NCBI GenBank assembly: GCA_002689655.1
Contig: NZHC01000119.1
Location: 1-64,000, forward strand
Length of the DNA: 64,000 bases
From: Rhodopirellula sp.
Lineage (GTDB): Bacteria > Planctomycetota > Planctomycetia > Pirellulales > Pirellulaceae
Direction of reading: 5' to 3'
This document shows positions 1 through 64,000 of the stretch, piece after piece; positions within the stretch are counted from its first letter, which is position 1; each line of letters begins with the position of its first letter. The notes below the pieces were generated by a model that saw only the letters and a program-made list of their open reading frames with translations, made no database searches and was not told the DNA's origin. Made by a program: the position numbers and the translations under genes.

Positions 1-1
1 G

Positions 2-643
2 GTGATCGATGCGATTCGCATTGAACGTGTGGATGATGACGCATCGATTCCCCTGTTCTCATCTCCGAGTGATTCGCTTGTAATCATCAACCACAATGAG
101 GCGATCGCCGAAGACACGAACCTTGACGGTTCGGTGACCGCCTTGGATGCTCTGTTGGTTATCAACAACATAAGTTCAGGTTTTGTAACCGGAGAGTTCT
201 CATCTGCTGCGACTGCAGAGGTCGCGTTGACAGATGTCAATGCAGACGGCCAAGTAACTACGCTTGACGCACTTATTGTGTTAAACGCGATACAATCGAT
301 GTCTGTCATGGAAGGAGAATCACTGGGTCTGGCACCGGAACAGGTGACTTTGGCACCCACTGCAATGAGACACGGATTCGATTCTGATCAGGTGCTACGA
401 TTTGGTCGTAGCCTTGAGGATCGAGAGTGGGATGCAGAGACAACGATGCCTGCGTTCGAAGATGAATCATTTTCAGATTCAGCCGCCTCAAAATCTCCAT
501 CACTGAGTTCATTATCTGCTGATGCGGTGTTCGGCGGTGCGATGGGTGAGTCGCAAACCAATGCTCTGGAGCCGAATCATCTGGATGACGTGTTCAGCGA
601 CCTTGATGCCAGTTACTTGGTCGACGATGAAGGGAATGCGTGA
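2..643 (+). CDS. C-terminal part of a secreted dockerin-domain protein (5' end outside window)
   Basis: This is the end of a larger exported protein whose start lies before base 1. Two calcium-binding dockerin type I repeats are visible at about residues 37-60 and 75-97 (DTNLDGSVTALDALLVINNI and DVNADGQVTTLDALIVLNAI), each with the D-x-N-x-D-G core and the following helix. The remaining ~110 residues are acidic and Ser-rich with no recognised domain. In planctomycetes such dockerin pairs sit in long surface or extracellular proteins; no scaffoldin or cohesin is seen here, so the partner is unknown. The GTG at base 2 is unlikely to be the true start. Confidence 0.8.
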   Translation: MIDAIRIERVDDDASIPLFSSPSDSLVIINHNEAIAEDTNLDGSVTALDALLVINNISSGFVTGEFSSAATAEVALTDVNADGQVTTLDALIVLNAIQSMSVMEGESLGLAPEQVTLAPTAMRHGFDSDQVLRFGRSLEDREWDAETTMPAFEDESFSDSAASKSPSLSSLSADAVFGGAMGESQTNALEPNHLDDVFSDLDASYLVDDEGNA

Positions 644-790
644 GTTGGTTAAGATTCAACTGCCTCGACTCCGGATGTAGTCTTTCCATGGTCGCGACCA
701 AAACACGATCGGATTCGGCGTTCGAGACTGCTCGTTATTGTTTCCAGTCAGCTTCGATAAGGAATTGGTTGCGCATTGAGCATCAACTGC

Positions 791-2281
791 TCATTGGTGA
801 GTATTATCGATGGGGTTATTCGTTGTCTCGAGGTTCTGGCTAGACATTGTGCGGCGATTCCATCGTTGGCCGATCCCAACCAGAACAGCAACGAGCATGG
901 CAACGGTGATCGCTGTGACTGGAAGTGGCACTCGTTCCAAAACCAGTAGTGGCATCGCTACTGTGATCATACCCCCACCGATGAAAGGGGAAGAGAGGGG
1001 TGCCGCCAAGGCGTAATCTTCTGCAGCACCTGACTCAAGTTCCGGATCGACCAATCGCAGTAGCACGAAACCTGTTGCAGTGGTACCGGTCGACATGCCA
1101 TAGTTGATTAGTCCCAATTCAAACCAGTGCTCGACTGGTAACATTCTTCGCGCCAGAACCATGAGGCAGAATCCCGTCCACGCGGCACCGAATATGAACA
1201 AAATAGCGAACGGGATAATGAAGGTGCTTACTGCGGTGATGTTCAATGTGGTGATGGCAGCAACAATCAAAATATCCATCGCTGTCGATGTCAGCCGATT
1301 GATAGTGTCGCGATCGATAACGCTCTCACGGCCGAGTAAATTCAGTGTGGTGCGTACGATCCATCCACCAAAAAGTGTGTAGATGAAGAGAGGAAAGCTA
1401 CCAGCAATGCTTTCAAGGGTCAGTCGTTGTGACAGTTGTTCTTCACCCTTGACTGCTGTGGTTCCTACATCACCAAAGTTCTCGATGAATCCAATGCTTG
1501 AGGTCACGAGACTTTGGAGCCCAAGTCCAATACCGAAGGCGATCGCCAACCACACGACTTGCAATAGCAATGGATCAATTGTTTCCTTGCCAATTCGTGC
1601 ATAGCCGAGTATGGGTCGGCCTGCCGGCGCGGAAGAGAGCTCTTTTGTAGAGCGGTGTTTTTCACTCTCAACGTTTTTACGGTGCGAGTACTTCGGTTCA
1701 ATCCAGCCTCTCCTCACCGCGATGTTGATCCAGAAAATACCTGAGATCAGTCCGTAGAGCAGGCCGCAGGTGGCCATCAGGATTCCAAGATCCAGTCCAC
1801 TCTCGAGTTGAATTGTTGGGTGGTTGAAAACTTGCCCCATCGCAGCAGCGGTACCGTGCCCACCTGCAAAACCAGTCTCGATGAGTGAGCCAAAAGAATG
1901 AGGGACATCAAAAAACGGTTTGATCAACAGTAAGGTTGCGATCAAGCCAATGGCGGTTTCACCGAGCACAATCACCCACACCATCAGCCCTTGCCGTCCC
2001 ACACGTGAAATACTTTTTCGCCAAGGTGCGGGTTTGCGTTCCAGAAGCATTCCGGCGAAGATCACGGCGATCAGGAACCCGGGCCAACCCTTCAGCGTTT
2101 CAACCCACGCAGTGGCGTGTGAGTTCACCGTCCCACTGAAATCCATTTGAGTGATTAGTAGACCAATCATTCCCGCCAGCACCGACGCAGGGATATACAA
2201 CCAGCGGAAGATTGAGAAACTCAGGCGTAATCCAATGCCGAGCACCAGTAGGACGGCTACGAAAATGAAAGCGGAAATCAT
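791..2281 (-). CDS. gltS: Sodium/glutamate symporter family protein (GltS-like)
   Basis: Integral inner-membrane carrier predicted to take up glutamate or a related acid with Na+. The protein is almost wholly hydrophobic with about ten to twelve membrane segments. It carries the two inverted-repeat signatures of the GltS family: FAGGHGTAAAMGQVF at about residues 138-152 and the related INYGMSTGTTATGFVLLR in the second half. At 496 residues it is longer than the ~400-residue enterobacterial GltS; the extra length is mainly a charged cytoplasmic loop near residues 190-225 and a polar C-terminal tail. It stands alone, reading toward the dockerin gene. The family is clear; the substrate is inferred. 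Confidence 0.85.
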   Translation of the reverse strand: MISAFIFVAVLLVLGIGLRLSFSIFRWLYIPASVLAGMIGLLITQMDFSGTVNSHATAWVETLKGWPGFLIAVIFAGMLLERKPAPWRKSISRVGRQGLMVWVIVLGETAIGLIATLLLIKPFFDVPHSFGSLIETGFAGGHGTAAAMGQVFNHPTIQLESGLDLGILMATCGLLYGLISGIFWINIAVRRGWIEPKYSHRKNVESEKHRSTKELSSAPAGRPILGYARIGKETIDPLLLQVVWLAIAFGIGLGLQSLVTSSIGFIENFGDVGTTAVKGEEQLSQRLTLESIAGSFPLFIYTLFGGWIVRTTLNLLGRESVIDRDTINRLTSTAMDILIVAAITTLNITAVSTFIIPFAILFIFGAAWTGFCLMVLARRMLPVEHWFELGLINYGMSTGTTATGFVLLRLVDPELESGAAEDYALAAPLSSPFIGGGMITVAMPLLVLERVPLPVTAITVAMLVAVLVGIGQRWNRRTMSSQNLETTNNPIDNTHQ

Positions 2282-2432
2282 GAGATGATCAAGCGAGGGT
2301 GTGTTTGCGATTCAATCACATTCATGTAACGTTTTGCACGGCGAAAATAATGGATTGATTTAATCAGGCTAACAGATTGTTTAGTCAGGTTTTGGAAACC
2401 AAGCCGGTTGTGGTTGGGATTCTATCTCGCGT

Positions 2433-3659
2433 CTAGAGAGACTCAAAATCAATGCTTTCTTTCAAGTCGATGCGCGCATCCATGGCGGGCAATGGGTATT
2501 TCAGGCCTGTGGCACAGTTGAATAGAACGCAAGTTTCATCGGCTGAGATTCTTCCTGATTCCAATTCCTGCTGGTATGCCGCGAGCGTTGCAGCTCCCTC
2601 TGGACACATGAGCATCCCTTCTTTTTTGGAAGCCTCATCTCGGGAAAACAGAATTGCCTCATCGGTTACAGCCGTCGCAAATCCATCGCTTTCACGTACT
2701 GCCCTAAGAATTAAAAAATCTCCGATCGCTGCCGGAACACGAATTCCAGCCGCAACAGTGTGTGCATCATGCCACAGCTCTGCATGCTGCTTGTGCTCGT
2801 CGTAGGCTTTTACAATCGGAGCGCAACCAGTTGCCTGAACGGCCACCATCCTAGGTAAACGGCCGTTGATCCAACCCATTGCTTGGAGTTCTTGAAATGC
2901 TTTCCACATCCCGATCAACCCAGTCCCTCCACCGGTGGGATAGAAAATCACGTCAGGGAGTTCCCAGTTGAATTGGTCTGCCAGTTCGAGACCCATCGTT
3001 TTCTTGCCTTCGATTCGGTACGGCTCTTTGAGTGTGGAGCAATCGAACCATTGGTGGATCTCTTTACCTGCTCCGACCAGCTTTCCGCAGTCATTAATCA
3101 ATCCATTGACTCGCCATACCTTTGCACCCTGCGCGGCGATTTCCCTGACGTTGATTTCTGGTGTGTCGTCTGGGCAGAAAATATAGGTTTCCATTCCCGC
3201 GCGGCTGGCATAAGCGGCCATGGCTGCACCGGCATTCCCATTGGTCGGCATAGCCAGTTTGGTAACACCGAGTTCCTTGGCCATTGAAACCGCCATGCAG
3301 AGGCCGCGTGCTTTGAATGAGCCAGTCGGTAATCGACCCTCATCTTTTACGATCAAACGTCCCTTACCGACTCGCAAACTGTCAAGTTCGATCAAGGGAG
3401 TCATGATCTCGCCAAGGCTCACAATATTGCTGGTTTGGCGTACCGGCAAGAATTCCCTATATCGCCAGAGGTCTGCCGAACGGGATTGCAGTTCGTCTTT
3501 ACTCACAGCTTTTGATATTCCCTGCAAGTCGTATCGTACGATGAGCGGACTTCCAACTTCGGACAATCCATGCAACTGGTCCGCTGCATAATGATTTTCT
3601 GTCTTGCCGCATTCCAGGTGTGTGACAAAAGTCGGTCGGTCGGTGTTAGTGTTTTGCAT
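2433..3659 (-). CDS. thrC: Threonine synthase-like PLP enzyme
   Basis: PLP-dependent fold-type II enzyme, predicted to convert O-phosphohomoserine to threonine. The PLP lysine is in the motif GSFKARG, followed by the NGNAGAAMAAYA stretch that binds substrate and phosphate, and the glycine-rich PTGGGTGLIGMWKA loop that holds the cofactor phosphate. The track ORF opens at 3752, but the conserved protein seems to begin at the ATG at 3659 (MQNTNTDRPTF), giving 408 residues; the extra upstream 31 residues look non-coding. No strong Shine-Dalgarno is visible. A related threonine dehydratase or cysteate synthase role cannot be excluded without alignment. It lies 112 bases downstream of the ATPase-GNAT gene on the same strand. 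Confidence 0.85.
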   Translation of the reverse strand: MQNTNTDRPTFVTHLECGKTENHYAADQLHGLSEVGSPLIVRYDLQGISKAVSKDELQSRSADLWRYREFLPVRQTSNIVSLGEIMTPLIELDSLRVGKGRLIVKDEGRLPTGSFKARGLCMAVSMAKELGVTKLAMPTNGNAGAAMAAYASRAGMETYIFCPDDTPEINVREIAAQGAKVWRVNGLINDCGKLVGAGKEIHQWFDCSTLKEPYRIEGKKTMGLELADQFNWELPDVIFYPTGGGTGLIGMWKAFQELQAMGWINGRLPRMVAVQATGCAPIVKAYDEHKQHAELWHDAHTVAAGIRVPAAIGDFLILRAVRESDGFATAVTDEAILFSRDEASKKEGMLMCPEGAATLAAYQQELESGRISADETCVLFNCATGLKYPLPAMDARIDLKESIDFESL

Positions 3660-3771
3660 CGCCAAATTTCTGAAGTTGTCGAGTTTGCTGATTTGCTTGC
3701 TGGTTGAACACCAAAGCACGTGCTGTTGGGAAGCCAACAGCATGAGATTCAATTTGATACTACCTGGCGTC

Positions 3772-5253
3772 TCACATGGATTCGCGCACGCGTTTCTGCT
3801 CGTTCAAAGCATAATCGACCAAACGGTCGGCGAATGGCTCGAATACTTTGATAGGGTCTTTTTCCAGAGACTCTACCAAGTACTCCAGCTTGACCACGTC
3901 ACCAAGTGTCGTGAAGTGCGGTCCGATGCCAGTGAATCCAAAGCCATGTTGTTCCAATGCTTCACATGCATCCGGGGTACCTGGGTTTTCCAGTGGCAAC
4001 TCCACAACGAGCGCTTCCACGTGTGACAGTTCGATAAGCTCCCTTGCAGCCCGCCGAATATTTTGGACGGTATCTTGACCAAGCGTTGTCACATGGATTG
4101 CTGCAAAGTGTGCCCGAGGGTTTACCTTGATGGAAAGCGTTCCGTGTGCCTGATTCGCAGGGGCGGCGGTACCGAATTGAACAGGGCATCCGAGGTTTTC
4201 GTAGATTTCAGAAACGATTTGTTGATGTCGCTCTGCAATGAAAATTTTTCGTTCTGCAGGTTCTCTGACCCAATGAAAATAAATCACGCAGCTAACACGT
4301 TGCGAAAGTTCCTTGGCGATGCCCGCAAACGACTCATTCTTTGGTGAGACACCCAAGCCAACGCCACAGATGTGGCCGCCATGGTGGGCATTTGATTTTT
4401 GAGTGTAGATATGGACCGTCACAGAATCGGCATACCAGCCTGCAAGCCCGATGTGCTGAGCTTCTTTGTCCAACGCATCCTTCATTTGGTTCAGCAGACC
4501 TCTGCCGCGATGCCGGGGATCAACCGCTGCCTGGCCGACTTCTGCCACTGGGCCTGCATCATTGAATTCCAAAGCACAATGACCTGCCAAGTGACCTTCT
4601 TGATCTGCGGCAATAATCGATAACACTTTGCCATTGGCATGCTGAGTCGCAACACGTTCAGGGTAATACAGGTCTTCATTGAAGTATGTATTACCATAGA
4701 TGCGGTAAATCAATTGTGAGATTTGCAACGCTTCTTCGGGGCGTGATTTTCGAACGACATAGTCTTGTTCAGGTGCAAGTGGCTCATCGTTGCTGAGTTG
4801 TTTCGAGTCATTGTCTTGGACAGATTTGTCATGGAGCCATTTAATCAAATGCAGAGCCTTTCCATTTGGACCCAAGGCGGACCAATGCATTTCATCCAGA
4901 ATTCCTGTCTTGATTGCATTTCGCAGGCTCGGCAGGTCGATGGGGCCCTGACTCAATTCTGCCTCTAGTTTCTTGATGTCTTGTGGCGCGCCATCGTCGC
5001 GGATGGTGAGTTCAAATTTTCCGTTCGACTCATGGACTTTGATGATAACTGCGCCCTGTTCCCCATTGGGATAGGCGTGATCAACAGTGTGGGTGATCAA
5101 TTCACCGACTAATTTCTCCAACCCGATAACCGTTGCGGTGGGAAGACCAACTTCATTGAGCGTAGAACGAATGAAGGCTTGAACGCTGTGCAGCAAAGGT
5201 GCGTCATTGGAGAGGTGTAATTCCATTTCCATGGGGAAAATACCGTCTAACAA
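3772..5253 (-). CDS. Fusion of anti-sigma-type histidine-kinase-like ATPase domain with GNAT acetyltransferase
   Basis: Residues ~10-145 resemble the RsbW/SpoIIAB group of HATPase_c domains: a helix GLEKLVGELITHTVDHAY at the N-box position, and the IRDDGAP motif matching the G1 box. The usual N-box asparagine (ELVTNAIEHAY type) seems to be histidine here, and the G2 lid (NGKALHLIKW) is degenerate, so ATP binding is doubtful. Residues ~165-310 form a GNAT domain with the acetyl-CoA loop VDPRHRGRGLLNQM. The remaining ~180 residues look like a further domain of uncertain fold that continues related GNAT-like proteins. A role in sensing or modifying a regulator by acetylation is only inference. 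The protein is cytoplasmic, with no signal peptide; the next ATG, MEMELHL, is eight codons in. Confidence 0.75.
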   Translation of the reverse strand: MLDGIFPMEMELHLSNDAPLLHSVQAFIRSTLNEVGLPTATVIGLEKLVGELITHTVDHAYPNGEQGAVIIKVHESNGKFELTIRDDGAPQDIKKLEAELSQGPIDLPSLRNAIKTGILDEMHWSALGPNGKALHLIKWLHDKSVQDNDSKQLSNDEPLAPEQDYVVRKSRPEEALQISQLIYRIYGNTYFNEDLYYPERVATQHANGKVLSIIAADQEGHLAGHCALEFNDAGPVAEVGQAAVDPRHRGRGLLNQMKDALDKEAQHIGLAGWYADSVTVHIYTQKSNAHHGGHICGVGLGVSPKNESFAGIAKELSQRVSCVIYFHWVREPAERKIFIAERHQQIVSEIYENLGCPVQFGTAAPANQAHGTLSIKVNPRAHFAAIHVTTLGQDTVQNIRRAARELIELSHVEALVVELPLENPGTPDACEALEQHGFGFTGIGPHFTTLGDVVKLEYLVESLEKDPIKVFEPFADRLVDYALNEQKRVRESM

Positions 5254-5615
5254 GGGGCTTGGGCAAACAGGTGGATTTAGTGATTCCAGTGTGGGAAGTT
5301 CTTTCGCAGTAGATTACTCTTCTTCGCCTGTGGTGGGAATTCAGCTGAAAAAAGGAAAGTGTCCAGACTGAATATGTAGGGCTGTCGTGCTTAGAAATCC
5401 CAAGTATAGTGAATCTAAAATCTAAATAATTGCTGGTACTTGTGGCGAATATTCTGCTTCGGTCTTCTCCCAACATGAAAGAAGGTGTTGTTTGGTATTG
5501 GACTGCTGTCGGCAATTTCAGTGCCCGTTTGCGTAAATGTTAACGGAATGTCTGCTAAATTATGCAGAGCCCGATCAATTTGATGAATGTGTTTGAAGAC
5601 ACTGGTGAGGCTTTC
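5254..5615. promoter_or_regulatory. Divergent intergenic region
   Basis: This spacer separates the minus-strand ATPase-GNAT gene from the plus-strand PH-like membrane protein and must hold at least one promoter for each direction. I cannot point to convincing -35/-10 boxes. Track ORFs here are out-of-frame shadows with no recognisable protein. Confidence 0.4.
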
Positions 5616-6086
5616 ATGCTCTATGACCACACACAGTCTGCGCCGTTGTATCTGCTCCTGTTGATGATTGGGGTTGGTACGTTGGCGGGCGCGGCTTTTA
5701 CAAACGTTAACGTTGCGCAAGTAGCGATGTACTGGAGCGGGGCTTTGATGCTGCTTCTGGCGTTTTGCTTTCGTGATTTGACGGTATGCGATGAGGGTAA
5801 TGATTTGCTAATTGCATTCGGACCCTTGTCGTTATTCAAACGCCGCTTGCAGTACAGCGAGCTCGAAAAAGTAGAGCAAGCCAGATCCACGCTCATGGAC
5901 GGTTGGGGCATTCATATGAGCCCGAGTGGAGGATGGGTTTGGAATCTGTGGGGATACGACTGTGTGGATGTTTGGTATCGGCAAGGCCGAAAACTCAGGA
6001 TTGGTACTGATGATGCAGTTGCTCTGGCTGCCTTCTTGGAGACAAAGATCATTCCTGCAGATGACGAGTGTCAAGACAGCAATTAA
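5616..6086 (+). CDS. Small membrane protein with bacterial PH-like domain
   Basis: Two hydrophobic segments (about residues 10-30 and 36-52) are followed by a ~95-residue cytoplasmic domain. It begins LTVCDEGNDLLIAFGP and contains MDGWGIHMSPSGGWVWN and RKLRIGTDDAVALAAFL. This pattern (beta-rich, GWGI motif, IGTDDxxxLAAFL ending) is typical of the bacterial PH-like domain of unknown role. I prefer the ATG at 5616 because GGTGAGG lies five bases upstream; the track start at 5562 would add 18 residues without a good ribosome site. The stop overlaps the next start as TAATG, so the two genes are probably translated together. Confidence 0.65.
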   Translation: MLYDHTQSAPLYLLLLMIGVGTLAGAAFTNVNVAQVAMYWSGALMLLLAFCFRDLTVCDEGNDLLIAFGPLSLFKRRLQYSELEKVEQARSTLMDGWGIHMSPSGGWVWNLWGYDCVDVWYRQGRKLRIGTDDAVALAAFLETKIIPADDECQDSN

Positions 6087-6490
6087 TGTTTAGTTTTGAG
6101 TATCTACCGGATCGATATGCGGTTTGTCGCCTCGCACCCGATGCCTCGCTACCACAGTGGGCGCTGCAAAACGATTCGGGTAAACAACAGTTTGTGTCGT
6201 TGAACTGGACCCCAGATGAATTATCCGTTGTGTGTCGTGAATCTATCGTTCCTGACCATGTGGAATCAGAGACCGATTGGAGATGCATGCGCGTCGCAGG
6301 AAAGCTCGATTTCTCATTAGTTGGAATTCTCGCGCGGATTACAAAATGTCTAGCAGATGCACACATCAGCGTCTTCGCGGTATCTACGTTTGATACAGAT
6401 TACTTGCTGGTCAAAAGTTCACAGTGGCCACAGACACTCAAAACGTTGTCGGAAGCAGGTTGCAATGTGTATCCCTTAGAAGATGGGTGA
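6086..6490 (+). CDS. ACT-domain protein (CASTOR/ACT_7-like)
   Basis: A soluble protein of about 134 residues. The second half, MRVAGKLDFSLVGILARITK followed by ISVFAVSTFDTDYLLVK, matches the tandem-ACT proteins in which the G-ILA-IT segment lies at the ligand-binding interface. Such proteins usually bind amino acids and act as sensors. The first half (FEYLPDRYAVCRLAPD) matches the N-terminal ACT_7 region of the same family. The start is the ATG within TAATG at the end of the previous gene; the track also allows a GTG at 6068. Coupling with the PH-like membrane protein suggests a common job, but the ligand is unknown. Confidence 0.75.
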   Translation: MFSFEYLPDRYAVCRLAPDASLPQWALQNDSGKQQFVSLNWTPDELSVVCRESIVPDHVESETDWRCMRVAGKLDFSLVGILARITKCLADAHISVFAVSTFDTDYLLVKSSQWPQTLKTLSEAGCNVYPLEDG

Positions 6491-6599
6491 AGCGCAAGAA
6501 TCGATCTTGTAGTATTCACTTGCGGTTATCCGTGCGGTGTCATCGATCGGTTAGATGACAACCGTTCGTGATCGATGCGCAATCCGACTGACTTGAGTA

Positions 6600-7649
6600 T
6601 CACATGAGCCCGAGTACGATCTTCAGCAACGTCGACAGTATTGAGAGTGCTACCATCAAGACGACAAGGCGGAACAGAATGGGTTGAATCCATCTCAGTT
6701 TCATCGCCATCGATGTCCCAGCTTCATCTGAAATGTGTTGAAAGCCCTGCTCAAGTGTTCCCGAATGCTCTGCAGTTGTGATTGTGGTTTGAGTCTGAGC
6801 GGACAGGAACCTGACCCTCCGGAATGCTTCCGCCATGGTTTGCTGATTCTCGATTGCGATCGCGGCCTTCTCTAGATCTATTCGCGCGGCGCGATTATTG
6901 ACCGTCTCGGCTGCCAAGCGGATCATGAATTCGACTCGGTGCTCCCCGACGGCATACATCATGGACATCACGCGAAAGAATCGGTGCATCGCAATTTCTT
7001 GTTCCAGGGTACCAACCAAGGGTAGCGAGAGTCGAATTTGGTCGATGGAATAACGGATTGGGCTTAGCATGACTAATCCAAGGATCAGAGCAGTCAATGC
7101 CCAGCCGAGGGCTTCCGAGAATGCAAGTTGGATTGCCAGTATCACATCACCGTTCAGCAAGCATATCAGGATGCGGAATACTGAACCAGCGACCAAGATA
7201 GCAAGGGGGAGTAGCCATGTTCGGCGTAAGTTGGTTAAGGGTTCGTGGAGTGCTTTGCAGTGTTCGTGCAAAAATTGAAAGACCTCCGCTAGTCGTCCCG
7301 ATTGTTCACCTGCCTGAACAAGAGGTAGATAGAAGCTCGGAAGAAATTCATGGGCTGGGCTGAGTGCTTCTGTAAGAGTGCCGCCTTGCTGGACGGTTTC
7401 GACTGCAGCGGTCCAACGCCGGCCAATGGGAGTACGACGCATGGGGCGAATGCATAGTTCCAGACCCTTCTTTACATCAGCGACTGTCTTCATGCAGACA
7501 CCAAAGTTGCGTGAGAATTCAGACAATGATTGATAGTCAGTACTTCGCACGCAGAGATACAATCCCCGGGTGCCTTTTTTGCCAATGCTGTGTAGCCACG
7601 CTAGGAGTTCTGCGTATCCATTCGGCGTGCGATCAGATGGGGTTGGCAT
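6600..7649 (-). CDS. Type II secretion system F family (GspF/PilC-like) inner-membrane protein
   Basis: Two T2SSF domains can be seen. The first (about residues 45-150) contains GRRWTAAVETVQQGGTLTEAL and LPLVQAGEQSGRLAEVF; the second (about residues 215-330) contains FFRVMSMMYAVG and TTITTAEHSGTLEQGFQ. They are separated and closed by strong membrane helices, as in GspF and PilC, which anchor the ATPase in the cytoplasmic membrane. At 349 residues it is slightly shorter than the usual ~400. No GspE, pilin or secretin gene is adjacent, so it is an orphan here; its partners are probably elsewhere in the genome. Confidence 0.8.
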   Translation of the reverse strand: MPTPSDRTPNGYAELLAWLHSIGKKGTRGLYLCVRSTDYQSLSEFSRNFGVCMKTVADVKKGLELCIRPMRRTPIGRRWTAAVETVQQGGTLTEALSPAHEFLPSFYLPLVQAGEQSGRLAEVFQFLHEHCKALHEPLTNLRRTWLLPLAILVAGSVFRILICLLNGDVILAIQLAFSEALGWALTALILGLVMLSPIRYSIDQIRLSLPLVGTLEQEIAMHRFFRVMSMMYAVGEHRVEFMIRLAAETVNNRAARIDLEKAAIAIENQQTMAEAFRRVRFLSAQTQTTITTAEHSGTLEQGFQHISDEAGTSMAMKLRWIQPILFRLVVLMVALSILSTLLKIVLGLM

Positions 7650-7837
7650 GTAAGAAAGTAATTGCGATGTAGATGTAGTTGAGAGTCAGTGTTGAGGGCT
7701 CACAGTCGACAAACTATGGTAATCTCTGGAGATGTTCTGTTGAATCTACTCTTGGGGTAATGGCCCTCCGGATTTACTCACGATTCTTGTGACTGGCAAC
7801 ATACGCATCACCACGCGCGAAAGATAAGGTAATCGAA

Positions 7838-10120
7838 ATCAGGTTTTTTTTAATCCCGTTGCTCTTTTTTGTCTTGGCTCATCCGTCAGCGGTATCCGCT
7901 GAGCGAGATGGTAGTGGTAGAGTTTTGTCATTGTTGAAAGCTCATTGTGCAGATTGCCATGGGCAAACGGAACCTGAGGCGACCCTATGCTTTGACGATC
8001 TGCGAACTGACTTTGGTGCCGGAAATCCAGCGGACGGAAGTTTCGTCGAGACGTGGCAACGTATCCACGAGCAAATAACGCTGGGGGCCATGCCACCTGA
8101 AGGTGCCTCGCAGCTATCCGCGGTGGAAGTCGAGCAGGTAACCGAGTGGATTACTCGGCAGCTGCGTAAGGTTAGTCAGACGCCGGACGTTTGGCACAAG
8201 CTGAAGTCGCCTCAGTTTGGCAATTACGTTAGCCATGAAAAACTTTTTGATGGGTCGCACCGTGGTCCAGCCTCGTCGCCACCGCGTTTATGGCGTTTGA
8301 GTCCCTATGTCTACGATGAATTTATAAATGGGTTCGGTCGCCATTTACGCGAAGTCACTGCGATGCATCAACCCTTTGCACTCGATACTTCACGAGGTGA
8401 GATTGCTGATTTTTCTGCACAGCAGGTTGCCGGTGAGGCCACCTTGCAGTTGCTAATGATGAATTGCCGGACGCTAGCAGAGTATCAAACCACTGGTGTA
8501 GTGTTTCGCGATCATGAAGGTAAAGTCAGGAATGCAAAAAGAACACCAGTGGAATTCGAGCCCATTTTGCAAGCTGAAGGTAGGCCCACGGATGAAATGA
8601 TTCGAGCGGCGATTGCGTTTGAATTTGCATTGTTGCTGGAACAGGATCCCAATGAAGCAGAATATAAGTTGCTAAGTGGGTTCTTCCGAAGGGCTGCCAA
8701 AGTTGGGGGAAACATCAAGGCACTGCAGACAATGTTGCAAGCCATCCTGATGAAGCCTGAGGCTGTGTATCGGATGGAAATTGGGTTGGGCGCGGAAGAT
8801 GTTCATGGTCGACGTCGGCTTTCCCCGACGGAGCTTGCTTTTGCGATTGCTCGTGCACTGATGGATACAGGCCCCAGTGAAATTGAAGTGGTAGCCAGAG
8901 ACGGTGAAACGAAAGTCGATTTACTGAATCTCGCTTTGAGTGGAGAGCTCGAGGAAACAGTAGACATACAGCGTGTTGTTCGGCAGATACTCGATAACAA
9001 CAATATGGCGACGGCTGACTACCGAATGTTCACTCAGGCTCATGGCATCCGAAATACGCGTACCTTGCGGTTCTTTCGCGAATTTTTTGGGTATCACCAT
9101 GCTCCTAATGTATTCAAGGATGCAAAGCGGATTGGGTTTGGTGATCGCTATCTGACTCAGCGAATGGTAGACGATGCAGATCAACTGGTCATGCATATCT
9201 TTGACCGGGACCGCGATGTCCTGAACCAGTTGTTGACTACGGATGAGTACTTTGTGGCTTATCTGGGATCATTCGATCACATCCAGAAAGATTTGCATTA
9301 CATCAAGACGAATAAAAATGACGCCAATTTTGAATTCAATACCAAGTACCTGCAGCGGTCGGAAGCTGCGGGGCGTCACCCGATCCCAATCGAAGGCCCA
9401 AGTTCACGGCAGTACGTAGACTTCTATAATCTCGATCACACTACATGGGACTATCCGGTTCAACAGCCGTTTAAGATGCCAGTTGGTCAGCGAGCCGGTA
9501 TTCTGACGCATCCGGCATGGTTGATATCCTGGAGTGGAAACTTTGATAACGACCCTATTCGTCGTGGCAAGTGGATTCGCGAGCATTTGTTAGCTGACAC
9601 CATGCCTGATATTCCACTTGATGTGAATGCTGTTGTTCCGGAACACCGAGATCAATCGCTTCGTGAGCGGTTACGCGTGACAAGAGACGAGTACTGCTGG
9701 AAGTGTCATCAGAAAATGGACCCTTTGGGTTTTCCATTCGAGCAGTTTGATGACTTTGGTCGACATCGAGACCAAGAGGTGTTGGGTGAGTTATTGACCA
9801 TTTTTCCCGAGCGTCACAGAGATGCACGAGTTACTGACATTGACACTCGTGGGCACATCAGCAACAGCGGTGATCGTCAATTAGACGGAGATGTAAATGA
9901 CGCGTTTGAATTGGTACAGCGACTGGGGAAATCAGAGCGTGTTCGTCAGTCTTTCGTGCGTCACGCGTTTCGCTTTTGGTTGGGCCGCAACGAAACGTTG
10001 GTTGATTCCCCCACCTTGATGGCAGCTGATCAAGCGTATGTCAAACATGGTGGCAGTATGAAGGCAATGATCGCTTCGCTGTTGTCATCAGATTCTTTCC
10101 TGTATCGAAAAACAAAATAA
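7838..10120 (+). CDS. Planctomycete cytochrome-type PSCyt1 / DUF1592 / DUF1588 / DUF1585 protein (copy 1)
   Basis: Predicted exported c-type haem protein of unknown reaction. A haem motif CADCH near the N terminus belongs to the PSCyt1 part; LRFFREFFGYHHAPNVFKD ends the DUF1592 (PSD4) domain; CWKCH followed by QKMDPLGFPFEQFDDFGR is DUF1588 (PSCyt3); the last ~75 residues are DUF1585 (PSD2). The DUF1587/DUF1595 region is more divergent than in the other two copies. The start is a puzzle: the frame has no ATG or GTG between the TGA at 7790 and the cytochrome domain. The track uses TTG at 7859, which truncates the signal peptide; ATC at 7838, eight bases after AAGG, would give an ideal one (RFFLIPLLFFVLAHPSAVSA). 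The downstream DUF1552 partner starts three bases after the stop. Confidence 0.85.
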   Translation: MRFFLIPLLFFVLAHPSAVSAERDGSGRVLSLLKAHCADCHGQTEPEATLCFDDLRTDFGAGNPADGSFVETWQRIHEQITLGAMPPEGASQLSAVEVEQVTEWITRQLRKVSQTPDVWHKLKSPQFGNYVSHEKLFDGSHRGPASSPPRLWRLSPYVYDEFINGFGRHLREVTAMHQPFALDTSRGEIADFSAQQVAGEATLQLLMMNCRTLAEYQTTGVVFRDHEGKVRNAKRTPVEFEPILQAEGRPTDEMIRAAIAFEFALLLEQDPNEAEYKLLSGFFRRAAKVGGNIKALQTMLQAILMKPEAVYRMEIGLGAEDVHGRRRLSPTELAFAIARALMDTGPSEIEVVARDGETKVDLLNLALSGELEETVDIQRVVRQILDNNNMATADYRMFTQAHGIRNTRTLRFFREFFGYHHAPNVFKDAKRIGFGDRYLTQRMVDDADQLVMHIFDRDRDVLNQLLTTDEYFVAYLGSFDHIQKDLHYIKTNKNDANFEFNTKYLQRSEAAGRHPIPIEGPSSRQYVDFYNLDHTTWDYPVQQPFKMPVGQRAGILTHPAWLISWSGNFDNDPIRRGKWIREHLLADTMPDIPLDVNAVVPEHRDQSLRERLRVTRDEYCWKCHQKMDPLGFPFEQFDDFGRHRDQEVLGELLTIFPERHRDARVTDIDTRGHISNSGDRQLDGDVNDAFELVQRLGKSERVRQSFVRHAFRFWLGRNETLVDSPTLMAADQAYVKHGGSMKAMIASLLSSDSFLYRKTK

Positions 10121-10123
10121 GAC

Positions 10124-11554
10124 ATGTCACAACGAAATCGCCGAGCCATGCTGAAGACGGCCGCTGCTGCTACGGTTTCGCCGCTACTACTGCCGTTTCT
10201 ACAACGCATGGAAGCAGAGGCAGCTGGTTTATCAGATAATCCCCGACGTTTTCTGTTCGTGGTCAAGTGTAGTGGGCTGACTCCAGCTGAGCTTGTACCA
10301 ACGGGGATGGCTGATGAGTTGACTCAGCCGGGAACTGAAGAGGGTTCACCTGCTGAACTCAAATCGGTCGAATCACTTCTTGATGTCTCCCTTGATGAAC
10401 AAGAGTTACCTGATTCACTCAAGTCGTTGACTGAACATCGCGATCACTTGACGATCTTACAGGGATTGTCTGGAAAAATGTGTCGGGGTGGTCATTCAGC
10501 ATGGTATGGAGCGATGGGGTGTTACCACACGGGAAGCGAAGGAAATCCCGGGCGTGCCGCCAGTGCGACAGTCGATGGTATGCTCTCGAAAGCACTGCCA
10601 TCGATTTTTCCACATGTCGGTTTGACGCTTGGTGGTAAGGTTTTATCCGGTGTTAAAGACTCGGTTGTTTATCCGGGTATCTCGGCGATGGATGTAGATC
10701 GTCCTCTGCCTTACCAGGCTAGTCCGCTGATGGCGTATAAGAACTTGTTCGGCATCGCAGCCACAGGTGCAGATGGAAACGCCGACAAACAATTGAGCGC
10801 AATGTTGTTGGATCACATGGTGGATGATATTCAGAATTTGCAGCGACAGATTGCCGGAAGGGATCAGCAGAAACTGGACTATTACCTGCAAGCATTCGAG
10901 AGCATGCGAGATCGGCGTAGGCAATTGTTGGGTCTCGAGGCGAAGATTCGGCGTCACGCACCCCAAGTTGATGACAAGTATGAGTCTGGTGTAGAGACGG
11001 ATCGAATCGAGGCTCACTTCGATATTGCATCGGCCGCATTGATTGCCGGGTTATCCAATGTCGTTACGATTCGTGCTGATACGCTTGATATCACGTATCG
11101 AGGACTGGGAATCGAAAAGCATGTTCATGGCATTGGCCACGCCGAAACGGTTCCCGGGATGACTGCGGTTGAAGCGAGGAATCGGATTCGTCGTTTTCAA
11201 GTTGATCAGATCGCGCGAATTGCAGCTAAATTGAAAGCGGTACCCGAGGGCAATGGCACGATGCTTGATAACACTTTGATCGTGTATCTAAGTGATGCTG
11301 CAGAAAAACACCATGGTAGCTGTATCGAATGGCCGTTTGTCTTGCTCGGCGGAATCGCCGGTAAACTGAGGCGAACTGCTGGAGGACGATACCTACAGTA
11401 TCCGGGATATGGGAAACCAGGCCATCGGACAATCGCTTGTCTTTACAATTCCCTGCTGGAGACCGCAGGACAACCACGCGATGTTTTTGGCCGTTTTGAT
11501 TTGAGTCTGGATGAGGATCAGCAGAAAGGACCACTTTCTGAATTGTTGGTTTGA
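10124..11554 (+). CDS. DUF1552 domain protein (copy 1)
   Basis: Exported protein of the planctomycete DUF1552 family, distantly related to DUF1501 and alkaline-phosphatase-like folds. The N terminus RNRRAMLKTAAAATVSPLLL is a twin-arginine signal. Body motifs typical of the family include DHLTILQGLSGKMCRGGHSAWYGA, KLDYYLQAFESMRDRRRQL, and the late GNGTMLDNTLIVYLSDAAEKHHGS. It immediately follows the PSCyt gene, as DUF1552 genes usually do, and the two are surely co-transcribed. The biochemical role of DUF1552 is not established. Confidence 0.88.
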   Translation: MSQRNRRAMLKTAAAATVSPLLLPFLQRMEAEAAGLSDNPRRFLFVVKCSGLTPAELVPTGMADELTQPGTEEGSPAELKSVESLLDVSLDEQELPDSLKSLTEHRDHLTILQGLSGKMCRGGHSAWYGAMGCYHTGSEGNPGRAASATVDGMLSKALPSIFPHVGLTLGGKVLSGVKDSVVYPGISAMDVDRPLPYQASPLMAYKNLFGIAATGADGNADKQLSAMLLDHMVDDIQNLQRQIAGRDQQKLDYYLQAFESMRDRRRQLLGLEAKIRRHAPQVDDKYESGVETDRIEAHFDIASAALIAGLSNVVTIRADTLDITYRGLGIEKHVHGIGHAETVPGMTAVEARNRIRRFQVDQIARIAAKLKAVPEGNGTMLDNTLIVYLSDAAEKHHGSCIEWPFVLLGGIAGKLRRTAGGRYLQYPGYGKPGHRTIACLYNSLLETAGQPRDVFGRFDLSLDEDQQKGPLSELLV

Positions 11555-11666
11555 TGTGAATCGAAATGGAGAGAAACGATCCAGTTTTATCTGTGGCTCT
11601 GGTCACCTTGAGAGTTGAGTTGGTGAGCTGATGGCAAACGGGTGCCAGCGCGATACGAGTGCCAGA

Positions 11667-12434
11667 TCAGATTCGTAGCGGAGGAGTCGCTGAGTCGCGG
11701 CTTGCGCAGTAGACAGGAAAACGATCACCCAACAAGCGGCGGTGGGTTTCCATTGCTAATTCTGGCGTGTTACTTTCCTCAGAAAGATGTGCCAAACAGG
11801 CCCATTGAAGTTTTGGCGATGCTGCACGTTGTAATAATTCAGCAGCATCAAGATTCGAAATGTGTCCCTGCGAACTGCGAATCCTTGCTTTGAGACTCTC
11901 GGGATAAAAGCTGCCTGCTAACATCTCAAGGTCGTGATTGCTCTCGATGAACACCGCATCCAATTGAGGCAGGATTTCGTCAAGTTCGTCAAAAGCGTGT
12001 CCTAGATCGGTCAGAATGCCAACCTTGTGAATGCCATCATCGATTACAAAAACGACGCCATCGGCTGCATCGTGAGGTGTCCGGATCGTGTGGATCTTGA
12101 CGCCTCCTACCGTGAAGGTAGACCCGGCATCGAAGTGCCTGATGTCGTTCATCTTTCCGAGTCGGATTTTCTGCTGAGCGACAGCCAGTGTTGTCCGCGT
12201 GACGTAAATGGGTAGACCATACTTGCGTTGATAGATTCCCATTCCGACCGCGTGATCGCGATGATCATGGGAAATGATCAGGGCATCAATGTCGCGAATG
12301 TTTCGGCCGTGATCAGCCAAGCGGCTTTCGGCTTGAATGCCGCTGATCCCAGCATCAAATAGGAGCCGTTTTCCACCAGCTTCGACGTAAATGCAGTTGC
12401 CACTGCTTCCGGATTGCAATGCGATCACTTCCAT
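11667..12434 (-). CDS. MBL-fold metallo-hydrolase, WalJ/YycJ-like
   Basis: Cytoplasmic metallo-beta-lactamase-fold protein of about 255 residues. The zinc motif HDHRDH follows DIDALIIS; further ligands are the histidine in RTPHDAADG, the aspartate in ILTDLG and the late histidine in LAHLSEESN. The N terminus, MEVIALQSGSSGNCIYVEAGG, is characteristic of the YycJ/WalJ group (linked to DNA processing in Firmicutes). The track ORF extends to 12632, but homology begins at the ATG at 12434 or MISYMEV at 12446. It is convergent with the DUF1552 gene. Confidence 0.85.
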   Translation of the reverse strand: MEVIALQSGSSGNCIYVEAGGKRLLFDAGISGIQAESRLADHGRNIRDIDALIISHDHRDHAVGMGIYQRKYGLPIYVTRTTLAVAQQKIRLGKMNDIRHFDAGSTFTVGGVKIHTIRTPHDAADGVVFVIDDGIHKVGILTDLGHAFDELDEILPQLDAVFIESNHDLEMLAGSFYPESLKARIRSSQGHISNLDAAELLQRAASPKLQWACLAHLSEESNTPELAMETHRRLLGDRFPVYCASRDSATPPLRI

Positions 12435-12539
12435 GTACGAAATCATAATCTGCTGCAACTGATTCAGGCAATCCGTCAAATCTTCGAGCCACTGAGTTGC
12501 TCGGCAGGTGATTACCGAGGTTTGATTCTCAAATGAATC

Positions 12540-13220
12540 ATGGTTTGTGTTATCTGGCAGGTAAAAAAGGTTATGGAGGACGCCACTGAAATCAGCTCGC
12601 CACACGTCTCTGCTTGCAAACAACGCGGCCAAGCAGGACTCGTCTCAGGTCAAAATGTGGGAGGAGAATCAACACCCCGATCAGGTTGTGACCCAGAAGG
12701 CATCGACCCAGAAGGCATCGACCCAGAAAGCACCGACCCAGAAAGCACCGACCCAGAAAGCACCGACCCAGAAAGCACCGATGGGGAAAGCACCGACGGG
12801 GGAACTCCACCAGCCTTACGCGTAGGGCTGGATGCTTTCTGTTCACACTCGGATCTCTCTTGGCATGAACCCTTGGGGCATTGGTTTTTGCGGTCATCGG
12901 GATCATTACCGGTGTATACTTTTACTATGACGGCAACGACGCAAGCAATGATGACGTCAATGGTGTGCGTATGCGTCGTCCAGAAGGCAGTTGGGGGACT
13001 GAACGATATGGTGCTTGGGGTCCCACTGATGGTTTTCTATTTCATCTGGTTGGGAAACCAGAGAGGCGTTACAGAACAGCTTGAGGAGATTCACTTCTGC
13101 AACTTCTGTTCGACTGCCGTCTTGTGTTGTAAAAGCAGGAGGAAGAACTCACTAGCACTCCTGATACCGTATTCACGTAATCAGGTAACTGAGGTGAGTG
13201 ACTTCAAATCTTTTGTATGA
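12540..13220 (+). pseudogene. Probable broken membrane-protein gene containing a 15-bp repeat
   Basis: The track ORF carries MEDATEISSPHVS, then a (D-P-E-S-T) pentapeptide array, then loses protein-like character. At about 12870 another frame gives a good membrane segment (LGALVFAVIGIITGVYFYYDGNDASNDD), and the original frame later gives a second (NDMVLGVPLMVFYFIWLGNQ). This is what a two-helix protein with a polar repeat-rich N terminus would look like after two frameshifts. The ORF ends in an ATGA overlap with a start for the next ORF, but the real next start is probably 13256. An alternative is that none of this is coding. Function unknown. Confidence 0.35.
12691..12795. repeat. 15-bp tandem repeat, about seven units
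   Basis: Seven head-to-tail units can be read: two of ACCCAGAAGGCATCG, four of ACCCAGAAAGCACCG, and one degenerate ATGGGGAAAGCACCG. Being a multiple of three, the array stays open in several frames (DPEST, TQKAP, and CFLGR on the minus strand), so length variation would not by itself cause a frameshift. Confidence 0.9.
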
Positions 13221-13255
13221 CCTTGAAGAAAATTGTGGTGAGAGGCTGGAAATTG

Positions 13256-13681
13256 ATGAATCAAATATTGGCATTGAGTTTGATTTTTTTCGGAATGATG
13301 GCGGGGGGGATGTCGGCAGCTGCCGATCTCACGATCAGAAAGTCTGGAGCTCTAGCATGGACGGTCGATGAGAAAGGTGCGATACGCGAGCGAGGAAAAA
13401 AAGTGGGCAGTATCGATTCCAATGGAAATGTCCGAAAAAATGGTGCGTTGATTGGAGAAATTGAATCGGGTGGCACCATTCGTCGGTCAGGATCAAAAAT
13501 TGGAAGCGTTGAGTCTGGTGGGAAGGTCCGTAAACAGGGTCGCTTAATCGGTGAGGTCAACAGTGGGGGGACAATCCGTCAGAGTGGTCGTTTGTGGGGC
13601 AGTAGTTCAAACTGCTGCGACGATCAGGGACGCCGCAAAGTGGTGGCGGTGATTGTATTCTTCGGTGGGTTTTTTAATTAG
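13256..13681 (+). CDS. Exported repeat protein resembling 5-fold beta-flower family
   Basis: Signal peptide MNQILALSLIFFGMMAGGMSAAA, then about nine short repeats of roughly ten to twelve residues in which G-x-I/V-x-S-x-G alternates with x-I/V-R-x-x-G (for example GSIDSNGNVRKNGALIGEIE). This periodicity fits the family known as 5-fold beta-flower proteins; the assignment is from memory and not searched. A C-terminal NCCDDQGRRK segment leads into a hydrophobic tail, VVAVIVFFGGFF, which may anchor the protein. I chose ATG 13256, ten bases after AGAGG, because it starts exactly at the signal peptide; the track start at 13217 adds 13 residues. Confidence 0.6.
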   Translation: MNQILALSLIFFGMMAGGMSAAADLTIRKSGALAWTVDEKGAIRERGKKVGSIDSNGNVRKNGALIGEIESGGTIRRSGSKIGSVESGGKVRKQGRLIGEVNSGGTIRQSGRLWGSSSNCCDDQGRRKVVAVIVFFGGFFN

Positions 13682-13992
13682 AACGTTCGGTCGCGACCAG
13701 AAGTAGGGTTTGAGATAGGACTTGAATGTTGCACGGGAACAGCGCTGGTAAGGCTGATGTTTCGATTCAAGCATTTCAGCCCCAATGCCGGGTCATTTTT
13801 TCTCACAATCAGAACTCAGTGTCTCATTGAAAGACGCTGACCTATGACAAAGCAAATCTGCAAACACGCGTGTTTTGCGGTCGAAATCATCGTTGCAAGG
13901 TGGGAGAGGTACTTGGCACGGCATCTGCATCGAGATTGCGGAAGCAAAGCACCACGCTTTGTGTTGTCTTTCTCGAATGTAAGGAAATTCAC
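13682..13992. other. Intergenic spacer
   Basis: No protein-like reading frame is supported. The last bases carry the ribosome-binding site AAGGA for the following small gene. Track ORFs beginning at 13844 and 13870 run through this spacer, but only the part after 13993 looks coding. Confidence 0.4.
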
Positions 13993-14289
13993 GTGCAACC
14001 GACCTGCTCTCATCTGGCCGCGATCGCGATCTTGCTGACTCTGGGGCTCAACGTGACAGCTGAGGATCGTCTTCGCAAATCAGAACCTGATTCTTTCGTC
14101 AAGCTCGGCGATATCAAGGGAGAATATAAAACAGAGACATCCAAGGAAGAACTGAATGATCTGCTACGAGAGTATGAATATTTGATCTGGGAAGCCGAAG
14201 CCGATGACTTTTTCTGGGGCAATCGGCAACGACCTCCAAGCGAAGTGTTGGATCGATGGATCTGGCGTGAAGAGTCCGGTGATTTCTGA
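13993..14289 (+). CDS. Small exported protein of unknown function
   Basis: About 98 residues. GTG at 13993 is preceded by AAGGA with seven bases spacing and gives a clean signal peptide, MQPTCSHLAAIAILLTLGLNVTA, with probable cleavage before EDRL. The mature ~75 residues are highly charged (SKEELNDLLREYEYLIWEAEADD) and probably helical. No family is recognised. The track places the start at 13870, but the upstream portion lacks protein character. Confidence 0.55.
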   Translation: MQPTCSHLAAIAILLTLGLNVTAEDRLRKSEPDSFVKLGDIKGEYKTETSKEELNDLLREYEYLIWEAEADDFFWGNRQRPPSEVLDRWIWREESGDF

Positions 14290-14483
14290 TCGGGTCGTTT
14301 TTGGAATTGACTTCTGGTATCGGGAAACCAGCTGACTTCGGCTGGTCATCAAATTCAGTTGACCTGCTGATCACAAAATTGAATGCACGACCCTACAACG
14401 CCAAGAATCCTAGGCTAACGGAGGATGTGATTTCCTGTGGCGATAAGTCGGCTCGTCGATCTGATGCTGGTAGTTCCAGACGA

Positions 14484-14963
14484 TCAGCGACTGAATCCAC
14501 CAATCGAGTGATTGAACTTTGCTCCGAGTGGACTTAACGAATTTTTGACATTCTCGTCAGGATTTCCAAAGACCTCAAAGCTGTCAATTTCAATCATCCC
14601 CAATAATCGTTCAGCGAATTTCTCGCCGAAGGTTTTGGTGTGAATCATGACGGCTTCCGAGTTCGCGTAATGCTCAAAGAAATAGCATGTCTTTTGATCC
14701 GTTGAAATTGACCAGTCGTAAGTCAGTGTTTCTGGTTCGTTGTTCTTGGTGTTTTTCACCATCTCGGCGTTGATTTGTTTCAAAGCATCGAGCTGTCCTT
14801 CTTTGATGCTCGTCGTGATGAGCCAGTAAACGTGCTCAGAAGTTTTTGTCTTCTGTTTGGAGTCGTCAGCTGTTGTTTGTCCGTCACTGCCGAGGCTGAC
14901 GAAAAGATTAAGAAAGCACAGTGCGACAGTGCAAGTTATCAATGAGCGTTTGCAGTATTTCAT
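14484..14963 (-). CDS. Exported antibiotic-biosynthesis-monooxygenase (ABM)-like protein
   Basis: A signal peptide (KRSLITCTVALCFLNLFVSLG) is followed by a single ~100-residue ferredoxin-like ABM domain: VYWLITTSIKEGQLDALKQI, then YDWSISTDQKTCYFFEHYAN and the helix EAVMIHTKTFGEKFAERLL ending in the FEVFG strand. The order matches stand-alone ABM/YgiN-type proteins, which either oxidise quinone-like compounds without cofactor or act as small binding proteins. It is divergent from the SnoaL/ABM-like gene at 15.7 kb, which may have a related N-terminal domain. Confidence 0.7.
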   Translation of the reverse strand: MKYCKRSLITCTVALCFLNLFVSLGSDGQTTADDSKQKTKTSEHVYWLITTSIKEGQLDALKQINAEMVKNTKNNEPETLTYDWSISTDQKTCYFFEHYANSEAVMIHTKTFGEKFAERLLGMIEIDSFEVFGNPDENVKNSLSPLGAKFNHSIGGFSR

Positions 14964-15663
14964 TATTTGACTTTCCGTGGACTGAGGGAAATTGATTGTA
15001 TAGCGTGATTGTAGAAGATGACCAGATTCATATCATGGGTGGCAATGTTGGGGCAACAGATTCTCTCAGTTGGCGGACTTGGTTTTGTAAATCGTGGTTC
15101 TGGCGGATTTATTACAGTTGGAATTCGCGGAGACATGATTGCCTTTGGGTGATGAACAGAGATTGTAGGGGATGGAAAGAATGAAGGCGGTCACGGCCGA
15201 CATTGAAATGCCAGATTTGGTTGTCTGCCTGCGGCGAGTGTCACAGGTGAAGACGGCAGGTGTTCTGCGTAGCCGCTTGCTTTCTTGGTAAGGCAGGATG
15301 CATCGCATTCAACAATGGTATCGCTGGCAATTATTTGTTGATCATCGTTGATGATCTCTAAAGCACGGAGCTTCGTATGTCATAGCGAAGGGTGAGCAAT
15401 TAATCCCCAACGTCGGGAGTACCCGGTACTCGTGCGAGGTAATTTCGTAAATCAAATAAAAATATGCGACTTTGTGTCGGGTATCAGCACGGCCAAGTTC
15501 GCACTAACGCACGGGCAGGCCTTCCTGAGGGAAGGAAAAGAGGGCTATGTGGAGCAATTGTCGGTAGCCGCCATTTCATGACAATTGCAGTGGGCCCCAC
15601 AGTAGTCAGGTGGGTACTGGAAAATGATTTGTGATCCCCGTATTTGGAAAAGGTTGTCTCCGC
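14964..15663. promoter_or_regulatory. Divergent 700-bp spacer between two ABM-like genes
   Basis: No convincing gene is visible; the 80-residue minus ORF and the 66-residue minus ORF look like shadows. Two small inverted repeats stand out: the 15-mer GAGTACCCGGTACTC at 15417-15431 and the hairpin CCTTCC-TGAG-GGAAGG at 15520-15535. Either could be an operator or a structured leader for the plus-strand gene. Confidence 0.35.
15417..15431. promoter_or_regulatory. Perfect 7+1+7 palindrome, possible operator
   Basis: GAGTACC-C-GGTACTC is a perfect inverted repeat with one central base, 233 bases before the start of the ABM/SnoaL-like gene. Size and symmetry suit a dimeric regulator site, but there is no direct evidence for binding. 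Confidence 0.3.
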
Positions 15664-17361
15664 ATGAAGTTCGCATCTTTGCATCCTCGTTATGCACGTT
15701 TGTCTTTTTTCTTAACGCTGCTGGTGCTTGGTTTGCTGCCGATTCTTTGCGATCCCTCCGTTGGCAGGGCGCACGAGAATGAAGTCGCCGTGGAGCAATC
15801 TCCGCTCTATGTTTTCCGATTCATTGAAGTTGCGCCAGCAAATGTGGCAACCTGGAAGCAGGCGGTGAAAGACAAGCAGTTGAAGTTCAATACGGGCGAG
15901 GATTCAGCACAGTGGGGCACGTGGCGGATTCTGACGGGACCCCGAGCAAATCAATTTGCGAGAGGTTTTCGCACATCGAAAGAGCTGTACACCAAGCCCA
16001 TTCATCCCGTTCAGGGGATAGCAGCGTCATGGGAAATTCCAGAGGCGAACCACTGGTTGGAGCATATTTCACCGTTGCAGGAAAGTTCGGGGAACCAACA
16101 AGTCTGGCGACCCATTGAGGGACTGTTGTCTCGGGGAATTACGGAACGCGGCCAATCACGTTTTTCGCAGCATCGCCGTTGGCGAATGAAGCCAGGGATG
16201 TATCAACGGCTCGAGGCCAATTACAAAAAACTAATCGCCGCGTTTGATCACCTTCAACAACCTGTTGATTTTAGTATTGCCAGGTTGGAGGATGGTGGAG
16301 ATTTTATGATTTATGCAGAGACACTTGCTTACAACGACACCGCTGATATGCCAGGCGTTGGTCGAGTGCGACAAGCGTTCATTGAATTGCACGGAAAAGG
16401 TGAGTGGGAAAAGTATCTGCAGGAGCACAATGCTGTCATGCAGGAGAATGCGATCGTTGAGACAGAGACGTGGATGTACGAACCTGATCTCAGCAATCTA
16501 ACAGCCATGCCCGACTCCGAGCACGCCAAAGCCATAGTGCAGGAGCACATTAATCGAGTGGTGGTAGCCTTCGCAAAGCAGGACATCGAAGCCTTGACGG
16601 ATGAATTTGTTGATGGTGGGATTCGTTCCGTCAGCATGTCACGCGGTCCTGCAAAAGGGAGCAAGGCGGTCAAGGAATCGTTAACGCAGTCGCTCACGGG
16701 TGACGCCACTCCCGACACTTCTACTCTTGTGGCGGAAATGCTTGATGCTCGCTTCATCGATTCAAATACTATCCTTGCTTACGGTAACTTCTGTGTCACA
16801 AGTGAAGACGGTGTTGTTGTGCGATCAGGCAAGTGGGGTGATGTGCTCAGGATGGAAGATGGTAACGCGAAGTTTTTGCTGCAGTCGGCGTACGCAGAAC
16901 GACTCGACTCGATGGTGCCACCAGTATTTGCGGTCAGTGAAGCTACGTATCAGCAAAAGAAGAAACCAGATTTTAAAAAAATCGATCGTTCCATTCAAAG
17001 ATTTACAAACGCCTACAATCGTGGCGATGTGTTGGCATTAACGGATGAGTTTACCGAAGATGGTGTGCGAATTGTTTCCGGATTGTCGGGAGTGCATGTT
17101 GGTCATGAAGCAATCCAGAAGTCATTTGAATCAGCGTGGTCGGGTGAAGTTGACATTGCCAGCGGCAGTGTGTTGAAAGCTCGTGTGCTTCATACAACAC
17201 CTATCAACTCAAGTTTGGTGGGTGGCGCGGGAATTTGGTCGTTAACGTCGAGTGATGGCAAAGTCCTCGATGGAGGTTACTGGGGTAACGTGTTCCGGAA
17301 GCACGACGACGAGGTGAAGCTGCTGCTGGAGTGCGCTGGCAGTCAGAGTGTTGCCAATTGA
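15664..17361 (+). CDS. Exported multidomain protein with ABM-like and two SnoaL/DUF4440-like domains
   Basis: 565 residues from ATG 15664 (AAAAGG ten bases upstream). A signal peptide ends near GRAHENE. The first ~270 residues seem to hold two ferredoxin-like ABM units (YVFRFIEVAPANVATWKQAV and MKPGMYQRLEANYKKLI with a following strand). The second half has two NTF2-like SnoaL/DUF4440 units: INRVVVAFAKQDIEALTDEFVDGG with SGKWGDVLRM, and IQRFTNAYNRGDVLALTDEFTEDG with DGGYWGNVFRK. The two C-terminal units are clearly duplicates of each other. SnoaL-type folds bind small hydrophobic ligands or act as cyclases; nothing here fixes the substrate. A P450 gene follows 282 bases later on the same strand. 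Confidence 0.65.
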   Translation: MKFASLHPRYARLSFFLTLLVLGLLPILCDPSVGRAHENEVAVEQSPLYVFRFIEVAPANVATWKQAVKDKQLKFNTGEDSAQWGTWRILTGPRANQFARGFRTSKELYTKPIHPVQGIAASWEIPEANHWLEHISPLQESSGNQQVWRPIEGLLSRGITERGQSRFSQHRRWRMKPGMYQRLEANYKKLIAAFDHLQQPVDFSIARLEDGGDFMIYAETLAYNDTADMPGVGRVRQAFIELHGKGEWEKYLQEHNAVMQENAIVETETWMYEPDLSNLTAMPDSEHAKAIVQEHINRVVVAFAKQDIEALTDEFVDGGIRSVSMSRGPAKGSKAVKESLTQSLTGDATPDTSTLVAEMLDARFIDSNTILAYGNFCVTSEDGVVVRSGKWGDVLRMEDGNAKFLLQSAYAERLDSMVPPVFAVSEATYQQKKKPDFKKIDRSIQRFTNAYNRGDVLALTDEFTEDGVRIVSGLSGVHVGHEAIQKSFESAWSGEVDIASGSVLKARVLHTTPINSSLVGGAGIWSLTSSDGKVLDGGYWGNVFRKHDDEVKLLLECAGSQSVAN

Positions 17362-17643
17362 ATGATACGGCTGTATTTGCATCGCGCTATCTGGCAGCTC
17401 GTTGGACCAGCCTCGGTTACGACGGAATGGGGAAATAGAGAATTTTTTTACCAAACCACTTTTGAGAAAGATTCGACTGATAAGCAGGGGGCACGATACC
17501 AACCCCGGCGAACCGTGATAGATAAGCCATCATGTTTGTTCTGCTCTGAGACATCGTAATGTTTTTTTCGTGACGTGATGCACTGACCAAAGCAGGCAAG
17601 CCCCGCAAGATCTATACTTGTGGTCTTTCCAATGGAGGCTTGA

Positions 17644-19134
17644 ATGTTCCGAATCTTGCGCCAGCTATGCTGCATCAATCCGTTTAAAGGTGATGTGCCC
17701 GTTTCACGTGTTTGGATCACGCGACCCGCAACTCGTGGCAAGATCTTACCATTCCCCACACGCGGAAATTATCATCAACCAATCGATATTCTTGCTACTT
17801 TCTTTGCCAAAGCAGATACTGATCGGGGCCGAGCCAAGCACAATCGTTATTTGGAAATTCCCGGATTTGATCCGCTCATGGTAACGCGAGATCCGGAGGT
17901 AATTCGGGCGGTATTAACCGCCACGGGTGCAGGTGAGGGTCGGTTGGATCGGGATACCATGCCGTCGACTGGTATAGCACGAGCGACGGGTCCGGACACC
18001 TTGCTGTTTTCGAATGGTCCCGAGTGGCAGACGCATCGCAAAGCGTCCGCTAAAGCGTTTGGAAAAACTAGTTTGTTTACAGATGATGTGTTTGAAAAAT
18101 TCGAGCACACGTTTCGGACGAATGTTCAACAACGTATTACTGAACTTGAGCATTATTTTGAATCCACCACGACCACTGAAATCGAGTTAACACTCGAGCC
18201 GGAAATTAAATGCATCATGATGGAGATGTTGTTATTCAATTTTTTTGGTGCAAAAGTAGAACCTCAGGATGTGCGCGAGCGATACATTCCTGCTATCGAC
18301 AAAATCATTGAGCACATTGTTCGGGATACCATTGATCAGCAGTTTGAATTCAACCCTTTTCGTAAACGGAAAAAAAATGGTTGTGATCCGGAGTTGGAAT
18401 GTGCGTTTGCGTTGTTTGAACAATTAACAGACCTGTCGATGGCGGCCAGATCAGAAGGAGCCTGCGCATGGGGACGTGTCGATGATAAGTGGAACGATGA
18501 AGATTTGCGGAGCAATGTTAAGGTATTCCTGGCTGGAGCACTTGAAGCAACAACGTCGTACGCTGCGTGGGCCGTTTCGCATCTCGCAAGAAATCCTGAG
18601 TGCCAACAACGTGTGTTTAACGAAGTGCGGTCGATTGACTCATTTGAGACCGCTGCAATAGATGAGGCTCAGCACTTAAAGAATGTTCTGCGAGAGACAC
18701 TCCGATTGACTCCATCGCTTTACTTCTTGCCACGCAAAGCTGTCACAGACACTTGGATTACCCTGTCAGACGGTAGCAGACTGCTGCTACCAGCAGGAAC
18801 GCATGTGCTGCTTGATGTATGGCATGCCAATCGACAACAGGATTTTTGGGGTGTTGAAAAAACAGGCTATCCCGCGGATGAATTTCACCCGGAGCGATGG
18901 GAGGCGGCCGATAAAACTGGCCACAGCAAAGAATATTTACACTTTGGGTTTGGCCATGGTGCGAGGGTTTGTCCGGGAAAGCATTTGGGAGAATTGGAGG
19001 CGTCACTTGTGGTGGGAGGCATTGTTAAATTATTTGAGTTTGAAGCCGTCGAGGAAAGAAACGATCCAAAAGCTGGGGTGTCGACGAAACCGATGGATGG
19101 CACTCTGGTTCGTTTGCGTCTCAGGCAGCCGTGA
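17644..19134 (+). CDS. Cytochrome P450
   Basis: Haem-thiolate monooxygenase of 496 residues. All core signatures are present: the I-helix oxygen-activation motif AGALEATTSYA, the K-helix E-x-x-R in LRETLRLTP, the PERW meander motif (FHPERWEA), and the haem-binding loop FGFGHGARVCPGKHLG with the axial cysteine. No membrane anchor is evident, as in bacterial class I P450s. GGAGG sits six bases before the ATG. No ferredoxin or reductase gene is adjacent, so electrons must come from partners elsewhere. The substrate is unknown. Confidence 0.93.
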   Translation: MFRILRQLCCINPFKGDVPVSRVWITRPATRGKILPFPTRGNYHQPIDILATFFAKADTDRGRAKHNRYLEIPGFDPLMVTRDPEVIRAVLTATGAGEGRLDRDTMPSTGIARATGPDTLLFSNGPEWQTHRKASAKAFGKTSLFTDDVFEKFEHTFRTNVQQRITELEHYFESTTTTEIELTLEPEIKCIMMEMLLFNFFGAKVEPQDVRERYIPAIDKIIEHIVRDTIDQQFEFNPFRKRKKNGCDPELECAFALFEQLTDLSMAARSEGACAWGRVDDKWNDEDLRSNVKVFLAGALEATTSYAAWAVSHLARNPECQQRVFNEVRSIDSFETAAIDEAQHLKNVLRETLRLTPSLYFLPRKAVTDTWITLSDGSRLLLPAGTHVLLDVWHANRQQDFWGVEKTGYPADEFHPERWEAADKTGHSKEYLHFGFGHGARVCPGKHLGELEASLVVGGIVKLFEFEAVEERNDPKAGVSTKPMDGTLVRLRLRQP

Positions 19135-19306
19135 TGGTTGGATCTTGAGCAGTGGCATTGTGGTTTCAACAAAATTACAGATCAATGAAAATGCTGAACT
19201 TGCTGTCCTACTGCGGTTTGCTCATGGTGCGACCGTAGGTTAGTCGTACCCTCGCAAGGAAGCTTGTATTACAATTCTCGCTTTGAATCTGTTTCCATTT
19301 CTGACG

Positions 19307-21340
19307 ATGTCCAAGATGAAATACCAACGACGCTTGATGTTGCTATTTGCTGCATGCTCCTGCACCATGCTGTGGGCGGATGGTCCGAAAGACAATGTCC
19401 CCGAAAAGGTGCGCGCCGTACCACCTCTTGGTGTGGAATTGAATGATAGTGACAGGGAAGCACTATTGACTGGTTTGGATATGCTTCAAGAGTCAGTGGA
19501 GCAATTAAGGCTGCGAAAGGATGCTTTTACTGTCGATCTGTTGCCTGATGTCGAGATTTTTCTTCGAGCGGTACAGCAGGGAGTCAATTTTCGCGAACTG
19601 TTTTCTGCTCGAGATGTGAAAAATGCCGCGCTCGTTCTCGCAGAGGGACAGCAACGGGCGGATGCCTTATTGAATGGGGAAGCACCGTGGACATCCCAAA
19701 AAGGATTGGTGGTGCGTGGCTTTCGTTCCCGCATCGATCGTACCGTCCAGCCTTACGGGCTTGTGATTCCAGATTCGTATACAAAGTTGGGTAAAACACC
19801 ATTCCGGCTCGATCTGTGGTTTCATGGTCGGGGGGAGCGATCAAGTGAATCCGTATTCATTGCCGAACGTATGAGCCGTGTTGGTCGTTTTGCCCCTCAA
19901 GATACGATTGTTCTGCACCCCTATGGCCGCTACAGCAATGCCTTCAAGTTTGCTGGTGAGGTCGATGTGTTGGAGGCGCTGGAACATGCCCGGCGACACT
20001 ACAAGATTGATGATGATCGTGTTTCAGTGCGAGGATTCTCGATGGGAGGGGCGGGGTGTTGGCAGATGGCTGTACATTATCCTGATTTGTTTTTCGCAGC
20101 TAACCCCGGAGCTGGTTTTTCTGAAACCCCTGAGTTTCTCCGCTTCTTTCAAAAAGAGACGCTGGCACCTACTGAATTCGAACGAAAACTTTGGAGGATG
20201 TACGACTGTCCTGGATATGTCGACAACTTGTTTCAATTACCGGTGGTTGCCTACAGCGGTGAGTTGGATATCCAAAAACAAGCCGCCGATATCATGGAAA
20301 TCGCGCTCGCTAAGCGGCATTTGAAACTGACACACATCATTGGTGCTGAAACAAAGCATACGATCGATCCGCCTTCCATGAAAATCATTGAAGAGAAAAT
20401 GGATCGACTGGCAGAAGTGGGGCGTCCAAAGTTACCACATGAATTGCACTTCGCCACTTTCACCCTTAAATATAATCGGCTGCATTGGCTGACGGTGACT
20501 GGACTTGCGCGGCACTGGGAACAGGCTACGGTTCAGGCCAAGCTGATTCCTGAGAACAATACGGTTGAAGTGAAGGCAAAGGGAGTGACCAGTTTACGAT
20601 TTACGATCCCAGCGGGTCGCAGTCCCTTTCGCCCAGATCAGCCGGTGTCGATTGTTTTTCCTGCATCAAATCAGATGCCTATGCTTGGCTCACGCCCGGA
20701 AACTGATGGTTCGTGGCATTGCGAACTTTATCAACAGTCTGGAAATTGGCATTTGGGACCGCAGCAAGCACCAGCTTTGCGAAAGCAGCACAATTTACAG
20801 GGTCCGATTGACGACGCTTTCATGGATTCCTTTATCGTCGTGAGGCCGACCGGAAAGCCACGACAGAAATTGGTGGGCAGCTGGACGAAACACGAGCTGG
20901 AACGTCTGGTCGCTGAGTGGAGGCGACATTTTCGCGGTGATGCAGTGGTTAAAGATGATATTGAAATCACCCAACAGGATGTGGAGAACAATCACCTGAT
21001 TCTGTTTGGTGACCCTCAAAGTAATGCGGTCGTCAGATCGGTGATCGAAAAACTACCGTTGGAGTGGACAGACCAGCATGTCAGGATCGGAGACCGAAAA
21101 TACAGTTCTGACCACCATGTTCCAGCACTGATCTATCCCAATCCGTCAAATCCAGATCGATACGTGGTACTCAATAGCGGTTTCACTTATCGGGAATATG
21201 CTTACTTGAACAACGCACGACAGGTACCAAAGTTGCCGGACTGGGCAGTTGTCGATTTGAGAACACCGCCAGATTCTCTGTGGCCGGGTAAGATAGTAGC
21301 TGCGGAATTCTTTGATGAGTACTGGCATGCCAAGCACTGA
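19307..21340 (+). CDS. Secreted alpha/beta hydrolase (prolyl-oligopeptidase/esterase-like)
   Basis: A signal peptide (KYQRRLMLLFAACSCTMLWA; the LFAAC segment might be a lipobox) precedes a ~680-residue protein. The middle part is an alpha/beta hydrolase: LDLWFHGRGERS is the oxyanion-loop strand, VSVRGFSMGGAGCWQMA carries the nucleophile elbow GFSMGG, and KHTIDPP may supply the histidine. The C-terminal ~250 residues form a beta-rich domain ending in a carbohydrate-esterase-like accessory region (LILFGDPQSNAVV). Such proteins hydrolyse esters or peptides outside the cytoplasm. The start may be ATG 19307 or 19316; the TTG at 19283 used by the track seems too early. Confidence 0.8.
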   Translation: MSKMKYQRRLMLLFAACSCTMLWADGPKDNVPEKVRAVPPLGVELNDSDREALLTGLDMLQESVEQLRLRKDAFTVDLLPDVEIFLRAVQQGVNFRELFSARDVKNAALVLAEGQQRADALLNGEAPWTSQKGLVVRGFRSRIDRTVQPYGLVIPDSYTKLGKTPFRLDLWFHGRGERSSESVFIAERMSRVGRFAPQDTIVLHPYGRYSNAFKFAGEVDVLEALEHARRHYKIDDDRVSVRGFSMGGAGCWQMAVHYPDLFFAANPGAGFSETPEFLRFFQKETLAPTEFERKLWRMYDCPGYVDNLFQLPVVAYSGELDIQKQAADIMEIALAKRHLKLTHIIGAETKHTIDPPSMKIIEEKMDRLAEVGRPKLPHELHFATFTLKYNRLHWLTVTGLARHWEQATVQAKLIPENNTVEVKAKGVTSLRFTIPAGRSPFRPDQPVSIVFPASNQMPMLGSRPETDGSWHCELYQQSGNWHLGPQQAPALRKQHNLQGPIDDAFMDSFIVVRPTGKPRQKLVGSWTKHELERLVAEWRRHFRGDAVVKDDIEITQQDVENNHLILFGDPQSNAVVRSVIEKLPLEWTDQHVRIGDRKYSSDHHVPALIYPNPSNPDRYVVLNSGFTYREYAYLNNARQVPKLPDWAVVDLRTPPDSLWPGKIVAAEFFDEYWHAKH

Positions 21341-21798
21341 ACACGCAAGTGACTCATGCATTCAAACCGACAATCGTGAGTTTGTTGGGTGTGTTACGCA
21401 GAACGAGAGCCAGCCCTTACTAGACAAAAGTATTACCTGTGCAGGATAGTCGTCACCAGCATTCTTGTTTAACACGGGATACGGTGGAACGCAGTGATTA
21501 CCTGTGTGCAGCTAGTACAGTACCCGATATCGCCCAATGATAGAACGATGTGGATTGGAAGTCGTTGTGTCTAGTGGGATCTGAGTTGGAGGGATGAGTG
21601 ACGCGATATTTGTCTGCTTGCGGGAGTCAGCGCATTTAATAACGCTGCACTGTGCCTATTCCAAATTACGGAAAACCAGTAGATGTTTGGGCATGAAATT
21701 TTGTCTTCATAAAGTTGTAGCCAACACGTTTCTGGCTAAGGGCTAGGTCTGATCCCTCGAAATTGATGCAATAATCCTCCGATATGATTTCAGTCGTG
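21341..21798. other. Convergent intergenic region
   Basis: This spacer lies between two genes that end toward each other. I see no gene, strong hairpin with T-run, or repeat in it. It should contain the 3' ends of both transcripts. Confidence 0.4.
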
Positions 21799-22866
21799 TC
21801 AAAGGTTAGGTTTAGGGTCTTGTTCCCTTTGGGTTTCAATATTTGGCTTGAGAAAATATATATTTCGCTCCGAATCCCAATGCAAATACCGCTGATTTTT
21901 GTTCACCCACTCGGCGTTGGGTTTACCCTCCGGAAGCAACGTCTGAAGATTATTCCGAGCACAATCTCGCAGTTCCTTATTAGGATATTCAAGGAGCGCC
22001 ACAAGAAGATTGAGATTACGCCATGCATTACGGTGTCCGCAAAGGCGACGGACAATCTCGCTTTGTACCCGCTGCAGGTCAGGTTGCGCTGTTGTCGCGA
22101 GTGTTTCTTCAATGAGCGGTAACGCCGCGAGTCCGAGGCTAATCAGACTGTTTTCATCTTTTTTTGCGATCAGCTCCTTCGCACGAATTACCTCGCCGCT
22201 GCCGATTTCCGGTCGCCACTGAAGCATTTGTATGAGCCAGGAAATCTCATTTGGCGGCACGGGGTCAAAGCCAATGTTCGCTTTGTCCACGATAACTCTC
22301 GGTGGTCGGTCATACGTCCACTCCGACTCGGGCCCAGTGACGTGAAAAAGCGGCAGCCATAGTTTCGTCGACCGCATTCCGAATCTGGTTCTGCCACGCA
22401 GCGTGTATTCAAGGGCCGGGTGCCCCTTGCGTCTGCACGAAATTTCTGCGGATTTCTGACCATCAATTGTCGCCAGGACGATTCCATCAGGGGCGAAGAA
22501 GTGGATCGGTTTCTCAAGCGAAGTGCTAAGCGCAAACCCATTGCCTGTGGATGAAACGAAAATCGACATCTGAAAATGCCTGTCTGTTACCCATTTCCGT
22601 TCAAAGACGCCAAGTTCTTCCGTCTCGCCGTTGGGGTCCACCCTTAGTGTAAGAAAGTGGAATTTGTACGGACCGTGAATATGGTGACCGGTTCCCGTAA
22701 GTGATGTCGCTTCTACGCGAAATCGCCCGTCGTGGCTTTCCGCCACTATATTTTGCGCTCCCAAGCAGCATTGACCAAATGATCGGGATGGTGAAAACCC
22801 AATGCCGACGAGCACAATCACAAACAAACTAATGATTACTGTCGAAAATCTCGTCAATTGTTTCAT
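21799..22866 (-). CDS. Exported protein of unknown function with possible HEAT-like C-terminal helices
   Basis: A signal peptide MKQLTRFSTVIISLFVIVLVGIG and probable cleavage after SRSFG precede a Cys-Cys pair. Residues ~35-190 are beta-rich (VAESHDGRFRVEATSLTG, WVTDRHFQMSIFVSSTGNGFAL), resembling a strand-repeat or propeller-fragment domain. Residues ~205-320 are helical and HEAT-like (SLGLAALPLIEETLATTAQPDLQRVQSEIVRRLCG). AAGGAAA lies just upstream of the ATG. No named family is recognised. Confidence 0.6.
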   Translation of the reverse strand: MKQLTRFSTVIISLFVIVLVGIGFSPSRSFGQCCLGAQNIVAESHDGRFRVEATSLTGTGHHIHGPYKFHFLTLRVDPNGETEELGVFERKWVTDRHFQMSIFVSSTGNGFALSTSLEKPIHFFAPDGIVLATIDGQKSAEISCRRKGHPALEYTLRGRTRFGMRSTKLWLPLFHVTGPESEWTYDRPPRVIVDKANIGFDPVPPNEISWLIQMLQWRPEIGSGEVIRAKELIAKKDENSLISLGLAALPLIEETLATTAQPDLQRVQSEIVRRLCGHRNAWRNLNLLVALLEYPNKELRDCARNNLQTLLPEGKPNAEWVNKNQRYLHWDSERNIYFLKPNIETQREQDPKPNL

Positions 22867-23089
22867 CTGGTTTCCTTTTGCGAACGGCGACGATTATCAA
22901 GCGAGAATGAATGATATCAACAGTAAAAAGCAGATGTACGTCCAGCTTCGCATAGATGGTACTTGTATTCACGAGACAGATTAAGCAGTATTCCCAGTCT
23001 TCCTCTAGACGTTGCTACACACACAGTTTCAGACTTCCAGTGTGACAAGATGGCCAACGTGACCTAAGCTGCATCAACTGGTGAAAGGC

Positions 23090-24472
23090 CTAGGTCAACA
23101 TGCCTGGTAATATCTCAGTGCTATCGGCGAACGTGCTTGTTTTCGCACCAAACGCACTCAACATACCAGCGTACAGATTGGCAAGGGGCGTATCCCGTCC
23201 GTACTGTAAATGTTGACCTGTTGCGATTTTACCGCCGCCGCTACCAGCCACAAGGATTGGAAGATTATGTGGGTTGTGGCTATTCCCATCGCGCAACCCA
23301 GAGCCATACAGAATCATGGAATTATCGAGCACGGTCCCTTCGTGTTCCTGCATCCTGGCAAGCTTTTCCAGTAGATAGGCATACTGTTCAATGTGCCACA
23401 TGTTGATCAATTGGTACTGCCGCAATTTGTCTTCATTATTCTGGTGATGTGACGTATCGTGATGACCGCCAGTGACACCCTCTAGAAAAGAGAAATTGCG
23501 TCCGCTCACAGCGTTGCCAAACATGAAGGTACAGACTCGAGTTGTATCTGTTTGGAAAGCCAAGGCGATCATGTCCAACATCAGTTGTACTTTTTCAGGG
23601 TACTGATCAGGAGCATCGTCCTCCGGTCGATCTTTGGGATTGAGTTCAACCAGCGGACGCCAGTTCTTGATTCCACCTGCCTGCTGATTCTGAAGACGCT
23701 TCTCGATGGATCGCACCGACTGCAGATATTCATCCATGCGCTGCCGATCGGAAGATCCCAGTTTCAGTTTCAATTCTTGGGCATCTGTCAGCACACGATC
23801 CAACAGCAGGCGGTCACGTTTGAGGGTTGCTTTTTTTGGATGCGATGCACGAAATAGACGTTCAAACACCATCCTTGGATTAAGTTCCCGCGCCAGAGGA
23901 CTCGTGGGGCCGGACCATGCGATGTGCGATCCATAGACACGCGTGTATCCAACATTGGTATCGACGCCTGTCGTAACTGGATCGATTCCCAATTCAAGTG
24001 AAGGAATCGGAGTCTCTTTTCCGGAGTGGTTTGCAGCAACCTGATCCATGGATAGACCGTTGCAGTTCAGGTCGATGCCAAGTGATTTATTGATGGTGGT
24101 GCAGGTCAGAAAGCCTGATGTTTTGACATAATGGCCATCCCCGATTTTGCTTCCCTGGTTCCACAGATTGGTCAGCACCAGCAATTGATCTTTCAGTTTT
24201 TCCAAAGATTGCAGTGTAGGCGACAGTTCATAGTCACGCCCGGTTTTCTCAGGAGTCCATTGATCCTGCCGAACACCATTGGGAACAAACAACGCCGCCA
24301 TCCGAGTGGGAGCATCCGAGGAGCTGTGATCATCTTTTTCCGAAGCCCTTGTCTTCGTGCTTCTCATGGCCTCCAACCACGGCAACGCCAATGCTGCTCC
24401 GGTGCCTCGAAGAAGGCTTCGTCTTGTCAGTGGATGACGCCAGTGGGATAGTTGAGGAAGACAACGGGCCAT
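23090..24472 (-). CDS. DUF1552 domain protein (copy 2)
   Basis: Exported DUF1552 protein with a twin-arginine-type signal, LTRRSLLRGTGAALALPWLEAM. Family landmarks include AALFVPNGVRQDQWTP, TRVYGSHIAWSGPTSP, QRMDEYLQSVRSIEKRL, and the C-terminal EGTVLDNSMILYGSGLRDGNSHNPHNLP. It directly follows its PSCyt partner; the partner's TGA is eight bases from the ATG at 24472, whereas the track start at 24484 is a TTG overlapping that stop. Same pair architecture as copies 1 and 3. Confidence 0.88.
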   Translation of the reverse strand: MARCLPQLSHWRHPLTRRSLLRGTGAALALPWLEAMRSTKTRASEKDDHSSSDAPTRMAALFVPNGVRQDQWTPEKTGRDYELSPTLQSLEKLKDQLLVLTNLWNQGSKIGDGHYVKTSGFLTCTTINKSLGIDLNCNGLSMDQVAANHSGKETPIPSLELGIDPVTTGVDTNVGYTRVYGSHIAWSGPTSPLARELNPRMVFERLFRASHPKKATLKRDRLLLDRVLTDAQELKLKLGSSDRQRMDEYLQSVRSIEKRLQNQQAGGIKNWRPLVELNPKDRPEDDAPDQYPEKVQLMLDMIALAFQTDTTRVCTFMFGNAVSGRNFSFLEGVTGGHHDTSHHQNNEDKLRQYQLINMWHIEQYAYLLEKLARMQEHEGTVLDNSMILYGSGLRDGNSHNPHNLPILVAGSGGGKIATGQHLQYGRDTPLANLYAGMLSAFGAKTSTFADSTEILPGMLT

Positions 24473-24480
24473 GGGGGATC

Positions 24481-26415
24481 TCAATTGGTGGGTGGTGCCA
24501 CTTGTTTATATCGAAACGGAACACTTTTTACGATCTCAACGATTAATGTTTGGGTGTGGTAATTGTCCTTCGCCAGCGTTTCCACGATCGAGTCGATCGC
24601 ACAGCTATCTTCACCGGTCAAGCTACGACCAAGTGAGTAGCCCAAGATTTTACGCGTAAGATTACGGACAAATTGATCTTTTCGCTTTAATAACCACAGC
24701 TTCAGTTCATCCGAGCCGTCGAACTGTGTTCCATCGGGCAGGGTACCCGATGTATCAATTGGCTTCCCACGATTCTGCGTGCGGTAGCTTCCCAGCACAT
24801 CATAATTTTCCAACCCAAACCCGAGTGGATCCATCATGTTATGGCAGGACGCGCATTGGGGATCGGAACGGTGAGCTTCCATTTGCTTGCGCAGTGAAGT
24901 GAATTCACCTGAGGCACTGGGTGCTTCGTTCAGTGCTGGTACATCAGCAGGTGGTGGAGGTGGCGGCGTGCCCAGCATCGTGTCGAGGATCCACTTGCCA
25001 CGTAGGACAGGGCTGGTTCGGTGTGGTAAGGAGCTTACGGCCAACACTGCCCCCATCCCCAGCAAACCTCCACGTCGATCACTCTTTTTCAGTTCAACTC
25101 GCTTCGGTTGCTCGCGAAACTCACCTCGTACTCCATAGTGGCTGGCTAGTCGACGATTCACATACGTAAAATCCGAATCAATCAGGTTCAACAGAGAACG
25201 ATTATCTGATAGCAGATCCTCGAAGAAGAAAATGGGCTCATACTTCATGCCACCTTCCAATTCAGAATCGTAACGTGGGGCAACGGAGGTATCCGGTTTG
25301 AACTCACGGCCTAGTGCGCGGGTTCCCAACCACTGTTCAATGAAGCTCGATGCGAAGCCACGCACTTTCGAATCCCGCCGCAATCCTCGTGAGTCTACCT
25401 CGCTCCGAAGCATCCGTTTTACCTGGGTGGTGAGCACGTCGACATCGTGCAGTTTTTCCTGATCGGCTAATTGCATCAGTTCCTGATCAGGCATGGATGC
25501 CCAAAGAAAGTAGGATAAACGTGAGGCCATTTCATGGTGGGAAACCAGTGTCTGCTCACCGGGTTTACTTGGCTGCTCGTAAAGAAATATAAATTTTGGT
25601 GAAACCATTGCGGCTACCAAAGCGAATTCGACTGCACTGTCATAGGAATCATCTACTGCAAACGCTTGATCAAATAACGCGGCATACTCATCAATTTCGC
25701 TGCCGCTCACGGGGCGACGAAATGCACGTGAAAGAAAATTACTCAAGACCAGACGGGCAGCCTGATTCGGCGTTCGTTCCTCGTTGGGCGAAGCCACAAT
25801 GATTCGCTTTCGATCGGCAGGATCTTTCAATGCATGGCCGATTGCTGACTTCGCTGCTTGTAGATACTTCTCCGCATAGATAGGGGAAATGAATAATGTT
25901 TCTGCAGCATTATCAAAGCCTTCTCCGCCAGCACCGTCATTCGGCAAGGCGTGTCCTGCGTTGATCGGTATTCCCAACAGGTCCCGTACAGTGTTGGCAT
26001 ACTCTGTGCGGTTCATGCGCCGGATAACCGGTTGCCCCGCTGTAATGCCATCATCGCAGAGTTGCTTGGATAGCGTGTTGTGGATCCAGCGGACGAATTG
26101 TGCCCGTGTTTCTGTTTCAGGCATGCTGCTGCCCACTGGTGGCATCTGACGTTCGCCTACTCGGGCAGCAATTTTAGCCCAAGCGGTAACTGAATTTCTG
26201 ACGTCAGCAGCTTGGGAAAATGTGCTCAAATCCAGTCCTGATTCTGCTTCCTGAGCGTTGTGACATTCCAGACAATGATCTCGCAAGAATGCAACGACTG
26301 CTGCATCAGACATGACAGCATCTTCATCGGCCCTCGCCGACTGAGGCTGTGTAATCATTCCCACTAGGGTTGCCAGCAGGATCGTCGACGCGAACTTTGG
26401 TGAACGCGATCTCAT
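24481..26415 (-). CDS. PSCyt1 / DUF1587 / DUF1595 / DUF1592 / DUF1588 / DUF1585 protein (copy 2)
   Basis: The most canonical of the three cytochrome-type copies. CLECH (PSCyt1) sits near residue 70. RMNRTEYANTVRDLLGI is the DUF1587 signature. SNFLSRAFRRPVSGSEIDEYA is DUF1595. RLSYFLWASMPDQELMQLA opens DUF1592. CASCH followed by NMMDPLGFGLENYDVLG is DUF1588. The end is DUF1585. A proline-rich PPPPPPADVP linker precedes the second haem motif. The true start is probably ATG 26415 (MRSRSPKFASTILLATLVG, a signal peptide); the track start at 26475 reads through a tandem repeat. Exported; reaction unknown. Confidence 0.9.
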   Translation of the reverse strand: MRSRSPKFASTILLATLVGMITQPQSARADEDAVMSDAAVVAFLRDHCLECHNAQEAESGLDLSTFSQAADVRNSVTAWAKIAARVGERQMPPVGSSMPETETRAQFVRWIHNTLSKQLCDDGITAGQPVIRRMNRTEYANTVRDLLGIPINAGHALPNDGAGGEGFDNAAETLFISPIYAEKYLQAAKSAIGHALKDPADRKRIIVASPNEERTPNQAARLVLSNFLSRAFRRPVSGSEIDEYAALFDQAFAVDDSYDSAVEFALVAAMVSPKFIFLYEQPSKPGEQTLVSHHEMASRLSYFLWASMPDQELMQLADQEKLHDVDVLTTQVKRMLRSEVDSRGLRRDSKVRGFASSFIEQWLGTRALGREFKPDTSVAPRYDSELEGGMKYEPIFFFEDLLSDNRSLLNLIDSDFTYVNRRLASHYGVRGEFREQPKRVELKKSDRRGGLLGMGAVLAVSSLPHRTSPVLRGKWILDTMLGTPPPPPPADVPALNEAPSASGEFTSLRKQMEAHRSDPQCASCHNMMDPLGFGLENYDVLGSYRTQNRGKPIDTSGTLPDGTQFDGSDELKLWLLKRKDQFVRNLTRKILGYSLGRSLTGEDSCAIDSIVETLAKDNYHTQTLIVEIVKSVPFRYKQVAPPTN

Positions 26416-26430
26416 TAGCAAGGTAAGGGT

Positions 26431-26498
26431 GCAAGGGAAGGGCAGAGCAGGGAAGGGCAGAGCAGGGAAGGGCAAAGCAGGGAAGGGAAGGGCAGAGA
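26431..26498. repeat. Purine-rich ~15-bp tandem repeat in the leader of a PSCyt gene
   Basis: About four units of GCAGGGAAGGGCAGA, the first with an extra A and the last partly degenerate, lie 16-80 bases before the presumed start codon of the PSCyt copy 2 gene. All purines are on the plus strand, so the transcript of the gene would have a pyrimidine-rich leader. It may affect translation initiation or transcript structure. Confidence 0.8.
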
Positions 26499-26718
26499 CG
26501 TCGGAATCATGCTCATCTTTGTGAGGTAGGCTTCGCGCCCGCTGAGGCTCACGGAGTGGGATGCGTAAGATTCAGGACGGCGTACTTCCAGTGTAACCAA
26601 GTCTCTTATTATTTTCACTTGCTATGATCCGTGAATGGCCTCAGTAATTGGACGCACCTTATCGATTGGTTGAAACTTTCGATATCTGAAATGCCACTGT
26701 ACTTAAGGTCGCGGCAAA

Positions 26719-27729
26719 TTAGAGTTGGCTCGATCCACCCTCATCGAAGACTACCAATTTCTCGGGCCATCGCAGGGCCGCGAGTTTCAATGCGAATCCC
26801 TTGGTCGTTCCTTGTCGCCGTTCGGTCCAACGCTTGCCTACACCATAGTCAATGCAGAATGATGAGTGGTTGCCCCGTGGTTTCCCGTCAGTGATCGAGT
26901 AATGCCCGAATATGCAAAATGTTTCGTCATAGTCATTCCACCATTGAACACGTTGTTCATGTCTCGTTTTACCGCTGGCAAAAAACGGAGAGTGAATCCG
27001 TTCTTCTGGACCTGATGTCAGCCGTCTGACAGGATTCTGGTTTTGGTGCTCCAGCGAAATGTCGACTTCGTCCAAGTGAGAATTCTCGATCCGTTTTTCG
27101 ATGAGATCCTCATGCTGTTCGGTGAAGGCGATCACACCTTCTGTTTCTTTGAGTGACTTCATCATTGGTGAATGCCAACAAGCATGGATCACACGCAGGT
27201 CTTCGCGCTCCAGTGCAATTGGCAGGGTTTTGAAAAAATCCAATATGCGATCACGATTCTTGTCGTTGGCGAGGGCCTGTGGAACGATGTATCCGTCATC
27301 TGAGAATTCTTGTCCGTAGAACCACCCGTTGTCGTATTTACGTTGGTTGAGCAGGATATTCAGTTCATGATTGCCTAGTACGCACTGTGCACGCTGTGCT
27401 TCTGTCAGTGTCTGCACAAGGTTGACAACGGCCACGCTATCCGGTCCCCGATCCGTAAGGTCACCAACGAAGACAAGCTTGCGATTGTGTGGATGAGATC
27501 CGTATTCATCGTATCCGAGATGATGCATCAGTGAGAGCAATGGATCAATTTCACCATGGATGTCACCGACGATATCGAGTGGGCCAGATGACAAAGTAGC
27601 GAGCAGACTGTGTATCACGATCTCATGTCCGTGCGAAGTGAAAAATGTTGTTGCTTTGAGACGCGGATGGTTAAAAGCATCGCCGCACCCGGACATCAGA
27701 GGAAAGGGTGGCTGGCAGCCCTTTTTCAT
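26719..27729 (-). CDS. Metallophosphoesterase, PPP-type (ApaH/protein phosphatase-like)
   Basis: Calcineurin-like phosphoesterase with the complete two-metal signature: DIVGDIHGE, then FVGDLTDRGPDS, then VLGNHELN, and later histidines in VIHACWHSP and FGHYS. This subgroup covers diadenosine tetraphosphatases and bacterial PPP-type Ser/Thr phosphatases. Cytoplasmic; no signal peptide. The track start (27930) would overlap the 3' end of the PQQ gene by ~180 bases; MKKGCQPP at 27729 or a nearby later codon is more likely. The C-terminal ~120 residues contain the GVGKRW motif common in this planctomycete version. Confidence 0.8.
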   Translation of the reverse strand: MKKGCQPPFPLMSGCGDAFNHPRLKATTFFTSHGHEIVIHSLLATLSSGPLDIVGDIHGEIDPLLSLMHHLGYDEYGSHPHNRKLVFVGDLTDRGPDSVAVVNLVQTLTEAQRAQCVLGNHELNILLNQRKYDNGWFYGQEFSDDGYIVPQALANDKNRDRILDFFKTLPIALEREDLRVIHACWHSPMMKSLKETEGVIAFTEQHEDLIEKRIENSHLDEVDISLEHQNQNPVRRLTSGPEERIHSPFFASGKTRHEQRVQWWNDYDETFCIFGHYSITDGKPRGNHSSFCIDYGVGKRWTERRQGTTKGFALKLAALRWPEKLVVFDEGGSSQL

Positions 27730-27751
27730 AGCCCATCCGGCAATTGCAGGC

Positions 27752-29308
27752 TCACTTCTTATTGGCGGTATCAGTATTGTCTGCAGTCGAATCGAAGCCT
27801 GACCCGGGGGCAAAAGCAATTTTGCGAAAACGTTTTCCTTCTTTTCGGATGATATCGCGCCAGCCATCGCTCCAGATGACCTGCGCTTCGCCGTCGACCA
27901 TTTTCCATTGACCCGTGGCGTTGGGAGCATGGCTTTTGGTAGCGGAGTAATCAGCTTTCAGAGTCATCACGAACTTTGGTTTCCTTCCGGACTCGGGTCG
28001 CCCTATATCCCATGATCCGACAAATTCGTTCTTGCCCGCAAAAGTCTCTTTTCGCTTCGCGCCATCTTGAATCCGGTATAGAAATTCGGCGGTTCGGATG
28101 ATGAAAGCGTTACCGTCCACCCCAGGCGTGGCCATCAGTTGTTGTGGACTCAGTGAACTCTCCGAGATGGTCTGGAATCTGCGTCCTGGTTCAATGATCG
28201 TGCAGTGAGCCTCTTCATTGAAAAGATAGATTCGTTCGTTGGTGTAAATGGGAGTAGCCGAGTACTTGCCTGGCAATCTTTGCTTCCACACGACGTTGCC
28301 CGTGTCTGATTCCAGACAGGTCATGATTCCTTCGTGATTGACCACGTAAAGTAGTTTGTCGATGAGCAAGGGAGTGCATCTGGCGGGCATGCCACGAGTA
28401 ACTTTCCAAGCCACATGCGTCTCTGTAACATCGCCTTTACCATCATCACGAATGGCCCATAATTCCGGGTAATCGCGGTCGACAATGGTGAACACCATCC
28501 CATTGCCACCAATTGGCCGAGGAAAAATCGACCAGCCCTTGTGACGGACTCGCCACCTTTCGTTTCCATTCAGATCATAGGCATAGACGCCTTGTGCACC
28601 GATGCTGACCATCTGCTTTCCCGTAGTGGTCTCAATGACACCCGGCATGCTGTAGGCTTTGCGCTGATTTACCGGCACATCTGTATAGTCGAAGGATCGC
28701 TCGGTTTTCCAGACAGTTTTTCCGTCAACTTTCGAGAGGGCAATGATGTATTGCACGTCTCGCCCATCCACGTGAAAAACAAGATTTTCGCCTACGAGTG
28801 TCGGTGAACTTGCTGGACCTGCATTCGTTTCATGATCACATTTCAAGTCACGACGACTCCAAATGATTTCGGCTGTTTCCGGATTTAGGCAGGCTGTGCC
28901 ATACGTCCCGAAATGAACAAACACACGATCACCATCCGTTACTGGAGTTGGCGTGGCATAGGTGTTTGCATTGCTGATTTTTTGGGGATTGCTTACATCA
29001 AAGATTTTGCGATCGTGAATAATCTCTCCTGTATTCCGGTCAACGCAAATCGCAAACAGTTGCCTTCCGTCAGCACTTGAGGTAGTCATCCAAACCTGAT
29101 TCTCGCGGATCACAGGTGACGACCAACCTCGCCCATGGATTTCTGTTTTCCATGCCACTCCTTCCTCATCGTTCCAGTCCATAGGCAACTCGCCCGAACC
29201 AGCAAGGCCTGTTCCTTGGGGGCCCAGAAATTGCCACCACGATAGCTCGCTGGCATGAACTGACGTGACGGCCCAAAAAGTCAAAATAATCAAAAATGTG
29301 CTACGCAT
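27752..29308 (-). CDS. Exported PQQ-like beta-propeller protein with extra C-terminal domain
   Basis: The signal peptide RSTFLIILTFWAVTSVHA precedes a BamB/PQQ-dehydrogenase-like propeller. Blade motifs recur: DGRQLFAICVDRNTGEII, TACLNPETAEIIWSRRD, IIALSKVDGKTVWKTE, MTCLESDTGNVVWKQRLPG. The last ~100 residues are a small separate beta domain (FVMTLKADYSATKS... GQWKMVDGEAQVIWSDGW). No catalytic dehydrogenase residues are evident; such proteins are common in planctomycete periplasm and of unknown role. The metallophosphatase gene follows closely on the same strand. Confidence 0.85.
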   Translation of the reverse strand: MRSTFLIILTFWAVTSVHASELSWWQFLGPQGTGLAGSGELPMDWNDEEGVAWKTEIHGRGWSSPVIRENQVWMTTSSADGRQLFAICVDRNTGEIIHDRKIFDVSNPQKISNANTYATPTPVTDGDRVFVHFGTYGTACLNPETAEIIWSRRDLKCDHETNAGPASSPTLVGENLVFHVDGRDVQYIIALSKVDGKTVWKTERSFDYTDVPVNQRKAYSMPGVIETTTGKQMVSIGAQGVYAYDLNGNERWRVRHKGWSIFPRPIGGNGMVFTIVDRDYPELWAIRDDGKGDVTETHVAWKVTRGMPARCTPLLIDKLLYVVNHEGIMTCLESDTGNVVWKQRLPGKYSATPIYTNERIYLFNEEAHCTIIEPGRRFQTISESSLSPQQLMATPGVDGNAFIIRTAEFLYRIQDGAKRKETFAGKNEFVGSWDIGRPESGRKPKFVMTLKADYSATKSHAPNATGQWKMVDGEAQVIWSDGWRDIIRKEGKRFRKIAFAPGSGFDSTADNTDTANKK

Positions 29309-29665
29309 TGATCTGCCTTACAAACTGGTATTTTCGCAGCCAAATTGTAAACCATGATCGTTGCCGCCTGAGCCATAAGATTCACACGATTGTGGATCAT
29401 CGGGATTTTTAGGCCCGCAACTGCAATGAGTCGTGAATATCTTTGTGCGGGCTTTCAATGCCTTTACACCCACGAATGAGGGAGGGCTCGTCGTTTGGAA
29501 TGGCCGCTACTTCATATTCTTTTGGATTTTTTTGCAGCTCGACGTGACAATCATCGGCGTTTTTTTTCCTAAAAGGTAGCGAGACGCTGTCACGCGTTGT
29601 TACTGCCATGTGTTGCCAGTGACGTTCGCCGCAGCTTGAAATCAAATAACATCGAAGGTGTTGTC
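29309..29665. promoter_or_regulatory. Divergent intergenic region
   Basis: Spacer between the PQQ propeller (minus) and the haloperoxidase (plus). It must hold promoters for both. GAAGG precedes the haloperoxidase ATG by seven bases. No other signal is convincing. Confidence 0.4.
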
Positions 29666-31693
29666 ATGTGGAAACCCTGGAAAAACCAACTTGTCAATCG
29701 GAGTACCAGCACGAGCAGTAAACAGCATCGCTGTGGTCAGAGGCGAAGATTACAGGCAGAGACATTGGAGAAACGCAATCTGCTTGCCGGCAATATTTTT
29801 CATAACGATTTGATGCCGGAAGATGTCAATGATGACGGTCGTGTTTCATCCATGGATGCGTTGGCGATTGTCAATCGTTTGAATCAGGCAGAATCCAGAC
29901 AGGGGCGAGTCGGTGATTCAGGCTCTGGACGTCCCGAGCAGCAACGTGCCGCGATGACCGATGTGAATGACGATGGGGAGAGCACCCCGCTCGATGCGCT
30001 TCAGGTTCTCAATCGATTGAGGAATGACCAGACCACCAATCAACCAAGTGTGGATCGGGGTGGCGAAGCAACGGAGTCGAGCACAGATGTGGTGCTGCAA
30101 TGGAATGATCGCTTCACAGACGTGGCCAAGGCCACCACCTCCAACCAGAATCCGGGCTATGCATCTCGTGCAATGGCCATGCTGAATATCGCGATCTATG
30201 ACGCCTTGTCTCTTGCATCCAATGGCTCGAGCGAGACATATTTTGATTACAGTGCGATCCTCAATCCCAGTTCATCGAACCTTCGGCCTGATGTCGTAGC
30301 GTCTCATGCAGCGCAAACTGTACTCCAGTCGCTGTATCCTGATGGCAGCGACATTTTGAATGGTTCAATGGATGAGATGTTTGAGGCCCATTCGCGTGAC
30401 CCCAGATTTGAAGCCAGTAGGTCGCTGGGTGAAATGATCGGCAACGAGGTGCTTGCTGCTCGCGCAAATGATGGTTCCGATGCCGAAACGGTTTACAATC
30501 ATGAGTCTGGTGCCGGGACATTCCAAACAGATCCCCTGAACCCGGACATCTCGGTCTGGGGGCCAGCCTGGGGCAGTGTCGATCCTTTCGCGATTTCGGC
30601 GGTCGAAGATTTCCGTCCCGTGACAACACCTGATCTGACCAGTGAACAGTACGCTGCTTCCTATGCAGAAGTAAAGGAGCTGGGATCCGTTGACAGTGTT
30701 GTTCGCACCGCTGACCAAACGGAAGCCGGAATCTTCTGGGCATACGATCGCGAAGGAATGGGGACACCGTTGACACTTTATAATCAAGTGCTCAAGAACA
30801 TCGCGGAACAGGAAGGCAATACGCTTCACGAAAATGCTGCTCTGTTCGCGCAGGCTTCCATTGCAATGGCTGATGCTGGAATCGTGGCTTGGAACACTAA
30901 ATTTGAGGAAGAATTCTGGCGTCCCGTGACCGCTATTCGTGCAGGCGATACCGATGGTAACCCGGACACTGTGCCTGATGCAGACTGGACCGCGCTGGGC
31001 GCACCCGATGGTGGTGAGGATTTAGTTGGATTCACACCACAATTCCCAACCTACATATCTGGACATGCAACATTTGGAGGAGCGCTATTCGGAACTCTGC
31101 AAAACTTCTATGGAACAGATGAGATTGCTTTCGATCTCACAAGTCGGGAATTGGAAATGCTGATGGAGGATCCAGAAAAACAGACTGCCTATGGTCTGGA
31201 TCTTGATGACGCTCAACGATCCTTTTCTTCATTGAGTGAGGCAATGGCGGAAAACGGACGTAGCCGGGTTTATCTTGGTATCCATTTCGATTTCGATGAT
31301 CTTGTTGGCCAGGAAGTGGGTCAGGCAATCGCTGATTCTGTCGCTGATAACTTCTCGGAACTCGATTTGGGGGATGCGCCCGATCGAAGACAACCCTTTG
31401 GTAATGGTGATGTTGTGAACCAGATTTCACCGGATCTTCAAAGAAATCAGCAGGACGACACCGTGAGAAGGAACGCAGATCAGGAAAGTCAGTTTCAGGG
31501 TCAGCAAACCCCTACTCGACCAATGATCAGGATCCAAGAGCCTGCGATAGCCGTAGATTTGCAAGATGTCGCCGCAGATTCGCAAGATGACGATCGGCAA
31601 CGTCGAGGACGAGGCAGACCTGGCAACCAAGGTGGCCTGGACTCAAACTTGGTAGATGCGATTTACAGGAACGATTCGGATTTTCTGAGTTGA
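29666..31693 (+). CDS. Vanadium-dependent haloperoxidase-like protein with N-terminal dockerin
   Basis: 675 residues. The N terminus has the planctomycete surface-protein motif LEKRNLLAG instead of a classical signal peptide, then two dockerin-like repeats (DVNDDGRVSSMDALAIVNRL and DVNDDGESTPLDALQVLNRL). From about residue 135 a PAP2/haloperoxidase domain follows. The vanadate pocket is complete: K-x6-RP in KFEEEFWRPVTAIR, SGH in YISGHATFGG, and R-x4-G-x-H-x3-D in SRVYLGIHFDFDD. Such enzymes oxidise halides with H2O2, or act as acid phosphatases. A ~100-residue polar, Q/D/R-rich tail ends the protein. The start is ATG 29666 with GAAGG upstream; the track start at 29597 is earlier. Confidence 0.87.
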   Translation: MWKPWKNQLVNRSTSTSSKQHRCGQRRRLQAETLEKRNLLAGNIFHNDLMPEDVNDDGRVSSMDALAIVNRLNQAESRQGRVGDSGSGRPEQQRAAMTDVNDDGESTPLDALQVLNRLRNDQTTNQPSVDRGGEATESSTDVVLQWNDRFTDVAKATTSNQNPGYASRAMAMLNIAIYDALSLASNGSSETYFDYSAILNPSSSNLRPDVVASHAAQTVLQSLYPDGSDILNGSMDEMFEAHSRDPRFEASRSLGEMIGNEVLAARANDGSDAETVYNHESGAGTFQTDPLNPDISVWGPAWGSVDPFAISAVEDFRPVTTPDLTSEQYAASYAEVKELGSVDSVVRTADQTEAGIFWAYDREGMGTPLTLYNQVLKNIAEQEGNTLHENAALFAQASIAMADAGIVAWNTKFEEEFWRPVTAIRAGDTDGNPDTVPDADWTALGAPDGGEDLVGFTPQFPTYISGHATFGGALFGTLQNFYGTDEIAFDLTSRELEMLMEDPEKQTAYGLDLDDAQRSFSSLSEAMAENGRSRVYLGIHFDFDDLVGQEVGQAIADSVADNFSELDLGDAPDRRQPFGNGDVVNQISPDLQRNQQDDTVRRNADQESQFQGQQTPTRPMIRIQEPAIAVDLQDVAADSQDDDRQRRGRGRPGNQGGLDSNLVDAIYRNDSDFLS

Positions 31694-31941
31694 GCTCTTC
31701 AAAACGGGTTTCCTGAATGAGGCTTCTCAGCTTGTCTTTTTTAATGAACCCTTGATACCTCACGAACGAAGGCCCATGGTCGATCCTGACTGAGGGCATG
31801 CAGATTCATTCCATCGCGATTTTTCCTACCCTTGCGGTCGCGAGTGACAGTGACGCTGCTTCGAGAGAAGCGGCGGCCGACCTCGCAATCTGGTTGCCTG
31901 ACATTGCCTTCGCCAGGTCGCCACGGCTTGCTCGGATGTGA

Positions 31942-32625
31942 ATCAGGGTACAATCATTGAATCGGGTGGGCCGTGGTCTGGAACTCTTCCTGCATTGCCA
32001 GAAACTCATAGGCCAATCCCGTGGGAAACGTGCTTTTGATGTTCAGGAAATAACAAGGCAAGTCAACTCCAACGGAACCATCACGGACGAACAGGCAGAG
32101 TTCTTGAGTTTTTAAGAAGGTCTGGATTTAAACAGTCTGAAATCCATGACAGAAAAGCGAGCTGAACTATTGGGCAGAGTCAGTGAGCTTAAACTGGACG
32201 GCTTGATTTCCCTCACCGACAGGCTGGCCAAAACCCTCAGCAGAATGAGTCAACTGAGTTTGAATCGCCTGAGCTCGATCACGGCTAGCCAGGCTAAAAG
32301 TCTCAGTGGGATGCGTGCTCTCAGGATGGATGGTTTGAGTTCTGTGACGGATATTGAAACATCCATACTCAACAACGTGCAAGAATTTAATTTGGGTGGC
32401 GTGAAGGCTCTCATTGATGAACAAGCAGAGCTGTTGGGTAACGGAAATTTTTGGTGATGTTGCAAAGGCGTCAAGTCTGCAACCGACAGACAATTTGACA
32501 TCATGAGCAAGAGTGGAATCCAGAGCATCACTTTAGGAGCACTCGATTCCGTTACTAGTGCCCAAGCCGAAATAGTGGTTAAAGCTGGCAATCTTGTGTG
32601 TTCTGGCCCAATTGTAGATCCCTAA
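31942..32625 (+). pseudogene. Decayed leucine-rich-repeat gene with in-frame stops
   Basis: One continuous frame reads through about six LRR-like units of ~23 residues with the pattern L-x-L-x-G-L-x-S-x-T-D-x-x-A-x-x-L-S. Examples are TITDEQAEFLS, LKLDGLISLTDRLAKTLS, LRMDGLSSVTD and ITLGALDSVTSAQAEIV. It is interrupted by TAA at 32113-32115 and TGA at 32455-32457, with repeats continuing unchanged after both. The frame closes with TAA at 32623. The track shows only the middle piece (32146-32457). This is a typical planctomycete LRR protein in decay; no intact start is visible. Confidence 0.65.
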
Positions 32626-32781
32626 CGAGGGCTGGAAATCCTGCGGCTACCGTAAATCTTGAGGTCCAAGACTGGCAGCTGAGAGTTGTATTATGGCTCT
32701 GAGGCACACGTATGATTAAGGCAACACGAAAGCAGGATTGGCTGCAAAGGTTACTTGCGTCGCCTGTTTTAGATGATGAGC

Positions 32782-34260
32782 TTATTGCAATCCGGGTTTC
32801 ATTTTCTTCAACCAGTCTGGCCATGTTGTGTTCTTGAACTTCTTGAGCTTTTGGGGTTGGTCCGCGTCAATGACGTTCCAGAGCGCAATGCCCGGTTTGA
32901 CTAGAGGTGCTTCTTTGTCCGGCAGTTGATTGCTCAACTGCGATTTAATCGCGGCGTATGTTGAATCATCTGCCAGATTTTTCCATTCGTTCGGGTCGGT
33001 GTGGTGATCGTACAATTCTTCACCGCCGTCAAAATAACGTATGTATCGGTAGCGATCGCCCCGCACGGTATAGTTGCCGCGCCCCCACGTCGTTATCGCG
33101 GGTGTATCGATGGACTTGTCAGGTTGTGTCAGCAAGCCGGCGAGACTTTGACCATCAACGTACTGGGGAACTTTCAGGCTGCATAAATCACCAAGGGTTC
33201 GATAGATGTTGATCAGCGAGACAGCTTCATCAGAGGAACGGTTTTCTGGAGCGTTCTGCTGCCGTGTATCCATCAACAGAAACGGAACGCGGGTCGACTC
33301 CTCCCACAACGAGAACTTTCGAAAGCTGCGTTTTTCGCCTTGGTGGTACCCGTGGTCGGACCACAGAACGACGATGGTATTACGCGCGTGTGGACTGGCA
33401 TCCAGGGCGTCGAGCAAACGGCCAACGTTGTAGTCAGCCCACGAAATGCAGGCCAGGTACGAACGCCGAACGCGCTGCCACGCTTCTGCTTTGCGGAATT
33501 TGTGATCATCACCCAGTTTTACCATCGACCTGCCGACCCACGGTACGTCTATCAAATCCTTGGGCTCAATCGCCGGTGCCTCAATCTGCTCCGCCTGCAT
33601 CTTAAAGAACTTTTCAGGGCAAACGAAAGCCAGATGGGGTTTGACGATTCCTACCGCCAGAAAAAACGGCTGATCATGGTCTCGTGACAGCACATCCACC
33701 CCATACGATGCGACTTGAAAATCAGGATGGTCTTCGAGCGGATTGGTAGTGGGGCAGAATGCCATCTTGGTGGAATCACCCTGCTGATAACCAAGCTCAG
33801 CAGCGTAGGTCAGCTTGATCTGGTTTTTTTGGTGATACGCATCCCAGTCACCAGGCAAATTGACGGAACCATGAAAGATTTTTCCCGCACCAAAAGACTG
33901 GTAGCCCTGTTGGCGGAACAGTGCTGGCAGGCTTGTGTATTTCGCCAGTACCGAGTCTGGAATCTGTTGATGATCGTAGAATGGATACAGGCCCGAATGG
34001 AAGGGTTCGCTGCCATACAGCAAGCCAAGGCGACAGGGCGAACATGCCGGCGCAATGCAGTGTGCGTTGGTAAAGTTCACACTACGTCGAGCCAACCGGT
34101 CCATATTCGGAGTGATCGCCTGGGGGTGGCCGCCAAGAAACCCGGTCCAGTCATTCATGTCATCGATGGCAATGAACAGCACATTTGGCCGGCCGGCCAC
34201 GCAGCTGGAAAGGCAACCAAGACTGAATAACAACCATGTGGCAAAGATGCGTATCGACAA
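32782..34260 (-). CDS. Exported sulfatase (type I, formylglycine)
   Basis: Arylsulfatase-family enzyme of 492 residues with a signal peptide (MSIRIFATWLLFSLGCLSSCVAG). The metal-binding DD lies in LFIAIDDMNDW; the formylglycine motif C-x-P-x-R is CSPCR in IAPACSPCRLGLLYG; GAGKIFHG and VGIVKPHL supply active-site Lys/His; WSDHGYHQGEK is the second metal site. Overall order resembles iduronate-2-sulfatase-like marine planctomycete enzymes that desulfate algal polysaccharides. The start is a TTG at 34260, preceded by GGGAG at six bases spacing, a strong ribosome site. No maturase or glycoside hydrolase is adjacent. Confidence 0.9.
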   Translation of the reverse strand: MSIRIFATWLLFSLGCLSSCVAGRPNVLFIAIDDMNDWTGFLGGHPQAITPNMDRLARRSVNFTNAHCIAPACSPCRLGLLYGSEPFHSGLYPFYDHQQIPDSVLAKYTSLPALFRQQGYQSFGAGKIFHGSVNLPGDWDAYHQKNQIKLTYAAELGYQQGDSTKMAFCPTTNPLEDHPDFQVASYGVDVLSRDHDQPFFLAVGIVKPHLAFVCPEKFFKMQAEQIEAPAIEPKDLIDVPWVGRSMVKLGDDHKFRKAEAWQRVRRSYLACISWADYNVGRLLDALDASPHARNTIVVLWSDHGYHQGEKRSFRKFSLWEESTRVPFLLMDTRQQNAPENRSSDEAVSLINIYRTLGDLCSLKVPQYVDGQSLAGLLTQPDKSIDTPAITTWGRGNYTVRGDRYRYIRYFDGGEELYDHHTDPNEWKNLADDSTYAAIKSQLSNQLPDKEAPLVKPGIALWNVIDADQPQKLKKFKNTTWPDWLKKMKPGLQ

Positions 34261-34885
34261 AGTAGTCTCCCTGAGTTTGATTCAAGGTCATGATACACCG
34301 AGCAGCATGAAATTTCAGTGATGTGGCCGTTGCTTTATGTGCTCGATTTAAATTTTGCCTTCGATCCGCCGCAGAGTAGAAGATTTGCTCTCACAGGTGA
34401 AATGCCCTGCAAGCACGCAATGGCAGGCGGTCGATCGCATCCTACTTGTTGTCTGAACACGCGAATTTCTGTAACGCTGCAAGACTATTCGACAGGGTCC
34501 AAGGTGTGGAAAGCAGTGCGGCCAAATGATCGTTTTGGATTTATCTTAAATCGAAGAGTTTTGCTCGAGTTGAATTGGTGTGTGCATGGTCATGTGAATG
34601 GATGCACATGCCATTCCGAACGGCCTCCTTGTTAGGAAGTGCGAGGATCGTGGATGATGTTTGCATTGATGGAATGTTTTTCGTTGCCACTGAGGTCGAC
34701 CAGCTTGATGTTCTCGAGGGACACATCGACATGGTAGAATCATGGATACAAACAATAACAACCTACTTTCTTGTCAAATGCCCCACACCTGTTCTGGCTC
34801 CTGAAAACATAGGAACATTCCCCCTTCAGGGCGCTAAACCTCTTATGCATTTTTTAAACGCAGCGAATTCTTATCGGAAAATAGA
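34261..34885. promoter_or_regulatory. Divergent 625-bp spacer
   Basis: Lies between the sulfatase (minus) and the nucleotide kinase (plus). Track ORFs of 105 and 119 residues on the plus strand lack recognisable features. On the minus strand a 35-codon piece (about 34625-34730) reads LENIKLVDLSGNEKHSINAN before a stop, which looks protein-like and may be the end of a lost gene. No firm promoter could be assigned. Confidence 0.35.
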
Positions 34886-35923
34886 ATGGCCGGAACAGAT
34901 GGACACAAACCAAATACTTTCTTCATTGAAGTAGCGGGTGCTGGGCTACCCGAAGTCGATGGCCTGTACGTACCATCAACGGCACCACCTGCCACATCAG
35001 AATCCGGTACCGTTTCCAGTCTTGGCTATTGGAACGGGAAATTGGCATGGGACCGTGCTGATGGAAAATCGGCTCGCAGTCCCGCATTGTCATATTCAAA
35101 CAGCTACAAGTCGTGGCGCATCTGCCGCTTGGATGGTCATCTTGCGTACGATATGACATGTGACGACGAGATACCTCCAAGTGATCGAGTATGGCATGTC
35201 TATAAAAAGGGTGTTGCCCCTGCCCCCAGCGTGATAGTCCATCACTTTGATCCAAGGTTGCCGTGTCCCAAGCCGAACGTTGTGTTTGTTCTTGGAGGAC
35301 CGGGAGCTGGCAAAGGAACCATGTGTGAACTTGCTGAGTCACAACTTGGGTGGAATCACTTGTCGACGGGGGACCTTCTTCGTGCTGAACGCGATGCGGG
35401 TGGAGCAACTGCCGCAACGATTCAGGATTACATTGCAGCGGGTAAGTTGGTGCCAAACGAAGTTGTTGTCACATTGCTGAAGAAAGCGATGGACGAAATT
35501 ATTCGAACGACAGGGAAAAATAACTTTCTGCTTGATGGATTCCCGCGTTCCCTTTCCAATCTGCAAGGATGGTTCGATGTTTTTGGGAAGGATGCTGAGC
35601 TACCAAAAATGTTGTACTTCGAATGTCCTTATGAGGTGTTAAAGCAGCGTATTCTCGGACGAGCCAAGTACACGGGAAGAACAGATGATAATGTCGCGAG
35701 TCTGAAGCTCAGATTCGATACGTTCAAGGAAGAGACGCTGCCCACGGTTGAACTGTTCAAGAGCAAGCACAAGTGTGTTGAAGTGGATACCAGCCAAGAT
35801 CGCCAAGCGGTTTACAAAGTCGTTGTGAGTCACCTTGCCGAATACACTGATCTTCAATTTGCTGTTAGACCACTGTCAGAGCGAGCCGAGATGCTTCTTG
35901 GTTTAAGGCCCTTTCCCAAATAG
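34886..35923 (+). CDS. Eukaryote-like UMP/CMP (adenylate-type) kinase with extra N-terminal module
   Basis: Residues ~130-325 are a complete nucleoside monophosphate kinase: P-loop VFVLGGPGAGKGT, LSTGDLLRAER, the NMP-binding region KLVPNEVVVTLLKKAM, FLLDGFPRSLSNLQGW, and the lid-side TGRTDDNVASLKLR. The strings VVFVLGGPGAGKGT, DGFPR-x-x-x-NLQGW and GR-x-DDN are those of eukaryotic UMP-CMP kinases rather than of bacterial Adk or Cmk, and the short lid agrees. Residues ~10-115 form a separate module (VAGAGLPEVDGLYVP, YSNSYKSWRICRLDGHLAYD, RVWHVYKKG). It resembles a small domain I associate with unicellular algal proteins, from memory and unverified. No neighbour suggests a pathway. Acquisition from a eukaryote is inferred. 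Confidence 0.85.
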   Translation: MAGTDGHKPNTFFIEVAGAGLPEVDGLYVPSTAPPATSESGTVSSLGYWNGKLAWDRADGKSARSPALSYSNSYKSWRICRLDGHLAYDMTCDDEIPPSDRVWHVYKKGVAPAPSVIVHHFDPRLPCPKPNVVFVLGGPGAGKGTMCELAESQLGWNHLSTGDLLRAERDAGGATAATIQDYIAAGKLVPNEVVVTLLKKAMDEIIRTTGKNNFLLDGFPRSLSNLQGWFDVFGKDAELPKMLYFECPYEVLKQRILGRAKYTGRTDDNVASLKLRFDTFKEETLPTVELFKSKHKCVEVDTSQDRQAVYKVVVSHLAEYTDLQFAVRPLSERAEMLLGLRPFPK

Positions 35924-36088
35924 GAAGCATGATGCGTCCGCAAGAGAACGTTGTGCGTTAAGGATATCTGAATGCCTTTTGATCGGAAATCGGGGCAGCG
36001 GGCTTTCTTATTGATCCCGCCGCCTTTAAGTCGTGATGAGCTGATGTGGGCAGGACAACTGTTCGGTTTTTCGTGTCATGGCTGCGCG

Positions 36089-38413
36089 TTACTGTGTCGC
36101 GTTAAGTACAACGACTGTTTTGAAAGCTGAGGGAGCGGCGACCAGAGTACCATCGTTGCTGACAGCAATCGCTTGGACGTTAAAATGCTTGCCGATATGG
36201 TTGGTTTGGACTTTTGCCATCTGGTCGCAATCCCAAGCATGAATCACGCCGTTCGCACCGCTCAAGAGGTGGCGGTTGTCAGGTGCAAACGACATGGACC
36301 AGTTGATGCCGTCTCCTTCCATCACGCCCAATTTGCGGCTATTTACCAAGTCCCAGATAACGATCTTATAGCTGTCGCCCGTGGCCAGCTTGGATCCGTC
36401 AGGTGAAAAAGCCGCTGCTTGCCCGGAAACGTGAGATTTTGCGACTTCAAAGGTGGCAATCACTTTCTCTTGAGGAACAGAATAAACTTTCAATGTCTTT
36501 CCATCAGTCGCCATCAACTGGTCACCTGAGGGAGAGATGTGAGTTGCTTTGATCTTGCCGTCGAATCCATCGATGGTGGCAATGGGTTGGCCTGTTTCAA
36601 GTTCCCAGTATCGTGCAACGTTCTCTCTTTCACCAGAGAAAGCAAATTTGCTATCTGCTGACAGTGCCAAAGTGGTGATCTCACTATTGTGCAATTTGTG
36701 CTGGCCTTTGAGTTCCAGTTTGCCGTTGCCGTCAGCTAGATAAACTTCGAAGACTCCTTTGTAACCTCCTAATACTACGTACTCACTGTTCTTACTGAAC
36801 CCGCAGACTAAGATATTGCCCATGTGATCCATGCGTTCAGAATCGATCAGCTTTTGACCGCTATTGAGATCAACAAGCGTTGCGGAAGAACCTGACCGTC
36901 CGATCAGCATGAATCGATTTTTTGGGCAGATCGCTACGGACTTGGCCCCCCAGCCGAGGTCATCAATTGTCAACTTGGGTCGCATGGATCGTAAGTAGTC
37001 AATATCTGACGAAATGGCCACACCATCGATGACATCCCCAAATGGATTGTCAGCTTCCATGGCTTGTTTTTGTTCTTCTTGCTGCAGATGCTCCTGGTCA
37101 GCGTCACTTAGCTTTTCAAGTGGAATCGAGATCGTACGCTGATCCGCCCGCTTGAGAAAAATGTTGTCTCCTTCCCGCTTGACGAATTGTGCCTCAATAC
37201 CGAATTTGCCAGTCTGGTCAGACCACTTACGTACTGACCCCAGTTGCGGTGCTTTCACCGGCATCTTGGGTGATGACGTAGATCCAAGTTTTGGTGAGCT
37301 TGAGGTATTGGCTAGCCCGGCCACCATCTTCATGGAGCCAGACGCGTTGCTAAGAGAAGCGGTCTTACTCCCGAGATTAGCCACATTTGCAGCGAATCCG
37401 GCCTTGGCCTGTTCGTTGTCTTGGTCAGTCAGAGTCCTGTTGAGAATAGCTAACTCGTTGAGTGGTACAAATTCAACTTTACTTTTCCCGTATTGACGAC
37501 TTAACACACGAACAGAGACGTTGTCCGTGCTCAGAAAGAATACATCTACCCAACTGCCATATCGCTCCCATTTCAAAGGGGAGCCTTGGGCAAGAGCCAT
37601 GTCTGCACTGAACGCGGTCGTATCGTTTTCCAACACAAGATCGCCGTCGGCTAACGTCCGGAACTTGTTTGAAAATTGGCCCGGATTGGATTCGATGTCG
37701 CGTTGGGTTTGTTGGGAAACCGCAATCCAGTCAGCTCTTGCAAGTGTGAGAAGTCGCATGGCATCATCGGCCTTGACCTTGACGGTACTGGATGTCGGAA
37801 GACTTACGACCACACCACTTTTCCACTCGCCGCCGCGACCCAACATGATCGGAGCTCCCGGTACGAGTTGCGTCGTCGCAGTCCCGCGTATGTATCCAGA
37901 AGGAAGGGTTTTGGGAGGCAAACTGGCAATTCTACGACGCTCGATCTCGTCGCGTTCTTCCTGAGTTAGTTCGCGGACCGGAACATTCACTTTAGGCGAA
38001 CCACCCCGCAATATATTTGAGACGAGTTGTTTCTTTTTTGTGCTTAGATCAACAATGAAATAGAATGCGATGCCATCGTCCTGATTCCGATTGATAATTG
38101 ATCTGGCACGTCCAAACATATCTCGCAAATTGATGGTTCCAGATTCTTTAATCTGAATCGGTAATCCCATCACTGACACTAGACCTTGATTGGTGTTTAT
38201 CTGAAGTCTGGCTTGCCCCTTACCCTCAGAGACTTGTCGATAATCAAAGGACATTCCATCCCCTGTGATTCCGGTATTCATCCTGAAATTTGACAACTTA
38301 TAACGGACGGTTCCATCGGATGGCTTGATCAGATCTTCGCCACTGCAAAAAAGTGCGGGCAGTGAGACAGCGAGAAAAATAACCAATCGCATACGTTTTA
38401 GAATGAAATTCAT
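36089..38413 (-). CDS. Exported SHD1 plus WD40 repeat protein
   Basis: About 774 residues from ATG 38413, which follows AAAGGGG and starts a signal peptide (MNFILKRMRLVIFLAVSLPALFCSGE). The N-terminal half is a planctomycete-specific beta-rich region. An SHD1 (Sla1 homology 1) domain follows: RKWSDQTGKFGIEAQFVKREGDN... ISIPLEKLSDADQEHL. The C-terminal ~270 residues are WD40-type blades: KNSEYVVLGGYKGVFEVY, SADSKFAFSGERENVARYWELETGQ, SPDGSKLATGDSYKIVIWDL, NRHLLSGANGVIHAWD. These combinations are common in planctomycetes and probably bind peptides or other proteins at the cell surface. The track start at 38500 is too early. Confidence 0.85.
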   Translation of the reverse strand: MNFILKRMRLVIFLAVSLPALFCSGEDLIKPSDGTVRYKLSNFRMNTGITGDGMSFDYRQVSEGKGQARLQINTNQGLVSVMGLPIQIKESGTINLRDMFGRARSIINRNQDDGIAFYFIVDLSTKKKQLVSNILRGGSPKVNVPVRELTQEERDEIERRRIASLPPKTLPSGYIRGTATTQLVPGAPIMLGRGGEWKSGVVVSLPTSSTVKVKADDAMRLLTLARADWIAVSQQTQRDIESNPGQFSNKFRTLADGDLVLENDTTAFSADMALAQGSPLKWERYGSWVDVFFLSTDNVSVRVLSRQYGKSKVEFVPLNELAILNRTLTDQDNEQAKAGFAANVANLGSKTASLSNASGSMKMVAGLANTSSSPKLGSTSSPKMPVKAPQLGSVRKWSDQTGKFGIEAQFVKREGDNIFLKRADQRTISIPLEKLSDADQEHLQQEEQKQAMEADNPFGDVIDGVAISSDIDYLRSMRPKLTIDDLGWGAKSVAICPKNRFMLIGRSGSSATLVDLNSGQKLIDSERMDHMGNILVCGFSKNSEYVVLGGYKGVFEVYLADGNGKLELKGQHKLHNSEITTLALSADSKFAFSGERENVARYWELETGQPIATIDGFDGKIKATHISPSGDQLMATDGKTLKVYSVPQEKVIATFEVAKSHVSGQAAAFSPDGSKLATGDSYKIVIWDLVNSRKLGVMEGDGINWSMSFAPDNRHLLSGANGVIHAWDCDQMAKVQTNHIGKHFNVQAIAVSNDGTLVAAPSAFKTVVVLNATQ

Positions 38414-39095
38414 ATGAATCGCCCCTTTAATATGAATCGAAGCCGCGTTTAGCGTTCTTGCCTTCGAAAGTCTATCAGTTTTGTTGGCGTGGCTTCTCAT
38501 TCGGTGAAAAGTAGCCGTGCGGTAATAGGGTAATTATCAACAAAAAGTTTCACTCTAGGCAACAGAGTTAGCGGTGAGTCTTTGATTCGAAGTTAAACCT
38601 AGTCGGGTACGGGTATCAGCAAATTTGGCGAATCACCAAATTCGGAAACACCGTTCCGTTGAGTTGGGGGATCTCAGGTTTGTATTGAGCAGGGCGATAG
38701 CCCACATTTTGTAGCTCTCCGGAGTGGGAATGCTTGGTGGGTCTGGTTGCACGTCAAGGGACGCGGCGGGTGGCTTTGTGGCGGGGTCCGTGGCAAGAAC
38801 GCTCCATTTATGAGAGTTCTCCATCGTTTGAATTTTCCGAATTCGTTAAGGAGACTGAGTCATTCAAATCGCGGGAACTTATTCCACCTCGTCAAGATCA
38901 GTCGCCGAGATTCAGTACCGAGCCCCAGACTTCATTCCTTAGGCATCTCGGCCTGCAAATCCGCCGTATTTCCTGTGTTTGGATTTTTTTAGAAATTGCG
39001 CGCCCAAGTGATTGTTTGCTGACGCTTCGATTCTTGCCTCCTGCTTATGACCGCAATCGGAGGCGTGTCGAATTTTCACTCCGGAGTACTAGCAG
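38414..39095. promoter_or_regulatory. Divergent 680-bp spacer with an inverted repeat
   Basis: Separates SHD1-WD40 (minus) from the acyltransferase cluster (plus). AATTTGG-CGAATCA-CCAAATT at 38622-38642 is a perfect 7-bp inverted repeat and could be a regulator site. Track ORFs of 63, 81 and 121 residues here lack protein features. GGAG nine bases before 39096 is the ribosome site of the first cluster gene. Confidence 0.4.
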
Positions 39096-39731
39096 ATGAG
39101 CCGCCGCAAGACTGTCACCCTTGAACTCGCCGCCAGCAGCGAACGAAAACGCTCGATCAGAGATTTTCGACGCCAATGCTATTCATTGATGGGAAGAACT
39201 GACCTTCTTCAAGAGGAGGGCGCGGGAGGTCATGTGCAACAACGGCTTGATGATGAGTTGCATCTGATCGAGGCGAGGTTGGGAGACGAAACGGTTGGTA
39301 CCATTCGCTGGGGTACCTATATCAGTGTCGCTGGAGATGATCAGTACGCGGATTCGATAATCCAGAACAAAACTGGCCTTCCCAACAGTGAACCTGAGAG
39401 CTTCAGTCGTACGGATCGGCTGATCATTCATCCCAAGTATCGGCGTGGCACGGTACTTATTGGGATGGCAAGATTTTGCCTTCGTTTGGCAATTGAGGCG
39501 GGAAGTCAATTTGATCTCTGTTGGTCAGAGAAACCCTTGACGCGAGTTTACCAGCGGCTGGGTTATAGCGTTTTGCCACAGCGACTCGTGAATGCCCGGT
39601 CAGTCACGCTGTACCCCCAGATCCTGAATATTCAACAGTTTGCTGAACGTTGGTCCGCTCGGACTGCCGTACGACAGCAATCTCTAGCCACTCACCAATT
39701 CGATCAGAACCAGCTCAGTACCTCATGCTGA
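39096..39731 (+). CDS. GNAT/FeeM-like acyltransferase
   Basis: A soluble protein of 211 residues with the layout of GNAT-fold N-acyltransferases of the FeeM/autoinducer-synthase type. It has an N-terminal FRRQCYSLMGR helix, an acidic DDELHLIEARLGDETVGTIRWG strand pair (the D-x-x-D/ARL-G-x-VGTIR pattern), then FSRTDRLIIHPKYRRGTVLIGMARFCLRLA (acetyl/acyl-carrier binding region) and YQRLGYSVLP. FeeM enzymes join fatty acyl chains to amino acids; that reaction is inferred, not shown. It begins a three-gene plus-strand run with a methyltransferase and a fatty acid desaturase. Confidence 0.6.
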   Translation: MSRRKTVTLELAASSERKRSIRDFRRQCYSLMGRTDLLQEEGAGGHVQQRLDDELHLIEARLGDETVGTIRWGTYISVAGDDQYADSIIQNKTGLPNSEPESFSRTDRLIIHPKYRRGTVLIGMARFCLRLAIEAGSQFDLCWSEKPLTRVYQRLGYSVLPQRLVNARSVTLYPQILNIQQFAERWSARTAVRQQSLATHQFDQNQLSTSC

Positions 39732-39859
39732 TGCAGAACAGCAGATAAATCCTGTCTGCAATTTCCCGACTACCAAATTCTAAACATCTGAAATCCCATT
39801 CATTTAAATTTCACGCCGGGATCACAATTCCTGGCTGCCTTGCAAAGGACTTTTTTGAT

Positions 39860-40693
39860 ATGTCAAAAATTCAGGGACAACGAGTCTGCGGACCGAACCT
39901 CGGCACTTATTCATTTGATGAATTCGACGAAAAGAAACAGGAACTAGCCCGCCTGAAAGAACAGGCAACTTCGTTCTGGGAACAGGAAAAGGCAGTATTG
40001 GTTGCGCATGGTATTCAGGAGTGTTGCAACATTCTTGATCTTGCCTGTGGCCCAGGAGTGGTCACTCGCAAAATCAAGTCACTTGTGCCTGACAGTCATG
40101 TGACAGGAGTGGATCTCAATGAATCACTCCTGCAGGTTGCCATCAATGATTCACAGCAAGACGGCTGTGAGACGCCTACATTTCGTAAAGCAGATTGCAC
40201 AAACTTGCCGTTCGAGGCATCTTCGTTCGATTTCGTTTATGCAAGATTTCTGTTTCAGCACCTTAGTACTCCTGTCACTGCAGTTGCTGAAATCAAACGA
40301 GTTCTGAAGCCGGGCGGCCGCGTCCTGATCGTGGATGTTGATGATCGCGATCTGGATGTTACACCAGCGTGTTCTTCCTTTGAACAATTGACAAGAGCGG
40401 CCGGAGTCTTTCAAACCGAAGGCGGTGGTAATCGACACGTTGGACGAACACTCGATGGTTTACTGAAATCTCATCACTTTGCCAACGTGAATCGACAGGT
40501 AGAGGTCATGAGTAGTGAACAGATTGGTCTCGAATCATTTTTCAGAATGACGACACAGTTCAAAATTGAACAGTTGCCAGAAGATCTAGCGGCGGAGATG
40601 CGGGAACTACTTCCAGAAATGCGTCGCCAATTGGCCTCTGTGAACGCAACGATCTCGGCAGGTATTCACGTCGCGAGTGGTCTCGCCTGTTGA
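39860..40693 (+). CDS. Class I SAM-dependent methyltransferase
   Basis: A 277-residue Rossmann-fold methyltransferase. Motif I is ILDLACGPGVVTRKI; motif II ends at VTGVDLNESLL; the post-II FRKADCTNLPFEASSFDFVYARF and the motif-III-like KPGGRVLIVDVDD follow. This order matches the UbiE/Methyltransf_11/25 group that methylates small molecules. AAAGGA lies ten bases before the ATG. Second gene of the acyltransferase/methyltransferase/desaturase run, 128 bases after the first gene. The substrate is unknown; a lipid or N-acyl product of its neighbours is a reasonable guess. Confidence 0.85.
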   Translation: MSKIQGQRVCGPNLGTYSFDEFDEKKQELARLKEQATSFWEQEKAVLVAHGIQECCNILDLACGPGVVTRKIKSLVPDSHVTGVDLNESLLQVAINDSQQDGCETPTFRKADCTNLPFEASSFDFVYARFLFQHLSTPVTAVAEIKRVLKPGGRVLIVDVDDRDLDVTPACSSFEQLTRAAGVFQTEGGGNRHVGRTLDGLLKSHHFANVNRQVEVMSSEQIGLESFFRMTTQFKIEQLPEDLAAEMRELLPEMRRQLASVNATISAGIHVASGLAC

Positions 40694-40753
40694 ATCAGAA
40701 CATTTGCAGAACACCTTCCACCTGAACAAACAACCTAGCACGAGAAGACAGCC

Positions 40754-41728
40754 ATGAGCCAGAACAAGAAATCCCATCGACCTGGGGAACTTAAACTGCA
40801 GGGGGCTGGTGTCAGTACCAGTGACGTTCAGCGTCAGTTGAAACAACTCGCCAAACCGGTGGTTTGGCGAGTGGCCGTGGCATTGGCGATGGATTGGATG
40901 ATCATCCTCGCCACGATGCTTTGTGCAGCGATTTGGCCAACTTGGTGGGTCTGTCTGACAAGTGTCCTGGTGATCGGGACGCGACAACACGCACTCGGTG
41001 TTCTCGGGCATGAAGCAGCGCATTACACGGTGACTCGGCGGCGGAAGGTCAATGATGCCATCGGCATGGTGCTTTGTTTTTGGCCGCTTGGCGGATCGCT
41101 CACTGGTTATCGTCGCTTCCATCACCGCCATCACCGCCACCTCGGCACAGAGCATGATCCTGAGAGGCATTTTTTCCAGTCCAGCGAGTGGAGAATTCCT
41201 GTGAAAGCAGGTGCTCCTGCTTGGCGATTTATCAAGGGCTGTCTAGGAATGCAACTGCTTGATTATGCAAAGTTGATTCGTAGCCTGCTGCCACAAACAA
41301 AAACTGAGTGGGTTGGTATCCCAATATGGTGGGCGTGCTTCGCATTGACATTGTGGATGCTGGACAGCCTTTGGTTGTTAGGTCTTTATGCAATCGCTAT
41401 TCCAACAGTGTTTTGGGCCTTGATCGAACTGCGGGGATGGACCGAGCATCGTGGCATTGCTGAGACCCATCGCTATCAGACTCATTGGTTGTTGCAGCAG
41501 ATCCTCTTTCCCCACAACGTGTGGATGCATTACGAACATCATCAGTGGTGTTATATTCCCTTTTACAATCTTTCCCGTGCTAGAGCATTGGATGAAAAAA
41601 CACCCGTCGTGCAACTGAAAGAGGTGTTTGATTTTCTCGGCGTGACAGATCACGACAGGTATGCCAATGCCAATGGCTATCAGTTGACTCCTGATCATTT
41701 TCTTGATCACGGGCTTCGCAGTACCTGA
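40754..41728 (+). CDS. Membrane fatty acid desaturase
   Basis: Integral-membrane di-iron desaturase/hydroxylase. The three histidine clusters are plain: GHEAAHY (H-x3-H), RRFHHRHHRHLGTEHDPE (H-x2-HH), and MHYEHHQW (H-x2-HH), with four hydrophobic segments between. The 324-residue length and spacing fit PF00487-type acyl-lipid desaturases and beta-carotene hydroxylase relatives. It introduces a double bond or hydroxyl into a lipid chain using O2. It closes the three-gene cluster, 60 bases after the methyltransferase, with GAGA before the ATG. Confidence 0.88.
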   Translation: MSQNKKSHRPGELKLQGAGVSTSDVQRQLKQLAKPVVWRVAVALAMDWMIILATMLCAAIWPTWWVCLTSVLVIGTRQHALGVLGHEAAHYTVTRRRKVNDAIGMVLCFWPLGGSLTGYRRFHHRHHRHLGTEHDPERHFFQSSEWRIPVKAGAPAWRFIKGCLGMQLLDYAKLIRSLLPQTKTEWVGIPIWWACFALTLWMLDSLWLLGLYAIAIPTVFWALIELRGWTEHRGIAETHRYQTHWLLQQILFPHNVWMHYEHHQWCYIPFYNLSRARALDEKTPVVQLKEVFDFLGVTDHDRYANANGYQLTPDHFLDHGLRST

Positions 41729-42271
41729 GGTATCATCGAACGTAAGGGCGATACCATTGGCCAGCAAAATATTGAACCGTTGAAGTCAAATTAAACGACA
41801 CCATGCTGGCGGGAAGGTGTCGAGTATTATCTGGCTTTCAAGTTCAAGAGGGCTTGGAGTTAGGTTTAGTCAAACCCCACATACAACTGTTCGTGTGTTT
41901 GGTCCAGTGTGGCGGACTCTTCGTAAGATTGTTCGTAGCCAGATTCCGAGTGTTGCTCGCTGTGTCGTGCTGATGTAATCTGCCTGTGGGTGTCAAAGAT
42001 TCGCTGGCATCAATCCATTCTTAGTCCCAGCAAAAAAGTATTCAATTGGGCTGGGGGTTACACGTAGTAGTGGCGAGACCACCCGTCGGTGGTAACAACC
42101 GGACGATCTTATTCAATTCAGGTCTAAACACCCTGGTTTGCCTCGAAATGATCCCCTTTTTACTTTCTCGCGTATCGAATGATCCAATTCGTTTCTTTTC
42201 TCGTTGAAAGCTGTCCGTCCGCGATGCAAAGTGGAGATTCAATCCCTAGTTTCGTTGAGCAAAAAAACGCC
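41729..42271. other. Intergenic spacer with a small hairpin
   Basis: No gene is supported. ACCACC-CGTC-GGTGGT at 42078-42093 is a perfect 6-bp stem with a four-base loop, about 180 bases before the peptidase start; it has no following T-run, so it is not an obvious terminator. Confidence 0.4.
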
Positions 42272-44209
42272 ATGTATGATTCGCTTATTAGAAAAGTTCT
42301 GCTCTTTACGCTGCTTGCTGTAGTTGTCGCTGGGACGGACGTAGTTTCCGCTCAGGAAAAAAAAGAAGCTTCCAATTTGATGCATTTGCTAATCGATTGC
42401 AGCAAACCAAGCCGGGGTTTGATTGAGGCGACGCTGCAAATCCCCGTTGCTGCGGCCGCGAAGGTGGGGAAGATATCGCTTTGGTATCCGAAGTGGGTGC
42501 CAGGGTCCCACGGGCCTGGCGGCCCCATCGCAAATATTGCCGGCCTTCAAATCCATGGCGCGGATGGCAAGCGTTTGAAGTGGAGACGGGCGCCGGGTGA
42601 GGTTTACCGATTGGAGGTCGAAGTACCCCGTGGAGCGAAAGAAGTTCAGGTCGCGGTACGATATGTTGTGAACCAACCAACAACCACCTCCTTTGGCCAC
42701 GACTGTTTTTTTGCTGGAAACATTGGAGTGGTAAGCCCAAGTTGCTTACTGCTTTATCCAGAAGGGTCCGATGTTGATGAGCAACAGATTGAAGTGCGCG
42801 TGCGCCCTCCAGCTGGTTGGTACGTGGCCTCTGCCTTGGCAAAGTCAAACAAGGGGGTGAAGCCAGAAGAGGAACTCATGTTCCAACCTGTCACTCTGCG
42901 CACGCTAGTGGACAGCCCTGTGATGCTTGGGAGGTGCTACCGTAGTTTTGAGCTTGTCACGAACACCTCACTATCTCCTCCGCATACGCTTCATGTCTTC
43001 TCTGACCACAAAACTGCAGAAAGTATCAGCGATGAAGTCGTCAAAAAGTATGCTGAAATGGTGCGGCAGGCATCGTATCTGATTGGTTCTCATCCTTTTG
43101 ACCGATTTGATATTTTACTTGGGGTTACCGATGCACTGCCCAAGAATGGTCTTGAGCACGCACGTTCAACTTTCAACGTGCTGCCACCGTCGTCACTGAA
43201 ATCGGTGACTGCTTTGAAAGGTTGGGATCGTCTTTTAGTTCCCCATGAATATCTGCATGCTTGGTGCGGCAAGTTTCGACGCCCTGAGGGAATGCTGACG
43301 AGTGATTTTCATACGCCGAAAGACACCGAATTGCTTTGGGTTTACGAGGGGCTTACGCAGTACTTGGGAGAGTTGGTAGAAGCAAGAAGCGGTTTGATGA
43401 CTGATGAGGAATTCAAGAATCGGCTCTTGGTAGAACTTCGAAATGCCATGAACCAACAGGGCCGGCAGTGGCGGACACTTGCAGACACGGCGGCTGCATC
43501 ACATATCCTTCGTGGTGCCAGCCCGAGTTGGGGTGGGTTGAGACGGAGCCAAGATTACTACATGGAAGGAATGCTGTTTTGGTTGGAAGCCGATGCGAGA
43601 ATACGACATCTGACAAATGGCAATAAATCATTGGATGACTTTTGTCACTCGTTTTTTAAATCGCAAAGATCGGTGAAGCAGCCAGCAGCGTTCGATCGAA
43701 GCGAAGTTGTCAAGCAGCTTCATGCGGTGGCACCCTTTGATTGGGATGGTTTGATATCTCGCCGGATAGAGTCGTTCCAGCAGCAATTTGATCCCGAGGT
43801 AGCGAGTCTTTTGGGTTACAGTTTTGAAATCACTAATCAGAAGCCCAAGATCCCGACCAATACATTTCGTCAAAGCTCAGGTGTTGACTTGCTTGACTCA
43901 CTGGGGGTTTCCTTCTCATCCTCAGGTGAAGTTCGGAATGTGTTACTTGATAGCCCCGCAGATAAAGCAATGTTGGCTCCTCGACAAATGATTGTTGCTG
44001 TGGGTGATCACAAATGGAGCACCGATCGAATGCTGAGTTCAGTTGAACAGGCGGTGCAAGGAAAGCCAATCAAACTGCTGGTGTCAGAGCATGATCGAAT
44101 CAAGTCGGTGCAGATCCAATACTATGGTGGTCTCGCGTATTGGAACCTCACGCGTGACGATTCCAAAGAAGATTGGCTGTCACAGATTTTGGCGGCACGC
44201 AAGAAGTAG
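42272..44209 (+). CDS. M61 family peptidase with C-terminal PDZ domain
   Basis: Glycyl-aminopeptidase-type metallopeptidase. ATG 42272 starts a signal peptide (SLIRKVLLFTLLAVVVAG, cleavage after VSA). The N-terminal beta domain is MLHLLIDCSKPSRGLIEATLQIP-like with the WYPKWVPGSHGPGG motif of the family. The zinc motif is HEYLHAW (HExxHxW) in LLVPHEYLHAWCGKF, and the third ligand lies in ELLWVYEGLTQYLGELV. A PDZ domain (GVSFSSSGEVRNVLLDSPADKA) covers the C-terminal ~100 residues. The exported enzyme probably trims peptides in the periplasm. The track start at 42179 adds an implausible 31 residues. Confidence 0.88.
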   Translation: MYDSLIRKVLLFTLLAVVVAGTDVVSAQEKKEASNLMHLLIDCSKPSRGLIEATLQIPVAAAAKVGKISLWYPKWVPGSHGPGGPIANIAGLQIHGADGKRLKWRRAPGEVYRLEVEVPRGAKEVQVAVRYVVNQPTTTSFGHDCFFAGNIGVVSPSCLLLYPEGSDVDEQQIEVRVRPPAGWYVASALAKSNKGVKPEEELMFQPVTLRTLVDSPVMLGRCYRSFELVTNTSLSPPHTLHVFSDHKTAESISDEVVKKYAEMVRQASYLIGSHPFDRFDILLGVTDALPKNGLEHARSTFNVLPPSSLKSVTALKGWDRLLVPHEYLHAWCGKFRRPEGMLTSDFHTPKDTELLWVYEGLTQYLGELVEARSGLMTDEEFKNRLLVELRNAMNQQGRQWRTLADTAAASHILRGASPSWGGLRRSQDYYMEGMLFWLEADARIRHLTNGNKSLDDFCHSFFKSQRSVKQPAAFDRSEVVKQLHAVAPFDWDGLISRRIESFQQQFDPEVASLLGYSFEITNQKPKIPTNTFRQSSGVDLLDSLGVSFSSSGEVRNVLLDSPADKAMLAPRQMIVAVGDHKWSTDRMLSSVEQAVQGKPIKLLVSEHDRIKSVQIQYYGGLAYWNLTRDDSKEDWLSQILAARKK

Positions 44210-44464
44210 ACCAGATCGTCTGGGTGAATTGAGGAAGTGTTGCGATCTTCGTGCTGACTGTTGAGAGTTGAGGAAAAACGCGGGTCCAATGAAGCATTGA
44301 ACCCAGGTGGTGTTTTCTTGTGTGATGAAAATCTTAAACATCCCACGGCCACGGTTGCTGATCCGATTTTCTGTCAGGCACGTCAATGAAAGTCCAAAAA
44401 GACAGGACGTGATAGTAGCATCGGGTACTAACGCGGAAGCCCTACAAGGTGGCTTGCCGGGACT

Positions 44465-45721
44465 CTAGTTTGATAGATCAAAACAGGCTCCCTCCTGGGT
44501 GCTTCTTACATAGAGCCGACCATTACTGAATGCCGGTGTTGACCAGCATTTTCCTTCGATGGCTTCCGTACTGGCTAGCTCTTTGTACTCCTCGGGTGTT
44601 GCCTTCACGAGTGTGACTTTGCCGGCATCGGATAATACAACTAACTGGTCATTCACCAAAATGCAATTTCCCGGACCGAATCCTGAATGTGACCATTTGA
44701 TTTCACCTGTGCTCAGTTCAACGCATTGTAGTGGTGCTCGTCCATATTTTTTGAATTCGAAAATTCCATACAGATGCCCATCGTGGACGACCGGGGTGCT
44801 CCAGTGATTCATCAATTCGTTTGGCTTGAACCAGACTTCCTCTGCTTCTTTAGATCCGTTGACAGAGAAAAGTCCGGCACCGACACCGTAACCAGCCGAG
44901 CAGAAAATCTGGTTGCCACTGGAAACCGGGGAAGCGGCTGTTGATACGCTAAACGGGAATTGGGATGTCCACGCGAGTTCGCCTGTTTCTGCGGCTAAAG
45001 CAATGAGGCCCGACTGCATGAAAAAGACAACTTGTTGTTTGCCATCGATCGTTGTGATGTGAGGAGTGGCGTGAGTCATTAATTCATCGCCAGTCTTCCA
45101 CAGAACTTTCCCCGTATCTTTTTGGAATGCAAGAAAAGTTTCACCGGGTCCCCCACCACTGACGAACAGCATGTTGCCGTGCAATAACGGGGAGGTAGCG
45201 TTGTACCATTTGATGTGGCGTCCCGAAAATTCCTTGACCACATCATGTCTCCAAATGACTGATCCGTCGGATGCGTTGAGGCAGCTTAAAACAAGGCGTC
45301 CGTCGTACACGTAAACATGTTTGTTATCTACGGTGGGTGTGTTTCGGGGGCCATCGCCACCGCGATTATCACGGGCACCAGCATTGCCGCCGTCATGTTC
45401 GTAATCACTGGAACTCAAAGGCACTGCCCATCGTTCCTCACCAGTTGCCGAGTCGAGAGCGATACATGTCTCGCGATCTTCACCTTCATGTTCTCGCTTG
45501 ATTACCGTGTAGACAGCATCACCGAAGACAACGAACGAACTGAATCCAGAAGTAGTTGGAATTGTCCATACTGGTTCCTGCATTCCGGACGCAAAACGAG
45601 CTGAATCGATTGTCTCGAAGGACTTTCCGTCACCATTGGGTCCGCGGTACTGGTTCCAATCGGCTGCGTGCACTGAAAGAGTGAAAATCGAAAGACCAGC
45701 AAAAACTAGAAATGACTTCAT
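44465..45721 (-). CDS. Exported PQQ-like beta-propeller protein (second)
   Basis: Signal peptide MKSFLVFAGLSIFTLSVHA, then a BamB-like propeller of about 400 residues. Blades include REHEGEDRETCIALDSATGEERW, LVLSCLNASDGSVIWRHD, TFLAFQKDTGKVLWKTGDELM, IALAAETGELAWTSQFP and LQCVELSTGEIKWSHSG. Unlike the 27.8-kb protein, it has no extra C-terminal domain. Role unknown; probably periplasmic. The 3' end is convergent with the M61 peptidase gene. Confidence 0.87.
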   Translation of the reverse strand: MKSFLVFAGLSIFTLSVHAADWNQYRGPNGDGKSFETIDSARFASGMQEPVWTIPTTSGFSSFVVFGDAVYTVIKREHEGEDRETCIALDSATGEERWAVPLSSSDYEHDGGNAGARDNRGGDGPRNTPTVDNKHVYVYDGRLVLSCLNASDGSVIWRHDVVKEFSGRHIKWYNATSPLLHGNMLFVSGGGPGETFLAFQKDTGKVLWKTGDELMTHATPHITTIDGKQQVVFFMQSGLIALAAETGELAWTSQFPFSVSTAASPVSSGNQIFCSAGYGVGAGLFSVNGSKEAEEVWFKPNELMNHWSTPVVHDGHLYGIFEFKKYGRAPLQCVELSTGEIKWSHSGFGPGNCILVNDQLVVLSDAGKVTLVKATPEEYKELASTEAIEGKCWSTPAFSNGRLYVRSTQEGACFDLSN

Positions 45722-45925
45722 GAACTAATCCGTGGGTATCCTGTTGTGAAATGTAGCAATTTTTGTGACATGAAGTTGGTTTGCGTCACCGTGCATGCGG
45801 ATTGACAGCTTAGATCCTGTCGCTTCATTGGGGTAGGGTAAGCTCTTGCGTGTTCCATGAATTGCTGTTGTCGGACATGCTCGGTGCATACCTCGGAATT
45901 CAATCCCAACTGCATCTGACACGCG

Positions 45926-47269
45926 TTATGCAAAAAGTTCGTTCATTGGGATCCCAGAACTATCGCCGAACTTCTCGATGGGAACATCCATCGAATTGGC
46001 GATTCTGACAAATAGGTTGGACAAGGCATTTGCTTGTTCGTCGTAACTGACAAACTGGCCAGCTTTGTGCCCCATCTTTTTTCCACCGGCAAGAATGAGA
46101 GGAAAATTTGTATTGTCGTGCACCTTGGAGGTTGCTGCACCCTGAAAGACAAGGCATCGATCAAGAAGAGAACCGTCGCCTTCTTTCGCATCCCCAAGCC
46201 GCTTGATGAAATAAGCGAGTTGTTGGGCTACGAATTGATCCCACTGACCCCAATCCTTGAACCCGTCTTTGCCTTTGGCGGCGGAATGACTCAATTGATG
46301 AAGGTCTTTGCCAATACCAATATGTTTGGACAGGTTATTGGTGGGGGCTGTTCCGCCCTCGGAGGCGATTTGATAGGTCGCGACACGCGTGATATCTGAT
46401 TTGAAAGCGAGGTACATCAAGTCGTACATCGTCCGTATGTAGTTCTCCACATCGGTGAACTCAATCTCAAGATTCATCTCTGGAGGTGCTGCGTGGGTTC
46501 CCTTATCGGCCCACAACTTGTCGTTAGCGACTTTCTTTTCCAGCTCTGCAATCGATGCTAAATACTCATCGAGTGTTGCTTGATCCTGTTGCCCCAGATT
46601 CCGTTTGAGGTCTTTGGCATCTCGATAGATTTCATTCAGCAGTTGTGTTTTTTCGCGCAGTCTGGCCTTGGCTGCCGGACTATTTGCAACATACATCCTT
46701 TCGTAAATTTCTTTTAGGTTTGACCACGCGGGAATTCCCTTTCCGTTCTTATCAAAAGACAGCGTGTAGGTTCGAGATAAATTGCCCACGCCGCCCACCG
46801 TTGAAAGAGGCATCGAAGCTAATTGCGTTTGGCCACGGTGGAAATCACTGATGACCTGATCGATCGAGATGGAATTGAGGCTGGTTTTTCCTTTCACGAT
46901 ATCTTTGGCTGTCATAAATCCCGTGGGATTCACATGAGCGTCGCCGCTATTGCGATTTTGTGGATGTGAGAGTCCTGATATGACTGAGATGTTTTCACGA
47001 AACGGATTCAATGCTGCTTGGCTGGTTCTGAATTCGTACGTCCTTCCTTCCCCTTTGGGAAACCAATACCAATCCTCGTGCTGGGGATCTTTTTCGGGTG
47101 GAAGGCTCACCCCATTCGGAAAGAAGATGAAAGCTGCTCTTTTTGGCAAACTTTGGAGTGCTTTTTCTTCTCCCCCTGCCGCCATCGCATTCATGAATGG
47201 GAGTGCTAGCGAGACACCTGCCCCGCGCAAAAATGTTCTTCGTTGTAGATGCCAAGTCTTCACGGCCAT
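45926..47269 (-). CDS. DUF1552 domain protein (copy 3)
   Basis: Exported DUF1552 protein with a Tat-type signal, LQRRTFLRGAGVSLALPFMNAM. Family markers include AAFIFFPNGVSLPPEKDP, NISVISGLSHPQNRNSGD, SIDQVISDFHRGQTQL, DQATLDEYLASIAELEKKV, and the closing GDGSLLDRCLVFQGAATSKVHDNTN. ATG 47269 lies four bases after the stop of its PSCyt partner; the track start at 47314 overlaps that partner. Same pair layout as copies 1 and 2. Confidence 0.88.
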   Translation of the reverse strand: MAVKTWHLQRRTFLRGAGVSLALPFMNAMAAGGEEKALQSLPKRAAFIFFPNGVSLPPEKDPQHEDWYWFPKGEGRTYEFRTSQAALNPFRENISVISGLSHPQNRNSGDAHVNPTGFMTAKDIVKGKTSLNSISIDQVISDFHRGQTQLASMPLSTVGGVGNLSRTYTLSFDKNGKGIPAWSNLKEIYERMYVANSPAAKARLREKTQLLNEIYRDAKDLKRNLGQQDQATLDEYLASIAELEKKVANDKLWADKGTHAAPPEMNLEIEFTDVENYIRTMYDLMYLAFKSDITRVATYQIASEGGTAPTNNLSKHIGIGKDLHQLSHSAAKGKDGFKDWGQWDQFVAQQLAYFIKRLGDAKEGDGSLLDRCLVFQGAATSKVHDNTNFPLILAGGKKMGHKAGQFVSYDEQANALSNLFVRIANSMDVPIEKFGDSSGIPMNELFA

Positions 47270-47273
47270 TGCA

Positions 47274-49691
47274 CTAATATCCTCGGCGGAATCGTTCACT
47301 TTGGACGATTCCATGAATTATGACGGGTACAGAGTAATTGCTTGCTTCGAAACGCTTGACTAACTGTTTTACCAGATCCTCATCATGGTAATCGAGGTCT
47401 CGCGACAACGCGTAAGCCAGAAGCCTTTCCACAAGGCCCTGACCAAAGTCGTGCTTTCGATGGTGTATGAGATATTGTTTGAGTTCGCTCACACCATCAA
47501 TGCTTACTTTGTCCGGCAATATCGATTCTCGGTGAATAGGGATATAGTCCCGATTGAAGTTCGTTTTTTTCGCTTTCTCAGGTCCGCTCTCGGCCTTGGA
47601 AACGACAAGCACCTGATCGCGCCACGCACCACTTGCGTCGAAGTTCTCGAGCGGAATACCCCAAGGATCGATTTTCTCATGACAACTTTTGCAAGCCGCT
47701 TTATTGCGGTGGGCAAACAGTTTTTCATTGAGCGTCAATTTGTCGAAATCGGGAATGCTATCGTCCAAGGGAGGTACATTCTTGGGTGGTTCTGGGGGTG
47801 CGTCGTTCAGGATTACGTCAGACAGCCACACACCACGCAGGATGGCGTGTGAATTCATGCCGTCAGAGTTACCAATGAGAAATGTTCCCTGGGTTAACAA
47901 CCCACCACGATTCGCATTCTTGTTCACGACCACTTTCCTGAATTCGGTTCCTTTGACTCCTTTGATTTTGTAAAATACAGCCAGGGTTTGATTCACAAAA
48001 ATATGATTCGCATCAAGAAGATCAAGCGCGGGGGATCCATGTCGGAAAACATCGTTGACTGACTCGACCGTTTCCGAACGCATGAGCTCTTTCAAGGAAG
48101 GTTTGAATCTTGGATAGTAGTTTCTGTCGACCGCGACGTTGAACAGGTTAGAAGTCTGAAGCCACTGATCGGTGAAGTGTTCAACCCATCTTCTTGACTT
48201 TTTATCGCGGAGCATTCGTTCAATGTGTGAAGAAAGATTGGAAGGTTTTGTCAATTCGCCCATCGAAGCCGATTCCAGTAATGCTTGATCTGGGACTGAA
48301 CACCACAGGAAAAACGCTAGCCTCTCAGCTAATTTGTAGTTCGTCTTGTCTTCGGCAGATAGATCACCGGGAATGCCCAGATAGAAAAAACTGGGTGAAC
48401 ACAATATTTCTTTGTACGTGCTCAGCAGAGCGGTGATTGCCTTCTCAGTTCGAGTGTGTGTTTGATAGATGCCGTAATATTTTTGAAACTCTGCATCGCT
48501 TGGGGACCGTCGAAATGCTTTTTCAATAAAACGGTAAATTTTCTGACGTAGGTGGTCTGTCATGTCCAAGCCGGGGATGTCAGCTGGTAACAGGGTCGCG
48601 GTCAGTTCAGTATTGACGTTTCCTTTGTAGTCAAACGATTCCAGATAAATTGGCTGCGAACTTCGATTCGTGATGCGAATGAAGAACGGGCGATCCAAGG
48701 CCCGTGTCATTTCTGTCGGTAACATCTCGGGATAGGAGTTCAGCGAGTAGGTACGCAATTCATCGCTTTTTGCGATGTCGATGGTTCCAAGCACCTCGGT
48801 TTTCTGGCGTGGATCGACTTCTGAGTGAGTGAAGCCGATGGCGACTTGTAGCTTTCCAGGTTTCTCTGCTTTTGCTGATAGCGATGTTTGGAACATGTAT
48901 TGGGAAATGGATCGAATGGGCAGATCAATGTATCCACCCTGATTAACCAACACACCTGTGCCGGCACGTTCGACTTTGTCCACAGGCGGTTTATTCTTAC
49001 GACCTTCGGAGGCAAAAGTAACAGCTGGCTCGGTGTCCAAATTCGCTATGTCGAACTTCTCGAAATAGGGCTCAAATGCAGTAATCCGCTTCATCTTCTG
49101 AATAACAGACAGCACAACGTTTAAGTAGGATTCGAGGTGTGGCCCGCTGATCATCAGCAGTCGAGAACTATTCTTTAATCCGGTTTCTACGCTCGTGCTC
49201 TCTTCGGGAAGTACGCTGACTTCATCTGCTACTGATATTTGCAGCAAATCCTCAAGAGCATGTTGCAGCTCATATCGGGTCAAGCGTCGTACGCTGCCCT
49301 GCCTGTTCGGAATTCCATACCGCTTCCATTTCTTGAACTCTTTGTCTAGCCAGTTGGTGATCACCAATCGTTCAGTTACCGTCGGTTGCGGTTGATCTTC
49401 GGGGGGCATTTCGCCGGAGTTGAAAGCTTCTCGAATATCCTCCCATCTTCCAGAGTGTTGGCCGGAAACGATATTCGGATCGATGTTGTCGAGTCGTATC
49501 TTACCCTCGAAATCTTGGCGTCCATGGCATGCTACGCAGTATTTCTGAAGCAGCGGCTTCACCTGTTGGCGAAATTTGTTTAAGTCCGGTTGAATATCAC
49601 CCCAGGCAAATCCAGGCATGCATACCAGCAAGATACCACAGAATAAAAGTCTTAAAGCCAGCAACGATTTCAATAATATGCTCTCGATCAT
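47274..49691 (-). CDS. PSCyt1 / DUF1587 / DUF1592 / DUF1588 / DUF1585 protein (copy 3)
   Basis: At 805 residues this is the longest of the three cytochrome-type copies. Signal peptide LLALRLLFCGILLVCMPGFAWG; first haem motif CVACH (PSCyt1); RRLTRYELQHALEDLLQI (DUF1587). An inserted ~150-residue beta-sandwich-like region follows (VNQGGYIDLPIRSISQYMFQ). Then come KAFRRSPSDAEFQKYYG (DUF1595), RLAFFLWCSVPDQALLESA (DUF1592), CKSCH with EKIDPWGIPLENFDASG (DUF1588), and DUF1585. Exported, membrane association likely. The inserted region resembles ligand-binding modules seen in other PSD proteins and may set its specificity. Confidence 0.9.
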   Translation of the reverse strand: MIESILLKSLLALRLLFCGILLVCMPGFAWGDIQPDLNKFRQQVKPLLQKYCVACHGRQDFEGKIRLDNIDPNIVSGQHSGRWEDIREAFNSGEMPPEDQPQPTVTERLVITNWLDKEFKKWKRYGIPNRQGSVRRLTRYELQHALEDLLQISVADEVSVLPEESTSVETGLKNSSRLLMISGPHLESYLNVVLSVIQKMKRITAFEPYFEKFDIANLDTEPAVTFASEGRKNKPPVDKVERAGTGVLVNQGGYIDLPIRSISQYMFQTSLSAKAEKPGKLQVAIGFTHSEVDPRQKTEVLGTIDIAKSDELRTYSLNSYPEMLPTEMTRALDRPFFIRITNRSSQPIYLESFDYKGNVNTELTATLLPADIPGLDMTDHLRQKIYRFIEKAFRRSPSDAEFQKYYGIYQTHTRTEKAITALLSTYKEILCSPSFFYLGIPGDLSAEDKTNYKLAERLAFFLWCSVPDQALLESASMGELTKPSNLSSHIERMLRDKKSRRWVEHFTDQWLQTSNLFNVAVDRNYYPRFKPSLKELMRSETVESVNDVFRHGSPALDLLDANHIFVNQTLAVFYKIKGVKGTEFRKVVVNKNANRGGLLTQGTFLIGNSDGMNSHAILRGVWLSDVILNDAPPEPPKNVPPLDDSIPDFDKLTLNEKLFAHRNKAACKSCHEKIDPWGIPLENFDASGAWRDQVLVVSKAESGPEKAKKTNFNRDYIPIHRESILPDKVSIDGVSELKQYLIHHRKHDFGQGLVERLLAYALSRDLDYHDEDLVKQLVKRFEASNYSVPVIIHGIVQSERFRRGY

Positions 49692-49972
49692 TTGGTCAAT
49701 TTTACTTCAGTTGGCAGTTGCAGCAAGTAAACGCACAAACCAATCTAATTGGCCGGGCCCAACCATGTCCAATTTTTTTCGATGTCTGTTTGCTGTCACT
49801 ATTGGGTTTGAGTTCAACCCCCAATCGTCGGTAGCGTCCGCGCAGTGAGGCCTGATATGGTGTTCGGCTGACTGTGTTCCCAATCTTTGGCGATGTGGCC
49901 TGATTGATGTCGCAGCTTTGACCGTTTCGCAAGTGTGATCACGACCACAGGATAACCATACGGTGGAACGAG

Positions 49973-51838
49973 TTACTGAGCGGAGGGAGTGCGGCGGATG
50001 TGAACCATCAGTTCCCCAGCATTGTCAGCTAGTCTGTTCCAGTCATCTTGGCAGCGAAGGAACAACTGCCCGTGGTTTGGCGATACAAAGCTTTTCAACT
50101 TGCCAATGGGAAACGGATCTGAAAGTTTGAAGTTGTTGTAAATTACTGCAACCAGTTGGCCCCGCCCGATTTTGTCGCCATCAGCATCGTACTCGCCACC
50201 GTCTTTTGCGATCTTCCAATTTCCGACGGCGGCAAGGTCGTAGGATGCTCCTGTGTCAAGCTGAACCCCGGTCGCCTGCCAACCCAACAAAGCAGAGACC
50301 TTGACCTGAGTTCGCCGTTTGCCAGCCAGCGGGCTGAATTTCCGGTTCCACTGCCAAGCACAAAGGTCAGCACGGTATCCATTATCCAGTTGGTCGAGAA
50401 ACAACTCGTATTCAAATGCGAGTTGTTGCGCTGTGAGACCGTACACCACTTCGAAACTTGCACCCTTCTGCTTCTTCATCAGAGCGATCGCAAGAGGCTT
50501 GAAGCGGTCGGCATAATTGGGATTGTTGGCGAGCAGATGGCACAATGCCCAGCGCCATGCATAGTCTTGCCATGTACCTGGGTCGACTCGTCCAGGTACG
50601 GCGATTTCACGCAACTTCCGCTTGGGTTGGTGACCTTGCAAATAGGCAATCACACGGGGGTTGATATCCACGGCCCTTTTATCAAACTTCCAGTACTGTC
50701 CCATTTCTGCCAAGCCTTCGGCTAGCCACGTGGGACCCGTGGAACCGAACGCAAGGTGACAAAATCCGTGGGTGCACTCATGCTGAATGACGCCATGGTC
50801 ATCGCATGAGTACAGCACTGCTCGATGCCGATTCCCAAGTGAGGAGTTGAAACAGATACCAGCTTCGCCTTGAATTTTGGCGATCCCGGCGGGTTCGGTC
50901 AGCAAGCCGTCAGGCCAACCAGCCAGATCGCGGACGATAAAGCCTTCAACGATCCCATTGGGTGCCTGTCCAAAATATTGTGACAGAATCCCGACCATCG
51001 TTTCCAGCTTATCAAGAATGATTCGTGCTTGCCGCTCTGATATGTCTGTCATGAACGCATAGTGTTGTGAACGAATCAGCCGTGGTTTGTGCGGTTCGTC
51101 AGATAGATGCCGATACTTGGTGAGTAGTGCATCATCAACGCTCGCTCGCGCTGTCGTTTTGTTGCTGATTTCAATTTCAAGGGTTTTCGCAACGATATCT
51201 CCCGTATCCAGCCGTACTGCTACCAACTTCGTAACTTTAGCTCCGGCGCCGGCACGCCCGAAGTCATCGCTAATGAACCCGACAGTGGCGTCTTTTGCTG
51301 TCGGAATGGATAAGGTGGATTTTCTTGTAAATCCATTATTCGCTGGAATCTTCACGACCAAACGACCATTCGTCACTCGACTCAATTCGGCGACGATTTC
51401 GCATGTCGAGTGAGCACTGGCTTTATTTCCAACTTCAAGAACTCGAATTCCATTGGCATCGTCGTTACCAGTCACAAGGGAAATCTCAGCGACCTCACCC
51501 GTGGTGCGTCCTAGCCGATTTAAACGGCACTGGAATTGGATGTTTTGACCCGCCTTCAAATCATCCACCACGTAACTGCCAGTGACTACGATTTTAGCCG
51601 GTGATCGAAGGAACTGGCCACCTGCCAGTCGTACGCTTTGTTTGTCCATGGATTGAACACGAACGGTATAAGCTCGGCCAGTCTCATCTTTCACGACGAG
51701 CACATTGCCTGAAACAGATTCTACCGTTCCGGAAATGGAAATCGTTTCCTGGACCATAAGCTGTGAGTATCCAACGTTCGCGCTCAACACTACTGCTAGG
51801 AAAAAGTTAGCGAGCAAGACAAGTGGCGGTTGCTGCAT
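49973..51838 (-). CDS. Exported gluzincin-like metallopeptidase with LecA-type C-terminal lectin domain
   Basis: 621 residues with a signal peptide. The N-terminal ~230 residues are beta-rich (ISISGTVESVSGNVLVVKDETGR). The middle has HECTH followed by E in WLAEGLAEM, the HExxH...E layout of DUF1570/peptidase-MA-like zinc enzymes. The C-terminal ~115 residues (LLGWQATGVQLDTGASYDLAAVGNW to AGELMVHIRR) match the PA-IL/LecA galactose-binding fold: the start, the YDLAAVGNW strand, the PIGKLKSF... GQLFLRCQDDWNRLADNAGEL calcium and sugar region. A carbohydrate-targeted extracellular peptidase is inferred. Confidence 0.75.
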   Translation of the reverse strand: MQQPPLVLLANFFLAVVLSANVGYSQLMVQETISISGTVESVSGNVLVVKDETGRAYTVRVQSMDKQSVRLAGGQFLRSPAKIVVTGSYVVDDLKAGQNIQFQCRLNRLGRTTGEVAEISLVTGNDDANGIRVLEVGNKASAHSTCEIVAELSRVTNGRLVVKIPANNGFTRKSTLSIPTAKDATVGFISDDFGRAGAGAKVTKLVAVRLDTGDIVAKTLEIEISNKTTARASVDDALLTKYRHLSDEPHKPRLIRSQHYAFMTDISERQARIILDKLETMVGILSQYFGQAPNGIVEGFIVRDLAGWPDGLLTEPAGIAKIQGEAGICFNSSLGNRHRAVLYSCDDHGVIQHECTHGFCHLAFGSTGPTWLAEGLAEMGQYWKFDKRAVDINPRVIAYLQGHQPKRKLREIAVPGRVDPGTWQDYAWRWALCHLLANNPNYADRFKPLAIALMKKQKGASFEVVYGLTAQQLAFEYELFLDQLDNGYRADLCAWQWNRKFSPLAGKRRTQVKVSALLGWQATGVQLDTGASYDLAAVGNWKIAKDGGEYDADGDKIGRGQLVAVIYNNFKLSDPFPIGKLKSFVSPNHGQLFLRCQDDWNRLADNAGELMVHIRRTPSAQ

Positions 51839-52955
51839 GGATTATCTCTCATCGTGGGGGGCTGATGATTGCGCACGTTACCTCACGATAGCATGACTCG
51901 CTAGGCCTCGAATGCGAATCTGTTTTAGGTCAGCTTTTGACGTGATAATTACTGCGAGTGGCAACAACGCGATCACGATTTTCCTGTCGCGGTTCACCGT
52001 CCAAACAAGAAGCGGTGTTGTGCTTGTGAAGGAGAGAACCATGTCCATTCACAGCTCACAATCTACAAGGCGATGTGCGACGGACTTCTCACTTCAAATG
52101 GGTTGCTGGTAACCACACTGAGGTCGGTTAGTGAGAATAACTCTTGGATGCGAGGCGGGACATTGGGATCACTCATGAACCGCTGTTCGGTATTTGTAGG
52201 GTGACAATATCTGTGACACAAACGGCATGCTTGTTTTATTTCAGTACAGCGGTACTGTTCCCAATGAACATCTGTATTTCAGTTTGGCCGAATTAAAAAG
52301 TAGTCCTGCCTTAACCATGGCGAAAGGTTGCTTGAGGTTAAATGAATTGAGCGAATAAAAAAGGTTGTCCTGATTCAGTGCATCCGCCGTACAACAATTT
52401 ACAACACGCCTTGCGCTATAAGCTTCGCTTACCAATGTGCTGCGAACGAGCTTTCCCTTCTGGGCCATCAACTGCCGCATTTCATCCGTATCCCCTAGAA
52501 TATCAAGTTTGTCCAACTCGATGCTGAACCGGTTTCCCAGTGGTGCCTCCGTAGCAAGTTCAACCATCTATTCGAGGATCTTGCAGGTCAGCTTTTCCGC
52601 TTTCTCCTGATGACTTAATTTTTTCGTGGTGGCTGTTGGGCGATACACGGCGGGGTGTTAGGAGTCTGCGATGACTCACGGAGCCTTTTCTTTTCAGATT
52701 GGATCGGCGCTTTTAAGCTCAAAAAGCATGCTTCAGTCCAATGTGTTTGGATTTTGTAATACGGGTGCGAATTTCCCGCTCTGAGCGTGTTCTCGACTGG
52801 ATCGGTGGTTTTGGTGCAGGAGAAAATCAGATGTTTAGTATTTAGCGAAACGAGCAGTCAAAGGAACTCATTCCATATTTTACGAAATTGATCCGTAACC
52901 TTTCTCCGTTCAAAGTTATTTCCCGACATCCAACGTCAGAATCTTGCTGTGCATA
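51839..52955. other. Long spacer upstream of the ECF sigma operon
   Basis: It contains the decayed ORF described at 52241-52648 and otherwise no coding sequence I can support. The last 150 bases before the sigma factor should hold its promoter, but no ECF-type GGAAC/GTC boxes were recognised. Confidence 0.35.
52241..52648 (-). pseudogene. Possible decayed small gene with one in-frame stop
   Basis: Reading the minus strand from GTG 52648 gives VYRPTATTKKLSHQEKAEKLT, then a single in-frame TAG directly before the track's ATG at 52567, then MVELATEAPLGNRFSIELDK and onward to 52241. Both sides are polar and protein-like and share the frame, so this may be one gene with a nonsense mutation. No family is recognised. 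Alternatively only the 108-residue ORF is real, or neither. Confidence 0.3.
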
Positions 52956-53486
52956 ATGCGTGATACCCAATTTGAATTTGTTCAATTGTTGACGTCCCAC
53001 CAAGGGCGATTGTATGCGTATGTGTTTTCGTTGCTAGGCAATGTTGACCAGGCACGCGATGTGATGCAGGAAACCAACAAGGTGCTGTGGCAGAAGTCGA
53101 GTGAGTTTGAATTGGGGACCAACTTTGCCGCATGGATGATGAGGACAGCTTACTATCAGGTGATGGCACATCGCCAGAAATGTGCTCGTGAACGCCTTGT
53201 CTTTGATGATGAAATGACTGCCCAGTTGGCGACTGCGTCAGAAGTGCGAACTTCGCAGATGGAACAAAGACAGAAGCTGCTACAGGATTGCTTGGAAAAA
53301 TTGTCAGACAAAAATCGTGATCTGATACGGGCACGGTACCGTGATGGATATGAATTGGTGGTGATTGCCGAAAAAATGAACCGGAAAACTAACGCAATCA
53401 AGCAGGCTCTATTTCGAGCTCGCGCCGCGCTGATTGAATGTGTGCGAGCCAATTCGGAAGGACCGATCACCGGAGACGCACCATGA
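52956..53486 (+). CDS. ECF sigma-70 factor, Rhodopirellula/Verrucomicrobium type
   Basis: RNA polymerase sigma factor of 176 residues. Region 2 is LTSHQGRLYAYVFSLLGNVDQARDVMQETNKVLWQ with FAAWMMRTAYYQVMAHRQ; region 4 is CLEKLSDKNRDLIRARYRDGYELVVIAEKMNRKTNAIKQALFRARAAL. This is the ECF group found next to FecR-like genes in planctomycetes. ATG 52956 is preferred over the TTG at 52944. The stop overlaps the next ATG as ATGA, so the anti-sigma-like FecR protein is translationally coupled. It probably controls this operon in response to an envelope signal. Confidence 0.92.
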   Translation: MRDTQFEFVQLLTSHQGRLYAYVFSLLGNVDQARDVMQETNKVLWQKSSEFELGTNFAAWMMRTAYYQVMAHRQKCARERLVFDDEMTAQLATASEVRTSQMEQRQKLLQDCLEKLSDKNRDLIRARYRDGYELVVIAEKMNRKTNAIKQALFRARAALIECVRANSEGPITGDAP

Positions 53487-54982
53487 ATCAGTCGGAGGTC
53501 CCACCAGAATTGCAACCATTGCTGCTGGAACTGTTTGAAGGAACACTTGACGCCGAGGCAGGCGATCAGTTGCAGCAGCGTCTCCGAACCGACCCACATG
53601 CGATGGCGTTGTACATCGATTTCTGTGAGATGCATGCGGCATTGGCATGGGAACATGGTCAAGTCATTGCCGACATCACGCCGCCAGTGGTGGACTACAA
53701 GACAACAGGGAATCGACCCGCCCGGCTACGATGGATGACTGCGATCGCGGGAACGCTACTTGCCATTGCAGTTGTCACTTGGTCGCTGAGAGATTCCAAC
53801 GCGATACCGACTGGTCCAGTGGTTGCATCTATCGAGCAGAATGTGCATGCCACGATGTTTGCGGGCCAACGTGAGTGGACCCAAGATGAAATTCGTGCAG
53901 GACAGTACGTGTTGAATCAGGGTCTTGTGCAAATCAAGTACGCATCCGGTGTGACCATTTATCTGGAAGCCCCTGCAAAATTCGAGGCAGTGGATAGAAA
54001 ACGCGTGGTTCTGCATGAGGGCCGACTGTCTGCGACCGTGCCTCCCGAGGGTGTCGGTTTTACGGTCGAAACGAGAGAAGCAGAAGTCGTTGATTTTGGA
54101 ACGGAGTTTTCGGTCGAAGCCGTGCTGGGTCAGAGCGAAGTACATGTGTTTGACGGGCATGTGCGCGTACAACCAAAACAGTCGGTCGATCAATCATCCG
54201 AAGCAGTCGATCTGTGGACTGACGAGGCAGTCCGGATCGCTGATACGACCCGACAGGCTTCAGGAATCGATTTGGCAAAGCACCGGTTCATTCGTAGCAT
54301 CAAAGAGCCCAAAGCGGCGTACGTCGATGCGGTGCGTGATTTAAATCCTACAGCCTATTATCGCATGCCGATTCGCCAGCAAGGATTGCATTGTTTGCCG
54401 GAAGAGTACTCCGGTCGGGTGCTGACGGGTGAAGGTCGCCGACCTGCCTGTGCTCCAGGTTTTTCGGGCGGATCACTGCGCGTGGGTGGTCGATCTATCG
54501 GACGTGGTGCGATCGTTCAGAATGCCCCTGAGATTTCAAGTGAATTTACAATCATGGCCTGGGTTTATGCCGAGGGACGTGCTAAGAACGCAGTTTTGGC
54601 GACAAACATCACAAAGAACAATGGCTGCTTCGCGTGGATGCTTGATGATGACAGTGGCCGAATGAAGATGAGGGTGAGGGATCAAGATGGCGAACTGGTT
54701 GAGTGTGTGACGCGGGAAACCATTGAATTGAAAAAGTGGCACCACTTTGCCTGCACCTATGACGGTGACATGCTAAAACTGTTTCGTAATGGCGAAATGA
54801 GTGAATCACAGCCGTGTGAATCGCTTGCTGAATCTCGTGGATCAATACTCCATTTTGGAACAAACTGGCGAGGAAGGCATCGCTGGGAAGGTCGTATTGA
54901 TGAGGTTGCCATCTTCGATAAGGCGCTGAGTCACCAACAAATTGACAGCCTAATGTTGCTTGGCGATCCCAGTCAACAGTAA
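53483..54982 (+). CDS. FecR-domain anti-sigma-like protein with LamG domain
   Basis: 499 residues from the ATG in the ATGA overlap. Residues 1-80 are a cytoplasmic helical region (LLLELFEGTLDAEAGDQLQQRL) like planctomycete anti-sigma proteins. One membrane helix (MTAIAGTLLAIAVVTWSL) follows. The periplasmic FecR domain is WTQDEIRAGQYVLNQGLVQIKYASG to EAEVVDFGTEFSVEAV and EVHVFDGHVRV. A LamG/concanavalin-like domain (FTIMAWVYAEGRAKNAV... HHFACTYDGDMLKLFRNG) closes the protein and may bind sugars. The topology suits sensing outside and holding the sigma factor inside. Confidence 0.88.
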   Translation: MNQSEVPPELQPLLLELFEGTLDAEAGDQLQQRLRTDPHAMALYIDFCEMHAALAWEHGQVIADITPPVVDYKTTGNRPARLRWMTAIAGTLLAIAVVTWSLRDSNAIPTGPVVASIEQNVHATMFAGQREWTQDEIRAGQYVLNQGLVQIKYASGVTIYLEAPAKFEAVDRKRVVLHEGRLSATVPPEGVGFTVETREAEVVDFGTEFSVEAVLGQSEVHVFDGHVRVQPKQSVDQSSEAVDLWTDEAVRIADTTRQASGIDLAKHRFIRSIKEPKAAYVDAVRDLNPTAYYRMPIRQQGLHCLPEEYSGRVLTGEGRRPACAPGFSGGSLRVGGRSIGRGAIVQNAPEISSEFTIMAWVYAEGRAKNAVLATNITKNNGCFAWMLDDDSGRMKMRVRDQDGELVECVTRETIELKKWHHFACTYDGDMLKLFRNGEMSESQPCESLAESRGSILHFGTNWRGRHRWEGRIDEVAIFDKALSHQQIDSLMLLGDPSQQ

Positions 54983-55033
54983 AGATTGACCTTTATAATG
55001 ATTCAAAGTTCGCCAATCAAAAAAGGGCATGGC

Positions 55034-57073
55034 ATGAACGCCGAACATCGAAAATGGCGACGAGCTACATCAGTTCTGATCACCGTTCTTTCTTTATTTT
55101 GCACGCCAGGTTTCTTGTGTTTGCCGGTCTCGGGTGAAGAGGGTCAGAAAACCAAGCGTCAAGAGAAAAAGGTGCAGATTCGAGAGGAACGGCTTGAAAA
55201 GCGACGCACAAAAAAAGCGGAAGCAAACAAACCGATAGACACCGCAACGCAACCTGATTCGGAACCGATTACTGAACCCGTTGTGAGAAAAATCACCAAT
55301 GAACAGGTCTCGATCGCTGCTCGAAAAATCGACGCGTTGGTGGTTGCTAATCTGAAACAGTACAATCAAAGTCCCGCGCCGCCTGCGAATGAATTGGTTT
55401 TACTCAGACGTGTCTATCTGGATCTGATCGGTCGTATCCCAACCGCCATCGAAATGGAACGTTTTCAGTCGACTAAGAATCCTGACCGACTGAACTCCTT
55501 GATCGACGAGTTGCTCGATTCGCAAGGACACCGCTCCCATCTGTTCAACTATTTTGCCGACATGTTGCGAATTTCTGATGATTTTTATCGAGTCGGGACG
55601 GCGCACAGCTATCAAAGTTGGCTCAAGAAACAGATTCGCCAAAATCGACCTTGGGATGCCATGGTTACCGAGATGATGACTGCCGAGGGAGCCTTCGGAA
55701 ATCACGGGGCCGCCGGCTACCTGCTTCGTGACGCGGGTATGCCTTTGGACAGTCTCTCCAATACCTTGACCACCTTCATGGGAGCCAATGTTGCGTGTGC
55801 GCAATGTCATGATCATCCATTTGCCGACTGGTCCCAGGACGACTTTTATAAAATGGCTGCCTTTTTTGGTGCAACGCGATTCGAGAGAGATGATAGCCGA
55901 AAACCCGCCAGATCGATTGCCACAAACGAATTCAAAAAATCCACTCTGGTCACCCTCCTGCAGCCAAATCTGTCACGTGTCGTATTCGAAAAGGGTCGCT
56001 CTCTGAAGTATCCCGAAGATTATCAGTACGATGATGAACTGCCTGGTAAGAAAGTCATTGCCAAGTTCATCACATGGGAAGACACACCGACTGTGCCAGT
56101 CGCTGCCTACGCGAGTTCGCCGAAGACATTGCGAACCCAATTCGCAAATTGGATGACTGCCAAGGGGAACCCACGATTTGCTTCGGCGATTGCCAACCGG
56201 ATGTGGAAGCGATTTTTTGGAGTTGCTGTTCAGGAACCGATCACCGACTTGGATCAGAAAGAGTTGGCGACCAACCCAGAGCTGTTGACATTTCTGAGTA
56301 CTGTGATGTGTGCAGTCGATTTTGACCTGCGTGAATTTCAACGGGTACTTTTGCGTACCAATATCTATCGACGTCAGGCCTGCCCGATACCTGACGAAGG
56401 GGTTCCATTCCGATTTGCCGGCCCGATGCTTCGGCGGATGACAGCCGAGCAGGTGTGGGACTCGATTGTGATTTTGAACAGTGGAACCGAACCGGAAGGA
56501 TATGTCCGTGATTTGGGTCCAGAAATCGCTGAACTGGTAATTCCCTCGTTTGTGATTCCCGAGAAGATAGAAGGTTGGGACGTTGGAAAACGTGAACAGG
56601 TCTTTGCCCATGCTCGCGATGTGCTCGCTCAACGTGGGGTGAACGGGGAAAAAATGAGTGTGGGAGGTCGTGGTCTTTTCTCTTCAAAAGGAAAACGTAG
56701 GGGCGTCAATTGGATACGGGCGAGTGAGTTGACACAGCCCGCGAGACCTGACCACCTGTTGCGCATCGCTGGACAGTCTGATCGGAACGTACCCGACGAC
56801 TCTGCGACCGAGGGGGGAATCACCGAAGCGCTGGCCATGATGAATGGAGAAGCGGCCGAAGCCGTGATTGGAAATGAATCACTGGTCATGCAGCAGGCTG
56901 TACTTCGCAGTCAAGATGCGGACAAAGTGGATTTCCTGTATCGGAGTTTCCTGACGAGAAGTCCAAGCCGTGCTGAACAGCTGACCTGTGCCAAAGTACT
57001 TGAACTTCGAATGGGCATCAACGACATCGCGTGGGCGTTGCTGAACAGTCGCGAATTCATGTTCATTCAATAA
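55034..57073 (+). CDS. DUF1549/DUF1553 (PSCyt2/PSD1) protein
   Basis: About 679 residues from ATG 55034 (GGG and a short spacer upstream; MIQSS nearer 55000 is possible). The signal peptide is TSVLITVLSLFCTPGFLCLPVSG, followed by a charged Lys/Glu coiled region. DUF1549 (PSCyt2): RRVYLDLIGRIPTAIEMERF, MVTEMMTAEGAFGNH, and the haem-like motif CAQCHDHPFADWSQ. DUF1553 (PSD1): WMTAKGNPRFASAIANRMWKRFFG and PFRFAGPMLRRMTAEQVWDSIV, then EQVFAHARDVL and SFLTRSPSRAEQ. Exported; pairs with the DUF1501 gene that follows. Unlike many relatives, no PSCyt1 domain precedes it. Confidence 0.9.
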   Translation: MNAEHRKWRRATSVLITVLSLFCTPGFLCLPVSGEEGQKTKRQEKKVQIREERLEKRRTKKAEANKPIDTATQPDSEPITEPVVRKITNEQVSIAARKIDALVVANLKQYNQSPAPPANELVLLRRVYLDLIGRIPTAIEMERFQSTKNPDRLNSLIDELLDSQGHRSHLFNYFADMLRISDDFYRVGTAHSYQSWLKKQIRQNRPWDAMVTEMMTAEGAFGNHGAAGYLLRDAGMPLDSLSNTLTTFMGANVACAQCHDHPFADWSQDDFYKMAAFFGATRFERDDSRKPARSIATNEFKKSTLVTLLQPNLSRVVFEKGRSLKYPEDYQYDDELPGKKVIAKFITWEDTPTVPVAAYASSPKTLRTQFANWMTAKGNPRFASAIANRMWKRFFGVAVQEPITDLDQKELATNPELLTFLSTVMCAVDFDLREFQRVLLRTNIYRRQACPIPDEGVPFRFAGPMLRRMTAEQVWDSIVILNSGTEPEGYVRDLGPEIAELVIPSFVIPEKIEGWDVGKREQVFAHARDVLAQRGVNGEKMSVGGRGLFSSKGKRRGVNWIRASELTQPARPDHLLRIAGQSDRNVPDDSATEGGITEALAMMNGEAAEAVIGNESLVMQQAVLRSQDADKVDFLYRSFLTRSPSRAEQLTCAKVLELRMGINDIAWALLNSREFMFIQ

Positions 57074-57091
57074 CAATACTGAGCACTGACC

Positions 57092-58369
57092 ATGATGGAT
57101 GATCCACTTCAGAAATTCGATTCCGCGACTCGGCGACAGTTTGTGCAGCGGATGGCGGCGACGGCTTTTGGGCTGAATATTTTGCCCACCGCAAGTTCGC
57201 TGGCTGACGAGTCCGAGGAGATTCCCAGCAGTGGGCCCGGTTTCGGATCGGCCAAAAGCGTGATCGTTTTGCAGCTCAATGGTGGAGTGAGCCATATCGA
57301 TACCTTGGATCCCAAAAAAGGGAACGGTCCTGGCAAGGCGATCAACACTGCGGCCGATTTTCAGGTCACTGAGTATTTGCCGCGAATCGCCAAAGTAGCT
57401 GACCGGATTTGCGTGCTGAGATCAATGGCCGCCGAAGTCGGCGTACACGCCCCGGCCAAGTACGTCATGAGAACCGGATACAACGGTCGCGGTACGGTTG
57501 TGCATCCGAATATCGGCGCGTGGGCCCAACATTATCTCGGACGCAGTCATGCCCAAATGCCGAGTAGCGTGTGTATCAACCAGCGCAGTGCTCGGGGGAA
57601 CGGTTTCTTTTCCAGCAGCCATGCGCCGTTGGCCATCGGAGAGCCGAATTCAGGAATCGGTAATATCGATGCATTGACTGGGGACCACTTGATGCTGAAG
57701 AGAACACAGCTACTCAACGCACTGGATTCCGATTTTCGAAAGCGTTATCAGGATAAGCAGGTACAGGCCTATAACGGTTTCTACGATGACGCGGTCACGC
57801 TGATGAAGAGCAGTGAGCTCGATGCATTTGACCTGAAAAAGGAAGCGGCAAAGGTCCGTGAAGCGTACGGCAGTTCTCGGTTTGGGCAAGGCTGTCTGCT
57901 CGCCCGCAGGCTTGTGCAATCGGGGGTGCGATTTGTTGAAGTGGCCCACGAAGGGTGGGACATGCACAAGAATCTGGAAGATGATATTACCGAACTGACA
58001 CCGGTTTTTGATCAGGCCTTCTCAGCCTTGCTGCGTGATCTTGAAAATCAGGGAATTTTGGATCACACCCTTGTTGTTGTATCGACCGAATTTGGTCGGA
58101 AACCAAAGTTCGATGGCAATGGTCGCGGCCATCATCCGGTCTGTTTTTCCACAGTGCTCGCGGGCGGGGGAATCAAGCGAGGCTACGTGCACGGAGCAAG
58201 TAATGGCGATGGGGGTTACGTTGATCGAGACGAAGTGACGATCGGCAATTTTCACGCCACCATCGGATGGGCGATGGGACTGCCGCTGTCCACCGAAGCC
58301 GTTTCACCCAGTGGAAGACCATTCACAGTTGGCGATAAGGAAAAACCTGTCATGAATGTATTCGCATGA
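57092..58369 (+). CDS. DUF1501 domain protein
   Basis: 425 residues, exported through a Tat-like signal, TRRQFVQRMAATAFGLNILP. Typical DUF1501 strings: SVIVLQLNGGVSHIDTLDPK, ICVLRSMAAEVGVHAPAKYVMRTGY, GQGCLLARRLVQSGVRFVEVAHEGWDMHKN, HTLVVVSTEFGRKPKFDGNGRGHHP. The fold belongs to the alkaline-phosphatase/sulfatase superfamily by family knowledge. Starts 18 bases after the DUF1549/1553 gene; the two are nearly always neighbours in planctomycetes. Enzymatic activity is unproven. Confidence 0.92.
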   Translation: MMDDPLQKFDSATRRQFVQRMAATAFGLNILPTASSLADESEEIPSSGPGFGSAKSVIVLQLNGGVSHIDTLDPKKGNGPGKAINTAADFQVTEYLPRIAKVADRICVLRSMAAEVGVHAPAKYVMRTGYNGRGTVVHPNIGAWAQHYLGRSHAQMPSSVCINQRSARGNGFFSSSHAPLAIGEPNSGIGNIDALTGDHLMLKRTQLLNALDSDFRKRYQDKQVQAYNGFYDDAVTLMKSSELDAFDLKKEAAKVREAYGSSRFGQGCLLARRLVQSGVRFVEVAHEGWDMHKNLEDDITELTPVFDQAFSALLRDLENQGILDHTLVVVSTEFGRKPKFDGNGRGHHPVCFSTVLAGGGIKRGYVHGASNGDGGYVDRDEVTIGNFHATIGWAMGLPLSTEAVSPSGRPFTVGDKEKPVMNVFA

Positions 58370-58491
58370 CATAACGCTTTCTCGTTTGTGAGCTGCCCGC
58401 GCCGCGGATGATCAACCCTGTGTTTGAGCCGACTGCCACCCAGTAATTCAACCCTTCATCGATCCCGGAACACGTTCTCAGGCTGTCCAAA

Positions 58492-59229
58492 ATGCGATCA
58501 TGCACCCACCTGCTCATTCTTTTTCTCCTGCCCGCTACGCTCCACGGCCAAAGTAACAGCAAGGGTGCGAGTAGCCCCGTGGTGGTGGGCGAGTTGAAGT
58601 CGGTGGAGGGCAATCAGTTTAAAGTGCTGCAAGGTGGCGAATTGCTTCGTAAACTCGTGCTCCGTCCCAAGAGCCATGTCCACTATGTTGGCATGCATGA
58701 CAAGGCCGCTCACCATCCGGTCGCGGGTTACGGTGTCAAAGCCAAAGTGGAAAAAGATGGCAGCATCAAATCGATTCTGTTCACGCAACCCATCGGCAAA
58801 ATGGTGCCACTGGGTGAAAGACGGCTGATGATGTCAGAGCGTGAACTATTCGAAAAAATTGACGAGGATCGGAATGGAATGGTGAGCTATGTCGAATTCG
58901 CCCGCTCCATCTACCACTCGCCAAAACATGGACCAGATGGTTTTAGAAAATATGACAGAGACGGCGACGGCGGACTGAATCAAGAAGAGTTTAATCGTAG
59001 TTTGAGTACGGTCGCTTGGTGGAAATTTTCTCGCAAGCAATCCGCTGACTGGATTGCGAACGCGGATGAAGATGACAATGGCAAATTGACGCTCGATGAA
59101 TTCAAGGCGATCTGCACCAGCGGAAATCACATTGACAATGTTTTTCGTCGCACCGACAAAGACAAATCCGGTGACTTGAGTGGGACAGAAGTGACTGCCT
59201 ACATCGAATCCATCACTAAGAAAATGTGA
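58492..59229 (+). CDS. Exported EF-hand calcium-binding protein
   Basis: A signal peptide, MRSCTHLLILFLLPATLHG, precedes a ~95-residue beta domain (VVVGELKSVEGNQFKVLQGGE, perhaps OB-like). Four EF-hand loops follow: DEDRNGMVSYVEF, DRDGDGGLNQEEF, DEDDNGKLTLDEF and DKDKSGDLSGTEV. Loops 2-4 have good D-x-D/N-x-D/S-G calcium ligands. It lies 122 bases after DUF1501 and probably ends the sigma operon. It may act as a calcium-responsive partner of the exported proteins here; this is inference. Confidence 0.82.
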   Translation: MRSCTHLLILFLLPATLHGQSNSKGASSPVVVGELKSVEGNQFKVLQGGELLRKLVLRPKSHVHYVGMHDKAAHHPVAGYGVKAKVEKDGSIKSILFTQPIGKMVPLGERRLMMSERELFEKIDEDRNGMVSYVEFARSIYHSPKHGPDGFRKYDRDGDGGLNQEEFNRSLSTVAWWKFSRKQSADWIANADEDDNGKLTLDEFKAICTSGNHIDNVFRRTDKDKSGDLSGTEVTAYIESITKKM

Positions 59230-59666
59230 TTTGAAAACTCACTGTTGCACGGAGGATGGCGCTGCCTGTTCGATAATAAGTGCAGGGACTGCCCAGCCGG
59301 AGTAGCGTAAACGCATGCTGTGGTGCTGGTGTTCTGTGGTGAAGAAATAGGCAATCGTGCCCAGCCTGCAGTGCTTCTTTCATCAGCAACAGTGGAGAAG
59401 AGCTGTCTTGTGTGCGAACGGGTGGCAGCCAGCTCTATCGATCCCAGTCAGGCCTATTCACCACCGGGCAATTTGCTACGTTTGTGATGCTGGTAAGTCA
59501 AAACGCGGGTTTTGTCGCGTATCCCGAAGTCATGGTTCAAAATCCGTGTTGCAGTCATCATTAGGCTGGCCAGTCGCTGCAAGCGGGGCGGTTTAACGAG
59601 CTGTTTGTTTGATGGAACCGACTCGCTGACAGCTGAAAGACTGAATAACTTGACCTTCTGTGTTAC
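59230..59666. other. Intergenic spacer
   Basis: No gene, repeat or strong hairpin seen; the overlapping track ORFs (79 residues plus, part of the 183-residue minus) do not look like proteins. Confidence 0.35.
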
Positions 59667-60242
59667 ATGATTAAGAGGCTGTTGAATCCCATGTATGACA
59701 AAGACAGAATTATCTATCAACTTGAGCGTACTCGTGTGCTTTCTCTCCAGATGATTGAACGCGTCCCGCACGATCAGTGGTTTGACATGCCGACGGGGGT
59801 GACACACGTCGCCTGGAACGTTGGACACATGGCGATTGCTGAATATTTTTTGGGGCTGGTTTTTGTCCGCGGTGCACGCGAAAAAGATCGCGATTTTATT
59901 CCAGAAGCTTATGTAGAGCTTTTTGGATATGGTTCGGTTGCTACCTCTGATCCGTCTTCTTATCCCAGTCCCTCGGAAATACTGAAGGTACTTGGCTCCG
60001 TTCACAAAACACTACTCGATGAAACACGAGCGATGCCCGCAGAAGAGTTGAGTGAGACTTGCGAGTTTCTCGAAGGAGAGTTTGATCACCATCCAATTTT
60101 TGAACAAAAAGGTGGTGCACTGGAGTGGCTCGGTTATCACGAGCACGTACACATCGGAGCAATCGGACTGTTGAGACGCGAACTTGGATCGAAGCCCATC
60201 GAGTATTTTCAAGAGTCGCGAGAAGGAAAACGCTTCGCATAG
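59667..60242 (+). CDS. DinB/YfiT-family putative metal-dependent protein
   Basis: A 191-residue four-helix-bundle protein. The N-terminal helix YQLERTRVLSLQMIERVPHDQW, the first metal histidine in HVAWNVGHMAIAEYFLGL, and the YHEHVHIGAIGLLRREL segment supplying two more histidines form the DinB triad. Family members act as thiol-dependent transferases or hydrolases; no specific substrate can be read. ATG 59691 (MYDKDRII) is an alternative start. Stands alone. Confidence 0.82.
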   Translation: MIKRLLNPMYDKDRIIYQLERTRVLSLQMIERVPHDQWFDMPTGVTHVAWNVGHMAIAEYFLGLVFVRGAREKDRDFIPEAYVELFGYGSVATSDPSSYPSPSEILKVLGSVHKTLLDETRAMPAEELSETCEFLEGEFDHHPIFEQKGGALEWLGYHEHVHIGAIGLLRRELGSKPIEYFQESREGKRFA

Positions 60243-60341
60243 GTTTCTCCGCAATCCAATTAGTTCTATGTGGCAGTACGCCTGTCCCTTTCTCTCGTTT
60301 TGGTGTCATGGATGAATCAATGGAGAAAAGGATTGGCTGAC

Positions 60342-60476
60342 CGTGGCAGCAGGCGTCTCAGTTGCCAACGCGTCTTATTGCAGCGATCGCCTGTGTTGTT
60401 GCTTTGACGGCAATTGCGATGGCAATCGCCCTGCTGTGATGAGCATTTTGAGCCTTTCGTTTTTTGAGTTCGGGCA
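60342..60476. repeat. Truncated duplicate of the 3' end of the HEAT lipoprotein gene
   Basis: This 135-bp stretch aligns without gaps to 61393-61527, the 3' end of the HEAT lipoprotein gene, with about 16 mismatches by hand count. On the minus strand it still reads AQNAHHSRAIAIAIAVKATT... up to a stop, in the same frame as AQNDHHGRAIAIAMAVKAAK in the intact gene. It is probably the remnant of a second gene copy; the proline-rich protein lies between the two copies. Confidence 0.85.
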
Positions 60477-60500
60477 CAGGCCTCGTTTCCCAAAACGCCC

Positions 60501-60534
60501 GGGACAGTCGCCGGAAGACGGCTGTTTCTGTCCC
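60501..60534 (-). terminator. Strong hairpin downstream of the proline-rich gene
   Basis: GGGACAG ... CTGTCCC encloses an inner GCCG-GAAGA-CGGC stem. It lies 28 bases beyond the stop of the minus-strand gene at 60562 and could end its transcript. There is no clear U-run, so a processing or stability role is equally possible. Confidence 0.4.
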
Positions 60535-60561
60535 CTGTTCTTTATCCTCAACACATCAATT

Positions 60562-61095
60562 TCACTCACTCGCAGGCTTGGAGCTCAAGATATTGTCAAA
60601 AGTGACGATATGCGGGCCGAATGTGGGCCGCTTGAATTCGGTTTCATCGTCCTGGCTGGGTAAAATGATTTCAGACAACACAGAGTCACATGCCTCGTCG
60701 AAAGTGAGACCACCGTCTTTCATAAGTATCTCCAACCAGAAGTAGATTTCCAGATTCAACGAGAGATAATCATCTCCGTCGCCTGACACTCGATCTTGAC
60801 CAGGGTCTGGTTTTGGATCAGGTTCAGGTGCTGGCTCCGGATCAGGTTCTGGTTTTGGATCGGGGTCTGGTAACCGAAACGGAGGTTCACCGTTGCTGGG
60901 TTGCCACCACCATGAATCATCGTCTCCCCGCATCACTCCCGGTTGATCGGTTGGCGAGAGGGTAATCGTTACGCTGGATGATCTAGGCTCTTCAATGTCA
61001 GTGCAGGGTGTTTTGCCATCAACGGCAAACGCGATTTGAAAGCTGCAGGCAACAAATGCCATCGCGAGTGTCAGTTTTTTACTTGTGATTGCCAT
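60562..61095 (-). CDS. Exported protein with Asp-Pro/Glu-Pro-rich linker
   Basis: 177 residues from ATG 61095, which follows GGAGAAAGAT; MEKD at 61107 is less likely. A signal peptide KKLTLAMAFVACSFQIAFA is followed by ~60 residues with no family, then PDPDPKPEPDPEPAPEPDPK, an extended acidic proline-rich segment. The C-terminal ~60 residues are acidic and helical (DYLSLNLEIYFWLEILMKDGGLTFDEACDSVL). No function recognised. It sits between the two copies of the HEAT 3' segment. Confidence 0.6.
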   Translation of the reverse strand: MAITSKKLTLAMAFVACSFQIAFAVDGKTPCTDIEEPRSSSVTITLSPTDQPGVMRGDDDSWWWQPSNGEPPFRLPDPDPKPEPDPEPAPEPDPKPDPGQDRVSGDGDDYLSLNLEIYFWLEILMKDGGLTFDEACDSVLSEIILPSQDDETEFKRPTFGPHIVTFDNILSSKPASE

Positions 61096-61408
61096 ATCTT
61101 TCTCCACAACTCAAGATCTTTCACGTGGCGGAACGTCCGCCCCTGTACGGTAGATACAGCGGCGAGGCAGCTTTCTTACAACGATTTCTTTTTTTAACGC
61201 AGATTCATATTGAGGGCACAGTGTTGAGGGCACAGTGTTGAGGGCACAGTGTTGTGCGATCCAGTGTGGCCGCCTCAAGGTTGTCGAGAGAGAAATCGTT
61301 TGGAAAAGACAAGACCCACAAGTTCGGCACCGTTTGCACCATAGTCAGTGATCTAGGATGGCAAAAGACGGTCTGTTCTTTTCATTCCTGAGCGTGGCAG
61401 CAAGCGTC
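61096..61408. other. Intergenic spacer with a 14-bp tandem repeat
   Basis: Holds the 14-bp triplicated repeat at 61210-61251 and the presumed promoter of the proline-rich gene. No additional gene is supported. Confidence 0.4.
61210..61251. repeat. 14-bp tandem repeat, three units
   Basis: TGAGGGCACAGTGT occurs three times head to tail with no mismatch, about 115 bases upstream of the proline-rich gene's start. Not a multiple of three and not in a coding frame. Confidence 0.9.
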
Positions 61409-62347
61409 TCATTTGCCAACGGGTTTGATTGCAGCGATGGCATGTTTTGCTGCTTTGACGGCCATTGCGATGGCAATCGCCCTGCCGTGATGATCATTTT
61501 GTGCCCTTAGTTTTTCGAGTTCGGGCAGGGCGGAAGCAGCACGGGGTCCAAGGGTTGCCAATGCCTCTGCGGCGAGTTGGGCCGAGAAGGGGTCGCCCGA
61601 CAGTGCCGAGGTCAGGCTTGGGATTGCCTGCTCATTTGCGCCAATCGCCGCGATGGCACCGATGGCCTCAAGATGTAAGTCCCGAATTTCCCGATGCGAA
61701 AGACCGCCGTCCTGGTTTCCTTTCAAAGGTACCCGCGGCCGAGCAGCTATTGCGATCAATTTGGGAAGCGCTGACTGGGCAGCAGGGCCGATTTTTGCAA
61801 GCGATTCACAAGCTGCCTGCTGCTCGGGATTACGTGCCGACGAGAGTCGCCGGATCAGGAATTCAAGCGACCTTGGTTTGTTCGCGGAAACATCTCCCAG
61901 AGTTTCGACGATCCGGGATATCTGTTCCTCGTCGGCTGTTTCCGTAGCCGTTGCCAGGAAATCCTCAACATCTGCTCTGATCTCCACAAGGGTGCTTTGA
62001 ATTTTCCGGACGATCGACGGATTGGATTCCACCAGCAGTTGTTCTGCTAGAGGTTTTCCAAGGGAACTTGCATTGTTACCCATGGTGCTCAGATACTCGA
62101 GCGCGTCATACCTGATTTTATTCCTTTCGTCGTGCAAGACGATCGCCAGCAGGGTCTGCTGTTCTTGGTCTTTCGACTGATTCTGCAGTTTTTTCAGCAA
62201 TTCCGTGCGCGCACCTGGTCGTGGCCATGGTGGATTTGTCTTCTCGTTTTTGTAGCCAGAACGATTCGCCACGGCTGCTGGTTCACAACCTGCCGCGGTG
62301 ACGAAAACCGTGATCAGTAGAGTGAAGCTGAAAAATGTGTTGGGCAT
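61409..62347 (-). CDS. HEAT-repeat lipoprotein
   Basis: 312 residues. Lipoprotein signal with lipobox TAAGC (MPNTFFSFTLLITVFVTAAGC), so anchored by Cys. The rest is HEAT/PBS-type helical repeat: ERNKIRYDALEYLSTMG, NPEQQAACESLAKIGPAAQSALPKLIAIA, LEAIGAIAAIGANEQAIPSLTSALSG, SAQLAAEALATLGPRAASALPELEKL. Such proteins serve as protein-interaction scaffolds. A fragment of a second copy of its 3' end lies 1051 bases away (60342-60476). Confidence 0.85.
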   Translation of the reverse strand: MPNTFFSFTLLITVFVTAAGCEPAAVANRSGYKNEKTNPPWPRPGARTELLKKLQNQSKDQEQQTLLAIVLHDERNKIRYDALEYLSTMGNNASSLGKPLAEQLLVESNPSIVRKIQSTLVEIRADVEDFLATATETADEEQISRIVETLGDVSANKPRSLEFLIRRLSSARNPEQQAACESLAKIGPAAQSALPKLIAIAARPRVPLKGNQDGGLSHREIRDLHLEAIGAIAAIGANEQAIPSLTSALSGDPFSAQLAAEALATLGPRAASALPELEKLRAQNDHHGRAIAIAMAVKAAKHAIAAIKPVGK

Positions 62348-62697
62348 GAAATGAGGCTCATGTGCAGAGTGCGATACTTCAAATAGGTCAGGTGATTAAC
62401 GTTTGAGTTTCAATTTTCTTTGGTTCCACGAAAAAAATGTACACCTGACTGTATTTTGCAGTTTTGCGACCTACCAAAAACCATCAACTGCCCGCGGGCT
62501 GTGCATCGAAATACAAGAAAAACCGCATTTGTGAGGTGCTCGGCAATGGCGAGCCGTTTATCGCTGCACCATCTGGTTTTCCTGTTTACTGGAATTAATT
62601 CTGGGATTCTCTGAAAGGTCGTGAAGGCTGCTGGGTAATTCTTGCAACTCACGAACATCGTTGTTCGTCAATTCCCATCTCCAGCCGGAATCTAGTC
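62348..62697. promoter_or_regulatory. Divergent intergenic region
   Basis: Lies between the HEAT lipoprotein (minus) and an exported unknown (plus). GGAA precedes the ATG at 62698. Nothing else is supported; track ORFs here are shadows. Confidence 0.35.
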
Positions 62698-63387
62698 ATG
62701 AAAACGTTTCTCTTTGCCGCTATGTGTTTCGCCCTGCAAAATATAGCACTTGCACAAATCAATGTGATTGGATTGCCCGATACAGGAAAATCGTCTGCTG
62801 TAACGCAGTTTTTTCCAAATGTCACTGGTGCCGGTACAGCCGGTGCAGTCGTGCATGTGTGGTACGCTGCGCATCATTCGGGTGTCGCTTATGATTCTGC
62901 TGTGGTCGTGCCCGTCAGCGCCGTAGATGGCTTGGCGGAGGGTGGCCAGATTCCGGGTGGCGGTGGACCGCTTTGGCGGCTCAAGATCGCCGGTAACACG
63001 TCGGTAACACCATGGGTGTTCGAGGGTTGTACACCGTTGGCAGCCGGCCTGTTTGAAATTGCACGCGTCGAAATTTCGTTGCCCAGCAGTCAAACCGCAT
63101 TTGACCGGGTCAGTCTTCTTGGGTCGAACACGTTCGGTTCTGGCCCGGGAACTACGTTTGCCAACGGGTTGGTCGCTACACCAGGTACTGGACCGATGAT
63201 GGTGACTTACCGCTACGTCAACCCGATGAAGTTGCTGTCTGCTGTGATTGGTGCCGGCACTCCCCCCAAGGGTGATGTTTTCGAGAAGCTTGATTTGAAT
63301 TTCTACAATGCCGCGTTCGCCCCAGGTGGCTTTGATGGTGGCTCGTGGATCGAATTTTCGGTCGATACTGATCGTTTTGTTCCGTAG
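62698..63387 (+). CDS. Exported protein of unknown function
   Basis: 229 residues with a clean signal peptide, MKTFLFAAMCFALQNIALA. The mature part is beta-rich and Gly/Val/Thr-rich (NVTGAGTAGAVVHVWYAAHHSGV, GGGGPLWRLKIAGNTSV, FDRVSLLGSNTFGSGPGTTFANG), suggestive of a jelly-roll or secreted beta-sandwich. It ends WIEFSVDTDRFVP with no PEP-CTERM or LPXTG anchor. No named family recognised. It stands alone. Confidence 0.65.
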   Translation: MKTFLFAAMCFALQNIALAQINVIGLPDTGKSSAVTQFFPNVTGAGTAGAVVHVWYAAHHSGVAYDSAVVVPVSAVDGLAEGGQIPGGGGPLWRLKIAGNTSVTPWVFEGCTPLAAGLFEIARVEISLPSSQTAFDRVSLLGSNTFGSGPGTTFANGLVATPGTGPMMVTYRYVNPMKLLSAVIGAGTPPKGDVFEKLDLNFYNAAFAPGGFDGGSWIEFSVDTDRFVP

Positions 63388-63709
63388 CGATCGGGCTGTC
63401 GTAGGCAGTCGTTGATGATTCGAAAAGGGAAACACGTTTCCCCAAGCGAGTAAGAAACAGCGTTACAAAACGTTGACACAAACCAGTGGCATAAAGGGTT
63501 GGGGCACCAAGGGTGGCACAAACGTGGCTGCCCTTTCTTTCGTTTGTACCTGTTTTCTTTCTGCAATCCCTTGATTGGAATCACGCGTGCCATGACTTGG
63601 GCACGTCGACGAAGCAGTGGACGCCAAGCTTGACATGACAAAGAAAAGTTTTTTCTATCTCGACATCGTGACGGGGACTGGACTTGGTGGCTCGTTTGCA
63701 AGTTTCACG
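63388..63709. other. Intergenic spacer
   Basis: I see no gene, repeat or terminator here, except that the final gene's reading frame is already open from an ATG at 63635. Confidence 0.35.
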
Positions 63710-64000
63710 ATGCTGCAGAGCGCACGATCAAATGTCAGGCATGCCGATGTTCCGATTCGGCAAGTCATTTTTGCCGTTTGGGTTGCGTGCCTATTTGGCT
63801 CAGGTTGCTCCCTGGTCGATCGATCAAAGCATTTTGACGCGATTGAACATCCGGTTTCTTATCGTCTCCAACTGCCCGAGTCTGTTCGATTGACTGACGC
63901 TTCCGAAGCAATGCCAGTGGAGGCTGAGCCCACCGTGACAGAGAAGGCCGAGGAATCCATGTCAACTTTTGAGTTGGTCGCCGACAAGTCGAAAAAAGGT
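63710..64000 (+). CDS. N-terminal part of a probable lipoprotein (cut by window end)
   Basis: A frame absent from the track because it has no stop: open from ATG 63635 to the last base. ATG 63710 gives MLQSARSNVRHADVPIR, then the hydrophobic stretch QVIFAVWVACLFGSGC with a lipobox ending in Cys, then an acidic extracytoplasmic part (DASEAMPVEAEPTVTEKAEE). The ATG at 63635 would add 25 residues. No domain is identifiable yet. Confidence 0.55.
   Translation, partial: MLQSARSNVRHADVPIRQVIFAVWVACLFGSGCSLVDRSKHFDAIEHPVSYRLQLPESVRLTDASEAMPVEAEPTVTEKAEESMSTFELVADKSKKG

Follow-up and report, generated by a model that had tools for sequence, protein, structure and literature searches.

At positions 34886-35923 of the window, by which is meant the whole 64,000-nucleotide stretch of DNA from a marine Rhodopirellula analysed here, the forward strand holds a single reading frame of 345 residues in which a nucleoside monophosphate kinase is preceded by an N-terminal module without a name. 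A sequence-only reading had proposed this fusion of a kinase to a distinct module, and both the frame and the fusion have proven real, with all the strings it had quoted (GAGLPEVDGLYVP, SWRICRLDGH, RVWHVYKKG, VVFVLGGPGAGKGT, FLLDGFPR, NLQGW and GRTDDN) found in this one frame. The parts of the gene are as follows:

34886..35923, plus strand: complete fusion gene, with an ATG start and 345 residues plus stop; homologues of identical length occur in 80 loci
34919..35257, plus strand: unnamed N-terminal all-beta module, residues ~12-124, delimited by model, conservation and a stand-alone copy ending there
35270..35845, plus strand: nucleoside monophosphate kinase domain of UMP/CMP type, residues ~129-320, assigned from TIGR01359, PDB matches and trees
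35291..35320, plus strand: P-loop LGGPGAGKGT, residues 136-145, from alignments, with K143 invariant
35534..35560, plus strand: DGFPRSLSN, residues 217-225, ending in Asn225, from alignment columns; Asn225 is invariant in 75 homologues
35675..35692, plus strand: GRTDDN motif of the short LID, residues 264-269; R259, R265 and R276 are invariant
35846..35920, plus strand: C-terminal tail of residues 321-345 with LLGLRPFPK at its end; its conservation is lower than that of module and kinase

Since 80 independent loci have both halves in one reading frame, the fusion is no accident of assembly. The gene is monocistronic, both neighbours (32782-34260 and 36089-38500) being encoded on the minus strand; a promoter scan gave only chance-level scores, and the window as a whole contains no match to an Rfam family. 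The neighbour at 36089-38500 encodes an 803-residue protein, the C-terminal part of which resembles WD repeats, and because no more than two further genomes of the genus have a close full-length match to it, in each case with a frame interrupted by an internal stop, the kinase neighbourhood is itself accessory in the genus. Elsewhere in the window, the protein encoded at 17644-19134 (plus strand) shows, on inspection of its translation by eye, a haem motif like that of cytochrome P450 (FGFGHGARVCPG), and a 103-residue frame at 32146-32457 (plus strand) is made of leucine-rich imperfect repeats of the form LxxLxLxxLxSxT; it may encode a short repeat protein or else be an antisense frame.

The kinase half falls in the adenylate kinase superfamily (PF00406, 126.9 bits against a gathering score of 26.8), and among the NCBIfam models it is best described by the UMP-CMP kinase family TIGR01359 (186.9 bits), ahead of the AK1-type model (142.8 bits) and adk (129 bits), with the limitation that the curated TIGR01359 cut-off of 207.6 bits is missed by the Rhodopirellula protein and that other members of the fusion family score 178-195 bits. 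Its best matches in the PDB are the human, yeast and Dictyostelium UMP-CMP kinases, the human enzyme at ~157 bits, whereas the Adk encoded in the same genome reaches 83 bits at 34% identity. The models for bacterial Cmk are far from being reached (11.9 bits for PF02224 against 26, and 15.1 bits for TIGR00017 against 135.55), and profile scores and tree placement together rule out that the protein is an Adk or a Cmk. Furthermore, the P-loop lysine K143, R166, R221, R259, R265, R276 and Asn225 are invariant in the 75 homologues aligned. Asn225, after the DGFPR segment, stands where Gln is found in the Adk and AK1 sequences of the comparison, and we take it to occupy the position of Asn97 of Dictyostelium UmpK, which contacts the pyrimidine base. 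The fusion thus has the pyrimidine-type base contact, but this residue is not strictly diagnostic and cannot by itself decide specificity, because yeast UMP-CMP kinase has Gln there as well. Position 161 is Ala in the three eukaryotic UMP-CMP kinases compared and mostly Thr, as in Adk, in the fusion. The substrate range, UMP and CMP, would follow from this family assignment.

In two trees, which contain only six eukaryotic sequences, all taken from PDB alignments, the fusion clade (support 100/100) is grouped with the human, yeast and Dictyostelium UMP-CMP kinases at 97/86 and 95/89, and it is separated from AK1, from planctomycete and other bacterial Adk and from the tandem Adk-like proteins of Verrucomicrobiota. 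The latter are two-domain proteins of ~390 residues (L146-L155), the second halves of which have an altered P-loop, GYPGSGRGS, suggesting that one domain is inactive. The proposal of the sequence-only reading that the kinase belongs to the eukaryotic UMP/CMP type is therefore well supported by comparison of sequences. A grouping within bacterial adenylate kinases, which would have spoken against that proposal, is not seen in the best trees, and a grouping with the Verrucomicrobiota tandem proteins is rejected by the AU test (p-AU 0.007), but a tree that places the fusion together with all bacterial kinases is not (p-AU 0.28), and a eukaryotic origin is for this reason not proven. It might accordingly be argued that the kinase is an offshoot of bacterial Adk that converged on UMPK-like motifs, and that the fusion arose in bacteria, as the latter test, the Adk-like Thr161 and scores of up to 147 bits for planctomycete Adk on the UMPK model would allow. 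We nevertheless regard this as decidedly unlikely, since both best trees favour the UMP-CMP kinases, since the fusion family scores 178-195 bits on that model against at most 147 bits for Planctomycetia Adk and at most 159 bits in Verrucomicrobiota, since stand-alone intermediates were found in none of 149 Planctomycetia or 289 Verrucomicrobiota genomes, and since Asn225 is invariant.

The module, comprising the first ~124 residues, has no match in Pfam, NCBIfam, PHROG, PADLOC or the PDB sequences. AlphaFold2 predicts it to be all-beta, with a pLDDT of 85.8 from 75 full-length sequences and 88.6, with seven strands, from 57 module sequences. A Foldseek search of the PDB and BFVD with this model returned nothing at E <= 0.001, and the weak tail of the search, OspA-like or MORN-like single-layer sheets with best E-values of 0.5 and 0.13, is insignificant. 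The description of the module as W/Y-rich is only mildly true, as it contains four tryptophans and six tyrosines in 124 residues. It is conserved at a mean pairwise identity of 0.81 compared with 0.74 for the kinase, and constraint on the added module is even stronger than on the catalytic half. The strong module matches in 392 Planctomycetota genomes and in 199 genomes at the level of the Pirellulaceae lie in long frames consistent with the fusion, and among the 392 Planctomycetota genomes the module was found in no other bacterial context. Weak matches at ~18 bits, as candidates for stand-alone relatives, proved to be chance matches where inspected. In the Halomonas order, genome G562 has, in addition to a full-length fusion copy (L120), a 128-residue gene (L126, 1495-1881, minus strand) that consists of the module alone and ends right after residue 124. 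This gene breaks three columns that are invariant in the other 75 sequences, which have zero to two private changes, and it may be a decaying truncation; its end marks the domain boundary of the module.

A chain that joins a nucleoside monophosphate kinase to another domain is not without precedent, since Zobellia galactanivorans has a bifunctional HGPRT/adenylate kinase (PMC7326950), and the fusion could be imagined to be a phosphoribosyltransferase/adenylate kinase of the same type. This idea is so improbable that we consider it refuted, for residues 1-123 match no Pfam family, phosphoribosyltransferases included, and are modelled as all-beta.

A genome-wide scan with exact peptides, which is biased towards close relatives, returned at least 80 full-length homologues, 70-92% identical, from about ten phyla, including Planctomycetota, Verrucomicrobiota, Pseudomonadota, Gemmatimonadota, Myxococcota, Bdellovibrionota, Acidobacteriota and Lentisphaerota; some of the carriers are metagenome bins and may be mislabelled, but for both Planctomycetota and Pseudomonadota there are isolates and complete genomes among them. 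The carriers in Pseudomonadota are Halomonas, Marinobacter, Nitrincola and Rhodoferax, with isolates among the first three, and many carriers overall are marine or saline. When three genome sets were searched with sensitive profiles, the scores were bimodal, either above 210 bits or at chance level below 19 bits; these sets therefore conceal no tail of divergent members, and the identity floor is not a product of the search. Full-length homologues throughout the planctomycetes, which the sequence-only reading would have held against a eukaryotic gene, are plentiful, but they are patchy and extend beyond planctomycetes: the fusion is present in 9 of 13 genomes of its own genus, in 36 of the 199 of its own family and clearly in 8 of the 392 sampled Planctomycetota, a ninth match being at chance level. 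Since it is absent from most relatives, the gene is evidently dispensable. Another copy (L098), 74% identical, lies near an integrase on NZ_CP101744.1, a complete plasmid of Comamonas sp. C11. In viral contigs and phages nothing full-length was found, which rules out a phage or viral gene.

How the gene came to be so distributed is best seen from its comparison with two housekeeping proteins. Across 19 host genomes, to which the near-identical L001 genome is not counted, the fusion is 70-81% identical to that of the present genome, compared with 38-90% for SecY and 33-62% for Adk. In the seven nearer hosts the mean identities are 83 for SecY, 53.5 for Adk and 78 for the fusion, whereas in the 12 distant hosts they are 44, 39 and 74, respectively. 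The fusion is thus less conserved than SecY in near hosts and far more conserved in distant ones, which argues for horizontal spread rather than for constraint alone, and these identities indicate that it has moved between phyla. It could conceivably be held that the fusion is ancient and was inherited vertically under extreme constraint, with massive loss and no transfer. Indeed, phylum labels are strongly clustered in the fusion tree (13 changes, compared with a shuffled mean of 33.9) and the GC content is ameliorated in all hosts. Purely vertical descent is nonetheless very unlikely, since the contrast with SecY exceeds what constraint alone would produce, since the phyla intermix in the tree in spite of their clustering, and since there is a plasmid copy and the occurrence is patchy even within the genus.

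Strong purifying selection acts on both halves of the fusion, dN/dS of the whole gene being 0.03-0.16 in ten close pairs. Across 81 loci the GC content of the gene follows that of its flanks (r = 0.91), and the copy in the window is ordinary both in GC3 (0.47) and in codon usage, from which it follows that the transfers are old enough for amelioration. A single recent transfer from a eukaryote to a planctomycete is ruled out by homologues in about ten phyla together with this ordinary GC content and codon usage, and the idea first put forward, that a single planctomycete had taken in a eukaryotic gene, gives way to that of a patchy bacterial family spanning many phyla, ameliorated in each host.

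The 80 loci have no neighbouring gene in common and there is no PADLOC match; a conserved operon or a defence island can therefore be discarded. Nor do the loci have a conserved DNA motif in their flanks. Pfam assigns the proteobacterial neighbours to families without relation to the fusion (thiolase, Na/H antiporter, helicases, GGDEF/EAL, LysR). A few proteobacterial copies lie beside a SulP transporter, cfa (cyclopropane fatty acid synthase) and a NUDIX gene, an arrangement common to the Comamonas plasmid and Marinobacter; between L098 and the Marinobacter locus L056 the transporter is 75%, the synthase 67% and the NUDIX hydrolase 76% identical, and in L054, likewise from Marinobacter, the shared island genes are those for a NUDIX hydrolase and for peptide chain release factor 3. 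The present genome also has a secY-linked adk, a cmk and five AA-kinase-fold genes, presumably including PyrH, so that the fusion is an extra enzyme.

Taken together, these observations make it probable that the fusion is an accessory UMP/CMP kinase that has spread horizontally across many phyla as one gene without partners, with the module fused to it. The kinase half would most likely transfer phosphate from ATP to UMP and/or CMP in the cytosol, possibly to dCMP or AMP too, and is predicted to be active from its intact catalytic and phosphate-binding residues. As the module retains ~80% identity across phyla and has no common neighbours, we infer that it recognises something that every host has, be it a small molecule such as a nucleotide or the kinase half to which it is fused; it may thus bind a ubiquitous small ligand or pack on the kinase, and so modulate or assemble it. 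Tethering to a host-specific partner is less likely, again because of the 81% mean identity across phyla. Ultimately the kinase might stem from a eukaryote-type UMP-CMP kinase by one event before the bacterial spread.

It is possible, if on balance doubtful, that a marine alga or another protist was where the two halves were first joined, and that the fusion passed once to bacteria and then spread among them, the module being a beta-rich domain of the dinoflagellate or haptophyte type. The nesting of the kinase with eukaryotic UMP-CMP kinases, the long stem of the fusion clade (~1.8 changes per site) before a shallow bacterial radiation, the many marine or saline carriers and the want of any other bacterial context for the module in the 392 Planctomycetota genomes would all be in agreement with such a history. 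The likeness of the module to beta-rich domains of dinoflagellates and haptophytes is however presumed, a search for viral or giant-virus relatives of the module found none, and the composition of the gene is fully ameliorated. A bolder version of the probable reading, in which a beta-sheet ligand-binding module would control a protist-derived kinase that spread through about ten phyla as a host-independent enzyme and supplies extra, separately regulated pyrimidine diphosphates, must be considered rather unlikely as a whole.

Nucleotide kinases are core enzymes and are thought to be mostly vertically inherited, but here a eukaryote-type nucleotide kinase behaves as a mobile accessory gene across phyla. 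The fusion is therefore a clean test case both for what benefit such a gene brings to a host equipped with Adk and Cmk of its own and for what a module conserved at ~80% across phyla recognises. The literature searched, on fusions of UMP-CMP, nucleoside monophosphate and adenylate kinases, on planctomycetes, Rhodopirellula, Halomonas, Marinobacter and dinoflagellates and on gene transfer, contains no description of the fusion.

Among known systems the closest are the eukaryotic UMP-CMP kinases (human CMPK1, yeast Ura6 and Dictyostelium UmpK), with which the fusion shares the P-loop, the short LID, the arginine set and its tree position, as well as, with the human and Dictyostelium enzymes, Asn225; it differs from them in falling below the TIGR01359 cut-off, in having Thr161 for Ala in most members, in its additional N-terminal module and C-terminal tail and in being a bacterial gene. 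With bacterial Adk it has the superfamily PF00406 in common, but it has Asn225 in place of Gln, is only 34% identical to the Adk of its own genome and is encoded apart from the secY-linked adk. The HGPRT/adenylate kinase of Zobellia likewise combines a nucleoside monophosphate kinase and an extra domain in one chain, whereas the extra domain of the fusion is all-beta without a phosphoribosyltransferase signature and its kinase is of the UMPK type. Finally, bacterial records called nucleoside monophosphate kinase, such as WP_256497028.1 from the Comamonas plasmid, which is 74% identical, represent the same full-length family; they are named from the kinase half only and leave the N-terminal module undescribed, and they illustrate how a database name drawn from the kinase half can mask an uncharacterised domain.
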